Shown here piece by piece: positions 1 to 53,351 of a DNA stretch of 53,351 bases. Position 1 is the first letter of the stretch, and each line of letters starts with the position of its first letter. The stretch covers positions 1 through 53,351 of the forward strand of contig NZ_JAENWM010000016.1 in assembly GCF_016650035.1 (NCBI RefSeq), written 5' to 3'. The position numbers were made by a program, and so were the translations under genes. This DNA is from Clostridium sp. (lineage in GTDB: Bacteria > Bacillota > Clostridia > Clostridiales > Clostridiaceae). The notes below the pieces were generated by a model. The model made no database searches, was not told the DNA's origin, and saw nothing but the letters and a program-made list of their open reading frames with translations.

Positions 1-119
1 GCTGGCTAAAACAAATTATACTAATAAAATGATGTTTTCTTATTTATAAATTGATTTCTTAGAGGTAATCTGACGTAAATCACCTACTAATAATAGAAAT
101 AAAATGACTTTTCAATTAG

Positions 120-3100
120 TTATAATTTGACGTTCAACATTTGATGGCCAAATCTGTCGTTAACTCCTTTAAAATTATCCAAATCGAACATAATTATTGA
201 GAATACTCCCTTAGCAACCTCTGCTTTTTCAACTTGTCCTAATAGTTCTTCCTCTAAAAATCGCCTTGTGAGTGTTCCTGTTAGTTTGTCAATAGAAGAA
301 CTTATTTTCAACAAATAGTTTCCCATAATACAACGTATAATTGAAGTTAAGTCTAAACATTTACTCAAACTATCCTCATTGAAATTATTTAGCACTCTTT
401 GAGACTCCATATATAAATAGCCCTTTATATGTTCTAGATTAGACGGCTCATTAACCCTTTTAATTTCACCCTTAGATAATTCTTCAAAAACATATTTTTT
501 ACTTATAATTGGAATACACATTATGGATTTCATACCAACTGGCATGAATCTTAATTTAACATTTTTTGTATTATTAAATTGTTCACTTAGCAATATAGAG
601 TTTTTAGTTTCCCTTACCCTTTGTAAAATTAATTTTATATCTGTGATATCATAATTACCATCACTAGACGCAACAACTAAGTACTCATTATCATTTCCTT
701 CAGATATAATTAAGCTCCTAGAAGATAAAACCATACTCGAAATAAGTTTTGTAATCACATCCAATGTTTCAAGTGGATCCTCACTCATATTAGTAATTAC
801 ATCATTTATATTATTAATCCCTTTTGGAAGAATGAAACTATATATCTTTTGTGCTGATTCAACAAATTTTTTATTGTTTAATATTTCAGCAAATGCATCA
901 TAATTAAAGAGAATTGCTAAATCTTCAACACTTGAAATAGTAATTTCTTCTAAATTTCCCAATTTAGTATTTTCATCCGTCTTACTTATCACTTTAATCA
1001 TATTAAAGGGTTTCATCCTATTATGAGCATTAATATAATTGATTCTTAGGTGCTTAGGAAGTTGCATAGTACAGTCTTTAATTACCTCGCAGGCTTCAAA
1101 ATAATAATTTACTGCATAGAAATAATCCATCTTAGACGAATAATTGTCACCTATAGCATTACATATTTTCCATTGGAAGAGTTTATTTTTTGCCTTCTTA
1201 GATAAATTCAATGCTACCATTAAACTCAGTATGTTATTTGGGTCATCCTTTATGATACCTTCTAAATATAACCTTTTGATATTAACCATATCAGCTAAAC
1301 TATTTTGATTACTAAAAGGATGGCTTTCAAATAAATCAGTAGCCTCCTGCACATATCCATTTTCATACAGTGTTATACAAATCTCATATACCGCATTGAT
1401 GTTATTTGTTTTATTCTTATATCCATTTAGTAATATCTCCACATTCTGAATAATTCCCTTTATATCCCCTATTTTTTCTGCCCGATGTATTTCTAAAATA
1501 AACAATAACAACTTACTATTATTATCCTGAATTGTCCCATCGTTATTATATATCCCTAGAGCTTTTCCAATTAAATCGTAAGCTATATCATTATCTCCCA
1601 GACTACAATGAAGTTCTGCTCCCATTTGGTAATATAGTGAAATCTCTTTACCTTGAATTGGAAACTCTTCTAATTCCTTTTGTACTAGCAGATAATTTTC
1701 ATATGCACCCTTGTTATTTCCAATTTTTAAACAAACATTGGAAAGATAGTTGTAGATGTAAAATATATTACCTTCTAATTCCATATTTTTAGATTTTTCT
1801 AATACATCTTTAAAATATTTTAATGCTGCATTATAATCAAAATTATCCCAATAACTAGTTGCTATGTTAGTTAATACTATTAACTCTGAATGTCTTATAT
1901 TATTTTCTTCACAGAGTACTAAATTTTTATTATAATAAATAATAGCAGTTTCATTATCTTGATAATGATCCCCATAAATCACTCCAATATTATTTAAACA
2001 ACGGCTCATACCTTCAGTGTTATTAATTTCTTCAAAATACCTTAGTCCTATTTTAAAGCTATCTAACGCCTGTGTTATTCTAGAAGTTTCCGTATACATA
2101 ATACCAAGAATATTGTAAATAAGTCCTTTATACTCTATATAATCATTCCCACATTTTTTTATGCAATTAGTACATATATCAAAGCTTTTATTGTACTCCT
2201 GCTTTATGATATATACATTTGCAAGATTTATTTTATTTTCTAGATGCCCTTCCATGTATTCAAAATTAAGTAATATACCAGCACTTTTCATTATATATTT
2301 AAGTGCCTTTTTCACTTCATTTTTTTTCAAATATATATATGCTATTTTATTTGCACAATCAACTTGAAGTTTTTTCTCAACTAAATTCATAGTAAGTCTA
2401 TATATTTTTTTATAAGTTTCTAGTGACCCTGATAGGTTTCCAATACCTAAGTATATGTCGCCTACCTTAAGAAGAATTTCCACTTTTTTATTTCCATCCT
2501 CATCATCAGATAACATAGATAATGCCTTTTCATACTTAGCGATAGCCTCTTCCTTTAATCTAAAAGAATCCATTTTTTCTGCAAGCTCTACGCAATACTT
2601 CACAATCCTATCTTTATCATTAGCCTTTTCTAAATGATATATAAGTTCTTCTTTATTTTCTCTTCCTTCATCTTCAAAAATAGTTTCTAAAACAGACGCC
2701 GCAAACTCATGTCTTACTTTTCGTTCTTCTTCACTTAGTCTGTTATATATTAAAGTTTTAAGAACCTTATTGTAGAAATCAAATACAAAACCCATATCCT
2801 CAATTTTTTTACACAGTACCCCTTTAGAGCATAACTCATCAATGTTTATTTCTGTCTTACTTTCTGTTCCAACAAAAAACTTCTCTATAACTTCAATTGA
2901 TACAGCAGTATTAAATATCGCTATAACACTTAAAATCTCGTAACTGGCCTCATTAATTTCCATTATTTGATTAAGTAATGCCTGCTCCATTGTTGAAGCA
3001 ATTGGCATATCATCATAATCAAAAGTGGTATACCATTTACCATTCTTCTCGCTTATATAAATTGCTTTTTTAGCCACAAAATCTTTTAACGTTTCTTCAA

Positions 3101-4718
3101 TAAATAGTGGATTACCATCTGTTTTTTTATAAACACTTTTTCCGAATTTACTAGGTACTTTGGGCATATTAAGTATTTGTTGAAGCATAATAGCAGTTTG
3201 TTCATCATCTAATTTTTTTAAAGATACATTGTAATTTGTAGAATTTTTATTTAATACTTGCTGAAAATTATTACTTAAATCATAAGCACTTTTATTATAA
3301 GATAGAATAATCATTATATTTTGGTCATCATAATTTTGAACATTCACGTATTCTAAAAGTTCTAATGAGAAGTCATCTAAAAAACTAGCATTATCTATAA
3401 TAAAAATAGTAGGCTTATTTACAATAGAATCTTTGATAAAGCTATATATTCTACTAATAAGTCTGTATTTTTCTTTTTCTACTGTTAAACTTTCCGAAGC
3501 CACAATGTTACTTCCAAGTCCAAGTTCAGGAATGAATTTTATAAGTTCACTTTGATACCTTTTTACTATTTCATCTTCAGATGTAGCCACTATTTCCTTT
3601 AAAATATGTACAACTGCCTTATTCCCCTTTATCTTTGAATTTTCTATGTTAAAACTAGAATATACATTAGCTCTTTTCATATAAAGTAAATATCCAATTT
3701 CTTTTAAGAATCTTGTTTTTCCAATACCTTGTTCACCTTGAACAAGGATAATTCTGTTTGATGGATTACCTTGTACTAAATTATCATAATCATTCATTAT
3801 TTTAGCGATTTCAACATCTCTACCTACTATTTTTGTGTTAAAATTTAATTTCTCAATTTCATCAGTTATAAACGACCTATACTTCTTATTAAAAGCTACA
3901 TTAATGTCTTCCACAACTTCATTTATATTATTATAGCGATTTATTAAATTTTGCTGTGTCATTTTTTTTATAATTTTTATTAGATTATTATAAAATACTA
4001 CGGTTTCGCTGCTTACATTTCCCTTACATTTAAACTTATTCTGCAAATTCTCAATATCCTCATCAATATTAAAATTCGAATATACATCTATATTGCATAA
4101 AGCCAGTAGAACTATTCCCATTGAGTATATATCCGATGCGATAGTTCTTTCATTATCTAGAATATACTCTGGCGCCTTAAAATTAAGTTCCCCTGCCTTG
4201 TCCCTATCGTGATCTTGTTTTTCAATTTCTATTGTAAGTAAATCCTTAATAATAACATTATATTTGTTATTTTCATGAGAAATCATTATGTTGTTAGTAT
4301 TAAGTTCTCCATAAATAAATCCTCTAAGATGCAAATAATTCACTACCATACACAATTTAACAAATATATCCAAAATATTGTCTTTCTTTATATTTATGAT
4401 TACTTCATGTAACTTCAAAACATTTTTAATATATTCATTTGTATAAAAGTAATCACCATTATTAACCTTTTGATTATCAATAGTGTGAACCATTCCAAAA
4501 TCAAAAACCTTACATATATTTGCATGATTTACAGTTTCTAATGTTTTAAACTCAGCTACATAAAAGTCTATGAGGCTAGGTGATGCAAATTCAGAATTAA
4601 TAATATTAAGTTGTATTTCATCGTGATTGTTTATAACATCAGAAACAAGATAGGATGACTTAATCCTATCTTGACTTAGATTTGCAATTACCCTATATCT
4701 ATTGTTAATCAAATCCAT
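120..4718 (-). CDS. Giant pseudokinase / AAA-type ATPase / TPR / GAF protein with truncated GGDEF domain
   Basis: 1532 aa. Domain order: protein-kinase-like fold (about 1-275), ATPase with Walker A GEQGIGKT (about 326) and a Walker-B-like stretch IFIIDNAS, many TPR-like helical repeats (about 690-1190), a GAF-like region (about 1260-1440) and the beginning of a GGDEF domain (about 1480-1526). The kinase part looks inactive: the HRD loop reads YGELNTNN, the DFG site reads DLL, and there is no glycine loop, though the APE motif (KAPEY) remains. The family (kinase-AAA-TPR-GAF signalling proteins, often ending in a cyclase or histidine kinase) normally carries a complete output domain. Here the protein stops six residues after FGHQ, before the GGDEF motif, so diguanylate cyclase activity is not expected. 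The start has AAGGAAGTG 8 nt upstream. Either a pseudogene or a retained receptor without output; the break is discussed in the findings. Confidence 0.85.
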   Translation of the reverse strand: MDLINNRYRVIANLSQDRIKSSYLVSDVINNHDEIQLNIINSEFASPSLIDFYVAEFKTLETVNHANICKVFDFGMVHTIDNQKVNNGDYFYTNEYIKNVLKLHEVIINIKKDNILDIFVKLCMVVNYLHLRGFIYGELNTNNIMISHENNKYNVIIKDLLTIEIEKQDHDRDKAGELNFKAPEYILDNERTIASDIYSMGIVLLALCNIDVYSNFNIDEDIENLQNKFKCKGNVSSETVVFYNNLIKIIKKMTQQNLINRYNNINEVVEDINVAFNKKYRSFITDEIEKLNFNTKIVGRDVEIAKIMNDYDNLVQGNPSNRIILVQGEQGIGKTRFLKEIGYLLYMKRANVYSSFNIENSKIKGNKAVVHILKEIVATSEDEIVKRYQSELIKFIPELGLGSNIVASESLTVEKEKYRLISRIYSFIKDSIVNKPTIFIIDNASFLDDFSLELLEYVNVQNYDDQNIMIILSYNKSAYDLSNNFQQVLNKNSTNYNVSLKKLDDEQTAIMLQQILNMPKVPSKFGKSVYKKTDGNPLFIEETLKDFVAKKAIYISEKNGKWYTTFDYDDMPIASTMEQALLNQIMEINEASYEILSVIAIFNTAVSIEVIEKFFVGTESKTEINIDELCSKGVLCKKIEDMGFVFDFYNKVLKTLIYNRLSEEERKVRHEFAASVLETIFEDEGRENKEELIYHLEKANDKDRIVKYCVELAEKMDSFRLKEEAIAKYEKALSMLSDDEDGNKKVEILLKVGDIYLGIGNLSGSLETYKKIYRLTMNLVEKKLQVDCANKIAYIYLKKNEVKKALKYIMKSAGILLNFEYMEGHLENKINLANVYIIKQEYNKSFDICTNCIKKCGNDYIEYKGLIYNILGIMYTETSRITQALDSFKIGLRYFEEINNTEGMSRCLNNIGVIYGDHYQDNETAIIYYNKNLVLCEENNIRHSELIVLTNIATSYWDNFDYNAALKYFKDVLEKSKNMELEGNIFYIYNYLSNVCLKIGNNKGAYENYLLVQKELEEFPIQGKEISLYYQMGAELHCSLGDNDIAYDLIGKALGIYNNDGTIQDNNSKLLLFILEIHRAEKIGDIKGIIQNVEILLNGYKNKTNNINAVYEICITLYENGYVQEATDLFESHPFSNQNSLADMVNIKRLYLEGIIKDDPNNILSLMVALNLSKKAKNKLFQWKICNAIGDNYSSKMDYFYAVNYYFEACEVIKDCTMQLPKHLRINYINAHNRMKPFNMIKVISKTDENTKLGNLEEITISSVEDLAILFNYDAFAEILNNKKFVESAQKIYSFILPKGINNINDVITNMSEDPLETLDVITKLISSMVLSSRSLIISEGNDNEYLVVASSDGNYDITDIKLILQRVRETKNSILLSEQFNNTKNVKLRFMPVGMKSIMCIPIISKKYVFEELSKGEIKRVNEPSNLEHIKGYLYMESQRVLNNFNEDSLSKCLDLTSIIRCIMGNYLLKISSSIDKLTGTLTRRFLEEELLGQVEKAEVAKGVFSIIMFDLDNFKGVNDRFGHQMLNVKL

Positions 4719-4801
4719 TGCTTAAACACTTCCTTAATTGTATATACTATTTATTTACATTATAACATATGACTAGCAAATACTGTAGTTAAAAGCATAA
4801 T

Positions 4802-4824
4802 AAGCCAGTGGATTCTACTGGCTT
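4802..4824 (-). terminator. Hairpin terminator of the M16C protease gene
   Basis: An 8-bp stem, AAGCCAGT / ACTGGCTT, with a 7-nt loop lies 22 nt downstream of the protease stop. The T-run is better on the plus strand, but the only gene ending here is on the minus strand. The stem shares CCAGTAGAAT with the terminator at 8021-8058. Confidence 0.6.
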
Positions 4825-4845
4825 TTTATACTTATATTCTAGTTA

Positions 4846-7800
4846 TTATTGTTTAGAGTTCTTAATAGGAACAATAATTCTATGAAATAGTTTCTTATTT
4901 TCATTTACTTTAGTTTCTCCACCAGCAACACAATAAAAATTTTGTTTTACCACATCTTCTATTAGTGCTGCATAGTTTCTTATATCTTCTGCAGTAGTAG
5001 CTAATACCTCATCTCGCTGTTTTTGAACATCCTCCTGCGTTATGCCTTTAAAATACATATTGTCCCCTATCACACCTTTATATTGTGGGGATGTTAGTGA
5101 ATCCATATTTCCTATAGTTCCTATTATATAATTAGCCATTTCACTATCATCGGCTTTAAAATTTTTCAAAAAATTTACAGCCTCATCGAAAGTATTCAAT
5201 GTTTCTTTTAAATTAGGATCACGGTAAGAATAGAATAAGACTTCTTCACTTGTAAAACTCATAGACCCACCGTATGCACCACCTTTTATTCTAAGTTTTT
5301 GCCATAAATAATCACTATTTAAAATATTTTCAAGAACCTTCATACTTCCATTATAGTTATATCCTGCTTCTTTAAAACTTCCAGCCTTCACCACGTATTG
5401 TACTTGTGATGGAATGACAAAAGCCTCATTCTTAGTTGAAAAATCAAACTTATATTCCTGTTTTGGAAATTTTTCATCCGTTATTTTTTCTTCCAACTTC
5501 TTAAGGCTAAAAGAAAATTCAGAATAAAATTTTTCATCCCCGGTATAACTTACCACTAATTTTTCTTTGTTAAAAACAATATTTTTAACATGGTTTAATT
5601 TTTTTACAATTCCATCAAATTCTGTATCAAAGTTATCATCTAAATTACAAATAAAATCATAATAAGGTAAATAATCCAAACCGTTATATTTACCACTGTC
5701 CGATATATATGATAACGCACGTTTCATGGCAAGGATATTACCTCCACTTGCAAACATAGACTCATAATTTATTCTTGACATTTTAATTAATTCTTTAATA
5801 CGATTCTTATCATTAAACATACTATGATTTATTATTTCATCTAATATTTCCAAGGCATTTGGTAAGGTATTATTAAGCATTTTAACCGAAATACTCATTT
5901 TAGGATGGTACTCAGTACTATCAGTATTTTTTTTAAATGCTGTTGAAGTAAAACTAATCCCTCCAGTATCCTTCATTATTTTATTTGATAACTGCATGTG
6001 GTCATATTTTTCAGTGTTAATATTTCCTAGTATATTAGACATAAATTTCAAGTATAATATTTCATTTTGAGGTACTTTTGAACTGTCAAAATAAAAATTG
6101 CAATAAGTAATTCCATCAGTAAACATTGGATGATATAATACTTTTATATCACCTTCTAATTTTTCTATTGTTGGAATTTGTTCCGCTAATACATTTATAT
6201 CTCCCAGTGTTAGTGTTGGTATTTCGGATAAGTTTTCTTTGGAATCCACATTATCTTGCCATTTTTTTAAGTTTTCTGTGTCTTTTATAATTTTATCTAG
6301 TTCTATCGCTGATAAGGATGATTTAAAGGATGCAAGTTTCACTTTTAATATTTCTTCTTTACTTTCATTTAAACCATTAGATGGTTTTAATACAACTATT
6401 GAATTATGTTTGTTGTCTAACAAATATTTTTGTATTAGCTTTTCAAAATATCCAGTAGATAATTTAGATTTTATTTTGTTAAGTGCAGGAGTTACCTCTA
6501 GATATTCTGTAGGACTCATATCATAATTCCACGAATTCATAGCAGTGGACATATAATTCATGCCTCTATTCGCATCTGAATGTTCAGTACGCAAACTAAA
6601 TTCAGCAGCATCAAATACAGAATTTACTAATTCTTCATCAAAACCTTCTTTTACTATTTTCTTTAGTGCATCCTCAACAACTTTTTCAAATTTATCTTTT
6701 TCCGACTCATTTGTATTGGTGATAACAATGCTAAAGGTTGGTTGAACCATTGAAGAATTAAAATTCGCATAAGCATTAGCTCCAATATGGCTATCCCCTA
6801 AAGCTTTCCTTAGAGGTGACGCTTTAGTATTTAAAAGGATTGATTCTAAAATTTGGAAAGCTAAAACACTCTCTACATCTGTTCCATTATTTATCAAATA
6901 ATTAGATGATAAATAAGTCATATTCTCTGTACTTGCGCCTTTAGCTACTGGATAAAATGCTATTTTTTCAGACTTTGCTTCAGGTGAACACTCTAATTTA
7001 ATTACACTATCCACACTAGTTTTTTTGAGTTTGGACAAATAATTATCATTCATAAATTTTAAGGTATTTTCAATATCTAATTTACCATATAAATAGATAG
7101 AACTATTTGATGGAACATAATATTTTTTATATGTTTGTATGAATTTTTTGTAGGTTAAGTCAGGTATATTATCTGGATTGCCACCTGATTCAAAAGCATA
7201 TGAATTATCTTTAAAAAGTGACTTGTTAATAATATTCCTTAGTAACATTTGAGGTGAAGAATAATTTCCTTTCATTTCATTGTATACTATTCCATTATAA
7301 TACAACTCACCTGTTTCGCTATTAACTTCATAATGCCAACCTTCTTGCTGAAGTATTCTAGGATCTTCAGATAAATTAGGATAAAACACTGCATCCAAAT
7401 ACACACCCATTAGATTGTGAAAATCTTTTTCATTTTTACTGGCTACTGGGTACATTGTAAAATCCGGACCTGTAAAAGCATTTATAAATGTATTCAATGA
7501 TTGCTTCGTCATAATTAAAAATGGGTCTTTAACAGGATATTTCTTTGAACCACAAAGTACTGAATGTTCAATAATATGATTCACTCCAGTATTATCATTT
7601 ACTGGGGTACGGAAACTTATAGAAAAAACCTTGTTTTCATCCTCATTCTGTAAATAAATAAGTTTAGCTCCGCTTTTAATATGTCTAAATATCATTGCAG
7701 TAGATTGTATATCCTGTATCCATTTTTTAGATTCCAGCTTAAATCCATAAATATTTTTCCCTGTTTTAATTTCTTTTACACCACTTATAGCAGCAGAAGC

Positions 7801-7902
7801 ATTCCCCAATTGAAGCTGGGTACCTTGTGCAACTCCTGTGAAAGTATTAATAAATAATCCCACCGCTAGTATAATAGACGTTATTTTAGTAAGTTTCTTC
7901 AT
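4846..7902 (-). CDS. Secreted M16C (presequence protease-like) metalloprotease
   Basis: About 1018 aa. Start chosen at the ATG giving MKKLTK because GGGGG lies 6 nt before it; the longer frame to 7935 has no ribosome site. The N-terminus is a typical signal peptide (KKLTK, then a hydrophobic stretch IILAVGLFI) without a lipobox Cys, so it is likely released or wall-associated. The inverted zinc motif HxxEH is NHIIEHSVLCG near residue 107, with the downstream KDPF typical of the M16C clan (PreP, Cym1, falcilysin). Length fits the single-chain four-domain clamshell of that family, which degrades peptides of up to about 65 residues in an enclosed chamber. Most bacterial M16C enzymes are cytoplasmic, so the export signal suggests scavenging or clearing peptides outside the cell. 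It has its own terminator. Confidence 0.9.
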   Translation of the reverse strand: MKKLTKITSIILAVGLFINTFTGVAQGTQLQLGNASAAISGVKEIKTGKNIYGFKLESKKWIQDIQSTAMIFRHIKSGAKLIYLQNEDENKVFSISFRTPVNDNTGVNHIIEHSVLCGSKKYPVKDPFLIMTKQSLNTFINAFTGPDFTMYPVASKNEKDFHNLMGVYLDAVFYPNLSEDPRILQQEGWHYEVNSETGELYYNGIVYNEMKGNYSSPQMLLRNIINKSLFKDNSYAFESGGNPDNIPDLTYKKFIQTYKKYYVPSNSSIYLYGKLDIENTLKFMNDNYLSKLKKTSVDSVIKLECSPEAKSEKIAFYPVAKGASTENMTYLSSNYLINNGTDVESVLAFQILESILLNTKASPLRKALGDSHIGANAYANFNSSMVQPTFSIVITNTNESEKDKFEKVVEDALKKIVKEGFDEELVNSVFDAAEFSLRTEHSDANRGMNYMSTAMNSWNYDMSPTEYLEVTPALNKIKSKLSTGYFEKLIQKYLLDNKHNSIVVLKPSNGLNESKEEILKVKLASFKSSLSAIELDKIIKDTENLKKWQDNVDSKENLSEIPTLTLGDINVLAEQIPTIEKLEGDIKVLYHPMFTDGITYCNFYFDSSKVPQNEILYLKFMSNILGNINTEKYDHMQLSNKIMKDTGGISFTSTAFKKNTDSTEYHPKMSISVKMLNNTLPNALEILDEIINHSMFNDKNRIKELIKMSRINYESMFASGGNILAMKRALSYISDSGKYNGLDYLPYYDFICNLDDNFDTEFDGIVKKLNHVKNIVFNKEKLVVSYTGDEKFYSEFSFSLKKLEEKITDEKFPKQEYKFDFSTKNEAFVIPSQVQYVVKAGSFKEAGYNYNGSMKVLENILNSDYLWQKLRIKGGAYGGSMSFTSEEVLFYSYRDPNLKETLNTFDEAVNFLKNFKADDSEMANYIIGTIGNMDSLTSPQYKGVIGDNMYFKGITQEDVQKQRDEVLATTAEDIRNYAALIEDVVKQNFYCVAGGETKVNENKKLFHRIIVPIKNSKQ

Positions 7903-8020
7903 CTTATTCCCCCGATCAAATATATTTTTTAACATATTTTTTTCATGCTATATTTAGTATGTTTTATTTTTAATATTCCATACATTAATCATTTTTATAT
8001 TGATTAAATCCATAAAGCAA

Positions 8021-8058
8021 AAGAAGTCCAGTAGAATAATTATTCTACTGGACTTCTT
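8021..8058 (-). terminator. Perfect 19-bp palindromic terminator
   Basis: A 38-nt perfect inverted repeat starting AAGAAGTCCAGTAGAATAA lies 15 nt beyond the stop of the 8074-9015 gene. The T-tract after it is weak, but the position fits intrinsic termination. Confidence 0.7.
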
Positions 8059-8073
8059 AACGTTAATTTTCAA

Positions 8074-9015
8074 TTAAACAATTTTTCCATTTAACATGCT
8101 TAACATATCTTGTTTTTCTTTTGTAAACCTATTATATACACTTTGTTTTACTTGCGCTGAACTACTTTTAAAATAAATATTAACCTTTTGACGTTCGTTA
8201 TATAAATCATTTATGATATTACTATCGCTATTATTCAAATTAATTTTCGAGAACAAGGATGAAGTTCCACCTACACCATGTTGAACTACTGTGGAGAATA
8301 AGCTTTCTTTTAAAGCATCACTCTTTTGACTTATATCAAACCCATATTTTAATTTCAAATCTTGCGCTGCACTATCATAATAATCTTGCTTTATACAATC
8401 ATGCTGAAGCTTTAAAAATTCTTCTTTATTAGATGAGGCAATGCTTGTCCATTCAGAGTCAAAGTTTACATCAAATTTGTTATCATCTTTAGCTTTTGCT
8501 CCTGATAATTTTTCATATAACTCATTATTATTTCCTTTAAGTGAGTTTATAAAGGAATCTAAAGATCCTGTTTTAGATGAAAATTGCCACGCTCCATAAG
8601 ATTTACCACCATAATCTCCTGGTGTATTGCTTATAGTTCCTGGATTAACATTGGATTCATATTTAGAAGCTGTGAGCCCTAACCCATCCACTTCATTATC
8701 TCCCTGTGTGTAATCATTAAATATTTCCCGGGATGCACCTCTAATGGTTGAATTAAAATTACTTATAGCCCCCAATGAATCATCTAAACTAAAAGACCCT
8801 TGCTTTGATAAAGCTTCAGACATAAGCTCTGCCATCATTGAATTACCTGAGCTATCTGTCATCTGCATAAGTATTGTTTGAAACGCAGCTTCCTGCATTT
8901 CTTTTTCATTCTGAAGATTCACTGTGCCTGTATTAGAGGTGGCATTATTATTTTTTATTTCAGCTGTATATTGCTTTAATAGTATATTATTAATTGCATT
9001 TGCAGATAAAGTCAT
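8074..9015 (-). CDS. Putative peptidoglycan hydrolase (lysozyme/chitosanase-like) with FlgJ-like N-terminus
   Basis: About 313 aa. ATG chosen (MTLSANAIN), preceded by GGGTGAT; an upstream GTG at 9024 overlaps that ribosome site. Two parts are visible. Residues 1-85 are polar and helical with a stretch AAFQTILMQM that resembles the N-terminal targeting region of FlgJ-type and other clostridial muramidases. Residues 105-300 contain KYESNVNPG followed by GDYGGKSYGAWQFSS, a pattern I associate with lysozyme-like or chitosanase-like catalytic modules, where the Glu of KYESN would be the acid/base. There is no signal peptide, so export would need the flagellar route or lysis. Substrate not established; function inferred from fold-level similarity only. 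Confidence 0.6.
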   Translation of the reverse strand: MTLSANAINNILLKQYTAEIKNNNATSNTGTVNLQNEKEMQEAAFQTILMQMTDSSGNSMMAELMSEALSKQGSFSLDDSLGAISNFNSTIRGASREIFNDYTQGDNEVDGLGLTASKYESNVNPGTISNTPGDYGGKSYGAWQFSSKTGSLDSFINSLKGNNNELYEKLSGAKAKDDNKFDVNFDSEWTSIASSNKEEFLKLQHDCIKQDYYDSAAQDLKLKYGFDISQKSDALKESLFSTVVQHGVGGTSSLFSKINLNNSDSNIINDLYNERQKVNIYFKSSSAQVKQSVYNRFTKEKQDMLSMLNGKIV

Positions 9016-9058
9016 AATTATCACCCGTTTTATATAAATTTTTGATCTATAAATTCAT

Positions 9059-9406
9059 TTATAAAGTTTCAGTGTCCTTTTGATTACTAATTATATCAAT
9101 TAACTTAGCAATACCCCAGGCTAATAGTGCATAAACGATCATAGCAATAATAAGAGGCGGTTCTAGGACCGACTGTATTTCACTGCCCTTTGATACAACT
9201 ACTTTAAATATACCGCTAAAAGGAGTCAGAAATAATTTTGTAATAGAATAGATGCTCGATACAAAAGCACTTCCAGGATTTGCTCCAAGAATCTTAAAAA
9301 CAAGTCTAAATCCAAATAGGACTTCTAGAATCCCTAAGATATAATAGATGATTTTTTTTATTTTTATGGTTTTTATATTTTCTTTATTTAAATTACTGTT
9401 TTTCAT
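9059..9406 (-). CDS. YggT-like small membrane protein
   Basis: 115 aa with a basic N-terminus and two hydrophobic segments: IIYYILGILEVLFGFRLVFK (about 19-38) and ALLAWGIAKLIDII (about 93-106), with a central FLTPFSGIF. The spacing and the L-PF-F motif match the YggT family, membrane proteins of uncertain role linked to osmotic tolerance and division in other bacteria. The start is preceded by GGAGG at 8 nt. It lies just upstream of the putative lysin gene, with a 43-nt gap, and may be co-transcribed with it. Confidence 0.7.
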   Translation of the reverse strand: MKNSNLNKENIKTIKIKKIIYYILGILEVLFGFRLVFKILGANPGSAFVSSIYSITKLFLTPFSGIFKVVVSKGSEIQSVLEPPLIIAMIVYALLAWGIAKLIDIISNQKDTETL

Positions 9407-9758
9407 TTTATATCCTCCATTTCACACCTGAATTGCACATTCAAATTTTACATTTACAGTTAAATGTAAGCAGATGAATACTTCAAGGTATCATTTATAT
9501 ATCTTACCATTTAAATTACCACTTATCAACATTTAAATGAGTAAATAATATATTTATAATTAATGGTATTACTGTATTAATAAGAGTGTTTTCCATTAAT
9601 TACACCATTTATTCATTTTAGTTATATCACACATGTGGGCTTGTGTATGGTATGATATATATATATGGTAACATATATCATATATAAAGTTATTAATTAC
9701 ATGTATTAAAATATATAAAAGATACTAAATATTTATTATACTAATGGAGGCATAAAAA
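9407..9758. other. 352-bp divergent intergenic region
   Basis: Separates the YggT-like gene (minus) from the ClC gene (plus). AT-rich. It contains a 10-bp inverted repeat, TATGATATAT / ATATATCATA, at 9651-9682, about 75 nt upstream of the ClC start, that could be an operator or part of the promoter. No ORF seen. Confidence 0.5.
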
Positions 9759-11342
9759 ATGAGATCAAAAAACAAAAACAATACCTACAATACACTTTTT
9801 CATTGGCATAGTTTTAGATTAAAGCTTATTTTAGAAGGCATTGGTGTAGGTATTATTACAGGTTTATTAATTGTACTGTATCGTTATTTATTGTCAATAG
9901 CTGGAGTTTTATTAACTGGGGTTTACAAAACTTTATCTATAAAACCCATACTTATACTTCCATGGATTGTGGCTATAATAATTATTGGATATATCGTAGG
10001 ACTTATGGTTAAAAATCAGCCTATGATAAGTGGGAGTGGAATCCCTCAGGTAGAAGGAGTTTTACTTAGAAAAATTGATATGACATGGTGGAGAGTTATA
10101 CTTGGCAAATTTATTGGCGGAGTTCTTTCAATAGGTTCAGGTCTTTCTCTTGGACGTGAAGGTCCATCTGTACAGCTCGGTGCAGCAGTTGGTCAAGGCT
10201 TTAGCAAAGTATTTAAAAGAGTGAAAATAGAAGAAAAATATCTTATCACAAGTGGTGCTTCTGCAGGACTTGCCGCTGCCTTTAATGCTCCTCTGGCAGC
10301 AGTTATGTTTGCCTTAGAAGAGGTTCATAAAAATTTTTCGCCATTAGTTTTACTCTCAGCTCTATCTGCATCGTTATCCGCTGTTTTGGTTGCTAGTAGT
10401 TTCTTCGGCTTAAAACCAGTTTTCACTTTTGAAAATCTAGCCATATTACCACTTAAATATTATTTTTACATAATTTTACTCGGAATTATAATAGGTGTTT
10501 TAGGAGTAGTCTTTAATAAATTTCTTTTAAAGACTCAGGACTTATACTCAAGTCAAAAGTGGCTTCCAAAAGAAATGAGAATAATTATACCCTTACTAAT
10601 TTCAGTTGTACTTGGAATAGTACTACCTCTAGCTTTAGGTGGAGGACATGATCTTATAACCTCACTAGTTTCAACAAATTTTCCACTAACTATTTTAGTT
10701 ATTCTACTTTTAGTTAAATTTTTATTCACTATGGCAAGTTATGGATCAGGTGCACCTGGGGGTATATTTCTTCCGCTACTTGCTATTGGAGCATTAATAG
10801 GAAATCTGTATGGAGTAGTACTTGTAAATTTTTTAAATTTTGATAGCATGTATGTCAATAACTTTATAATACTTGCAATGGCAGGATATTTTACAGCTGT
10901 GGTTAGAGCACCCATAACTGGAACTATTCTAATTACTGAAATGACAGGTAACTTTACCCATTTGCTTTCACTAGCTATTGTATCAATAGTTGCATATATA
11001 GTTGCAGACATTTTAGCTTCAAAGCCTATTTATGAATCATTGCTAGAAAAATTTTTACACAATGCAGGTGAAAAAATATCCTTTGGTAATAAGAAACATA
11101 AGCATCTATTAGAATTTTCTGTTTGTATGGGCTGTGAATTAGATGGAAAACAAGTTAAAGAAATTAAATGGCCAAATAGTTGTCTACTAGTTGCAGTTAG
11201 GCGAGGAGAAGTAGAAATACTTCCACAAGGAGATACTGTTATTTTCTCTGGCGATTATTTATTAGTGCTTACAGATGAGAATAAAGTATCTGGCATAAAT
11301 GACGTTTTAACGAAAAAATCTGCATCTAGTGAGACACTTTAA
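9759..11342 (+). CDS. ClC-family chloride/proton antiporter with C-terminal RCK_C (TrkA-C) domain
   Basis: 527 aa, with about 10-12 membrane helices up to residue 430 and a soluble C-terminal domain (about 445-520). The anion-pathway motifs are present: GSGIPQ (GSGIP), GREGP with the gating Glu, and GAPGGIF. The pair EE in FALEEVHKNF occupies the place of the proton glutamate of E. coli ClC-ec1, so this is predicted to be an H+/Cl- exchanger, not a channel. The tail (CELDGKQVKEIKWP, then GDYLLVLTDE) resembles the TrkA-C ligand-binding fold, as in many Firmicute ClCs. Ribosome site GGAGG at 9745. Monocistronic. Confidence 0.93.
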   Translation: MRSKNKNNTYNTLFHWHSFRLKLILEGIGVGIITGLLIVLYRYLLSIAGVLLTGVYKTLSIKPILILPWIVAIIIIGYIVGLMVKNQPMISGSGIPQVEGVLLRKIDMTWWRVILGKFIGGVLSIGSGLSLGREGPSVQLGAAVGQGFSKVFKRVKIEEKYLITSGASAGLAAAFNAPLAAVMFALEEVHKNFSPLVLLSALSASLSAVLVASSFFGLKPVFTFENLAILPLKYYFYIILLGIIIGVLGVVFNKFLLKTQDLYSSQKWLPKEMRIIIPLLISVVLGIVLPLALGGGHDLITSLVSTNFPLTILVILLLVKFLFTMASYGSGAPGGIFLPLLAIGALIGNLYGVVLVNFLNFDSMYVNNFIILAMAGYFTAVVRAPITGTILITEMTGNFTHLLSLAIVSIVAYIVADILASKPIYESLLEKFLHNAGEKISFGNKKHKHLLEFSVCMGCELDGKQVKEIKWPNSCLLVAVRRGEVEILPQGDTVIFSGDYLLVLTDENKVSGINDVLTKKSASSETL

Positions 11343-11371
11343 ACAACATATGTTTTTTAAAAAAACAAAAT

Positions 11372-11412
11372 ATAATGGGTGGCACCAATTATATCTTGGT
11401 GGCACCCATTAT
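11372..11412. terminator. Bidirectional hairpin between convergent genes
   Basis: ATAATGGGTGGCACCA and TGGTGGCACCCATTAT form a 16-bp stem with one G:G mismatch and a 9-nt loop. It lies 30 nt after the ClC stop. It also overlaps the 3' end of the opposing gene: the last residues, IMGATKI, are encoded inside the hairpin. Confidence 0.65.
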
Positions 11413-11784
11413 GTATTTTATCTTAGTATCAAATAATATTCTAGAGCATGTCCTACTCAATCTTAATCTTAAATTGTAGTTATATTTTTCAAATTGAGGT
11501 CCCATTTTTTGTTTAATTCTATTATGTAAAATATCATGAGTATAATCTAAATCCTCATAAGGAATATCCTCTATAATAAAAAAGTTCAACTCTTCTCCTG
11601 CTACCCCTTTAAGCTGAAAATTGTTAGCCATTTTATTAAACATAAACCATTTTTTTATATTTTCATATTCATTAGTTATTTTTTCTAATGACATATTATA
11701 TATGGCCTCTTCCAAAAATGGAACTTGCTTTAAGCAATTCACATTCATCACATCGTCTTCTATATCTTTCACAAAGTAAAACAT
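11389..11784 (-). CDS. Hypothetical protein
   Basis: 131 aa, soluble, mixed charge, no membrane segment or signal peptide, no motif I recognise. The ribosome site GAGGGGG sits 5 nt before ATG, and codon use matches its neighbours, so I accept it as a real gene. The C-terminal seven codons fall in the terminator hairpin shared with the ClC gene, so the natural C-terminus may have been replaced or extended by that palindrome. Internal features are an acidic centre (FFIIEDIPYEDLDY) and a basic tail (NLRLRLSRTCSR). Confidence 0.7.
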   Translation of the reverse strand: MFYFVKDIEDDVMNVNCLKQVPFLEEAIYNMSLEKITNEYENIKKWFMFNKMANNFQLKGVAGEELNFFIIEDIPYEDLDYTHDILHNRIKQKMGPQFEKYNYNLRLRLSRTCSRILFDTKIKYIMGATKI

Positions 11785-12091
11785 TTTCTCCCCCTCACAA
11801 ATGTCACGTTTAATTATCTTTTTTTATTTCTTTCTAATATTAAATTCATATGTAGTATAACAAATTTTATTCTACTTTCCCATTGATTTTTAAACCCATA
11901 ATGTAAAGACTTTAACTATTATTTAAATTCTTTCCAAATAAGCCTCAAATTCATATATTTTTATCGTGTTATATCGTGAAATCATTGTAAAGTTGTAGAA
12001 TTAATTATAATATGTTGTATACTATAAATGCATTGTTTTTTACATAAATACTTGATTTTATAAATAAGCTATTAATGGGAGTGATTAACAC
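11785..12091. other. 307-bp divergent intergenic region
   Basis: AT-rich spacer between the hypothetical gene (minus) and uppP (plus). It contains a short direct repeat, TATCGTG, twice at about 11961-11978. I see no ORF, RNA gene or clear operator. The uppP promoter must lie near 12000-12060. Confidence 0.4.
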
Positions 12092-12916
12092 ATGGAATTT
12101 ATTGAAATAATCAAGGCAGTTATTCTTGGCATTGTTGAAGGTTTAACGGAGTGGATACCCATCAGTAGTACAGGCCATATGATTTTAGTTGATGAGCTTT
12201 TACAACTCAATATGAGCGCAGCATTTAAAGAAATGTTTTTAGTAGTTATCCAGCTTGGAGCAATTATGGCAGTTGTAGTTTTGTACTTCAAGAAACTAAA
12301 TCCTTTTTTGTTCGTTAATGATAAGTTAACTATAAAAGACGATACTATTTCACTTTGGCTTAAAATTGTTGTAGCCTGTATTCCAGCAGGGATTATTGGT
12401 TTTTTATATGATGATACCCTTGAGGCAATGTTCTATAACTATCAAACTGTTGCAGTTACTCTAATTATCTATGGTATTTTGTTTATTGTTATTGAGGCTA
12501 AACACAAAAATCTTAAACCTAAGATCAATGAACTAAAGCAAATCACCTATAAAACTGCAATTATTATAGGCATATTCCAAATACTAGCACTAATTCCTGG
12601 CACATCTCGTTCGGGAACTACTATAATTGGTGCAATACTAATCGGAACATCTAGAACTGTTGCAGCAGAATTCACATTTTTCCTAGCTATTCCTATTATG
12701 TTCGGAGCAAGCCTTCTAAAACTTGTTAAATTCGGTTTTGTTTTTACAAATGCTGAGGTTATTACTTTATTTGTAGGAATGTCCGTTGCTTTTGTAGTGT
12801 CTATATTGGCAATTAAATTTTTAATGGGTTATATAAAAAAGCACGATTTCACATTATTCGGATGGTATAGAATCATTCTAGGAATTATAGTAATTTTATA
12901 TTTCTTAGCTAATTAA
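12092..12916 (+). CDS. uppP: Undecaprenyl-diphosphatase UppP (BacA)
   Basis: 274 aa integral membrane protein with about eight helices. It dephosphorylates undecaprenyl pyrophosphate to the monophosphate lipid carrier used for peptidoglycan and teichoic acid synthesis, and high levels give bacitracin resistance. The two signature motifs are present: [14 protein letters not shown] (residues about 16-29, with the E-x3-P-x-S-S-x-G-H catalytic cluster) and PGTSRSG (about 170-176), supplying the catalytic Arg. Length is normal. Ribosome site GGGAG at 12076. Monocistronic. Confidence 0.96.
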
Positions 12917-13047
12917 TATTATGTCATTATTTGTTTTTTACCTTTCAAAGTGTTATTATATAACATATATATGTTGCACGAAATGGGAATTATAGAAGAT
13001 TTCGAGTAAATAGTATAATTATAAAATAGAGTATGATTGGAGAAAAA

Positions 13048-13638
13048 ATGTCAGTAAATAATATTACATTACTAGCAGATACAAAGTATTTAAAACTTTA
13101 TAATGCAGAGTATACCAACAAAAAAGGTGGACTTAAAAATTGGTCCATAGCTTCTAGAAAAGATTTAACTACATTAAGAAATAATTATTTTAATGGCGCA
13201 GATGAAAATATAGATGCTGTTATAGTAGTAGCAACTCATATGGATGAAGATAAAATAGTTGTTATAAAGCAATTTAGAATTCCTCTTAATGATTATGTTT
13301 ATGAAATTCCTGCCGGACTTATAGATCCTGGCGAAGACCTAGAAACCACTGCAAAGCGCGAACTAAAGGAAGAAACAGGACTTGATTTAATTGAAATTGA
13401 TTACAATAAGACCAAACCTAAAGTATATGTTTCAACAGGCATGACAGATGAATCAGTAGCCTTAGTTTATTGTACTTGTAGTGGCAAAATTTCAAAAGAA
13501 TATTTAGAAGATGATGAAGATATTGAAATTATGCTTTTATCAAGGCCGGAAGCTATGAATCTTATTAACTCTAATGAAAAAATAGATATTAAAGCTTTTC
13601 TTGCCATACAAAACTATATTGGCGGTGCCACAATATAA
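13048..13638 (+). CDS. Nudix hydrolase, ADP-ribose pyrophosphatase type
   Basis: 196 aa. ATG at 13048 chosen because TTGGAG precedes it by 5 nt; an in-frame ATG at 13033 has no site. The Nudix box begins at GLIDPGE and continues AKRELKEETGL (GX5EX7REUXEEXGU satisfied). The preceding KQFRIPL and following VYVSTGMTDE fit the ADP-ribose/NUDT5-like subfamily, which splits ADP-ribose into AMP and ribose-5-phosphate using Mg2+. Other nucleoside-diphosphate-X substrates are possible. A strong terminator follows at once. Confidence 0.88.
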   Translation: MSVNNITLLADTKYLKLYNAEYTNKKGGLKNWSIASRKDLTTLRNNYFNGADENIDAVIVVATHMDEDKIVVIKQFRIPLNDYVYEIPAGLIDPGEDLETTAKRELKEETGLDLIEIDYNKTKPKVYVSTGMTDESVALVYCTCSGKISKEYLEDDEDIEIMLLSRPEAMNLINSNEKIDIKAFLAIQNYIGGATI

Positions 13639-13648
13639 TAAAAAAAAA

Positions 13649-13682
13649 CAGATACCTCAATCCATTGAGGTATCTGTTTTTA
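13649..13682 (+). terminator. Strong intrinsic terminator of the Nudix gene
   Basis: CAGATACCTCAA / TTGAGGTATCTG stem with a TCCA loop, an upstream A-tract and a T-run, only about 10 nt after the stop codon. It could also terminate the convergent tRNA-Lys transcript. Confidence 0.9.
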
Positions 13683-13685
13683 TGT

Positions 13686-13762
13686 TGGTGCTACATCAGG
13701 GATTCGAACCCTGGGCACCCTGATTAAGAGTCAGGTACTCTAGCCAACTGAGCTAATGAAGC
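13686..13762 (-). tRNA. tRNA-Lys (CTT)
   Basis: 77-nt cloverleaf with encoded CCA. The anticodon loop is CTCTTAA within stem CCTGA/TCAGG, giving anticodon CTT. The T-arm is CAGGG-TTCGAAT-CCCTG, and the D-arm contains AGTTGGCTAGA. The acceptor pairs GCTTCAT with ATGTAGC, leaving one T:T mismatch at position 4-69, which is unusual. Confidence 0.95.
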
Positions 13763-13886
13763 ACATTAGATAACTTCTTTAGTATATACCACTTTTGTGT
13801 ATTTGTAAATACCTATAGAAATTACCAATAGTTGGCGACGCACTTATTATCGTACATTATAAATGCCACCTTATGTGATTATAATA

Positions 13887-14447
13887 TTATTTTATATAAT
13901 TAACCGTGTTTTCTTTTCTTGCTGGTGCAGTAGTTATAATGATTTTTTTATATCCAAGGCAGGTTGCATGGATTTGTTTGAAACCTTCTGGTATTCCAAG
14001 CTCCTTAACAAATTCTGCACCTTCTTCGCTATTTAATAGATGAGCTATAAGCCCTATCCAGCAAGATCCAATTTTTAAGGATTCAGCTGCTATAAGCATA
14101 TTTTCTACTGCTGCTGCGCAATCAACTGAGGCATAGTCATTTTTTTTGTCTCCCGATACTAATACCACTGTTGGAGCATTATAAAAGACATGAAATTTTT
14201 CATTATCCGCAAATCTTCTAATATATTCATTATCAGATTTACTTGCAATTCCTTTAAAAGCAACACTTAATCTATCTATCATGTCCTTGCTTTGTATTAC
14301 TATAAAATGCCATGGTTGCTTATTTGTAGCACTTGGCGCATAAATACCTGCCTCTATTATCTTTTGCATATCCTTGTCTACAAGTTGTTCTGGTAAAAAC
14401 GCCCTTGTGCTTCTTCTATTTCTTATATTTTTTAATGTTTCATTCAT
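13887..14447 (-). CDS. Nitroreductase-family FMN oxidoreductase
   Basis: 186 aa. Start set at MNETLKN, which has GGAGG 8 nt upstream; the longer reading from TTG at 14462 would translate the ribosome site itself. FMN-contact motifs of the family are visible: RRSTRAF near the N-terminus, APSATNKQPWHF (about 38-49) and ESLKIGSCWIGL in the C-terminal half. Enzymes of this family reduce nitroaromatics, quinones or flavins with NAD(P)H as a homodimer. About 55% of positions look alike with the nitroreductase at 43807-44361, so the two are paralogues. Single-gene unit. Confidence 0.9.
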   Translation of the reverse strand: MNETLKNIRNRRSTRAFLPEQLVDKDMQKIIEAGIYAPSATNKQPWHFIVIQSKDMIDRLSVAFKGIASKSDNEYIRRFADNEKFHVFYNAPTVVLVSGDKKNDYASVDCAAAVENMLIAAESLKIGSCWIGLIAHLLNSEEGAEFVKELGIPEGFKQIHATCLGYKKIIITTAPARKENTVNYIK

Positions 14448-14626
14448 TTTAAAATCCTCCAATTTATTAATATATTCTTTTTTACAAGAATACCATTGTT
14501 ATAATTAATTTTCAACAAAAAATTCTCAGTTTCTTAAGGCTTTAGATAAATTATTTTAACTAAAAAATTAATTATTCCACATAATATAAAGTGTGTCAAC
14601 ATTTTTTATAAAAAGGAGCTGCAACA

Positions 14627-15739
14627 ATGAAAAAATTTATATCTAATTTAGTTATTGTATTATTGGTTACTTTAAGTTTTTCCAATCTAGCTTATGCAGA
14701 AGAAGAAGCGCTTATAAAGGATCTTTTATTTGAAAATAAAAGCATGTTCGACTTTGATATTATAAATAATCCCAACAAATACAATTTACAGATTTTATAT
14801 ACAGAAATTAATAGGGACAATGCAAATCTCCCCACATTTACCTCTTATAAATATAATGTAGATGCTAAAAAATACTTTTATCCTGCAAGTAGCGTAAAAC
14901 TGTCTTCTTGTATATTGTCATTAGATAAAATAAATAATTTAAAAATTAACGGATTGTCAAAATACTCTACTATGAATATAGGTGCAGCAAGAAATGGTCA
15001 AACCCCTAGAAATGGAGAAACTATTTCTAACTATATACAAAAAATTCTTTTATACAGTGACAATGATTCATTTAGCAGACTGTACGAATTTTTAGGACAG
15101 AAATATTATAATGATACATTATCATCAAAAGGGTATAAAGACTCCAAAATTATCCATAGGTTATCTGGAAATAATAGTTATGAAAATAATAAATATACTA
15201 ACCCTATAGCCTTCTATTCTGGAAATAAAAAGTTATATGCTCAACCATTAATATACAGTAACACCTCCTATAACAACAATGGCCTAACAAATATTTCTGT
15301 AGGAAAAGGTGAAACCAGTTATTCTTCTAAGAATTTCGCATATAAAAATTATATGTCAATAGAAGACCTACAAGACATGGTTAAGACTGTATTTTTTAAT
15401 AGCTATATGAATGTAGATAGACAGTTCAATTTAACTGTAGATGATACAAATTCCCTAAAAAAATATATGAAAGGTACAGGTAATGTAACTTATAAATATT
15501 TGGTTTGTGGGGGTAATTCTAAAATCCCTTCTGGCATAGAAATATATAATAAGATAGGAATTGCTTATGGTCAGCTTACAGATAATTCATATATAGTAGA
15601 TAAACATAGTGGCAAAGAATTTATGCTAACAGCAACTATATGTGTGAATAACAAAGGTACTTATGATTACTATTCAAAAGGTATGCCATTTTTAAAGAAT
15701 TTAGGACTTATGTTTCTAGAGTACAATAAAAACAGATAA
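14627..15739 (+). CDS. Exported serine hydrolase of the class A beta-lactamase fold
   Basis: 370 aa. Signal peptide MKKFISNLVIVLLV with a plausible AYA-E cleavage near residue 25. The active-site motifs of the beta-lactamase/PBP fold can be traced: PASSVKLS (SxxK, about 88-95), YSDNDS (SDN, about 144-149), and a KIGIAYG stretch near 309 where KTG would lie. The third motif is KIG not KTG, and the length exceeds a true class A lactamase (about 290). Probably a cell-wall related serine hydrolase; antibiotic resistance is not implied. Ribosome site AAGGAGCTG. No co-directional partner close by. Confidence 0.75.
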   Translation: MKKFISNLVIVLLVTLSFSNLAYAEEEALIKDLLFENKSMFDFDIINNPNKYNLQILYTEINRDNANLPTFTSYKYNVDAKKYFYPASSVKLSSCILSLDKINNLKINGLSKYSTMNIGAARNGQTPRNGETISNYIQKILLYSDNDSFSRLYEFLGQKYYNDTLSSKGYKDSKIIHRLSGNNSYENNKYTNPIAFYSGNKKLYAQPLIYSNTSYNNNGLTNISVGKGETSYSSKNFAYKNYMSIEDLQDMVKTVFFNSYMNVDRQFNLTVDDTNSLKKYMKGTGNVTYKYLVCGGNSKIPSGIEIYNKIGIAYGQLTDNSYIVDKHSGKEFMLTATICVNNKGTYDYYSKGMPFLKNLGLMFLEYNKNR

Positions 15740-15863
15740 AACACTAATATCCCCCCATTACCACAAAATATAGGGTATACTTATAGTTAACAAACTAAAA
15801 CATATGAGACAAAACAATTAATAATTGTTTTGTGCACCAGCGAAAGCTACAGGAGGGAAACAA

Positions 15864-17489
15864 ATGATAGAAATAAATGATACAGTCGAAGCACTCTTAG
15901 AGAGTCTAAAAACTTCAGATGATAAACAGCGATCTGCAATAGTAAATAAACTTTCCTTAGATTATAATAATTCAATTCCTACATTATGGTCAAGAATCAC
16001 AACTGATGAGGACCCACGGGCAATTCTTTCTGTTATGAGAGATATTCTGAAAAAGGAAAAACCTAAGGGCATGTTAAGACGAACTATTGGAAACTCTAAA
16101 GATAAACTTAGCGCTCTTCTTATGCATTCAGACCCAAAAGTAAGAAAGAACGTATGTAGTGTTATTGGAGAACTTGGAGACCCTGATTATTTAGAAGCAC
16201 TATATAGCGCATATGACTCTGAAGATAAGCTATTTGTAAGATATTCCTATGTACTTGCAATCGGAAATTGTGGTAGCTTTGTGGACGCTGAGAAATTAAA
16301 TAACATGTATGAAAATGTATTAGCCAATGAAAAAGCTTGCAATGAAGATAGCACTCTCGTAACAACAAATAAGCATATTAACGAGGAAAAACTTGCCCTT
16401 ACAAGAGCCATAGATAAATTATCTCCTACTGTGCTCCATAAATTCACAGGCCTTGAAAACCCTGTACCTATGCTACTTACAGTTATGAATTACCAGTATC
16501 AGCACACTTTAAGAGAGCTTGACGAAAACTCCATTGAAGGTCGACTTGTAGATGATGGCATAATTATTCACGAAAAAGATTTAGATAAGATCTACAACTG
16601 TAGGACTTTTTATGAGCTTTTGTACCCACTAGAGGCGTGCAAAGACTTAGAGATGGATTATAAGATAATAGCTGATGAGATAATAAATGCAAACATCGTA
16701 GATTTTCTAAAGGAATGTCATGATGAAGATTCTAATTCTCCCTTTTGGTACAGAGTTGAATTTAGAACTATGAATTATAACAGGGATAGGTCAGAGTTTA
16801 TAAAAAACTTATCTAGAGAACTGGATGAAAAATCTTCTGGGAACTTAAAAAATAGTCCTTCTTCCTATGAAGTTGAAATTAGAATAATTGAACATAATAA
16901 TCTCTGTAGTGTATATGTTAAGCTATATTCCTTCAAAGATAATAGATTCAGTTATAGAAAAAACGATATAGCAACATCAATAAATCCTGTAACTGCAGCT
17001 ATTGTAGTGAAGTCCATAGAAAAATGGCTAACCCCTACTGCTAGAGTTATAGACCCGTTTTGTGGCACTGGGACAATGCTTATTGAAAGAGCTAAATTAC
17101 AAGAGTTTGAAAGTTTAACAGGAGTTGATATATTTAGAACAGCCATATCCGCCGCAGAAATAAATTCTAAATTAGCTAATGTTAATATAGAATTATTAGA
17201 TGAAGATATATTAGAATACTCTACCACAGAACTTTTTGATGAGATTATAACAAATATGCCTTTTGACAATAAATCCACCACCCATAACAAGTACGCGGAC
17301 CTGTATAGTGAATTTGTAAATAAAATTCCTAATCTTGTAAAACCAGATGGAATGGCATTTGTTTACACCATAGAAAAACAATTATTCAAAGAAATTTTAA
17401 TGGAAAGCGATAAACTTGAGCTTCTTCAAGAGATAAAAATTGAAAGTGGCAGACTTACGCCTCATGTATTTGTGCTGAAAGTTAAATAA
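15864..17489 (+). CDS. HEAT-repeat plus class I SAM methyltransferase (RNA methylase UPF0020-like)
   Basis: 541 aa. Start at ATG 15864, 6 nt after AGGAGGG; the upstream in-frame ATG at 15825 lacks a site. Residues about 1-190 form HEAT-like helical repeats (for example DPKVRKNVCSVIGELGDP, LFVRYSYVLAIGNCG). The middle may be a degenerate THUMP-like region. Residues about 370-541 are a Rossmann methyltransferase: VIDPFCGTGTM binds SAM and TNMPFDNKS is the N-x-P-F catalytic loop of base N-methyltransferases. The UPF0020 family modifies tRNA or rRNA guanine N2. The HEAT N-terminus is unusual for that family and suggests a different partner or substrate. Confidence 0.8.
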   Translation: MIEINDTVEALLESLKTSDDKQRSAIVNKLSLDYNNSIPTLWSRITTDEDPRAILSVMRDILKKEKPKGMLRRTIGNSKDKLSALLMHSDPKVRKNVCSVIGELGDPDYLEALYSAYDSEDKLFVRYSYVLAIGNCGSFVDAEKLNNMYENVLANEKACNEDSTLVTTNKHINEEKLALTRAIDKLSPTVLHKFTGLENPVPMLLTVMNYQYQHTLRELDENSIEGRLVDDGIIIHEKDLDKIYNCRTFYELLYPLEACKDLEMDYKIIADEIINANIVDFLKECHDEDSNSPFWYRVEFRTMNYNRDRSEFIKNLSRELDEKSSGNLKNSPSSYEVEIRIIEHNNLCSVYVKLYSFKDNRFSYRKNDIATSINPVTAAIVVKSIEKWLTPTARVIDPFCGTGTMLIERAKLQEFESLTGVDIFRTAISAAEINSKLANVNIELLDEDILEYSTTELFDEIITNMPFDNKSTTHNKYADLYSEFVNKIPNLVKPDGMAFVYTIEKQLFKEILMESDKLELLQEIKIESGRLTPHVFVLKVK

Positions 17490-17518
17490 TACTATAAATT
17501 AATCCCACTCTAATGTGA

Positions 17519-17557
17519 AAGAGCTAAAGGTATGCATATTGCATACCTTTAGCTCTT
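17519..17557. terminator. Bidirectional terminator
   Basis: Perfect 18-bp stem, AAGAGCTAAAGGTATGCA and its complement, with a 3-nt loop, located between the convergent methyltransferase and aminopeptidase genes. Confidence 0.9.
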
Positions 17558-17567
17558 ATTAATTTAC

Positions 17568-19340
17568 TTATATTGCTGCTGTTGCCCTCTTTAAGTACTC
17601 TAGTTCTTCTCCCTCTAAATAGGTAGAAAGTTTATCAAATACAGTTTTATGATAATTATTCAGCCATGCTTTTTCCTGAGATGTAAGTAAAGATACATCC
17701 ATAGCTTGCACGTCTATAGGACAAAGTGTTAAAGTTTCAAATTTCATAAATTGTCCACCATACTCAGTCTTCTCTTCTTCCCCCACAACAACTAGGTTTT
17801 CTATTCTAATACCATGCTTTCCTGCTTTATAAACTCCTGGTTCATTAGAGACTACCATTCCTTTTTCTAGAACAACAGTGTTGGGCACCATAGCTATCCT
17901 ATGTGGTCCCTCGTGAACATTTAAGAAGAAACCTACTCCATGTCCTGTACCATGTTTATAATCCATGCCTGCATTCCAAAGTGGAATTCTAGCTATAATA
18001 TCTAGGTTTGAACCTGTAGTCCCATATAAAAATCTTTGCATTGTTAAATCAATCATACCTCTTAATACTAGTGTAAAATCTATTCTTTCTTCGTCAGTTA
18101 AGGGTCCAACCGCTAGTGTCCTTGTAATATCTGTTGTTCCATCTAAGTATTGCGCACCAGAATCTAATAAATAAAGTCCCTTCTGCACTATAGTAGCTTG
18201 ATTCTTCTCCGTAGGTGAATAATGAGGCATAGAAGCATTTCCTCCGTAAGCTGAAATTGACCCAAAGCTCAAATCATAGAAATTATCCCCTTCTCTTCTT
18301 AATCCCTCAATTTTATCTGCTGCTTCTATTTCGGTAATATTACGTGTTTTAATAGTTTTCTTCAACCAGCTAATAAATTTAACCATAGCCACACCATCAC
18401 GTACCATTACATTTCTAATATTTTGAACCTCAATATCATTTTTTATAGCTTTAAGTCTTGTAGTTATATTCATAGCCTCTACAATTTTGATATTTATGGC
18501 ACTATATATGAAGGTACTGGTTTTTGCTGCATCAAGTAATATTGTCCCTACTTTGATATTTTCTAAGAATTTTCCTATGCTATCATAAGGCAATATTTCT
18601 ACATTAGCCTTTTCAAGCTCAGTTCTAACCTCTGAACTAATTTTAAGATCATCGATGAATAAACAACATTTATCCTGGAAAATTACTGAATAAGCTATTG
18701 TTAGTGGATTACATTTAACATCTCTTGCTCTAATGTTTAATAGCCATGCTATGTCATCAAGACCTGATATAACATAGTAGTCTGCTCCCATACTCTTCAT
18801 AACAAGAGATACTTCAGCAAGTTTTTTCTCTCTTGACTCTCCTGCATATTTTACATCATGTAGAACTACCTGACTGCTAGGTTTTTCTGGTCTACCCTTC
18901 CAAACTTTATCTATTAAATCTTCATTAACTTCAAAGGTAAATTCACTACCTTCTACGACTTTCTTTAGCCCTCTAAAATACTCTTCTGAAATAACCTTGC
19001 CATCAAAAGCAACTTTCGCTCCCTTATGAAGAGATTCTTTCAAAAAAACCTCAACAGTTGGGACTCCACTATCACCCATTCTAAATAGAGTTACAACCGA
19101 ATCTTTAAGTTCAGTTTCTGCTTGTATGAAATACCTTCCGTCTGTCCATAAATTAGCGTCCTTTAAAGTTATAATGGCAGTACCAGCTGAACCTGTAAAT
19201 CCTGTTATAAAAGCTCTAGCAGTATAATGCTCAGCTACATATTCACTTTGATGTGGATCTGAACTAGGTACTATATATGCATCTATACCTCTTTCTCTCA
19301 TCAGGTTTCTTAACTCTTCAATTCTTTCCATTAGGTTCAT
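17568..19340 (-). CDS. Xaa-Pro aminopeptidase (M24B, aminopeptidase P)
   Basis: 590 aa three-domain aminopeptidase P, removing N-terminal residues next to proline. Start at MNLMERI, where AGGGGTG lies 6 nt upstream; a GTG three codons earlier overlaps the site. N-terminal creatinase-like domains carry IDAYIVPSSDPHQSEY and FTGSAGTA. The C-terminal pita-bread domain keeps the dimetal ligands: the Asp pair in LLDSGAQYLDGTTD, the His in GTGHGVG, and Glu residues in SNEPGVY and IRIENL. Length fits the long (about 600 aa) eukaryote/Firmicute type. Own terminator at 17519-17557. Confidence 0.95.
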   Translation of the reverse strand: MNLMERIEELRNLMRERGIDAYIVPSSDPHQSEYVAEHYTARAFITGFTGSAGTAIITLKDANLWTDGRYFIQAETELKDSVVTLFRMGDSGVPTVEVFLKESLHKGAKVAFDGKVISEEYFRGLKKVVEGSEFTFEVNEDLIDKVWKGRPEKPSSQVVLHDVKYAGESREKKLAEVSLVMKSMGADYYVISGLDDIAWLLNIRARDVKCNPLTIAYSVIFQDKCCLFIDDLKISSEVRTELEKANVEILPYDSIGKFLENIKVGTILLDAAKTSTFIYSAINIKIVEAMNITTRLKAIKNDIEVQNIRNVMVRDGVAMVKFISWLKKTIKTRNITEIEAADKIEGLRREGDNFYDLSFGSISAYGGNASMPHYSPTEKNQATIVQKGLYLLDSGAQYLDGTTDITRTLAVGPLTDEERIDFTLVLRGMIDLTMQRFLYGTTGSNLDIIARIPLWNAGMDYKHGTGHGVGFFLNVHEGPHRIAMVPNTVVLEKGMVVSNEPGVYKAGKHGIRIENLVVVGEEEKTEYGGQFMKFETLTLCPIDVQAMDVSLLTSQEKAWLNNYHKTVFDKLSTYLEGEELEYLKRATAAI

Positions 19341-19384
19341 TACTTTCACCCCTTAAATTGTAAATTATATCATTTCCACATTAA

Positions 19385-19921
19385 TTATATATCTTTATTT
19401 TTATGCTCCATATCTAGCGAATTATAATTAATACCATATCTACTTAATTTTTTCTTCATTACTTTTAATGTTTCTACCAATACATCATCTGAGAAACTCA
19501 AAAAACCACTAAATTTTCTATATTGATCTTCTTTCACGGGTTCAGAATAAAATATCTCCTTAGTTAAAAAAATAGCGGGATGTTCATGATGATTAATAAT
19601 AATATCCCAGTCATTCGCCAATGGGTCTCCTTCATCAAGTTCAATAAATACTGTATTTTTAAAATTTTTTATACTATCTCTATTTATATTTCGGGCAAAT
19701 ATATAAACTTTTTCGCATAAAGAATCAAGAATTTTATATCTTTCAAAATCCACCATGAAAGATTGAAATTCTTGAAGCGTTACAAAAAGCTCTGACTTTA
19801 GTTTTAACTCAACAATCATATCTTCAAGACTGTGACTTATAGCCATGAGCGAAGACTTTGCATATACTTTACGCTCTATACTTGATGATTTAGTCACAGT
19901 AATGTCGTTTAATTCCGGCAT
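19385..19921 (-). CDS. Free-standing DICT-domain sensory protein
   Basis: 178 aa, no membrane segments. The sequence fits the DICT sensory domain pattern: ISHSLEDMI near the start, then LQEFQSFMVDFERY, a VYIFAR strand, GDPLANDWDIII, and FSGFLSFSDDVLVETL near the end. DICT modules normally precede diguanylate cyclases, histidine kinases or HTH regulators as an input domain. Here the module is essentially the whole protein, with a short charged tail MEHKNKDI. It may act in trans on another regulator. The ribosome site is modest (AAGGTTGGTG). Lies 44 nt upstream of the aminopeptidase gene; co-transcription is possible. Confidence 0.65.
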   Translation of the reverse strand: MPELNDITVTKSSSIERKVYAKSSLMAISHSLEDMIVELKLKSELFVTLQEFQSFMVDFERYKILDSLCEKVYIFARNINRDSIKNFKNTVFIELDEGDPLANDWDIIINHHEHPAIFLTKEIFYSEPVKEDQYRKFSGFLSFSDDVLVETLKVMKKKLSRYGINYNSLDMEHKNKDI

Positions 19922-20087
19922 TTAGACACCAACCTTTTCACACTTTTTTTACATTAGTAAAGATTATTAACATGTTTAATTTAGAACAACTCACTAGGTT
20001 GATAATACTCTATTTTTTTAATTATTGCAATTTTTTACATGCTTTAAAATAACTACCCCAGGTTTTTAATTTTCGATAAGCGAAGAT

Positions 20088-20115
20088 AAAAGTATGGTTT
20101 GAGTTCCATACTTTT
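20088..20115 (-). terminator. Terminator of the zwf-cyclase operon
   Basis: AAAAGTATGG / CCATACTTTT stem with an 8-nt loop, 5 nt beyond the stop of the cyclase-family gene. Confidence 0.8.
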
Positions 20116-20120
20116 TATAC

Positions 20121-20747
20121 TTATATTAAGTCTTTAATTAAAACTATCCTAGCAGGCGCACCATCTACTCCTTTAATTTTAAGTGGTAGTGCACACATGA
20201 AATATTCGCCTTCTCCAATTTCTTTTAGTCTAACCCCTTCTATAATAATTATCCCCTTATTAAAAAGAATTTTATGAGTTTCATGTTCTGGCTGACCCCT
20301 CTCTATTCCAAAAGCATCTATTGCCACACCTATTATTGCCTTTTGAGCCAGATACTCAGCGCCACTTTTTTCAACATAAACAAAATCAGATTTAAATTCT
20401 TCCGTGAATGAATTTCTAGTTTTAAGCAATAAAAATTCACCTTGTTTAATATTTTTATCCACAAAATCTTCTTTAGTTATCCCATCTACTATCTTTGTTA
20501 AATCTAAGACCCTACACTTTGTAATAAGTTTAGTTAAATCAACAGCATCTATTGTATCACCCAAATCATCTACGTGATATGGTGCATCAATATGGGTTCC
20601 TGTATGTAAGTTCATACACATACTAGATTCATTAATGCTATCCTTTGGAATTCTCCTATCAAATTTAATTACTGGTCTTTTTCCCTCTATATTCTTGTAC
20701 ACTCCCATATTTTTTTTAATAGTCATAGATATGTCATAAATAATCAT
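20121..20747 (-). CDS. Cyclase/kynurenine-formamidase-family metal hydrolase
   Basis: 208 aa. Contains the signature HTGTHIDAPYHV (about 46-57; HxGTHxDxPxH), whose His and Asp residues bind the metal in the cyclase (PF04199) family. Other family elements are IYDISMTI at the N-terminus, FLLLKTRN and AIDAFGIERG. Characterised members include bacterial kynurenine formamidase and isatin hydrolase, but no tryptophan-catabolism genes are nearby, so the substrate is unknown. The ribosome site is AAGGAGGGG and the gap to zwf is 11 nt, showing one operon with glucose-6-phosphate dehydrogenase. Confidence 0.85.
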   Translation of the reverse strand: MIIYDISMTIKKNMGVYKNIEGKRPVIKFDRRIPKDSINESSMCMNLHTGTHIDAPYHVDDLGDTIDAVDLTKLITKCRVLDLTKIVDGITKEDFVDKNIKQGEFLLLKTRNSFTEEFKSDFVYVEKSGAEYLAQKAIIGVAIDAFGIERGQPEHETHKILFNKGIIIIEGVRLKEIGEGEYFMCALPLKIKGVDGAPARIVLIKDLI

Positions 20748-20758
20748 GTTACCCCTCC

Positions 20759-22264
20759 TTAATCAGCTGCAGTATTCCACCACTGCCTACCATCTTTCTC
20801 TATTAAATCTATTGCACCGCTAGGCCCCTGGGTCCCTGCTGAATAATTAGGATAATCAGGTGTGTTATTCTCAAATTCATTTTCAATGCTTTTAATGAAT
20901 TTCCAAGAATATTCGATTTCGTCCCATCTAGTAAATAGTGATGAGTTATTTCTAATTGCTTCAAGTATTAGCCTCTCATAAGCCTCAGGTGAATCATTTA
21001 AATTCCTACAACTTTGACAATAATCTAATTCAACTTTTTCCATTTTAAAATCACTACCAGGTTTTTTAGCATTTATCTGGAAGAAAAAGCCCTCATCTGG
21101 CTGAATCTTTATAACTAAAAGATTTTTAGAAATACCATTAAACTCCTTATAATAATTAATTCCAGGGAGCTTTTTAAACTGAATAACTATCTCAGTACTT
21201 TTAGTATTCATTCTTTTTCCTGCTCTTATATATATAGGTACTCCTCCAAAACGGAAATTATCAATACAAGTCTTTAAAGCTATAAAAGTATCTGTATTGG
21301 ACTCCTCTGAAACTCTTTCTTCACTCCTATATCCTAACACTTGTTTTCCATTAACCACGCCTTTTCCGTATTGACCCCGGACAATGTTTTTCTTAAAAGA
21401 TTCAGTGGTAAAATGTCTTAATGAACGTAACACCTTAACTTTTTCATCTCTAATAGATTCAGATTCAAAATCCACTGGTGGTTCCATTGCAATCATAGTT
21501 AATATTTGTAATATATGATTTTGAAGCATATCTTTTAGAATACCAGACTTTTCATAATATGCACCCCTGTTCTCTACACCTAAAAGTTCACTAGCGGTAA
21601 TTTGAATATTATCAATATAATTTGCATTCCATAATGGTTCAAATAATGAATTACCAAATCTAATCGCTAATATATTTTGAATCATTTCTTTTCCTAGATA
21701 GTGGTCTATTCTAAATATATCTTTTTCAGGTATAAGCTTAGATATATTCTGATTTAAAATTCTAGCTGTTTCTAAACTTGATCCAAAGGGTTTTTCTATC
21801 ATTATCCTTTGCCAACCATTAGCTTTACAAACCATACCATTGTTTTTTAATTTTCTAATTATTCCTTCAAAAAATTCTGGTGCAACTGCTAAATAATATA
21901 ATCTTTTGCTTCCAGTTGAATATTTAGTCTCCATTGATTCTAAATATGAATCTAACTCCTTATACTCATCATTATATGAAGTGAAATCAAATTTTTTATA
22001 AAAAATTCTCTTACTGAATTTAAGCCATAATTCATCATTCAAATGAAACCTAGAGAATCTATTCGCATATTCATACATTTCTAGTCTATATTCCTCATTT
22101 GTTTTTTCTCGTCTTCCTATGGATACTATTGTAAAATTTTCAGGTAATTTTTCCTCATACATTAAACTATAAATAGCTGGAATTAGTTTTCTTTTTGTAA
22201 GATCACCAGTTCCACCAAAAATCACAAACATATTTGAAAGCTCTTCATTTATATTCTTATTCAT
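20759..22264 (-). CDS. zwf: Glucose-6-phosphate 1-dehydrogenase
   Basis: 501 aa. Catalyses the first oxidative step of the pentose phosphate pathway, making NADPH. The nucleotide-binding motif is FGGTGDLTKRKL (about 15-26, in place of the usual GASGDL), and the substrate/catalytic motif is RIDHYLGKE (about 184-192). Further family blocks are MIEKPFG and YIRAGKRM. Length is normal. Ribosome site AAGGAGT, 7 nt spacing. First gene of a two-gene unit with the cyclase-family hydrolase. Many clostridia lack zwf, so its presence is a mild taxonomic clue. Confidence 0.96.
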   Translation of the reverse strand: MNKNINEELSNMFVIFGGTGDLTKRKLIPAIYSLMYEEKLPENFTIVSIGRREKTNEEYRLEMYEYANRFSRFHLNDELWLKFSKRIFYKKFDFTSYNDEYKELDSYLESMETKYSTGSKRLYYLAVAPEFFEGIIRKLKNNGMVCKANGWQRIMIEKPFGSSLETARILNQNISKLIPEKDIFRIDHYLGKEMIQNILAIRFGNSLFEPLWNANYIDNIQITASELLGVENRGAYYEKSGILKDMLQNHILQILTMIAMEPPVDFESESIRDEKVKVLRSLRHFTTESFKKNIVRGQYGKGVVNGKQVLGYRSEERVSEESNTDTFIALKTCIDNFRFGGVPIYIRAGKRMNTKSTEIVIQFKKLPGINYYKEFNGISKNLLVIKIQPDEGFFFQINAKKPGSDFKMEKVELDYCQSCRNLNDSPEAYERLILEAIRNNSSLFTRWDEIEYSWKFIKSIENEFENNTPDYPNYSAGTQGPSGAIDLIEKDGRQWWNTAAD

Positions 22265-22418
22265 TAAAAGTACTCCTTCCCAAATTCTTTACATAACGCA
22301 CTAGTCTCCATGTAGCTTTATCAACATATATCTGAAAGTAAATTTAGTTATTTAAATTTTAGCATATCTTGCTTTAAGATACAATAATAATGCCTTTCTT
22401 TTGGAATTTGATAAAGAT

Positions 22419-22446
22419 AAAACTCTAAGGCATCCCTCAGAGTTTT
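22419..22446 (-). terminator. Terminator hairpin
   Basis: AAAACTCTAAGG / CCTCAGAGTTTT with a short CATC loop and one mismatch. It lies 70 nt beyond the small membrane-protein gene on the minus strand and upstream of zwf, so it insulates the two units. Confidence 0.6.
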
Positions 22447-22515
22447 ATCTATATTAACAGATGTGTTTAATCCCACTTCATTAAAATTATTTTATTTTAA
22501 AGAACTTGATTTTTT

Positions 22516-22713
22516 TTATACTGGGAAGAAAATTGGTATAAAAAGTATAGCACTTAAAATGACACATATTCCTGTAACACTTGTGCTCCCAAGTATATAT
22601 TTAATACCTTTTTTATTATATTTATCATTTTTAAGATATCTTATACCTATGACCCAAAAAACTAATGCAGTTATTGTTACCATAGAAACCATTATAAAAA
22701 ATAATTTAAGCAT
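22516..22713 (-). CDS. Small two-helix membrane protein
   Basis: 65 aa. ATG at 22713 (MLKLFFIM) chosen, with TTGGAGG 5 nt before it. Two hydrophobic helices, about 3-24 and 42-64, flank a short basic loop (RYLKNDKYNKKG). No family recognised; the good ribosome site and helix pattern support it as a real gene. An overlapping plus-strand reading frame lacks any such support. Confidence 0.6.
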   Translation of the reverse strand: MLKLFFIMVSMVTITALVFWVIGIRYLKNDKYNKKGIKYILGSTSVTGICVILSAILFIPIFFPV

Positions 22714-22846
22714 TTTAACCTCCAAAAGATTTTAAATTTATTGTTACTAATAATTCTATTTTAAATTACATTTCTATACTTTTTATTAACAAAGTATAAA
22801 CATTTGTTAATATTTATATTTAAGATTTCCATATTAGCCATTATAA

Positions 22847-22876
22847 AAGGACTCTAGCAGTTTTACTAGAGCCCTT
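22847..22876 (-). terminator. Terminator, copy 1 of a repeated CTCTAG hairpin
   Basis: AAGGaCTCTAG / CTAGAGcCCTT stem, 49 nt downstream of the MYG1-family gene. Nearly identical hairpins occur at 37217-37247 and 46068-46097. Confidence 0.75.
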
Positions 22877-22924
22877 AATTTTGCTTTGAATTATTTAAAT
22901 ATCACAATACGCTGTTCTAATGGC

Positions 22925-23818
22925 TCAAATTGATAATTTCGCTATTTTTAGAGCACTCTCCATACTTTTAACCGATGCTATAAACCCTGCTTTGTGACAA
23001 AATATAGCGTCATCTATTTTAATTATAGAATTTATTTCTTCACTTGATTTTCCTCTAATGGATTCTAATATATCTTTTCTTGCTTCAAAAGTGTCCGGGG
23101 TTTTTTTAACAGTTTGAATCTTATACTCTGTATTATTGTCATCTGGTGAAATAACGAATAACACCTCAGTATTTATATCTATTTTAAGTAACTGTTGAAG
23201 CCAAGGACAACCGTTTTTCAAAACCATTATTTCTTTAATATCTCTATTTTCAAAAGCTTCATTTACTATTACCCTTGCTTTTATAACAGAAACCTGCCTA
23301 CCTATTATTCTTTTTATAAGCTCAGTTGCATATCTAACAGCTTCTTCAAATGCCTCATCTTTGGAAAAGGTAGAATCCCACGATGGATTAAAACTTTGGA
23401 TAATATCGCTTATTGTTGTTACTCTAATTTCTGAGTTTATATCTATGCCATTATCGGTAGCATCAATTCCCTGCAATATATTTTTATCAACATGATCAAA
23501 GATTGACGTTATATCATCTTCATCAAACTCAGAATTAAACTGTTGTATTACACGCGGCCCAAACTCTCTCCAAACTAAACCACAAGCAGCATAGGGAATA
23601 TTATTTTCTCTTATTTCTTTATTTAATTGGTGATGGTCAAATTCTCCAAGACCTATGTCATAAACAAAATCTAGCTTCTTAAGCATATCCTCTTCTCTTG
23701 TTCTTGTTACCTTTATATCTCCTAATAGTAATCTGAGTATAGCGGTAGCCATAACATCGTCTGCATGAAATTTACCACTATGTGTTCCTAAAGTTTTAAT
23801 ATTCTTTTCATCAATCAT
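22925..23818 (-). CDS. MYG1/UPF0160-family DHH-type exonuclease-like protein
   Basis: 297 aa. Family signatures: THSGKFHADDVMATAIL (about 12-28) with His/Asp metal ligands, and GEFDHHQ (about 58-64), the DHH-type motif. Eukaryotic MYG1 is a 3'-5' RNA exonuclease of nucleus and mitochondria. Bacterial members are little studied, and a metal-dependent phosphoesterase role is inferred. The C-terminal ICHKAGFIASVKS-like block (here FCHKAGFIASVKS) is also typical. Full length. The start is preceded by AAAGAGGT. Confidence 0.9.
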   Translation of the reverse strand: MIDEKNIKTLGTHSGKFHADDVMATAILRLLLGDIKVTRTREEDMLKKLDFVYDIGLGEFDHHQLNKEIRENNIPYAACGLVWREFGPRVIQQFNSEFDEDDITSIFDHVDKNILQGIDATDNGIDINSEIRVTTISDIIQSFNPSWDSTFSKDEAFEEAVRYATELIKRIIGRQVSVIKARVIVNEAFENRDIKEIMVLKNGCPWLQQLLKIDINTEVLFVISPDDNNTEYKIQTVKKTPDTFEARKDILESIRGKSSEEINSIIKIDDAIFCHKAGFIASVKSMESALKIAKLSI

Positions 23819-23858
23819 AAGTTACCTCTTTCGTATTTATAGTATAATACATTTAGAA

Positions 23859-24617
23859 CTAATCCCTTAGTAGTTTTTCTAAATCACTTATTTTACTGCA
23901 ATAATCATAACCTATTCTAAACATTTCTTTACAATTACTATTATCCAATATATTGAAATTTTCTAGACCAGTAGGTTCAATTAATATATCACATTCCTTT
24001 TGCGCTAATTCTCTATTTATACTTATACTGAGTTCAAATGTTCGCACAGCTATTTCTTTTAAATTTCCTATTTTATCTATTTTACCACAAGCTAAAATAT
24101 TAATTGCAATTATCTTATCACATTTACCTATTAGTGGTTTACAAGGTAGATTATCTAATAATCCTCCATCTATATATAGATTCCCATTTATTTCAACAGG
24201 CAAAAATAGCATTGGGATTGAGCATGAAGCCTGTATTTCAGGAATTAAAGGGCCTTCATCTAAATATTCTACCTTACCACTATACAAGTTAGTCACAGCA
24301 ACGTAAAATGGGAGCTTTAAATCAGAAAAACTCCTAGCTGGTAAATCTCTTTCTATATTTTTTTGGAAATTATCTAAACTGAAAAGACCGGTAGTTGGCA
24401 ACCTTAACTTAGCATAATCAATGAATTTATTATCTTTAATTAACTCCATTATTTCACTGGGTTTCTTTCCTGAAGCAATAAATGCACCAATAATGGCGCC
24501 AGCACTAACACCAGAAACAATATCCGGAATAATACCTTTTTCTTCTAAAGCCGTTAGTACCCCTAAATGTACAAACCCTCTAGCTCCTCCCCCACCTAAT
24601 GCTATTCCTATTTTCAA
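23859..24617 (-). CDS. Patatin-like phospholipase (RssA/YlbK type)
   Basis: 252 aa if TTG at 24617 is the start (GGGGAG 8 nt upstream); GTG at 24626 is the alternative. The much longer open frame to 24803 reads through non-family sequence and is not used. All patatin elements are present: oxyanion loop GGGGARGFVHLG (about 8-19), nucleophile elbow GVSAGA and the Asp of the dyad in DGGLLDNLP. Predicted serine acyl hydrolase acting on phospholipid or other acyl esters; no signal peptide. Lies downstream of a histidine-kinase remnant. Confidence 0.88.
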   Translation of the reverse strand: MKIGIALGGGGARGFVHLGVLTALEEKGIIPDIVSGVSAGAIIGAFIASGKKPSEIMELIKDNKFIDYAKLRLPTTGLFSLDNFQKNIERDLPARSFSDLKLPFYVAVTNLYSGKVEYLDEGPLIPEIQASCSIPMLFLPVEINGNLYIDGGLLDNLPCKPLIGKCDKIIAINILACGKIDKIGNLKEIAVRTFELSISINRELAQKECDILIEPTGLENFNILDNSNCKEMFRIGYDYCSKISDLEKLLRD

Positions 24618-24816
24618 CTTTCCCACTCCCCATATACAATATTGTATTACACAACTTATATACCATGGCTTAGCAGCCTGCGTTTTTTCTCCTGAAACCA
24701 ATTCTACTACTAATAAATTCGAATTACAAATTAACATCCGAAAGTTCCACTTGTATACACTGTTTTTTATTTCCCACTTTCCTGTCATATAGATTATTTT
24801 CATTTAATACATTTCT

Positions 24817-24876
24817 TGCGGGAAGCGTAACTGTAAATTTACTTCCTCTTCCACAAGCTGAATTTTCAACCCATTT
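24817..24876 (-). pseudogene. Histidine-kinase C-terminal remnant
   Basis: A minus-strand reading frame contains KWVENSACGRGSKFTVTLPA, which matches the end of HATPase domains (typical form: WVES-x-G-x-GSKFTVTLP). Nothing upstream in any frame restores the N, G1 or G2 boxes, since the amidase gene ends only 50 nt away. Only about 20 codons of the kinase survive. Confidence 0.6.
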
Positions 24877-24925
24877 GGATCTAAAATATAAAAATACTTT
24901 ATATTCGGATTTGGCTGAAATTCGA

Positions 24926-25960
24926 TTAATCCGTTTCACTTAAATATTTCATTATCCCATTAGAAATATTTAAGCCAAAACCAACTAAGGTATTATCACT
25001 AGAAAGCTTGCCTCTATCCTCATAATTAGTGATGAACCCACATTCCACAAGTATACTAGGCATTTTGGTAAGTCTTAAAACTGCTAATCCCCCTCCATGT
25101 ATTCCCATATCAGTCCATGTACCACTCTTTAATAATTCCTCTTGAATAACACCTGCAAATTTACCCTTATCCTTTTGCTTATAATTAACATCATCATAGT
25201 AATAAGTTGAAACGCCTTTATACTCATTAGATGTATTCGAATTAATATGCACAGAAACAAATACATCCGCATTTTCGTTATTTGCTAAATCAGCTCTTTT
25301 ATTTAAATCTTTTGTTACTAGCTTGTCCAATTCAACATCTGTATTTCTTGTAAATATGACTCTGCAACCATTATATCTTAAATTATCCACCATATATTCA
25401 GAAATTTTTAAATTTAGATCCTTCTCGAATAAATCACCATATTTTGCACCAACATCAACCCCTCCATGTCCGGGGTCTACTACAACCTTATATTTAAAAG
25501 GATTTTGTTTCTTTTTTATAAAAATCAATATCTTCTTATCATTTCCATAAGCTAAATGTACATAGTTTTCATCCTCAGTTAACTTTACAAAATCAAGTAT
25601 AAATAAATTTTTATCTTCTTCAAAGTTAATTTCACTTAAATTAACTTTAGTTCCATTTTTAATATCAATATTTGATATTTTAGACTTATCTAATGTAATT
25701 TGGAATTTCTCTATATCTTCTTTAGGTTTGAAATTTGTTATAGCTTCAGTGCAATCTATAGTATATTTTTTATAAAATTCGTTTTCTTCAAAGTCAATAG
25801 TTCCATTTTCTGTTTTGCTTAACACTAGTTGATTAAATTTGTTTTCCCTATTCATAAAAGAACTTGTTATCATTAATAAAACTATTAATACTAAAACACA
25901 CATTATCCTTCTTATTAGATATTTAGCCTTTAGTTTTTTCTTTTTTGAATGTTTAACCAT
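24926..25960 (-). CDS. N-acetylmuramoyl-L-alanine amidase (Amidase_3), membrane-anchored
   Basis: 344 aa. Start at MVKHSKKKK, where GGGAG is 7 nt upstream; the frame is open to 26011 without a site. A basic N-terminus and one hydrophobic segment (RIMCVLVLIVLLMITSS) form a signal anchor. After a linker/AMIN-like region (about 40-155) the zinc amidase domain runs to the end: VVDPGHGG (His), FEKDLNLKIS (Glu), FVSVHINSN (His) and LVECGFITN (catalytic Glu). It cleaves the MurNAc-L-Ala bond of peptidoglycan. CwlD-like enzymes of spore formers make muramic lactam, and this one could be such a paralogue. Confidence 0.92.
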   Translation of the reverse strand: MVKHSKKKKLKAKYLIRRIMCVLVLIVLLMITSSFMNRENKFNQLVLSKTENGTIDFEENEFYKKYTIDCTEAITNFKPKEDIEKFQITLDKSKISNIDIKNGTKVNLSEINFEEDKNLFILDFVKLTEDENYVHLAYGNDKKILIFIKKKQNPFKYKVVVDPGHGGVDVGAKYGDLFEKDLNLKISEYMVDNLRYNGCRVIFTRNTDVELDKLVTKDLNKRADLANNENADVFVSVHINSNTSNEYKGVSTYYYDDVNYKQKDKGKFAGVIQEELLKSGTWTDMGIHGGGLAVLRLTKMPSILVECGFITNYEDRGKLSSDNTLVGFGLNISNGIMKYLSETD

Positions 25961-26094
25961 TAACTTACTCCCTTCCCGAAATTTATTTACCTTAAATGCA
26001 TAATACCACAATTATATAAATATAGTAATACTTTACATTAAAATAATTCCATATCATACAAATACTATAGGTAAAATTACAATGGGATAAATAT

Positions 26095-26139
26095 AAAACT
26101 GCCTATCAAGATGTTTTAATCACCTCGATAGGCAGTTTT
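26095..26139 (-). terminator. Terminator of the flavodiiron-rubredoxin-ferredoxin operon
   Basis: Perfect 13-bp stem, AAAACTGCCTATC / GATAGGCAGTTTT, 47 nt downstream of the ferredoxin stop. Confidence 0.85.
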
Positions 26140-26185
26140 AAAAGGTTACACTATTTATAGCTTATGACATGTTGCATACTAATGA

Positions 26186-26374
26186 TTACTTAATTGTTAT
26201 GGCACTCACAGGACATTGCTGCTCAGCATCTTTGGCACTTTCCATTAGCTTCTCTTCAATTTCATTTTCCGATGCTTCTGCCAATCCATCATCATTCATC
26301 TCAAAAATTTCAGGACATACAGCAGCACACACTCCACATCCTATACATGTATCCTTATCAACAAAACCTTTCAT
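26186..26374 (-). CDS. Single-cluster [4Fe-4S] ferredoxin
   Basis: 62 aa. One cluster-binding set: CIGCGVCAAVCP (about 11-22), with the fourth ligand in QQCPVSAI near the C-terminus. The acidic middle matches the monocluster Fd type of Desulfovibrio and Bacillus. The extra Cys in CAAVC is noted. GAGGAGG precedes the ATG. It lies 26 nt after rubredoxin, so it is in one operon with rubredoxin and the flavodiiron protein and may feed electrons to them. Confidence 0.93.
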   Translation of the reverse strand: MKGFVDKDTCIGCGVCAAVCPEIFEMNDDGLAEASENEIEEKLMESAKDAEQQCPVSAITIK

Positions 26375-26400
26375 AAAAATTAACCTCCTCTATTAATATA

Positions 26401-26565
26401 TTATTCTTCTACTTTTTCAAAATCTGATTTTGGAACTCCACATAGCGGACAAACCCAGTCTTCAGCAATATCCTGGAACTTTGTTCCAGGAGCCACTCCA
26501 CTATCACTATCTCCTTCTGCTGGATCATAAATATAACCACATACTGTACACACATATTTTCCCAT
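26401..26565 (-). CDS. Rubredoxin
   Basis: 54 aa. Both knuckles are intact: [12 protein letters not shown] and [14 protein letters not shown], giving a Cys4 mononuclear iron site. Length and the acidic middle are canonical. The ATG follows AAGGAGG. Rubredoxin is the direct electron donor to clostridial flavodiiron proteins, and the gene lies 22 nt downstream of one. Confidence 0.97.
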
Positions 26566-26587
26566 AATAAACCTCCTTAAGATAAAA

Positions 26588-27775
26588 TTAGATCTTTTCT
26601 ATAATATTTCTTCCAAAATCCCTACATCTGTTTAACGCATCTTCATCTGGATTCCACATTTCTCTTATTCCTTCATTTACCACTTCAAAACCAGCTTTAT
26701 TTAATTCTTCAGTAATTAATTTTGTAGACTCCCCACTCCATCCATAACTACCAAAGGCCGCTGCACTCTTTCCTTTAAATTCAAGTCCTTTAATCATTTC
26801 TAATATTGAAGCTGTTGAAGATAATATTCCTTTATTTATTGTTGATGAACCAACAAGAACAATCTTTGATTTAAAAACTTCTGTAATAATATCATTTTTA
26901 TCACTTCTAGATGAATTAAAAATCTTTATTTTAATATCACTATTTGAACTCTTTACACCTTCTGATATGGCTTCAGCCATCCTTCTTGTGCCATTCCACA
27001 TAGTATCATAAATTATTGTGATTTGATTTTCCTGATAATTTTTTGCCCATTCCATATATTTATTTACTATTTGCAATGGATTATCCCTCCATATTATTCC
27101 ATGACTAGGACAAATCATATCAACTGGTAAATTAAAACTTAATATCTCCTCTATTTTCCGTACGGCGAATTTACTAAACGGAGTTAAAATATTTGCATAA
27201 TATTTTATTGCCTCTTGATATAATTCAGCCTGATCAACTTTATCATTATACATAAACTCTGAGGCATAATGCTGACCAAAACCATCATTACTAAACAGAA
27301 TATTTTCTCCTGACATATATGTAAACATGGTATCTGGCCAATGAAGCATTTTTGCCTCTATGAATGTCAATTTATTCTTACCTAAATCTAACGTATCTCC
27401 AGTTTTCACCTCTACAAAATTCCAATCCTTATGATAATGACCCTTTATTATTTTAACACCACTTTTTGTACAATAAATTGGGGTGTTAGGTATTTCCTTC
27501 ATTAAATCTGTAAGTGCACCACTATGGTCACTTTCAGAATGATTCATTATTATATAATCAATTTTGTTTAAATCAATTTCATTTTTTAGATTAGCTATAA
27601 ATTCTTTAGAAAACGGGCTCCAAACAGTATCCATTAGTACTGTTTTCTCATCTTCAATTAAATATGAATTATATGAAGAACCTTTATGTGTAGAGTATTC
27701 TTCACCATGGAATGATCTTAACTCCCAATCAATTTTACCGACCCATGTCACAGTATCACTTATTTTAAAACTCAT
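26588..27775 (-). CDS. fprA: Flavodiiron protein (FprA-type O2/NO reductase)
   Basis: 395 aa. N-terminal metallo-beta-lactamase-like diiron domain with HSESDHSG (about 78-85; HxExDH ligands), [10 protein letters not shown] and a later His in CPSHGIIW. The C-terminal flavodoxin domain (about 250-395) starts [12 protein letters not shown] and contains GSYGWSGE, the FMN loops. It reduces O2 to water (or NO to N2O) in anaerobes with electrons from rubredoxin, whose gene follows. Start ATG with GGAGG. First gene of the operon. Confidence 0.95.
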
Positions 27776-27879
27776 TTAATACCCTCCATTCAATTCCAAA
27801 TAGTTCACTATCAAGATACACCTATTATGAATATATTATCACTCATTATAATCACCCCCATTATAATTGTCAAATACCT

Positions 27880-29103
27880 TTAGAATTTAGGTAAAAGAAT
27901 TTTAGCAAATTGCATATTATCTAACTTATTTACTTTAATATAATTTAGTACATCAACTGTATAAGTTTTGTGATGTCCTATAATCTTTGAGAAAATTTGG
28001 ATAAATCCAACTATATCTTCTTTAGAATCCTCGTTATTATATAGATATTTCCCAACCAAATAAAATTTAATAAATGAGTATCTTGTCAAAAGCATAATAT
28101 ATCCATCAAATATAGATTCTGTTTCAGAAAATGGAAACATATTGTTATAAATAAAATTCACCAAGTAATTTTCAAAAATATAGCTATTATTATTTATAAA
28201 TTTCTCGGTGTAATCTTCAAATGTTTTTATATACAATTTTGCATTTATTTCCTCTTCTTCCTCAAGCTTGAATGCAACTATAATTTGCCTAGTATATTCC
28301 TTAAAAGAAAGACTGTCCACCTCCTTAGACACATTTAAGAACCCCAACATCTTTTTAAAAAAATCCATCTGAGCAATATAATTTGTTTGATTTTTTTCAT
28401 AAGTAACACTAACTGAATTTATATTATACTCTTTAATAAATTTAGGTACATTATTATAATTTTGTTTAGATTTTTTTTCTAATGTATTTAAAAATTCACC
28501 TAATATATAAAATCTTTGACTTAAGTCAAGTTTTCTATTTTTTATTATTTTAATACTCATATCTCTAATTTCTTTAAAATATTTTACCAGCGAATTATTG
28601 AATTTTTTAGATTTAGTATCAATATCACTTGATACTATATGTTTTTCCAGTTTTTCAGTACCTTCTTCAAATTCAATTCCTTCTTCTTTTAGTAAGATAA
28701 TTCTTGCTGCTTCTGGACATGCTACGTCAAGAGACATTTCATAAACTCCATCTACTATATTGATTATTCTAGGAAAAGATGTGCAAACATTTGAAAGATA
28801 TTCTTCCCCAAGCTTAGAATAAATAACACAATAATTTTCTTCATCTAAAAAAGCACACCTTTTTTCTCTTGTTAATTTTACTTTTCCATAATCTACATCA
28901 CTATTTAGATAATTATCATTATTATGGACATTTTTTTGAAACATTTTTTTCATTTCTTTATCTTGAACTTTATAATACTGTCTGAAGGTTATCTTATCAA
29001 TATCTATATCCCATCCAATACAACAGCTATCTTCACACTTTCCAGCTATACACTTAAATTCTTTAAAATAACTAGGATATCGTTTTTTTATATTTTTTCC
29101 CAT
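27880..29103 (-). CDS. fliB: Flagellin lysine-N-methylase FliB
   Basis: 407 aa. Start at MGKNIKKRYP, after AGGAAG at 6 nt. Family signatures: a Cys-rich N-terminus, FKCIAGKCEDSCCIGWDI (about 15-32), then CAFLDEENYCVIYSKLGEEYLS, CTSFPR and VACPEAARIILL. These Cys motifs suggest an Fe-S or metal site. FliB adds methyl groups to surface lysines of flagellin in Salmonella and clostridia. It is away from any flagellar gene in this window, so the assignment rests on sequence alone. Confidence 0.85.
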   Translation of the reverse strand: MGKNIKKRYPSYFKEFKCIAGKCEDSCCIGWDIDIDKITFRQYYKVQDKEMKKMFQKNVHNNDNYLNSDVDYGKVKLTREKRCAFLDEENYCVIYSKLGEEYLSNVCTSFPRIINIVDGVYEMSLDVACPEAARIILLKEEGIEFEEGTEKLEKHIVSSDIDTKSKKFNNSLVKYFKEIRDMSIKIIKNRKLDLSQRFYILGEFLNTLEKKSKQNYNNVPKFIKEYNINSVSVTYEKNQTNYIAQMDFFKKMLGFLNVSKEVDSLSFKEYTRQIIVAFKLEEEEEINAKLYIKTFEDYTEKFINNNSYIFENYLVNFIYNNMFPFSETESIFDGYIMLLTRYSFIKFYLVGKYLYNNEDSKEDIVGFIQIFSKIIGHHKTYTVDVLNYIKVNKLDNMQFAKILLPKF

Positions 29104-29430
29104 TGTATACTTCCTTTGCAAACAAATCACTTCAAGTTTTCTGTTTTATATTTATTTTACTATATTATTTTAAATTTGTCAGATGTGAAAACAACATACT
29201 AATTCACTCTATTATATAATATTTTAGCGAATCTTTCCATATGAATATTGTGTAAAATAAGATGCAGAAATTTCATAACAATGATGCCGGTACTGCGGTT
29301 ATTTGTTACTAACAGTGATTTAACAAACTGTGACCTTGTTTTAAATTTTAAAACTAACAGCTAAACAATACTTGCTAAATTTATAAGGATACTTTGAAAT
29401 GCTTAAGCCAAATTCATGGAATAAATACAC
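29104..29430. other. 327-bp intergenic region upstream of fliB
   Basis: Holds a possible fliB promoter (minus strand, CTGACA near 29185 and TAAAAT about 17 nt on). The rest, 29220-29430, is the 3' flank of the selenoprotein gene. I see no clear terminator, ORF or RNA. Confidence 0.4.
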
Positions 29431-29724
29431 CTAAAAGCTAATCTGTATGCCATCCACTTCCAGTTCCTTCATCCAGAGAAATTTTCTCAGGAATATATGC
29501 AACTTTTTGTTCTTAATTCGTGTATCTTTCCTGACGAATACACTTATATCGTAAGCTTTATACATATCATAATTATCTGCTATTGGAGGTTTGCCCAACT
29601 GAACTGTAGGGCTCTGTACCGCGCATCATCCCCCACTTGCGGACTTCACAAAAAGTGTTACTGAGTTATCTTTAGAGTGTTTTCTAATAAAATCAGCAGT
29701 ATTTTTCTCAATAATTATATTCAT
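29431..29724 (-). CDS. HesB-like 'CC/Se motif' selenoprotein with in-frame UGA (Sec33)
   Basis: 97 aa when UGA at 29626-29628 is read as selenocysteine. The ATG follows AAGGAG at 9 nt. The frame runs MNIIIEKNTADF... to SASGG-Sec-CAVQSP, then VQLGKPP, ISVFVRKD, KFLWMKELEVDGIQI and a TAG stop, without any other stop. The arrangement (G-G-Sec/Cys-Cys, P-x-V-x-x-GKP, a Tyr-rich region and a C-terminal beta strand VDGI) agrees with the short HesB-like CC/Se family, in which other members have Cys-Cys. Downstream of the UGA, GCCC/GGGC plus AC/GU form a stem with loop AGUUCA whose G lies 22 nt from the UGA, fitting bacterial SECIS rules. Function unknown, presumably thiol or metal redox. Translation requires SelA-D elsewhere in the genome. 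Confidence 0.8.
29593..29612 (-). promoter_or_regulatory. Candidate bacterial SECIS element
   Basis: On the mRNA strand: stem GCCC, a U:U mismatch and AC pairing with GU and GGGC; hexaloop AGUUCA with G as second loop base. The loop is about 21-26 nt after the UGA, in the range reported for SelB-binding hairpins. Confidence 0.6.
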
Positions 29725-29782
29725 AAATTACAACTCCTTTTCCTTTTCCTTTGCCATTCCCAAGGGATATCACGAGGTAAAT

Positions 29783-29808
29783 AAAACACTACATATTCTT
29801 AGTGTTTT
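29783..29808. terminator. Hairpin upstream of the selenoprotein gene
   Basis: Perfect 9-bp stem AAAACACTA / TAGTGTTTT with an 8-nt loop, 59 nt upstream of the selenoprotein ATG. It has T-rich flanks on both strands. Could be a terminator or a 5'-UTR structure. Confidence 0.45.
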
Positions 29809-29861
29809 ATTATTTATCTATGTTTTTATTATAGTTGATTATTATGAATAATTTATGAACA

Positions 29862-29886
29862 AATAACCCGTTCGCCTGTTTTCGAG
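29862..29886 (-). repeat. tRNA-Ser fragment (25 nt identical to tRNA-Ser CGA)
   Basis: 25 consecutive bases are identical to 46331-46355 of the intact tRNA-Ser, covering part of the anticodon arm, with the CGA anticodon, and the start of the variable arm. Flanks differ on both sides. A cloverleaf cannot form. Likely a relic of recombination at a tRNA gene. Confidence 0.75.
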
Positions 29887-29941
29887 TTAGGCTATCTACT
29901 TTCTCAGTGATACTGGCTAGCTTTCTTTATATCTAAAATCA

Positions 29942-29984
29942 TTAAGGGTTACAGCAACGAATAAATCATTGCTGTAACCCTTAA
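29942..29984 (-). terminator. Terminator of the peptide-ligase operon (minus strand)
   Basis: Perfect 16-bp stem TTAAGGGTTACAGCAA and its complement, with an 11-nt loop, 12 nt after the ATP-grasp stop. Confidence 0.88.
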
Positions 29985-29996
29985 TTAATTTTTTAA

Positions 29997-31265
29997 TTAT
30001 TTTTCCTCCATCTGTGGCAAGGCAATCAAATCTTCTACTGCTTTCTTTTCATTATTTGATATAAGTTTAAAAGAAATTTGTGAAGCTGCAAATTTTGCAT
30101 TGACTTTCGCTTCTTCAGCAGTATTACCTATTGCTATAACATATGCATATCTGTTTCCCATGGATAGCGGAGGTGTAAGAAGACCTCCTTTTCTTGGCTT
30201 TATATAAACTTTTTTCACTCCTGGGGATTTAAAAGCTTTATTTCTACCAGTAACTCTTTCAAGTATTCCTGATTCTGATACAGTCACATATTGAGCAAAC
30301 ACATTACTTGTATATTTAGGTTTAAAATTAGGTTTCTGTCCAATCAGCATTTTCAGGGTTTCTTTTACTAAGTTTATTCCAAGACCTGCTTTAATTAAAT
30401 CATTCATTCCACCACCGGAGATTCTAGGGTTGATTTCAACAAGCTTCCAAGTGTGGTTTACCAGTCGCATTTCTAAGTGACAAGGTCCATATTTTAGTCC
30501 ATGTTTACTTATAATAGTTTCCACTGCACTCTTTAGCTTATTATAAAAATCATCTTCTGGATGCATTAAAAGTTCATATCCTGTAATGATAAATCTTTCA
30601 CCAAAGGTAATTTCTTGTTTGAAAATTGCTATAATGTTAAGATTCTCCTCATTAACAATAGTTTCCACTAAATATTGAGGCCCATCTAAATATTCTTCAA
30701 TTAATATTGGTTCTTCTGGATATTTTCCAAACATCTTCTTACTGTTGTGATTGAATTCTTTATAACTAGTGATTTTTAAAACATCTTTTGAACCTGTGGA
30801 TTTAGGCGATTTCATAATGAATGGTAGATATTTTCTAACTTCAATTTTAGAAGGTATTAATCCTTCAGATAACATCACAAAAGCAGGAGCATAAGTAGTA
30901 CCAGAAAGAACCTCTCTAGAAGAAATTTTATTCAGCATTGTTCTAATAGCATCTGTAGTAAAATGATTTAGTCCAAATTCTTCAGACAGTAAAGCTGCAG
31001 TGTAACAATGAACATCTACAAAACTAGCAATTGCCAAAAGATCAAGTGCTTTTACAACCAGACTTCTTATAGCTTTTCTAATTTCTTCAATATTATCTAA
31101 ATCGCATAGAAGCATGAGGTGTACATCTGGGAACTCCGTACGTTGCTTAAGGAGGTTTTTCTTATCGGTTAGAAGTACAGTATAGTATCCTAGTTCATCT
31201 GCTGCCTTAATTGCCTCACGACTAGATCCTGATTTTTGAGTTCCTATAAATACAATTGTCTTCAT
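29997..31265 (-). CDS. ATP-grasp ligase (carboxylate-amine ligase type)
   Basis: 422 aa. N-terminal Rossmann-like pre-ATP-grasp domain (IVFIGTQKSGSSREAI), central ATP-grasp fold with FIMKSPKSTGSKDV as the glycine-rich loop, IEEYLDGPQYLVE, and the Mg-binding EINPRISGGG (about 275-284). The C-terminal domain resembles that of biotin-carboxylase-type ATP-grasp ligases. Such enzymes join a carboxylate to an amine via an acyl phosphate; the substrates are unknown. It lies 34 nt behind a Mur-ligase-like gene and ends a three-gene unit (YheC/D - Mur - ATP-grasp), a pairing reminiscent of the two catalytic halves of cyanophycin synthetase. Confidence 0.85.
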   Translation of the reverse strand: MKTIVFIGTQKSGSSREAIKAADELGYYTVLLTDKKNLLKQRTEFPDVHLMLLCDLDNIEEIRKAIRSLVVKALDLLAIASFVDVHCYTAALLSEEFGLNHFTTDAIRTMLNKISSREVLSGTTYAPAFVMLSEGLIPSKIEVRKYLPFIMKSPKSTGSKDVLKITSYKEFNHNSKKMFGKYPEEPILIEEYLDGPQYLVETIVNEENLNIIAIFKQEITFGERFIITGYELLMHPEDDFYNKLKSAVETIISKHGLKYGPCHLEMRLVNHTWKLVEINPRISGGGMNDLIKAGLGINLVKETLKMLIGQKPNFKPKYTSNVFAQYVTVSESGILERVTGRNKAFKSPGVKKVYIKPRKGGLLTPPLSMGNRYAYVIAIGNTAEEAKVNAKFAASQISFKLISNNEKKAVEDLIALPQMEEK

Positions 31266-31299
31266 ATAAATAACTCCTTTACATATATATAGTTATTCA

Positions 31300-32406
31300 T
31301 TAGTATATTTTGTAATAGTCACATAGAAAACATACGGTTTCATACATATTCAAACGACTAGCACCTTTTACTAGAATTGTTGTTCCGGGTTCTATCATAT
31401 TTACTAACTCACGATGCATTACTTTTCTATATAATGGAGTCTTATGACTAAGTTTATCTGCTGAAAAACCTGATGCTACTGCTCCAATTCCTATATTTAT
31501 AGAAATATTCCCATAGGTATAAAGGAAGTCAATACCTTTAGTTGCAACATACATCCCAAGTTCTTTGTGATATTCATCAATTTTATCACCTAATTCAGGC
31601 ATGCTCCCTAGAATAGCTATTTTCTTTTTCTTTCCTATGGCTGCTAACACATCTAATGCAGCTTTCATAGCAGGTGGATGAGCATGAACAGTATCGTCGA
31701 TAACAGTTATTCCATTTTGCAATCTATGAATATTTAATCTATGCTCCGGAATTTTAGCATTTTTAAGTCCATTTTGCATATCAATTAGAGAAAATCCTAG
31801 TTGATGTGCTACACCTATAGCAAATAGAGAATTATACACATTGTGTTTTCCTAGCATAGGACAAACAAATGAATGAACTTCCCCATCTAAATTCACATTA
31901 AAAGTCATTCCATCAAGGGTATATTCTACGTTTGTTCCACGATAATCTGAATCCACGTCAATTCCAACAGTGAAGAGCTTTCCGGTAAAAGTATTAATAG
32001 GAATAAGTTTAGAATTTTCATCATCAGCATTAATAAAAAATAAGCCGGAAGGATGCACACCTTTTAAAAGTTCAGATTTAGCAGCAGCAAGTTTTTCGAT
32101 ACTGCCCTCAAAATTACCAATATGAGCAAGGCCAATGCCCGTGATAATTCCTATATTTGGGCGCAGAATGTTACAATGTTCTGTAATAACTCCTGGGTAT
32201 GCCATACCGTATTCAAGCACAGCAGCTCGATGTATGAAACTAATTCTCTTTGCATGTTCTTTGGTTTTTTCAGTTGTATTATTATAGGTATTAGATTCAA
32301 ATACAACCCAGTTCTCTCTTAATATAGCAGCTAAAAGAGTCTTAACTGTAGTTTTGCCAGCACTGCCTGTAATTGCAATAATGGGTTTTTCACCATTTAA
32401 TAGCAT
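31300..32406 (-). CDS. Mur-ligase-family protein lacking the MurF N-terminal domain
   Basis: 368 aa. ATG at 32406 chosen, with GAGGTG 6 nt upstream; GTG at 32415 is possible. P-loop ITGSAGKTTVK begins at residue 13, so the usual N-terminal UDP-MurNAc-binding domain is absent. Central motifs GIAH-like GIGLAHIGNF, AKSELL and GKHNVYNSLFA, and C-terminal IDDTVHAHPPAM and LGSMPELGD, match MurF/MurE catalytic cores. ATP-dependent amide ligase, substrate not a normal UDP-MurNAc peptide. Starts 11 nt after the YheC/D stop, so translationally linked. Confidence 0.85.
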   Translation of the reverse strand: MLLNGEKPIIAITGSAGKTTVKTLLAAILRENWVVFESNTYNNTTEKTKEHAKRISFIHRAAVLEYGMAYPGVITEHCNILRPNIGIITGIGLAHIGNFEGSIEKLAAAKSELLKGVHPSGLFFINADDENSKLIPINTFTGKLFTVGIDVDSDYRGTNVEYTLDGMTFNVNLDGEVHSFVCPMLGKHNVYNSLFAIGVAHQLGFSLIDMQNGLKNAKIPEHRLNIHRLQNGITVIDDTVHAHPPAMKAALDVLAAIGKKKKIAILGSMPELGDKIDEYHKELGMYVATKGIDFLYTYGNISINIGIGAVASGFSADKLSHKTPLYRKVMHRELVNMIEPGTTILVKGASRLNMYETVCFLCDYYKIY

Positions 32407-32417
32407 GTGTTTCACCT

Positions 32418-33494
32418 CTATTCAGATTTGAGATTTTCTAACAATTGTTTATTTTCTTTTTCCTTTACCAAAAACATGGCATACCTTATTGTATTTATAA
32501 CTACATCTAATTCCAAATAAAAGGTAGGTGGACATCCTGGTCGCCAATTAATTTCGTAAAGCCATATTTTACGCATGTCATCAAGCCCCACATCAATTCC
32601 TAATTCGTCAATAGTTTCTGAAAATGTTTCCTGCTGAATCTTATCCATGTGTTCTGAAAGTTGTAGGGAAAAAACTTCTAAATATCGCTTAATATCATAA
32701 TACTCTTCACCAAATTCTTGTTGTAAAAAAGGTACAAGATAGTTGGTGGAACCTCCGCTATTTATATTTGATACAACACTTCCACTGCAACCAAAACGCG
32801 GATAGGTAGCAGTAATTACCCATTTACCCTCTCCATTTTTTTGAACATGAAGTCTAAGGTCATAGGAAATTCCATCCTTAGTTTTGCAATTAATATAGGG
32901 TTGAGCTAGATACAGATCTTCTCGTATTCTGTCCAAAACAAAATCCCGCATTTGCTCAAAGCTGAAAATGCGCTTTTCAGGTCCAATTAATACATGATAT
33001 TTTTCGTTAACCGTTTCTATGAAGTTTACTCCCTGACCTTTATGGCCATTTACTGGTTTAAATATAATTTTGCCGTATATCCTTAAAATCCTAAAAAAAG
33101 CTTTTGTAGAGTGGATATATTCAGAAGGAATGAGATACTTAGTGAATTCATCATATTTCTCTAGTCTTCGTTGAACCCTCATCTTATTTCCTATTGAATT
33201 TGTAGTAAAAGGAATTTCTTTTCTTAATGCATTTATTATTTCGCTAGATTTTGCTAACTTTTCTGGACTTCCTGTATTATATATTACATCCGGAAAAGAA
33301 CTTTCAGTTTCTTGCCAAATACCATCTTTATAAATGTAACCACTAATTTTCCTCTCATCAAAGTTTACTGATCTTGGAGAAAAATATAAGAGTTCTGCTC
33401 CTTCTGCCATTGCAACTGCTGCGTAAGCATAGGATTTTTGTACAGTTCGAGGATCTTTACGATGGTGCAGCATTCCTATCAAAATCAAAAACAT
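32418..33494 (-). CDS. YheC/YheD-family ATP-grasp protein
   Basis: About 358 aa. Exact start uncertain: ATG 33494 is close to AAGGGG, TTG 33488 has better spacing. Family marks: GMLHHRKDPRTV, IIFKPVNGHKGQGV (ATP-grasp loop), YDLRLHVQKNGEGKW, and YEINWRPGCPPT as the metal-binding end. B. subtilis YheC and YheD are endospore coat-associated proteins, and similar genes recur near Mur-like ligases in spore formers. First gene of the minus-strand ligase unit, divergent from the NlpC/P60 gene. Confidence 0.88.
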   Translation of the reverse strand: MFLILIGMLHHRKDPRTVQKSYAYAAVAMAEGAELLYFSPRSVNFDERKISGYIYKDGIWQETESSFPDVIYNTGSPEKLAKSSEIINALRKEIPFTTNSIGNKMRVQRRLEKYDEFTKYLIPSEYIHSTKAFFRILRIYGKIIFKPVNGHKGQGVNFIETVNEKYHVLIGPEKRIFSFEQMRDFVLDRIREDLYLAQPYINCKTKDGISYDLRLHVQKNGEGKWVITATYPRFGCSGSVVSNINSGGSTNYLVPFLQQEFGEEYYDIKRYLEVFSLQLSEHMDKIQQETFSETIDELGIDVGLDDMRKIWLYEINWRPGCPPTFYLELDVVINTIRYAMFLVKEKENKQLLENLKSE

Positions 33495-33777
33495 CACCCC
33501 TTAGGTTCTTTCCAGGGTATAGAATACAATACCCCCATGAACCTAGTACATTATATGCAGTGATACATAATTTTGATAAAGATAAAATACATTTTTTTTA
33601 TGGTTCTTAGAAAGATTACGGAAACTAGTGAAATACTGGGAAACAGTTTCATTTCAATATTTCTCATTATTACCAATAATTATGAATTGAATAAGGGTTT
33701 ATCCCATGTTACAATTTTTATACAGATGTAATTGAAAATCACTTTAATTACGTCTAAATAATATTTGGAGGTTATTT

Positions 33778-35109
33778 ATGAAAAAAATTTCTGTTTTGGT
33801 GATTGCACTAATGCTAATTACTTACATCAACATTAACCCTGCTTGGTATACTACAGCACAGGCTGCAATCACTACACCTGTTAACGAAAATCAAGTTGCT
33901 ATTGATCAAAAGGCAGATGATATTGTGAATACTGCCATGAGTCTAATAGGACAAGCTACCTATAATCACTACGAGTATAAACCTACCGCCCCTTATGAAT
34001 TTGGATGTAGTGGTTTTATTTATTATGTATTCCTACAGAATGGTATAGATATGAATACCAGAAATACTCAGTTTCAAGCTGACCTCGGGGAATATGTACC
34101 TAAAGATCAGTTGCAAAAAGGAGATTTAGTATTTTTCGATTCAAGCCCTGATGATGCATACCCAGTTACACATGACGGGATATATATCGGGGATAATAAA
34201 ATCATTCACATGGCTGATAGTATAAACAATGTGGTGATTTCAGACTTAGATAGTAAAGCATACTATCGTGATTATTATAAAATGTCTCGCCGCCTAATTC
34301 CAAGTTATATGCCTTCAGCTAATCCTTCTCCAGGGGAAGAAATCGTTAATGTAGCAGAAAGTTTAATTGGAAAAGTACAGTATGGTACTTACAATGAAAA
34401 TACACTAACTTTTAATAATACTGGATTTGATTACTATGTTTACAAGAAGACTGGTATTGATTTAGGAACTCAAAGTTTAAGCCAGCAGGCTAATTTAGGG
34501 CAGTATGTTCCTAAAGATCAATTACAAAAGGGTGATCTTGTTTTCTTTTCAAACGATTCAAGTAACGGAGAAATTAGGCTAGTTGGAATTTATGCTGGCA
34601 ACAACAATGTTATTATCAATGCAAGCTCTTCAATTGGTGTTGTAAAACGTTATATGTCAACATATTTTTATGAAAATAATTATGTAACAGCACGCCGTGT
34701 AATATCAAGCTCTACACCTACAGTCAATGAAGGAAATAAAATTGCTACTATGGCAGAGGGTTTAATTGGAAAGGTAAATTATGGTAGTTCTTATAATGAA
34801 AGTACACTTACCTTTAACAGTGCAGGATTTATGTATTATATCTATAATAAAAATGAAATTGACCTAAAAACAAAAGATGCAAGTGAACAGGCTAAATTAG
34901 GAAGTTTAGTTTCTAAGGAACAATTACAAATAGGTGATTTAGTGTTCTTTTCTAGAATTCCCGGTTCAGAAAGGATTTCACTAGTAGGAATATATTCCGG
35001 TAATGGCAATGTGATTATCAATGCAGGAACATCAACAGGTGTTGTAGAACGTTCCCTGCAAAGAGATTATTATCAAAAGAGATATGTAACAGCACGTCGT
35101 ATACAGTAA
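33778..35109 (+). CDS. Secreted triple-NlpC/P60 protein, only first repeat catalytic
   Basis: 443 aa. Signal peptide (KKISVLVIALMLITY, cleavage after AQA near 29). Three tandem domains of about 130 aa (about 45-180, 188-315, 325-443), each with the QLQ-x-GDLVFF block. Domain 1 has the NlpC/P60 catalytic set: Cys77 in FGCSGF, His132 in THDGIYIG, and His144 in IIHMAD. In domain 2 the Cys site reads NNTGF and the His site LVGIYAG. In domain 3 they read NSAGF and LVGIYSG. So two repeats are inactive and probably bind ligand. NlpC/P60 enzymes cleave gamma-D-Glu-diamino acid bonds. The ribosome site is GGAGG. Divergent from and next to the peptide-ligase unit. Confidence 0.92.
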   Translation: MKKISVLVIALMLITYININPAWYTTAQAAITTPVNENQVAIDQKADDIVNTAMSLIGQATYNHYEYKPTAPYEFGCSGFIYYVFLQNGIDMNTRNTQFQADLGEYVPKDQLQKGDLVFFDSSPDDAYPVTHDGIYIGDNKIIHMADSINNVVISDLDSKAYYRDYYKMSRRLIPSYMPSANPSPGEEIVNVAESLIGKVQYGTYNENTLTFNNTGFDYYVYKKTGIDLGTQSLSQQANLGQYVPKDQLQKGDLVFFSNDSSNGEIRLVGIYAGNNNVIINASSSIGVVKRYMSTYFYENNYVTARRVISSSTPTVNEGNKIATMAEGLIGKVNYGSSYNESTLTFNSAGFMYYIYNKNEIDLKTKDASEQAKLGSLVSKEQLQIGDLVFFSRIPGSERISLVGIYSGNGNVIINAGTSTGVVERSLQRDYYQKRYVTARRIQ

Positions 35110-35433
35110 CCTATGTAGGTTGCACCCGATTGGCGCCTGGCAAGTTATAAAAATTAATAATGCAAATAAAACTTCAGTAGGAGTCTGAATCTCCTTCTGA
35201 AGTTTTATTTTTTTTGCAACATGGCAGAGAATGATTTAATAACCTATTAGTAGTAACGTTTTGTATAGCTCATTTATATACTATATATATAGTATATAAA
35301 TAATTTAATTTTAAATTTTAGCACAACCCACAGGTGCTATTTCCAATAAAAGGTACATTACAGACAGGCCATTTATTGGTTCTTATGTTGAAATCCTTAG
35401 AGCTAAGAGTGAAGTTATAAAAGAGGTGAATAC
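35110..35433 (+). other. 324-bp spacer with terminator and a coding relic
   Basis: Holds the NlpC gene terminator (35168-35215), an AT-rich palindromic promoter-like stretch (TATACTATATATATAGTATA, about 35277-35296), and a 39-codon open stretch described separately. Confidence 0.5.
35168..35215 (+). terminator. Terminator of the NlpC/P60 gene
   Basis: AAAACTTCAGtAGGAG / CTCCTtCTGAAGTTTT stem with loop TCTGAAT and an eight-T tract. Confidence 0.93.
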
Positions 35434-35438
35434 TTGAA
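35319..35438 (+). pseudogene. Possible 3' relic of a gene once coupled to the following Mur ligase
   Basis: After in-frame stops, 39 codons read LAQPTGAISNKRY, then ITDRPFIGSYVEILRAK and end EVNT-stop. The composition looks protein-like. Its TGA overlaps the TTG start of the next gene (TTGA), the classic coupled-operon arrangement. No start or ribosome site upstream; family not recognised. Confidence 0.35.
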
Positions 35439-36807
35439 AACTTTCCAAATAAGTGAAATAAGAAAATTTATAAAAGGTGAATTAATTCAAGGATCTGACA
35501 ACTTGTTAATTAACAAAGTGATTTATTACCTCAAAGGGGAGGCCCAGCCAAATACTCTTATATTTTTTAAAAATAAATCTCTTATAAATTTTGACTATAT
35601 TCATGATAATATTTCCATGGCAATTATTACAGATACCATTAGTGAGGAAATAAAGTCTAAAACTCATTGTACAATTATTTTAGTTAAAGATATTAATGTG
35701 GCTTACTGGGACTTTGTTGAGTATTATCGAAATCTATTTAACATTCCTGTTATTGCTGTAACTGGTACCTGTGGAAAAACAACAACAAAAGACATGATTA
35801 AGTGTATTTTATCGCAACGCTTTAATGTTAAGGGAACTATAAGCACAGCTAATGGGCGTACAGCACATTTGGGATATCTTCTTTCAATGGACGAGTCTAC
35901 TGAAGTTGGGGTATTTGAAACTGCAGTAGGTGACCCTGGAGATCTCACCTATGCATTTAGATATTTCAGACCTAAAATTGGTGTTATTATGAATATAGGA
36001 ATAGCTCATCTTCATAGGTGTAAAACATTAGAAGCCTACATCCAAGCAAAACTAGAAATGGTCACTGAACTTTATGATAATGGAATCCTAATTCTTAATG
36101 GTGATGACCAAATAATTCAAAAAATAGATTTAACAAAATTCAAAGGCACTATAATATATTTTGGAATTTACCATGCTTCAGATTTCCGAGCATCAAATAT
36201 TAAATATGGTAAAAATGGTATGCATTTTATTTTATCCTTTGGCAAAAATAAGTATCCAATATTTGTACCAGGCTATGGTGAACATCAAGTTTATAATGCT
36301 TTAGGGGCTATTGCTGCTGTCCACCAGATAGGTGTGGATATAGACGAAGCAGCAAAAGGGCTACTAAATCATGAAAATCTTCCCCATCATCATCAATTAG
36401 TAGCAGGAATAAATGGTTGCTTAATTCTTGACGATACTTGGCATTCAAATCCTACTTCATTAGAAGCTGCATTTCAAACACTGAATGCTATTGCCAATGA
36501 AAAAAAAAGAGTTGCTCTCATTGGTCAAATAAATGGTCTGGGAAGTTATACATTTCCATCAGCTCGTCTTGTAGGTGCTATGATTGCAAAAGAAGGGGTG
36601 GATATACTTATTACTGTTGGCCCAACCGCTAAAGAAATTGCAAAAGAAGCTGAACTGAAAGGACTCGTGGGAAAGATTTATGTATTTTCAAATATTAAGC
36701 ATTTATATCCTTTTATGGAAAAGATATTAGATGAAAACACCATACTACTGGCGAAATGTTGCATGTATGATACTCCTTTTAGAAACTTACTTAAAAAAAT
36801 AATTTAA
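35434..36807 (+). CDS. MurF-like Mur ligase (second of the island)
   Basis: 457 aa, TTG start after AGAGGTG. It keeps an N-terminal MurF-like domain (about 1-100; GELIQGSDNLLINKV), then the P-loop VTGTCGKTTTKDM (about 108-120), GIAHLHR, AKLEM, GYGEHQVYNALGA and ILDDTWHSNPTSL, then ALIGQINGLGSY. In MurF the last block is normally LG-x-M-E-LG; here it is GQINGLGS. The paralogue at 31300-32406 shares the core but not the N-terminal domain. Predicted ATP-dependent amide ligase with non-standard substrates; a housekeeping MurF would usually sit in the dcw cluster. Followed by the FIMAH-like gene. Confidence 0.87.
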   Translation: MKTFQISEIRKFIKGELIQGSDNLLINKVIYYLKGEAQPNTLIFFKNKSLINFDYIHDNISMAIITDTISEEIKSKTHCTIILVKDINVAYWDFVEYYRNLFNIPVIAVTGTCGKTTTKDMIKCILSQRFNVKGTISTANGRTAHLGYLLSMDESTEVGVFETAVGDPGDLTYAFRYFRPKIGVIMNIGIAHLHRCKTLEAYIQAKLEMVTELYDNGILILNGDDQIIQKIDLTKFKGTIIYFGIYHASDFRASNIKYGKNGMHFILSFGKNKYPIFVPGYGEHQVYNALGAIAAVHQIGVDIDEAAKGLLNHENLPHHHQLVAGINGCLILDDTWHSNPTSLEAAFQTLNAIANEKKRVALIGQINGLGSYTFPSARLVGAMIAKEGVDILITVGPTAKEIAKEAELKGLVGKIYVFSNIKHLYPFMEKILDENTILLAKCCMYDTPFRNLLKKII

Positions 36808-36895
36808 TTCACCTTGTTGTTATTATTTCATATACTAGCTAGTATCAAAATAATTTATTTATATAAATATGTTTTCTATTGAAAGGAGAGTAAAA

Positions 36896-37183
36896 ATGCC
36901 TATAATTATACAATTAATTGAAGATCTTAAAACTCTAATTCCAGGTTTACCATTAAATAACGGTGAACAAAACTCATTAACTGTTAAATTAGATGGTGCT
37001 ATAGCTGACCTTAGCAAGACTCCTCCAAATGTACCACCTGCATGCGGTAAACTAAAGGCTTTTGCTAATCAAGTGCAAGCATTTATTCAATCATCAAACC
37101 TTACGCAAGCACAGGGTCAACCACTAATTGATGATGTGAATGTTATAAGAACAGAACTTGGATGTTTTCAATACGAAAAATAA
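36896..37183 (+). CDS. Small FIMAH-like helical protein
   Basis: 95 aa, start MPIIIQ after AAAGGAGAG. The pattern (LIEDLKTLIPGLPL, then LTVKLDGAIADL, ACGKLKAFANQVQAFI, LTQAQGQPLIDDVNVI) matches the FIMAH module, a helical domain usually found at the C-terminus of large secreted enzymes. Here it stands alone, without a signal peptide. Two Cys (PPACGK, LGCFQ) could form a disulfide or bind metal. It is 88 nt after the Mur ligase and probably co-transcribed; it may be a partner or a substrate of the ligases. Low certainty on role. Confidence 0.65.
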   Translation: MPIIIQLIEDLKTLIPGLPLNNGEQNSLTVKLDGAIADLSKTPPNVPPACGKLKAFANQVQAFIQSSNLTQAQGQPLIDDVNVIRTELGCFQYEK

Positions 37184-37216
37184 TTATCATCCATTTCCAT
37201 TAAGAAATTCTACTTA

Positions 37217-37247
37217 AAGGACTCTAGCATAAACTGCTAGAGCCCTT
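37217..37247. terminator. Terminator, copy 2 of the CTCTAG hairpin
   Basis: AAGGaCTCTAGCA / TGCTAGAGcCCTT with a 5-nt loop, between the convergent FIMAH-like and ABC permease genes. It is followed by ATTGGCGGGGAGATGG, a sequence like the 3' end of tRNA-Ser (minus strand), just as in copy 3 at 46068. Confidence 0.8.
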
Positions 37248-37250
37248 CAT

Positions 37251-37266
37251 ATTGGCGGGGAGATGG
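37251..37266 (-). repeat. tRNA-Ser 3'-end-like fragment
   Basis: Minus strand reads CCATCTCCCCGCCAAT, resembling the acceptor end and CCA of tRNA-Ser (TCTCTCCGCCA), and it adjoins the same terminator hairpin as at 46068-46124. Short, so tentative on its own. Confidence 0.4.
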
Positions 37267-37283
37267 TAATAAAGCTACATTAA

Positions 37284-37997
37284 TTATGCCTTTATCTCCG
37301 CTTTTCGGATAAGTAGATAATTAAAACCACAGATAATCACAGTACAGAGCAACATGCTAAATGAAGCAATATATGGATTGGGAATACTTCCCGAAAATCC
37401 CATGGCTGCTACAATGAATTTTATAATAGATTCAAAGAGTTTTCCGTTGGTTGATTGATTTATAATTGTAAGTAGACCTGAAAGAACAAAAGGTGCAAAG
37501 GAAATTAGAAAAGACATTCGTTTGCTGCTTCGATAATAAGCCATACTTATAAACCAACCGCTTACTATAAGTAGGTAAAATACAGTAATAAACCAAACAA
37601 CGCTAGCCATAACGCTATAATTATTATAAAATATTGTATAAAGGACAAAAATCTTTATATTCATTCTGCTTATTATAGAAAGTATTAGTGTAATTATTAC
37701 TGCCCAAGCTATAGATGCAATTGCCATAGAAAGAATATTGGCCCAAAATAAGCTCTTTCGTGAGACAGCATTTGCCAGCATAAATTTGAAACTAGCCATG
37801 AAAGCAACAATTCCAATAATGAATATGAATATAAAAGCTACCAAGTCACTACTTCCTGCAAGGACACCAGATCCTGGAAATAAATAGGTGACAGTAATTG
37901 ATATTAAAATATTAAAAGCTATAACTGAAAGACATATAAAACTTGCTGTTTTAAACGTCATTAGCTGATACTTTGTAGCTCTAAAAATATTACTCAT
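37284..37997 (-). CDS. ABC-2 type transporter membrane subunit
   Basis: 237 aa, about six transmembrane helices (first at about 15-38). No recognisable substrate motif. Ribosome site AAGGAGG. It lies 12 nt after the ATPase gene and is last in a GntR-ATPase-permease operon like ytrA-ytrB-ytrC or bcrA-type systems of Firmicutes, which respond to wall-active compounds. Substrate unknown. Confidence 0.82.
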   Translation of the reverse strand: MSNIFRATKYQLMTFKTASFICLSVIAFNILISITVTYLFPGSGVLAGSSDLVAFIFIFIIGIVAFMASFKFMLANAVSRKSLFWANILSMAIASIAWAVIITLILSIISRMNIKIFVLYTIFYNNYSVMASVVWFITVFYLLIVSGWFISMAYYRSSKRMSFLISFAPFVLSGLLTIINQSTNGKLFESIIKFIVAAMGFSGSIPNPYIASFSMLLCTVIICGFNYLLIRKAEIKA

Positions 37998-38009
37998 AAT
38001 TGTACCTCC

Positions 38010-38873
38010 TTAAGAATTGGTTAGACCGATAATTAACTCTTGTAGCCCTACAGATGCTATTTTAAGACCTAATTCTTTAGTAACCTCATTATCTTTGCTA
38101 TCGCGATTTTGATATATGGTAGTCGTTTTAAAATTTCCCATTGTTTCTTCCTTGATAATATTTTTGCCCTTTGTGTACACTTCAACATTTTTGGCATCAC
38201 CGGATACTGTATATCCTAGTTTCAAAACTTTGTCTACGGGCTCTGCAAGTGCGATTTCACCATCCTTAATAATAATTATCTCTTCCAAAATGTCCGCGAT
38301 TTCGTCAATCAAGTGTGTAGATACAACAATAGTTTTAGGTTGCTCACTATAATTTTTGATGAGCTCCCTGTAAAAAAGCTCTCTGTTGTTTGCATCAAGT
38401 CCTAATACTGGTTCATCGAATAAAATAACAGAAGCTTCTGAAGCTAGTGCAAGTATCAATTTAAAAATTGAATTATAACCAGTTGAAAGACTTTTAATTT
38501 TTTTATTTACGTCAAGCTTAAACTTAGCAGTAAGCTCATAAGCATATGTCATATCAAAGCTCGTATAAAATTCCTTTGTCCATTTAAAACCTTCCTTAAC
38601 CTTCATATACTCTGGATAAATGTTTTTTTCATTCATGCAGAAGATCTTCCCTTGTGCAATATCATTTTCCAATGCGGTTTCACCATCAATTAGAACCTGA
38701 CCAGAACTCGGAAAAATTTTATTAGTTATAATGTTTAAAAGTGTAGTTTTACCAGCACCGTTCCTTCCCATAAGTCCATATATTTTATTGGGCTCAAGAG
38801 TCAAAGAGACATTTTTTAATGCTATTGTTTTGTTGAAATGTTTTGATATATTTTTAATTTCAATCCTGCTCAT
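38010..38873 (-). CDS. ABC transporter ATP-binding protein (YtrB-like)
   Basis: 287 aa. Walker A GRNGAGKTT (about 35-43), a divergent signature LSTGYNS in place of LSGGQ, Walker B VILFDEPVLGLD, and the switch His in VVSTHLIDE. The extra C-terminal part of about 70 residues is typical of the YtrB/BcrA subgroup. Its ATG overlaps the end of the GntR gene by 14 bp, so expression is coupled to the repressor. Confidence 0.92.
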   Translation of the reverse strand: MSRIEIKNISKHFNKTIALKNVSLTLEPNKIYGLMGRNGAGKTTLLNIITNKIFPSSGQVLIDGETALENDIAQGKIFCMNEKNIYPEYMKVKEGFKWTKEFYTSFDMTYAYELTAKFKLDVNKKIKSLSTGYNSIFKLILALASEASVILFDEPVLGLDANNRELFYRELIKNYSEQPKTIVVSTHLIDEIADILEEIIIIKDGEIALAEPVDKVLKLGYTVSGDAKNVEVYTKGKNIIKEETMGNFKTTTIYQNRDSKDNEVTKELGLKIASVGLQELIIGLTNS

Positions 38874-39237
38874 TATGGCAACCCCTTTCTATTAAGGCAA
38901 TAATTTCACCTTTGCTGATGTCTAAGTTTTTAGCTTCCTCTAAAAGAGATAATATATAACTTTCATAAAAAACGTTTTTTCGTTTGGTTATTATTTTATC
39001 CCTGGCTCCAGTACTCACAAACATTCCAATACCACGCTTTTTGTATATGATGTCCTCATCCACGAGCAGGTTTACACCGCGGTTTGCAGTGGCTGGATTT
39101 ATTTTAAACTTAATCGCTACCTCAGTAGTAGATGGAATTTGCGTCTCTTCTTCAAATATACCTTTGAGTATATTATTTTCAAGTTCTTCCGCAAATTGCA
39201 GGAAAATGGGCTTTTCACCACTCGTATTAAGTTGCAT
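38860..39237 (-). CDS. GntR-family repressor, YtrA subfamily
   Basis: 125 aa. N-terminal winged helix with KPIFLQFAEELENNI, then IPSTTEVAIKFKINPATANRGVNLLVDEDIIYKKRGIGMFV, split here as the typical GntR recognition helix and wing; a short C-terminal helical domain of about 50 residues defines the YtrA subfamily. Likely autorepressor of this ABC operon: an inverted repeat GTTAGTT-8-AACTAAC lies next to its promoter. Confidence 0.9.
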   Translation of the reverse strand: MQLNTSGEKPIFLQFAEELENNILKGIFEEETQIPSTTEVAIKFKINPATANRGVNLLVDEDIIYKKRGIGMFVSTGARDKIITKRKNVFYESYILSLLEEAKNLDISKGEIIALIERGCHNEQD

Positions 39238-39263
39238 TTAAACACCACCTTCATATTCATAAT

Positions 39264-39317
39264 ATTATTATATAGTATAATTACTTTGTCAATTGGTTAG
39301 TTGCTTATGTAACTAAC
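39264..39317 (-). promoter_or_regulatory. GntR-ABC operon promoter and operator
   Basis: Minus strand: -35 TTGACA (39287-39292) and an AT-rich -10 near 39265-39271. Directly upstream is the inverted repeat GTTAGTT-(8)-AACTAAC at 39296-39317, a likely GntR/YtrA operator. Confidence 0.6.
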
Positions 39318-39400
39318 TATATAACACTGGAAACTATATGTCAAGACAAATAAATAAAATTACCGTAAATTTCAATAGCTAATTCCATACCACTAATAGC

Positions 39401-39433
39401 AAAGCCCCTCCATTTTTAGTTTGGAGGGGCTTT
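39401..39433. terminator. Orphan terminator hairpin
   Basis: AAAGCCCCTCCA / TGGAGGGGCTTT with T-run. Both flanking genes point away from it, so it may terminate an unseen RNA or be a relic of a lost gene. Confidence 0.7.
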
Positions 39434-39642
39434 TATAAAATCAAAATACGATTAAAATCTTTGCACATAAAACACCTTTTCATAAGTATTCTAAAATATT
39501 ATGAATTCTATAAAGTATGAACTTAGGTTACATTTTAACCATGATATGATAAACTGATTATAAAGATAAAAATCTAACATCAGCGGCTAGTTTTTTTTAT
39601 GTTTAAGCATAAAAAATTTTTAAATAACTGGAGGTAAACAAC

Positions 39643-40272
39643 ATGAAAATATTCAGTAAGATATTCTTTACAGAACCTAACACAATTTATAGGTATATTG
39701 AAGAAGGTAAGATAGATGAAATAAAGGATTATTTGAATGGACCTAAGAATTTAAATTCTGACTTTGAACTTGAAAGTATACTTCATTATGCCATTAATAA
39801 TAGTGAAAATAACTATTTTAAAACAATTGAGCTTTTAATAAATAACGGTGCTGATATTAATAGTCATCACAGTGAATTCTTGGAAACTCCTCTTCATAAA
39901 CTTTGTGCAAGAGGAAACCCTCAAATAGATGTAATAACTATGATACTTAAAAAAGGAGCTAAAGCTAATGCCGTCAACATATCCGGTAAGACTCCCATAT
40001 TTCACTGTAGCCTTAATTACTCTGTGGAGCTTCTTACTCTCCTTGTGAAATATGGAGCAGATATTAATATAAGGGACAAATATAAAAATACACTTCTCCA
40101 CGATGATTATATTAACTGTTATGATGAACGTTTCGAAGAATTTTTAATAGCTCTCATTAATATAGGGTTTGATATAAATTCAAAAAATACTACAGGATTA
40201 ACTCCCTTGGATTATTGTGAAAATAAAAAAATTAAAAATATTTTAATAAAATACGGTGCTAAAAAACAATAA
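39643..40272 (+). CDS. Ankyrin-repeat protein
   Basis: 209 aa, cytoplasmic, no signal peptide. At least four ankyrin repeats can be read: IELLINNGADINSHH, ETPLHKLCARGNPQIDVITMILKKGAKA (in two halves), KTPIFHCSLN...LLVKYGADINIRDKYKNTLLHD, and GFDINSKNTTGLTPLDY. Ankyrin stacks bind other proteins; nothing nearby suggests the partner. Ribosome site GGAGG at 8 nt. Single-gene unit. Confidence 0.9.
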   Translation: MKIFSKIFFTEPNTIYRYIEEGKIDEIKDYLNGPKNLNSDFELESILHYAINNSENNYFKTIELLINNGADINSHHSEFLETPLHKLCARGNPQIDVITMILKKGAKANAVNISGKTPIFHCSLNYSVELLTLLVKYGADINIRDKYKNTLLHDDYINCYDERFEEFLIALINIGFDINSKNTTGLTPLDYCENKKIKNILIKYGAKKQ

Positions 40273-40417
40273 AAAAGGAGATCTTTCCTGAAAAACAAAA
40301 TTGACCATTTGTTGAACTATACCTTTGTATCCATTTGTTTTTTTATTGATTATGATAGTAACGTGAATTTTTCATTTTCCATATACAATTGATGGGTATG
40401 ACCTCGGAGGTGTAAAT

Positions 40418-41341
40418 TTAACATGTAGCTTTCTTCATATATTTAGCAGCATCAAACCCTTTATAAACTATTGCTGTAGTCATACCTCCAAGAGGAAGTG
40501 TTTTATTATTACTTACATGATGAGGAATATGACAGTGAAGTGGCCAATAACCAGGATTGTTTGCTTTAAATATAATATCCCTTGTAGTTCCTGATGAAAT
40601 TAATATAGTATTTTTAAGAAGTCTGATGGCTTTTGGGATAGTATTTCCATCTGTTGCAGCTTCTGAAAATTGGTGGCCATGGAAATGAATAGGATGATTA
40701 TCAAGACCTATATTACCAAATCTTATCCTAACATTATCTCCTTCATTTATTTCTAAAGGCGTCGTATAAGGAAAACATCTTCCATTCATCATAAAGAAAT
40801 TCTCTTCCATAGAAAAGGGCTTTGTATTATAAACTCCTTTTTCTAATAAGAACGGTTGAATATCAATAGCATACCCACTCAACATAATAAAAAAATCCTT
40901 TTGTATGTCTTTTTCATCGGGGTCCAAAATAATAAAGCCTCCTTCAAGCCCCATTAGGTCCTGTAATATCGTATGAAAGTGTGAATGATACATATGTGTT
41001 CCTGGAGGATTAACTATCTTAAATCTATAATCAAAATAACATCCGGGATTAATTTTTGGCGATGGTTCTATATCTGGAACTCCGTCCATATTATTGAGTA
41101 CATCTAATCCATGCCAATGAACACTTGTGGGCTGAGGCAGCCTATTATAAACCCTAATACAAACTTCTTCGCCTGGGAAAGCAAATATAGTTGGTCCAGG
41201 GGTACAGCCATTATAACCCCAAACATTCATAAAAATTCCTGGTAAAATTTCTTTCATCACTGGTTCAGCAACTAGTTCATAATATCTAACATTATTTTTT
41301 ACAAAACAAGGTAAATTAGGAGTATCAGGTGTAATTACCAT
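40418..41341 (-). CDS. Small (two-domain size) multicopper oxidase
   Basis: 307 aa. Four copper-ligand clusters are present in order: HWHG (about 75-78), HMYHSHFH (about 116-123), HPIHFHGH (about 217-224) and HCHIPHH (about 280-286), covering the type 1, 2 and 3 sites. Length fits two-domain laccase-like enzymes, not the usual 500-aa three-domain type. No signal peptide is visible, so it may act in the cytoplasm. A Cu-dependent O2-reducing oxidase is odd in an anaerobe. Possible roles are O2 removal or Cu(I)/Mn/phenol oxidation. GGAGG precedes ATG. Separate from the reductase operon by a terminator. Confidence 0.85.
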   Translation of the reverse strand: MVITPDTPNLPCFVKNNVRYYELVAEPVMKEILPGIFMNVWGYNGCTPGPTIFAFPGEEVCIRVYNRLPQPTSVHWHGLDVLNNMDGVPDIEPSPKINPGCYFDYRFKIVNPPGTHMYHSHFHTILQDLMGLEGGFIILDPDEKDIQKDFFIMLSGYAIDIQPFLLEKGVYNTKPFSMEENFFMMNGRCFPYTTPLEINEGDNVRIRFGNIGLDNHPIHFHGHQFSEAATDGNTIPKAIRLLKNTILISSGTTRDIIFKANNPGYWPLHCHIPHHVSNNKTLPLGGMTTAIVYKGFDAAKYMKKATC

Positions 41342-41457
41342 ATTAACCTCCAGTATATATTAATCTATTAAAATATATGATTAACATACGTTATTCATGA
41401 ATAGTATTTTTTATAAGCACTGTAAATGTAGACGATGTCACTTTCCCTAATAAATAA

Positions 41458-41481
41458 AAGCCGCACAAAATTGTGCGGCTT
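41458..41481 (-). terminator. Terminator of the reductase operon
   Basis: Perfect 11-bp stem AAGCCGCACAA / TTGTGCGGCTT, 28 nt after the OYE-family stop. Confidence 0.88.
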
Positions 41482-41508
41482 AACTTAATGCTTTTATAAT
41501 TTAACCAT

Positions 41509-42600
41509 TCACTTATTCCTGTTAAATATACATGAATTCCCCTGAATATCTCTGCATTTACCACAAGAAATACATTTTGACTTGGTATTATCTTCTCCAG
41601 CCCATCTATTTATTAAATCGGATTCACTCAAAAATGGTCTAGATAGTGAGAAATATGAAATTTTAGTATTATCCAGTATATCCTGCATTAAGTTAAGTGA
41701 TCTATTACCACCAACTAAAATGACAGGCACATTTACTTCTTCCGCTATCTCTGCAGCATACTTTCTAAAATATGATTCATTTTCTAAATATTTAAGTCCT
41801 TTTTCTCTTACGGTTCTATCTTCTGTTTTAGCTCCTACAACCCCACTGATTTCTATAGCATCAATTCCAAGGTCTTCTAATCTCTTGCATACATATTTAC
41901 AGTCTTCAAAAGAAAAACCATCTTCTATAAAATCAGAGCAATTAATTTTAATTAGCACAGGAAAATCATTCCCGACTTTTTCTCGTACGGCTACTAGAGT
42001 TTCAAAAATAATTCTTGCTCTATTTTCAATATTTCCACCATACTCATCAGTTCTTTTATTGTAATGAGGGCTTAAAAACTGACTGTAAATATATCCATGG
42101 GCAGCATGAAATTGTACTCCATCAAATCCTGATTTTTTAGCTCTGAGAGAAGCATCTGCAAAACTTTCAATAAGAGATCTTATCTCTTCCTTTGTAGCTT
42201 CCTTAGGAGTAACACCATATATACTATGAGCTACGGCTGACGGTCCTAATATGATTCTCTCACCTACATTAAAGTTAGTTTGAGAACCACCATATGCAAT
42301 TTGCAATACTATGTTTGTATCAAACTTATGGATTTTATCTGTAAATCCTTTGTATTCTTCAATAAATGAATCATTATAAATCCCCATCATTCCGGGATTG
42401 GGCTGTTCATCTTCTGTAACAAAAGCATAGCCTGTTATGATTGTCCCTACTCCGCCTTTCGCAAGATTTTCATATACATTATATAGCTTTTCTGTCATAT
42501 GGCCTTGGTTATCCGCCATGTCTTCCCATGTAGCTGATCTAAAAAATCTGTTTTTTAGATTCATATTGCTTAAAATAGTATTATCAAATAATCTTTTCAT
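41509..42600 (-). CDS. Old-yellow-enzyme family NADH:flavin oxidoreductase
   Basis: 363 aa TIM-barrel flavoenzyme. N-terminal LKNRFFRSATWE, FMN contacts LQIAYGGSQ, catalytic FDGVQFHAAHGYIYSQFLSPHYNKRTDEYGG in pieces (HAAHGY... RTDEYGG), and phosphate-binding LVGGNR. A C-terminal CISCGKC plus a further Cys hints at an Fe-S or zinc site of the 2,4-dienoyl-CoA-reductase-like subgroup, although the protein is too short for the NAD/FAD domains. Reduces activated C=C bonds of enals or enones. Last gene of the five-gene operon; GGAGG start. Confidence 0.9.
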   Translation of the reverse strand: MKRLFDNTILSNMNLKNRFFRSATWEDMADNQGHMTEKLYNVYENLAKGGVGTIITGYAFVTEDEQPNPGMMGIYNDSFIEEYKGFTDKIHKFDTNIVLQIAYGGSQTNFNVGERIILGPSAVAHSIYGVTPKEATKEEIRSLIESFADASLRAKKSGFDGVQFHAAHGYIYSQFLSPHYNKRTDEYGGNIENRARIIFETLVAVREKVGNDFPVLIKINCSDFIEDGFSFEDCKYVCKRLEDLGIDAIEISGVVGAKTEDRTVREKGLKYLENESYFRKYAAEIAEEVNVPVILVGGNRSLNLMQDILDNTKISYFSLSRPFLSESDLINRWAGEDNTKSKCISCGKCRDIQGNSCIFNRNK

Positions 42601-42610
42601 ATTGCCTCCA

Positions 42611-43774
42611 TTATAGCGCAGCTCTATATATATTTAACACATCCTGTGCATCTAAAGGCTTGAAACTTCCAAGCTTTCCACGTGCAGTAGCTTGCTTTGC
42701 CATTTCTTCTAATTTCTCTTTCTCAATTCCAACTTCTCTTAATGAAGAAGGAATTCCTAAGGATACAAAATATTCTTTTGTCTTTTTGATAGCATTATAA
42801 GCAATTTCATATCCATCACCAATAGGATCAAGTCCCCAAACATTAGCTCCATATTCAACAAATTTGTTTACTGTATTATCATTTAAGGCGTATTCCATCC
42901 AATGTGGTGTTAAAATTGCAAGACCAACTCCATGAGTAATATCATAGAATGCACTTAATTCATGTTCCATTGCATGAACACTCCACTCGGTTTCTTTTCC
43001 ATAGCTTAAAAGGCCATTAATAGCAATGCTGGAAGACCACATTAAATTTGCCCTAGCTTCATAATTTTCAGGTTCATCTATAGCTTTTGAACCATAATTT
43101 ATACAGGTTTTAAGAAGTGCTTCTGCCATTCTATTCTGTAAATATGCTTCTTTTGTGTTGCTAAAGTAGACTTCGAAAACATGACTCATTATATCTGCTG
43201 TACCTGCTGCTGTTTGATTCTTAGGTACTGAAAATGTATAAGAAGGATCAAGTATTGAAAACTTTGGTGCCATGTCTTTATGTCCTGTGGCTAGCTTTTC
43301 ACTAGTATCTAAATTTGTAACAACTGCCCCAGCATCCATTTCAGAACCAGTAGCAGCTAGTGTTAATATACTTGCAATTGGAAGCACTTTATCTATTTTT
43401 CTTGGATCAACAACAATGTCCCATGCATCTCCATCATAGTAACAGCCTGCGCCTATAACCTTTGCGCAGTCAATTGAGCTTCCACCGCCTACAGCAAGTA
43501 TAAGTTCTATTTTATTATCTCTGCATATTTCAATTCCTTTTCTTACGCTTGATATTCTTGGGTTAGGTTCAACGCCTGCTAGTTCCCAAAAACTGATACC
43601 GTTTGTGTTTAAAATACCGGTAATCTTATCATATAATCCATTTTTCTTTATGCTTCCTCCACCGTAAACAAGCAGCACTTTAGACCCATAACCCTTTACC
43701 TTTTCTGCAAGTACATCTATTTTATCTCGTCCAAAAAATATTTCGGTTGGTATTGAATAATTAAAATTCAGCAT
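42611..43774 (-). CDS. Iron-containing alcohol dehydrogenase (butanol dehydrogenase-like)
   Basis: 387 aa. NAD(P)-binding GGGSSIDCAKVIG (about 95-107), TGSEMDAGAV, and the metal ligands in TADIMSHVFE, HAMEHELSAF and ITHGVGLA. It resembles NAD(P)H-dependent BDH/YqhD-type enzymes that reduce aldehydes to alcohols. With the OYE and nitroreductases in the same operon it suggests detoxification of reactive aldehydes or quinones more than a main fermentation role. Gap of 10 nt to the OYE gene. Confidence 0.93.
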   Translation of the reverse strand: MLNFNYSIPTEIFFGRDKIDVLAEKVKGYGSKVLLVYGGGSIKKNGLYDKITGILNTNGISFWELAGVEPNPRISSVRKGIEICRDNKIELILAVGGGSSIDCAKVIGAGCYYDGDAWDIVVDPRKIDKVLPIASILTLAATGSEMDAGAVVTNLDTSEKLATGHKDMAPKFSILDPSYTFSVPKNQTAAGTADIMSHVFEVYFSNTKEAYLQNRMAEALLKTCINYGSKAIDEPENYEARANLMWSSSIAINGLLSYGKETEWSVHAMEHELSAFYDITHGVGLAILTPHWMEYALNDNTVNKFVEYGANVWGLDPIGDGYEIAYNAIKKTKEYFVSLGIPSSLREVGIEKEKLEEMAKQATARGKLGSFKPLDAQDVLNIYRAAL

Positions 43775-43806
43775 GATTATCGCTCCTTATGAATTAAACA
43801 CATATA

Positions 43807-44361
43807 TTATCTTATATAGTTGATAACTTCTCTATTTCGTTTTGATGACCCTAAAACACCATCATTTTCTTTATAACCGACTGCTACAGCATAAAATGGC
43901 TCATATCCATCCGGTAATTTTAATTTTTTAACATCGTCATTAAGTGTAAAGAAAAACTTAACGAGCCCTACCCATACAGTTCCTAATCCTATACTTTCGG
44001 CGGCTATCAGCATATTTTCAATTGCTGCTGAACAATCAACCAAAGACGAACCAACCTCTTTTTTGCCCGAAACAATAATGACAGTAGGAGCATTATATAA
44101 TAGATTCACTGGATTTCTACCAATATTTACTATGCTCTCATTATCGCTTTGGAGCATCACTTCTTTTGACTTATCACTAATAAAGCTGATCATATCTCTA
44201 TCTTGTATTACTGTAAAATGCCACGATTGTGAGTTGTTTGCACTGGGGGCTTGTATACCTGCCTCTAATAATGTTTGTAATTCTTCTTCACTGATTTGTT
44301 CCTCTTTATACTTCCTTGTGCTTCTTCTATTTTTTATTGATTTAAGCACCTCATTTTCCAT
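43807..44361 (-). CDS. Nitroreductase-family protein
   Basis: 184 aa. Start at MENEVLKS, with AAGGAG 9 nt upstream; the ATG at 44379 has no site and would include the Shine-Dalgarno. FMN motifs: NRRSTRKY, APSANNSQSWHF and ESIGLGTVWVGL. Paralogue of the 13887-14447 protein. Third gene of the operon. Confidence 0.9.
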   Translation of the reverse strand: MENEVLKSIKNRRSTRKYKEEQISEEELQTLLEAGIQAPSANNSQSWHFTVIQDRDMISFISDKSKEVMLQSDNESIVNIGRNPVNLLYNAPTVIIVSGKKEVGSSLVDCSAAIENMLIAAESIGLGTVWVGLVKFFFTLNDDVKKLKLPDGYEPFYAVAVGYKENDGVLGSSKRNREVINYIR

Positions 44362-44430
44362 TCCTGTCCACTCCTTCATTAATATTTAAATTGAATCAAA
44401 TCTTGTTTTGTCTCAAAGATTCATAGGATC

Positions 44431-44718
44431 TTAAATCACCTTTTTGCAAATATTCAGTTCAGGCTTTTGATCCATACATTCACTCATTTGTGGAACTATT
44501 TTTTTAAAATGCTCTGAAGACATATGTTTATTCGCGGCTTCAATTGTTTCCCACTCTTCTATCATGATTAAAATATTTGGATTTTTCTCATCCTGATACA
44601 TTTCATACTTTATACATCCGTCCTCTTTTACTGTTGTTTCCACTAATACCTTTGCTAACTCTAAAACTTTCTCAATTTTATTTTCTTTAGCAAAGTTTTT
44701 CGCTATAACCTTTATCAT
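44431..44718 (-). CDS. Antibiotic biosynthesis monooxygenase (ABM/YgiN-like)
   Basis: 95 aa dimeric ferredoxin-like fold. Family pattern: IKVIAKNFAKE, GCIKYEMYQDE, ILIMIEEWE and HMSSEHFKK. YgiN-type members oxidise or sequester quinols. In an operon with two nitroreductases under a HxlR regulator, a role in quinone or electrophile handling is a fair inference. Second gene; 25-nt gap. Confidence 0.88.
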   Translation of the reverse strand: MIKVIAKNFAKENKIEKVLELAKVLVETTVKEDGCIKYEMYQDEKNPNILIMIEEWETIEAANKHMSSEHFKKIVPQMSECMDQKPELNICKKVI

Positions 44719-44743
44719 AAAATTCCACTCCTCAATTTATAAT

Positions 44744-45250
44744 TTATTTCCAATTTTCATAATGAACTCTTGTTGCATCAAATCTATCTACAAATTCATT
44801 TTTCTGACCATCCGGATATCCTACCGGAATTAATGCAAAAGCTTCAATACCTTCAGGCAACCCAAACATTTCCTTTATATAATTCATCCTTTCTTGGACA
44901 GGTGCAATTCCAAGCCAAACTGCCCCGAGTTCTAAATTCACTGCTTCTAAAAGAAGATTTTCTGCAGCAGCTCCCATATCTTGTGGTATGCAAGGAGCGA
45001 ACGTCACTCCTTCTTTTCTTGATAAAAGCACAATTGTAACTGCTGAATTTGCAACCATTTTTGAATACGGACTTGCATCAGATAGTTTTTTCAACTTCTC
45101 CTTATCCTCAACGACTATAAATTCCCAAGGCTGTTGGTTTGCTGCTGATGGTGCCTGCATTGCCGCTCTTAAAAGTTTTTCAATCTTTTCCTTTTCAACT
45201 GGCTTATCCTCATATTTTCTTATGCTTCTTCTGTTAAAAATCGCTTCCAT
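44744..45250 (-). CDS. Nitroreductase-family protein (first gene of operon)
   Basis: 168 aa, a different subgroup from the other two in the window. MEAIFNRRSIRKYEDKPVE, APSAANQQPWEFIVV, then CIPQDMGAAAENLLLEA and LGAVWLGIAP. It resembles small NADH/FMN nitroreductases of clostridia. The start has AAGGAG upstream. It leads the operon facing hxlR across a 217-bp control region. Confidence 0.92.
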   Translation of the reverse strand: MEAIFNRRSIRKYEDKPVEKEKIEKLLRAAMQAPSAANQQPWEFIVVEDKEKLKKLSDASPYSKMVANSAVTIVLLSRKEGVTFAPCIPQDMGAAAENLLLEAVNLELGAVWLGIAPVQERMNYIKEMFGLPEGIEAFALIPVGYPDGQKNEFVDRFDATRVHYENWK

Positions 45251-45356
45251 TTATATTATCTCCTTATAAAACAAATTTTATTTTTCTCTTGTTTAGTATA
45301 ACCCAAATCTTAATTTGAAATCTTTATTACCCATTAAGTGATATTGTTTTTTTACA

Positions 45357-45384
45357 TGTTGTATGATATGATTATACTACAACA
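45357..45384. promoter_or_regulatory. Candidate HxlR operator
   Basis: Inverted repeat TGTTGTA-(14)-TACAACA in the middle of the divergent region between the nitroreductase operon and the HxlR gene. Confidence 0.5.
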
Positions 45385-45467
45385 ATCATAAATCACAAGT
45401 ACGCACTTTTTTATCATATAGTATACAAAAGGATACCATGTAATTTTGAAAATATGGAGGTTATAAA

Positions 45468-45827
45468 ATGTCAGTTTTGAATGATAAATACAGTTGTTCA
45501 ATGGAACTAACTATGGATTTAATCGGTGGTAAATGGAAAATTAGAATTCTTTGGTATTTAAATATGGGTACTAAAAGATATTCTGAACTTAAAAAATTGA
45601 TTCCTGATATTACCCCAAAAATGCTTACAACTCAACTCCGAGAGATGGAACGTGACAATTTGCTAACAAGGAAAGTATATCCAGTAGTGCCGCCAAAAGT
45701 TGAATATTCTATAACGGAATATGGAAGGGGTTTGCAAAGTACGCTTGAAGAAATGTGCAAATGGGGCAATAAATATGCTATTGATCATGATATTAAATTG
45801 CTTTGTGATAATATAAATACTATTTAG
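45468..45827 (+). CDS. HxlR-family MarR-like regulator
   Basis: 119 aa winged helix. Typical HxlR elements: CSMELTMDLIGGKWK, LWYLNMGTKRYSELKKLIPDITPKML in parts, LREMERD, VPPKVEYSITEYG. The Cys near residue 10 sits where the redox-sensing Cys of YodB/CatR/HypR lies, so it could sense quinones, diamide or aldehydes by thiol oxidation or alkylation. Divergent from the reductase operon it most likely controls. GGAGG start. Confidence 0.92.
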   Translation: MSVLNDKYSCSMELTMDLIGGKWKIRILWYLNMGTKRYSELKKLIPDITPKMLTTQLREMERDNLLTRKVYPVVPPKVEYSITEYGRGLQSTLEEMCKWGNKYAIDHDIKLLCDNINTI

Positions 45828-45862
45828 ATATTTTCTCTTCTATGTATGAAATATGTTAAACT

Positions 45863-45896
45863 AAAAGCAAAAGTTTACTTATAATTTTTTGCTTTT
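45863..45896 (+). terminator. Terminator of the HxlR gene
   Basis: AAAAGCAAAA / TTTTGCTTTT with a 14-nt loop and T-run, 36 nt after the stop. Confidence 0.65.
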
Positions 45897-46067
45897 TTAT
45901 ATCAACTATATAACTTAATCCCTAAGAATACAGAATTAATCGAAATATGTTTAAAGAAGCTTTTGATAACCAACAATATAGACTAAATCAAACAATTTTA
46001 CAGACATAATTACTATAAAAAAATTAATGTTATCATTCAACGAAATATCATATTTTTTACATATTAA

Positions 46068-46097
46068 AAGGGCTCTAGCAGTTTTGCTAGAGCCCTT
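46068..46097 (-). terminator. Terminator, copy 3 of the CTCTAG hairpin
   Basis: Perfect AAGGGCTCTAGCA / TGCTAGAGCCCTT with a GTTT loop, directly downstream (minus strand) of a tRNA-Ser 3' tail. Confidence 0.85.
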
Positions 46098-46102
46098 AAT
46101 AT

Positions 46103-46124
46103 TGGCGGAGAGAGGGGGATTCGA
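46103..46124 (-). pseudogene. tRNA-Ser 3'-end remnant
   Basis: The minus strand ends GAATCCCCCTCTCTCCGCCA, i.e. half of the T-arm, the acceptor strand and CCA of a serine tRNA, nearly the same as in the intact gene at 46296. The rest of the cloverleaf is missing. Confidence 0.65.
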
Positions 46125-46245
46125 TTGCTGCTACGCATCAATTACGTCGACACCCGGTCCGGGTCCTGTCTCTGTGCGTATAGCTAAAAATGTGATAACA
46201 TCACATTTTCTTAACGCCATGCGCCCTCACGGGTTCAAATCCCCC
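46114..46245. ncRNA. Candidate structured RNA or tRNA-derived insertion
   Basis: Nested complementarity: outer GGGGGATT-CGA (46114-46124) with TTCAAATCCCCC (46234-46245); CTACGCA with TGCGTATAG; GACACCCGG with CCGGGTCCTGTC; and a separate perfect hairpin AAAATGTGAT-AAC-ATCACATTTT (46187-46209). Much more GC-rich than the flanks. Strand and expression unknown. Confidence 0.3.
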
Positions 46246-46262
46246 TTATAAATTAACGTAAT

Positions 46263-46290
46263 AAAGAACTCACCTCACAGCGAGTTCTTT
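46263..46290 (-). terminator. tRNA-Ser terminator
   Basis: Perfect 9-bp stem AAAGAACTC / GAGTTCTTT, 6 nt beyond the tRNA CCA end. Confidence 0.85.
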
Positions 46291-46295
46291 AACTT

Positions 46296-46387
46296 TGGCG
46301 GAGAGAGGGAGATTCGAACTCCCGGAACGGAATAACCCGTTCGCCTGTTTTCGAGGCAGGTACCTTCGGCCACTCGGACATCTCTCC
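46296..46387 (-). tRNA. tRNA-Ser (CGA)
   Basis: 92 nt with long variable arm and encoded CCA. Acceptor GGAGAGA pairs with TCTCTCC. Anticodon loop CTCGAAA gives CGA. T-arm GGGAG-TTCGAAT-CTCCC. The last anticodon-stem pair is C:A. Confidence 0.95.
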
Positions 46388-46472
46388 ATGTATTTAATTG
46401 CTTTTTTATTATAACACATTTGAATTACTAAACAAAGCCTACGATTACTTTTTATCCAAATAAACCACATAA

Positions 46473-46508
46473 AAGCCCAAGTACTATTTTCAAATAATAC
46501 TTGAGCTT
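46473..46508 (-). terminator. Terminator of csoR-copA
   Basis: AAGC-CAAGTA-TATTT paired with AAATA-TACTTG-GCTT, interrupted by small mismatches, 24 nt after the copA stop. Confidence 0.65.
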
Positions 46509-46531
46509 CTTAGATTTTCATTAAAAACGTT

Positions 46532-48967
46532 CTACTTTACCGGCTTAAACCCCTTTAATCTCAATGCATTTGTTAAAACAGAAACAGAACTAAAACTCAT
46601 TGCAAGAGCTGCAATAATTGGATTTAGAAGTGGTCCTCCAAATAAATGTAGTACTCCCATTGCAACTGGTATTCCCAGTGCATTGTATCCAAATGCCCAA
46701 AACAAATTTTGCTTTATATTTGTTATAGTTTTCTTACTTAATTGTAGCGCTGTAGGTACATCCATTAAATCGCTTCTCATAAGAACTATATCTGCAGATT
46801 CCATTGCAACGTCTGTACCTGATCCTATAGCTATACCTATATCAGCTTGCGCTAGTGCAGGTGCATCATTAATTCCATCTCCAACCATTGCAACTTTTTT
46901 ACCTTCCGCTTGAAGTTTTTTAACCTCATTTGCCTTGTCCTCAGGCAAAACTTCAGCTAGTATTCTATCAATGCCAACCTGCTCTGCAATAGCTGTTGCT
47001 GTCCTCTTGTTATCACCAGTTATCATGGCAACTTCTATTCCCATACTATGAAGTCTTTCTATAGCCTTTTTACTATTTTCTTTAACCGTGTCTGCAACTG
47101 CAATTATTCCGCTTAACTTATTTTCTATAGCGATATACATTGGAGTTTTACCTTCTTCTGCAAGTCTGTTTGAAACTTCCTCTAAATTATCTAAAGAGAT
47201 TTCTCTTTCTATCATAAGTTTTTTATTACCAAGTAATATTTTATTACCTTCTATACTAACTTCTATTCCATAACCAGGTATAGCTTTAAATTTATCTACC
47301 TTCTTAAATTCTATTGATTTTTCTTCTGCATCCTTAACTATAGCTTCACCTAATGGATGTTCAGATCCTTTTTCAGCTGAGGCTGCTACTTGAAGTAAAA
47401 ATGAATCAGTAATGCCTTCTGCAGTAACTATATCAGTTACCTTTGGTTTTCCTTCAGTGAGCGTTCCCGTCTTATCAAATACTATAGTTTGAATTTTATG
47501 TGCAGTTTCAAGTGCTACACCACTTTTTATAAGTACTCCATATTCCGCACCTTTTCCTGTTCCCACCATTATTGCTGTAGGTGTAGCAAGTCCTAGAGCA
47601 CAAGGGCAGGCTATTACAAGTACAGAAATGAATATTGTTAACGAAAACACTCCCGTTTCTCCAGATATAAACCAAGCTAATGAGGAAACTAAGGCAAGAC
47701 CTATAACCACTGGTACAAAATAACTTGATATAATATCCGCCATTGCAGCTATCGGAGCTTTTGAACCTTGAGCATTTTCAACTAAAGTTATTATTTGTGA
47801 CAGTGCCGTATCTTTTCCAACTTTAGTTACTTTATACTTGATAGATCCATTTTTATTTATACTTGCGCCAATTATATTATGTCCAATACTTTTTTCCACT
47901 GGCATACTCTCACCTGTTAGCATTGACTCATCTACGGATGTAGTTCCATCTACAACTTCACCATCTACTGGCATTTTCTCGCCTGGCCTCACTACTACTA
48001 TATCTCCAACTTCTACTTCATCTATTGGAATCTCTATTTCTATATTATCGCGAGTTATTCTAGCTGTTTTTGGAGCAAGACCCATAAGTTTTTTGATTGC
48101 CTCAGATGTTTTTCCTTTAGTTACTGATTCCAAATATTTACCAAGCGTTATAAGTGTAAGTATTACACCTGCAGACTCAAAATACATTTCATAACCATTT
48201 TCACCTGCAAGGATTTTAGTTACAGCAAATAAACTATACAGAAATGCTGCTGATGTTCCAATTGATATTAATGAATCCATATTGGGACTTAATCTAAATA
48301 ATGATTTAAATCCAACTATATAATATTTTCTCCCTGTATACAATATCGGTAGAACAAGTGCTAATTGTAGAAGAGCATAAACCTTCATATGCATCATTGG
48401 GTTAATAGCTTCAGGCAAACTAATAATCATAGGTATCATAGCAACTAGTAAAAGTGGGACTCCAAAAATTGCAGATATTAAAAACCTATTCCATAGAGCC
48501 TTTATATCTTTTTCTTTTTTTACTTTATCAAGGTCTACATTACTAACATCCTCTACAGCCTTATATCCTGATTTCTCAATTACCTTCTTTATATCTGCCG
48601 TTCGAACTAATGCTGATTCAAAAGATATAGTTAATTTTTCAGTGGCAAAATTTACATTTGATTCTACTACTCCGGGTAGTTTTTTAGTTACTCTTTCTAT
48701 ATTCTTTGCACATGCCGCACAAGTCATTCCCTCTAGTTTTAATGTTTTAGTGGTTGTTGGGACTAATATTTTGTACCCAGCTTTTTCAACTGCACTTTGT
48801 ATATCTTCTAATTTAATTTTTGATTCATCATAATTTATATTTAATTTTTCGGTAGCAAAATTTACGTTTGCTTCCTCAACTCCTGGCAGCTTTTTTGAAA
48901 CTCTTTCTATAGCCTTAGCACATGCTGCACATGTCATTCCTTCTATTTTAAGTGTTTTATTTCCCAT
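46532..48967 (-). CDS. copA: Copper-exporting P1B-type ATPase CopA
   Basis: 811 aa. Start MGNKTLKI after GGAGG at 8 nt; the TTG frame start at 48982 would translate the ribosome site. Two N-terminal HMA domains, each GMTCAAC (about 9-15 and 82-88). The membrane CPC motif is [11 protein letters not shown], the phosphorylation site DKTGTLT, plus TGES, HPLGEA and [10 protein letters not shown]. These are CopA-specific Cu(I) exporter features. 15 nt downstream of csoR, forming an operon. A separate CopZ chaperone gene is not seen here. Confidence 0.97.
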
Positions 48968-48982
48968 AATACATTCCTCCAA

Positions 48983-49252
48983 TTATTTATTGCCAATTAA
49001 TTTAGCAAGCAAATCAATTATCTCATCAACTTTATCCTCACCTGTATTATTAATAAATGCATCTTTTACGCAATGATTAAGATGCTGTTTCAAAATTAAC
49101 ATATTTGCTTTTTTAAGTAGAGATTGTGCTGCAATTATTTGATTCGATACATCAATACAATATCTACCGTCTTCCATCATCTTGATTATCCCATCAATTT
49201 GTCCCTTAGATGTCTTAAGAGACCTCATTGCTTGTTCTTGATCTTTATTCAA
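48983..49252 (-). CDS. csoR: CsoR copper-sensing repressor
   Basis: 89 aa from a TTG start, with AAGGAGGGAT 4 nt upstream; the ATG frame at 49303 has no site. All-helical CsoR/RcnR fold. Cu(I) ligands fit the C-H-C pattern: Cys in GRYCIDVSNQI and HLNHC (His-x3-Cys). Apo-CsoR represses and Cu(I) releases it. Located directly upstream of copA with a GC-rich operator-like sequence in front. Confidence 0.93.
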   Translation of the reverse strand: MNKDQEQAMRSLKTSKGQIDGIIKMMEDGRYCIDVSNQIIAAQSLLKKANMLILKQHLNHCVKDAFINNTGEDKVDEIIDLLAKLIGNK

Positions 49253-49296
49253 TTTAATCCCTCCTTTTGTATGTTTTCTATAATATATAAGTTTTA

Positions 49297-49323
49297 TACC
49301 CATCCCTATAGGGGGGAGGGGTC
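49297..49323 (-). promoter_or_regulatory. CsoR operator-like site
   Basis: TACCCATCCCTATAGGG followed by a G-tract: a pseudo-inverted, GC-rich block in AT-rich surroundings, 45 nt before the csoR start, with TTGACC overlapping it on the minus strand as a possible -35. Form and place fit CsoR operators. Confidence 0.65.
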
Positions 49324-49435
49324 AATTTAAAAAATATAGATTTGTTGATATTTTTTTCTATAGCTTTATAATACCATACTTTTATGTAGATTTTATAAAG
49401 AAATACCTAAATGCTTTTAAATATTATTATTGATA

Positions 49436-49480
49436 TTAAAAAAAAATTGATGGTAGTTTTTTCTCTATAATTATATTCAT
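49436..49480 (-). pseudogene. 5' fragment of a second copy of the selenoprotein gene
   Basis: Ribosome site AAGGAGTTATAACT and ATG, then MNIIIEKKLPSIFF-stop. The leader and first seven codons (MNIIIEK) match the selenoprotein gene at 29724, after which the sequence diverges into a T-run. A decayed duplicate, 17 nt behind the deacetylase gene. Confidence 0.55.
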
Positions 49481-49497
49481 AGTTATAACTCCTTTTT

Positions 49498-50259
49498 TTA
49501 TTTTTTTATTGGAAAGTAAAGTTCTGGTGTATCCTCAGAAATAATTTTGAATTCATAACCTTTTTCTTTATAATATTTGATTATATTAGGCAATGCTTTG
49601 CATGAATTTTTATGCATATAGTCACAATGTAAAAGTAATATAATTGGGGATAGTTTTTCATTGCCTTCTGTAGCATCTCTATATATTCGATTTGGAGATG
49701 TATTTGAATTTATTCCATCTGAAGTTACCATATTCCAATCATATATTTTAAAATTATAACTATGCAATGTATTCAGATAAGAATTAGTCAGGCGCTTGCT
49801 ACTTCCTCCAGGAAACCTAATTATATTAGGTGAAATTCCAGTTAATCTATATATTTCATTACGACAATCTAGCATTTCCTTAATAAACATATCTCTACTC
49901 GAATAAATACGTTTAAATTTATGCGTATAGGTATGCAAGCCAATACTATGTCCATCATTATGAGTTCTCTTTATCACTTCCTCAAAACCATTAATTTGAT
50001 TCCCAATAATAAAAAAAGTGGCTTTAACATCATTTTCTTTTAAGATGTCCAAAACTTTATCTGTAAGTATGCTAGGACCGTCATCAAAAGTTAAATAGAT
50101 TACTTTCTTTTCCTGATTAACATCTTTTATAGATGTATTAAAGTCTTTAATTGCCCTCGTAGAATTTTGTATTTCAATACCCATAACATTTTCTTTATAG
50201 GCTAAAACAATAAAAAATGCAGCTACAAAGTATAAAAGATATTTTAATTTATTTTTCAA
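49498..50259 (-). CDS. Polysaccharide deacetylase (NodB family), exported
   Basis: 253 aa, TTG start after AGGAGAGG. Signal anchor KYLLYFVAAFFIVLAY at the N-terminus. NodB motifs: YLTFDDGPS (motif 1, metal Asp), HSIGLHTYTH (motif 2, H-x3-H), RFPGGSS (motif 3), DWNMVTSDG and LLLHCD (motifs 4 and 5). The DWNM...SDG form fits PdaA/PdaB-like N-acetyl-glucosamine or muramic acid deacetylases of the wall. Size is normal. Likely confers lysozyme resistance or has a spore-cortex role. Confidence 0.92.
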   Translation of the reverse strand: MKNKLKYLLYFVAAFFIVLAYKENVMGIEIQNSTRAIKDFNTSIKDVNQEKKVIYLTFDDGPSILTDKVLDILKENDVKATFFIIGNQINGFEEVIKRTHNDGHSIGLHTYTHKFKRIYSSRDMFIKEMLDCRNEIYRLTGISPNIIRFPGGSSKRLTNSYLNTLHSYNFKIYDWNMVTSDGINSNTSPNRIYRDATEGNEKLSPIILLLHCDYMHKNSCKALPNIIKYYKEKGYEFKIISEDTPELYFPIKK

Positions 50260-50326
50260 TTATTCCTCTCCTTTTTATTGAATTGCTTTCGAATGTAGTT
50301 TAAGTCATAAACATAAATTTAATTCA

Positions 50327-50595
50327 TTTAATTTAAAATAAAATATACAACAATAATTCCTATAGAAAGAACTATGGCTGCTGCCATGCCAGCTTCAGAC
50401 CCAAATGCTCTCCCTGTAAACCATTCTGCACCTGTTAACTTTAAATTCATTAAGCTACCTGATGCTACCTCTTGTCCACTTACCTCAAAGCCAAAAACAT
50501 TCCCTTGAGTCCAGTTCCACGCCGCATGAAGTCCACAAACTGCGATTTATGTGGCAGTCACCCAACCATAACTACACTTACTGAATATGATAATT
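50327..50595 (-). pseudogene. CPBP-family intramembrane protease C-terminal remnant
   Basis: A minus-strand frame reads TGIIIFSKCSYGWVTAT, a TAA stop (about 50548), then IAVCGLHAAWNWTQGNVFG, FEVSGQE, and ends AAAIVLSIGIIVVYFILN-stop. HAAWNWTQG is the third CPBP (CAAX-protease-like) motif, followed by the usual last helix. The N-terminal half with the EExxxR motif is missing, so the gene is both truncated and interrupted. Confidence 0.75.
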
Positions 50596-50609
50596 CCTGT
50601 GAAACTAAT

Positions 50610-50654
50610 AAAAATAAGGGAACCAGCTAATTTAACGCTGATTCCCTTATTTTT
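50610..50654 (-). terminator. Terminator of the aldehyde oxidoreductase operon
   Basis: Perfect 13-bp stem AAAAATAAGGGAA / TTCCCTTATTTTT with inner CAGC/GCTG, 19 nt after the last gene. Confidence 0.9.
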
Positions 50655-50672
50655 CTCTGAAATAATATTCTT

Positions 50673-50936
50673 TTACCCACCAGCTGTTAAAAACTTCAAA
50701 CGAAAGGCAGCCAGCATTTGCTCTGAAATATCTTTTCTACATCGCAATATAACTATTGTAGCTGGAATTTTAAGCGAGCCTAATATAACTAACTTTTCCT
50801 TAGATATTTCAGCCTGCCACCCTTGTGAAGTGAATTTTTCACCATCAACAGCTTCGCCACCAATACTAATAAAATAATCTACTATCTCTATCCTTTTCAT
50901 GCCTCTCATCTCTAAGGTCTTCTCAACATACTCCAA
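50673..50936 (-). CDS. Small MoaD-linked protein of the aldehyde oxidoreductase operon (possible DUF1952-like)
   Basis: About 87 aa with TTG at 50936 as the likely start, 1 nt after the MoaD-like stop; the frame is open to 50951. No membrane segment. Notable parts: RIEIVDYFISIGG, FTSQGWQAEI, LGSLKIPATIVILRC and the C-terminus AAFRLKFLTAGG. Domain-like segments called DUF1952 follow MoaD in some Thermus proteins, and the order and the FRLKFL ending suggest a relation, but this is from memory and unverified. It ends in GG, as MoaD does. Expected to help cofactor sulfuration or insertion. Confidence 0.6.
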   Translation of the reverse strand: MEYVEKTLEMRGMKRIEIVDYFISIGGEAVDGEKFTSQGWQAEISKEKLVILGSLKIPATIVILRCRKDISEQMLAAFRLKFLTAGG

Positions 50937-50937
50937 A

Positions 50938-51162
50938 TTAGCCACCACCAACTGGTGGGAACAGTGCTATTAGATCAGACTCTATAAGTGGCTTGTCAAA
51001 TTGCCCATCGCGACCATTTACAAGTAAAATAGCAACCTCGGACTTTTCTATCCTTAAAATAGCAATAACATCTTCTGGAGTTTTACCCGAATCCAGTTCC
51101 AAAACCTGAATTTTATCTCTACCCTCTCTAAAGGTAGCAAATAATTTCACTGTAATTTTCAC
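50938..51162 (-). CDS. MoaD/ThiS-family sulfur carrier
   Basis: 74 aa from GTG 51162, with GAGAGGTGAG upstream; the longer TTG frame from 51177 includes the ribosome site. Beta-grasp fold: KITVKLFATFREG, a central AILLVNGRDG and the C-terminal FPPVGGG. The terminal GG is the thiocarboxylation site. MoaD donates sulfur to the dithiolene of molybdopterin, which here would serve the tungsten pterin of the neighbouring oxidoreductase. Such dedicated MoaD copies are common beside aor genes. Confidence 0.92.
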   Translation of the reverse strand: MKITVKLFATFREGRDKIQVLELDSGKTPEDVIAILRIEKSEVAILLVNGRDGQFDKPLIESDLIALFPPVGGG

Positions 51163-51191
51163 ATTCTCACCTCTCAATCAGAGCTTTGGTA

Positions 51192-52988
51192 TTATAATCC
51201 CAATGCTTCTAATTTTTCCTTAGTTGGATTACCACTTTCATCCCAGCCTCGCTCCAGATAATACTCTGGAAGAAGTTCCGCTAATCTGTGTACATTACCT
51301 TTAGAAGGTCCTTCTGGAATTGGCTCCTCGAGTAATCTTTTTGGCAATGTATCCTGAGATGCATCTATTCCAGCAGCTAAATTAAATTGTCTTTCAATAT
51401 TCCAAATTCTGTCTCCCGCTTCAAGTATGGAGTCCGCGGTGTGATCTGTACCACATACTGCATTATACAAATCAGCATAATCAGGAGCTCCCATAGCAAA
51501 TGATGTAAACAAACATAATCCAAGAGAATCTATAGTTGCAGTTAAATCTTGGAAAATCTTAGTCCAAGTAGCCTTTCCCTCAAGTGAAAATCTATCTAAT
51601 TTTTGTGGAAGTCCTAATATTTCTGGAGATATCATATATCCTCTTACATGGCACCCACCCCTGTTGGATGTTGCGTATGAAAGCCCTTGACCCTGTATAC
51701 CTCTTGGATCATAAGCAGGAATTTCAAGTTTCTTAACTGTCATTGAAAGTTCCGCAGCGCCATATGAATCACAAAGTCTGTATGAACCCTCCGCCATTTT
51801 TGCTCCGAGTCCTTCTGATTTTCCTATTTTTATTGTCCAATCTAGCATTCCCTGTACATTCCCAAATTCTAGTGGAGTCCCTTCAAGTTCTTCTTCTTTA
51901 ATATATCCCTTTTGGTAAAGTTCCATTCCAGCCGCAATGGTTGCGCCTACAGAAATTGTATCCATACCATATTCATTACAGAAGTAGTTTGCCTTGCATA
52001 TTGCATTCATATCAGCTATTCCACAATCCGAACCAAAAGACCAAAGCGTTTCATATTCTGGTCCTCCAACTTCTATACCCATATCTGGTATTTTTACATA
52101 TCTACCACAAGCGATTGGACATCTATAACAAGGATTTTTTCTAACTAAGATATCTTTAGTCATTGTCTCTCCACTAATGTCATCGGCTTTTTCAAAATAA
52201 GACTGCTGGAAATTATTAGTTGGGTGTACACCGTTTTCATTTAGTATATTTACAAGGACTGCAGTTCCGTATGTTGGAAGACCTGCCCCTGTAACCCCAT
52301 TCTCTTTTATGTTCTTCATCCAAACTTTTGAAACCTCTTTTAGCTTTTCAGTATCTGCTATTTGTGGTTTTAAACTTCCTTTAACCGCAATAGCTTTGAG
52401 GTTTTTTGAACCCATAACTGCTCCAACGCCAGAACGACCTGCTGCTCTGTCATACTCATTCATTATGGAACCCATTTTAGATAACCTTTCACCTGCTGGT
52501 CCAATAGTCATAACTTTTGATTTATCTGGCATTTCTTTTTTTATAAGATCAGTAGTTTCTGTAACAAGTTTTCCCCAAAGACTGCTTGCATCCTTTATTT
52601 CTACCTTATCGTCAATTATTGTTAAGTAAACTGGTGAATCTGCTTTGCCTTCAAGTATAATTATGTCATAACCTGTAGCTTTAAATTCAGCTCCCCAGTG
52701 GCCACCTGAATTTGAACAAGCAATTGTTCCTGATTGTGGTGATTTTGTAACTACCATATATCTTCCACCAGTTGGTACAGGAGTACCTGTTAACGGTCCT
52801 GTTATAATTATAAGTTTATTTTCAGGACTTAATGGATCAACCATAGGATCTACTTCATCCATAAATATTTTTGTTCCGAGTCCTCTACCACCAATAAATT
52901 TTTTAGCCATTTCTAAGTCAAGTGCTTCAACCTTAACCGTTCTATCTTTTAAATTAATTCTTAATATTTTACCATTATAACCATACAT
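51192..52988 (-). CDS. aor: Tungsten-dependent aldehyde:ferredoxin oxidoreductase
   Basis: 598 aa from ATG 52988 with GGAGGAGG upstream. Domain 1 begins MYGYNGKILRINL; tungstopterin region GGRGLGTKIF and GGRYMVVTKSPQSG; [4Fe-4S] ligands in CYRCPIACGRY (about 288-298) plus a distant Cys in DSLGLCLF (about 487); pterin contacts EVGGPEYET and DPRGIQGQG. Oxidises aldehydes to acids with ferredoxin, or in gas- and acid-utilising clostridia reduces acids to aldehydes. Leads an operon with the MoaD-like carrier and a small partner. A sigma-54 promoter precedes it. Confidence 0.96.
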   Translation of the reverse strand: MYGYNGKILRINLKDRTVKVEALDLEMAKKFIGGRGLGTKIFMDEVDPMVDPLSPENKLIIITGPLTGTPVPTGGRYMVVTKSPQSGTIACSNSGGHWGAEFKATGYDIIILEGKADSPVYLTIIDDKVEIKDASSLWGKLVTETTDLIKKEMPDKSKVMTIGPAGERLSKMGSIMNEYDRAAGRSGVGAVMGSKNLKAIAVKGSLKPQIADTEKLKEVSKVWMKNIKENGVTGAGLPTYGTAVLVNILNENGVHPTNNFQQSYFEKADDISGETMTKDILVRKNPCYRCPIACGRYVKIPDMGIEVGGPEYETLWSFGSDCGIADMNAICKANYFCNEYGMDTISVGATIAAGMELYQKGYIKEEELEGTPLEFGNVQGMLDWTIKIGKSEGLGAKMAEGSYRLCDSYGAAELSMTVKKLEIPAYDPRGIQGQGLSYATSNRGGCHVRGYMISPEILGLPQKLDRFSLEGKATWTKIFQDLTATIDSLGLCLFTSFAMGAPDYADLYNAVCGTDHTADSILEAGDRIWNIERQFNLAAGIDASQDTLPKRLLEEPIPEGPSKGNVHRLAELLPEYYLERGWDESGNPTKEKLEALGL

Positions 52989-53033
52989 AATAATTCCTCC
53001 TCCATACATTTTGTACTACATGTATATATACAG

Positions 53034-53050
53034 AGCAAGATTGATGCCAA
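53034..53050 (-). promoter_or_regulatory. Sigma-54 (-24/-12) promoter of aor
   Basis: Minus strand: TTGGCAT-CAATC-TTGCT, matching TGGCAC-N5-TTGCW with GG and GC correctly spaced, 46 nt upstream of the aor start and next to a Fis-type activator gene. Confidence 0.8.
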
Positions 53051-53167
53051 GTTAAAACTAAATGTGATTTATTAAAAGTGTTCATTCTAGTGCGTTTAAC
53101 TCACATTAAATAAATTATTTTAAAACGGATTTGTTATTGTCCCAATATAGATCACTTTGTCAGCTTT

Positions 53168-53351
53168 CTACTGTTGCATTTTAGAACAGTGTTCTGTTTC
53201 GGGACAATCAATATTATACTTTTCTATTTTTCTATACAGGGAACTTCTTGCAATATCTAATATTTTAGCAGCAAGGCTCATATTACCTTTAACTTCTTTA
53301 ATAACTTCAGTTATATGTTGTTTTTCCATCTGTTCCAAAGTAATTCCTATA
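53168..53351 (-). CDS. Sigma-54-dependent activator, C-terminal HTH (partial)
   Basis: The 3' end only; the gene runs off the window. About 60 residues are visible: LEQMEKQHITEVIKEVKGN, then MSLAAKILDIARSSLYRKIEKY, the Fis-type helix-turn-helix of NtrC-class enhancer-binding proteins, and a tail with two Cys (DCPETEHCSK). It lies 180 nt upstream of the aor start, with the same direction. Very likely the activator that acts on the aor sigma-54 promoter. The sensor domain is not in view. Confidence 0.85.
   Translation of the reverse strand, partial: IGITLEQMEKQHITEVIKEVKGNMSLAAKILDIARSSLYRKIEKYNIDCPETEHCSKMQQ

Follow-up and report, generated by a model that had tools for sequence, protein, structure and literature searches.

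A hidden selenoprotein gene of the CC/Se-motif family in Clostridium, and relatives with adjacent in-frame UGA codons

We asked whether an apparently empty gap in a Clostridium sp. contig holds a gene that a conventional list of open reading frames would miss. The DNA analyzed, here called the window, is a stretch of 53,351 nucleotides (NZ_JAENWM010000016.1, positions 1 to 53,351). The list of reading frames of at least 60 amino acids leaves its minus strand empty between the start of a FliB-like gene at 29130 and the end of an ATP-grasp gene at 29997. A preliminary description, made from the letters alone, had placed a hidden selenoprotein gene in this gap at 29431..29724. Its coordinates were right; it left the strand unstated, and the gene lies on the minus strand. 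Read there from 29724 to 29431, the sequence has the composition described, with a ribosome site, an ATG, 32 sense codons, UGA, TGC, 63 further sense codons and TAG, all in one frame. The features that the argument uses are as follows.

29431 to 29724, minus strand: probable selenoprotein gene of the CC/Se-motif family, 97 codons with Sec33 counted, ending in TAG
29593 to 29612, minus strand: putative bacterial SECIS hairpin, arms GCCCUAC and GUUGGGC with one U-U mismatch, loop AGUUCA
29626 to 29628, minus strand: in-frame UGA, predicted Sec33, followed by UGC (Cys34), motif ASGG-U-C-AVQ
29734 to 29739, minus strand: ribosome-binding site AAGGAG, 9 nt 5' of the ATG, read directly
29941 to 29985, minus strand: terminator-like 20-bp stem 3' of the upstream ATP-grasp gene, consensus match only

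The plus strand of 29431-29724, read in the same frame, gave no sequence resembling the family identified below and had its UGA elsewhere, and was rejected as a gene. Downstream of the selenoprotein gene, at 27880-29130 on the minus strand, lies the FliB-like flagellin lysine-N-methylase gene (NF038110, 355 bits). Upstream, within 29997-33497 on the same strand, an ATP-grasp/L-amino-acid-ligase-like gene is preceded by two genes whose products, judged by eye, resemble a MurF-type ligase and another ATP-grasp enzyme; together these are perhaps a peptide-ligase cluster. The terminator-like stem suggests that transcription of the selenoprotein gene is separate from that of the ATP-grasp gene. A loose-threshold Rfam search of 29000-30000 returned four matches, all far below their gathering scores, and plasmid and phage collections gave no match.

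Translated with UGA as Sec, the 97-residue window protein matched the NCBIfam family NF041239, 'CC/Se motif family (seleno)protein', through residues 1-92, scoring 66.2 bits where the curated cut-off is 40, and its Sec33-Cys34 pair supplies the Cys-Cys or Sec that the family motif requires. The CC/Se-motif name given in the preliminary description was correct. NF041239 was the only match at E up to 1; neither TIGR01911, the HesB-like selenoprotein, nor any Pfam family at the same limit, PF01521 included, matched the window protein. The epithet 'HesB-like' used in the same description holds only in part: the family is distantly homologous to HesB/IscA proteins, as discussed below, but it is distinct from the HesB-like selenoprotein of TIGR01911. 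The window gene is an additional member of a family that is already in print and functionally uncharacterized. An 18-residue match (L040) from a scan of genome contigs with the window protein was judged spurious and left unused.

Homologues carry either Sec or Cys at the UGA site, and their reading frame continues past it. A homologue from the same genus (L015), 72% identical, has UGA at the same codon and has kept both frame and hairpin. After the UGA, the two genes differ by a dN of 0.13 and a dS of 0.93, and the frame beyond the UGA is under purifying selection. UGA and Cys forms of the family both occur in our samples, namely 98 genomes (the genome of the window and its relatives) and 391 genomes of the class (the class sample), of which 60 have selB. 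Among 58 family loci that we read, all 34 UGA forms have a Cys at most five residues from the Sec, and 21 of the 24 non-UGA forms have a vicinal CC. The motif appears among relatives as CC, UC, CU, CxU, CxxU and UU.

Decoding of UGA as Sec calls for dedicated machinery, and the genome, an assembly of 3.97 Mb in 167 contigs, encodes it. On contig C130, selA (TIGR00474, 623.5 bits, over cut-off) precedes selB (over cut-off), a tRNA-Sec gene directly follows selB, and selD, with one in-frame TGA of its own, lies just upstream. It had been predicted that this organism keeps its Sec genes, with a lack of selB or selC named as evidence to the contrary; the four genes lie together.

An association of UGA forms with this machinery was also visible across the class sample. 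Every genome with a UGA form has selB (25/25), compared with 5 of 12 genomes that have non-UGA forms only (Fisher p 8e-5), with family matches accepted to an E of 0.001 and many of these scoring below the curated threshold of NF041239. One of the 12, G185, holds a partial match without the motif, and its omission leaves 4 of 11 with selB. That match (L068, on contig C158) starts past the motif position, has neither UGA nor CC, and is perhaps a gene remnant. In a second, hand-picked set of ten genomes from a phylum sample, chosen since their match lacked UGA, nine have selB; a UGA form occurs as well in one of the ten (G566). Beyond the class sample, then, UGA and non-UGA forms are not told apart by the presence of selB.

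We next consider the hairpin. The loop of a bacterial SECIS obeys a distance rule with respect to the UGA that precedes it. A stem with loop AGUUCA had been claimed at SECIS distance, and such a hairpin is present at 29612-29593, its loop beginning 20 nt after the UGA. Considered alone it is moderately unusual and not exceptional: its folding z-score is -2.48 for an isolated 23-nt piece, but once flanks are included it does not surpass shuffled sequence (z -0.16 at 43 nt; z 0.44 at 53 nt, a length at which another structure folds best), and 1163 of 20000 synonymous recodings of the window sequence pair equally well.

It is the comparison across relatives that places the hairpin above chance. 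At the register of the window hairpin, 21 UGA forms make 104 of 147 possible pairs, against 69.7 ± 4.6 under a synonymous-codon null that reached 104 in none of 5000 trials, whereas 15 Cys forms make 53 of 105 pairs against a null of 53.0. These groups were chosen by hand: the 34 UGA loci were divided into 21 of window type and 10 of a second, CGU type, with L025, L026 and L032 in neither, and 15 of the 24 non-UGA loci were counted, while L010, L025, L034 and L068, which are partial or lack the pair, were dropped before alignment. Among 19 distinct sequences the covariation score was 0.307, compared with 0.165 after shuffling and at most 0.131 at slid registers, and 22 cells were changed on both sides, compared with 10.8 ± 2.6 after shuffling; two of the five covariation measures (pairs with both-side change, and further pair types) did no better than shuffles. 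The hairpin is conserved in aligned UGA forms beyond what codon constraint would give, and is at the null in Cys forms.

Registers differ among subfamilies. Single-Sec members place the loop either 20 nt after the UGA, as in the window, or 23 nt after it (such as L018 and L035). The CGU subfamily makes only 19 of 70 pairs at the window-type register, which was rejected for this group; its own hairpin lies at a different place. The form L043:1501-1782, close to the window gene and without UGA, retains all seven hairpin pairs around a different loop, AATCCT, and may carry the fossil of a lost Sec site.

Could the UGA be something other than a Sec codon? If it were a true stop, the gene would be a decaying pseudogene and the frame beyond the UGA a relic, an account with which a mismatched hairpin, unexceptional on its own, would agree. 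That a congener has kept UGA, frame and hairpin, that selection has acted on the codons past the UGA, and that selD, selA, selB and tRNA-Sec persist in the genome all speak against decay, which we consider highly improbable. Read-through by another route, whether by near-cognate Trp or by frameshift, found no support in our analysis. It sits poorly with the constant presence of selB beside UGA forms in the class sample, with a hairpin that those forms conserve and the 15 counted Cys forms do not, and with the relatives that have Cys at or beside the UGA position, and we give it scarcely any credence at all. The gene at 29431..29724 thus very probably encodes, as a single gene, a functional selenoprotein of family NF041239 (CC/Se motif), a degree of confidence that covers the selenoprotein reading and not the biochemical role. 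Codon 33 would be read as Sec under the direction of the hairpin just downstream, with SelA, SelB, tRNA-Sec and SelD. As such, it represents a well-supported hidden Sec gene that a plain list of reading frames had missed, and the family offers a clean comparative demonstration of a covarying hairpin kept in UGA forms and not in Cys forms.

The same genome holds a second Sec gene of this kind (L008:1441-1731, contig C57), a distant paralogue with the motif SCGG-U-G that scores 25.7 bits against NF041239, under the cut-off. Its subfamily of 11 loci has a hairpin of its own at another register, with 63 of 66 pairs formed against 37.1 ± 3.2 under the null (0/5000). In another genome, G052, three family copies occur close together on contig C9, and the two that were read (L010 and L034) have lost the CC pair, with GCF and GRI at this place.

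Relatives with two adjacent in-frame UGA codons extend the range of the motif further. We read 22 such UU genes from 20 genomes (L079-L087, L099-L108, L131, L137 and L148), each with TGATGA followed by an open frame. Nine family matches in the class sample contained two TGAs, and all nine fetched loci read UU, adjacent and in frame. A search of the phylum sample (398 genomes) with a UU profile gave twelve rows with two TGAs, ten of which read UU (L099-L108); the eleventh, in G534, was read as UU gene L137, and the twelfth, in G546, was rejected because it is a single-Sec gene that ends at the second TGA. L131, L137 and L148 came from two scans for the family. The UU proteins align with the family of the window protein at an hhalign probability of 98.85% (E 4e-17, 79 columns), and all 19 that were scanned match NF041239 at E up to 0.01.

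Several observations are consistent with both UGAs being decoded. Past the UU, silent sites have diverged and amino acids are conserved, as between L082 and L148 (dN 0.14, dS 2.07), with silent sites saturated in two of the six pairs compared. In 20 of the 22 genes a hairpin is found at the window register, 20 nt past the second UGA, and these 20 form 120 of 140 pairs against 86.3 ± 4.9 (0/5000), a count that leaves out L083 and L137, which form 2 of 7 pairs at this register. In the class sample, selB is present in each of the 8 genomes with a UU gene, and so it is in all 10 further UU genomes tested, with G842 and G845 outside these counts. Since single-Sec members use distances of both 20 and 23 nt, a single hairpin could serve both codons: with its loop 20 nt past the second UGA and 23 nt past the first, it would direct two successive Sec insertions. 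We think it likely, from these sequence comparisons, that the active site of the family is a chalcogen pair whose members are interchangeable and can both be Sec, and that the UU genes give rise to a Sec-Sec protein. If UU is decoded as read, a single hairpin lets bacteria insert two consecutive Sec; this would bear directly on the recycling of SelB and on how strictly the distance from UGA to hairpin is kept, and would open to study a Sec-Sec site for redox chemistry or metal binding. With one site occurring as CC, UC, CU and UU, the family is in itself a natural experiment on the role of a Cys pair.

The surroundings of the UU genes hint at a partner. An aldehyde:ferredoxin oxidoreductase gene lies near 11 of the 22 UU genes (loci L101-L107, L131, L137, L160 and L164), within 1.5 kb in ten cases, and in the flanks (up to 1.5 kb) of none of 58 non-UU loci. 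The corresponding Fisher p of 4e-7 ignores kinship, and since two groups of related genomes account for 8 of the 11, the association amounts to about three separate cases. The oxidoreductase genes themselves are of three distant types, about 30% alike. This pattern hints that UU proteins may act with this tungsten enzyme or its substrates; a literature search linking selenoproteins with aldehyde ferredoxin oxidoreductase and tungsten found nothing related by title or abstract. In one group of UU loci, an [FeFe]-hydrogenase-like gene lies downstream. For the single-Sec genes, 1.5-kb flanks held no neighbor genes in common outside close kin, so genomic context gives no function for them; upstream genes shared within one family look like plain synteny, and a conserved operon was rejected.

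What, then, might the window protein do? Profile comparison relates the family to PF01521 (HesB-like) proteins (hhalign 96.1%, 87 columns), and no other Pfam family is matched as often by its members, with PF01521 hits for 14 of 31 at E up to 1 and a best E of 1.3e-5. A comparison family of PF01521 proteins (A4, built from ten PF01521 matches less L072) matches IscA/SufA structures, and the Sec of the HesB-like protein L070 (GIGUGGP) aligns with the CC/Se pair. Searched against PDB, profile A5 found no IscA chain, and profiles A1 and A5 found no credible relative among solved structures; A5 also hit a capsid-protein fusion (E 0.0027), which was disbelieved. A single-sequence structure prediction of the window protein reached a pLDDT of 39, too low for fold assignment, and a search of its own genome for PF01521 at E 1e-6 gave no match. 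A less strongly supported conclusion is that the window protein may be a small IscA/HesB-related domain, the relation being distant.

Carriers of the IscA type have a first ligand Cys and further Cys ligands near the C-terminus. In the window protein the sole Cys is Cys34, and because it has no other we infer a chalcogen-pair site on an IscA-like domain, with Sec33-Cys34 placed where IscA-type proteins have their first ligand and with none of the further ligands. Sec33 and Cys34 could form a reversible selenenylsulfide, or a pair that binds soft metals or persulfide, and would not make a classical Fe-S scaffold. The main functional alternative is that the protein is an A-type iron-sulfur carrier like IscA, with Sec as cluster ligand. 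The distant homology to IscA/HesB and the aligned Sec of L070 lean toward such a carrier, as do two single-Sec relatives with the motif C-U (L089 and L093) in which, as in Fe-S carriers, a further CxC stands near the C-terminus; these two are the exceptions among 111 family proteins read, the other 109, the window protein included, having no C-terminal Cys pair. With Cys34 as its only Cys, the window protein seems an unlikely carrier of this kind. For the chalcogen-pair site, we regard a redox or sulfur/selenium-handling role as roughly an even prospect, and metal or metalloid binding as possible but rather doubtful.

How does the window protein compare with known systems? A 2026 review (PMC13188914) lists NF041239 in its Table 1 as a known predicted selenoprotein family, a hypothetical protein in Moorella thermoacetica with one Sec and the motif CxxU. 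The window protein resembles this family in exceeding its cut-off, in its small size and in having a Cys or Sec pair, and differs from the table entry in that its motif is U-C. The same table, in which some rows are without a motif, gives no adjacent UU motif, and it enters the HesB-like selenoprotein TIGR01911 as a separate family. To that protein the CC/Se family is linked by distant homology to PF01521 proteins and by the aligned Sec of L070, whereas the window protein does not match TIGR01911. The IscA/SufA carriers of PF01521 are similar in that PF01521 is the Pfam family that CC/Se members match most often, but the window protein has neither a Pfam match nor a C-terminal Cys.

For the UU relatives, we found no report of bacterial Sec-Sec by title or abstract, an earlier mention in Haft and Gwadz 2023 or Haft and Tolstoy 2025 being possible; a bacterial Sec-Sec family is absent from the literature searched, and the only precedent found is algal. 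This is PDI_e, with the motif GUGUU, described in PMC7539508 as the first selenoprotein reported with two consecutive Sec. The bacterial UU relatives share with it the two consecutive Sec predicted here. PDI_e belongs to a eukaryotic PDI subfamily, whereas the UU relatives are bacterial, belong to the CC/Se family and, in 20 of the 22 genes, carry a local hairpin inside the reading frame.
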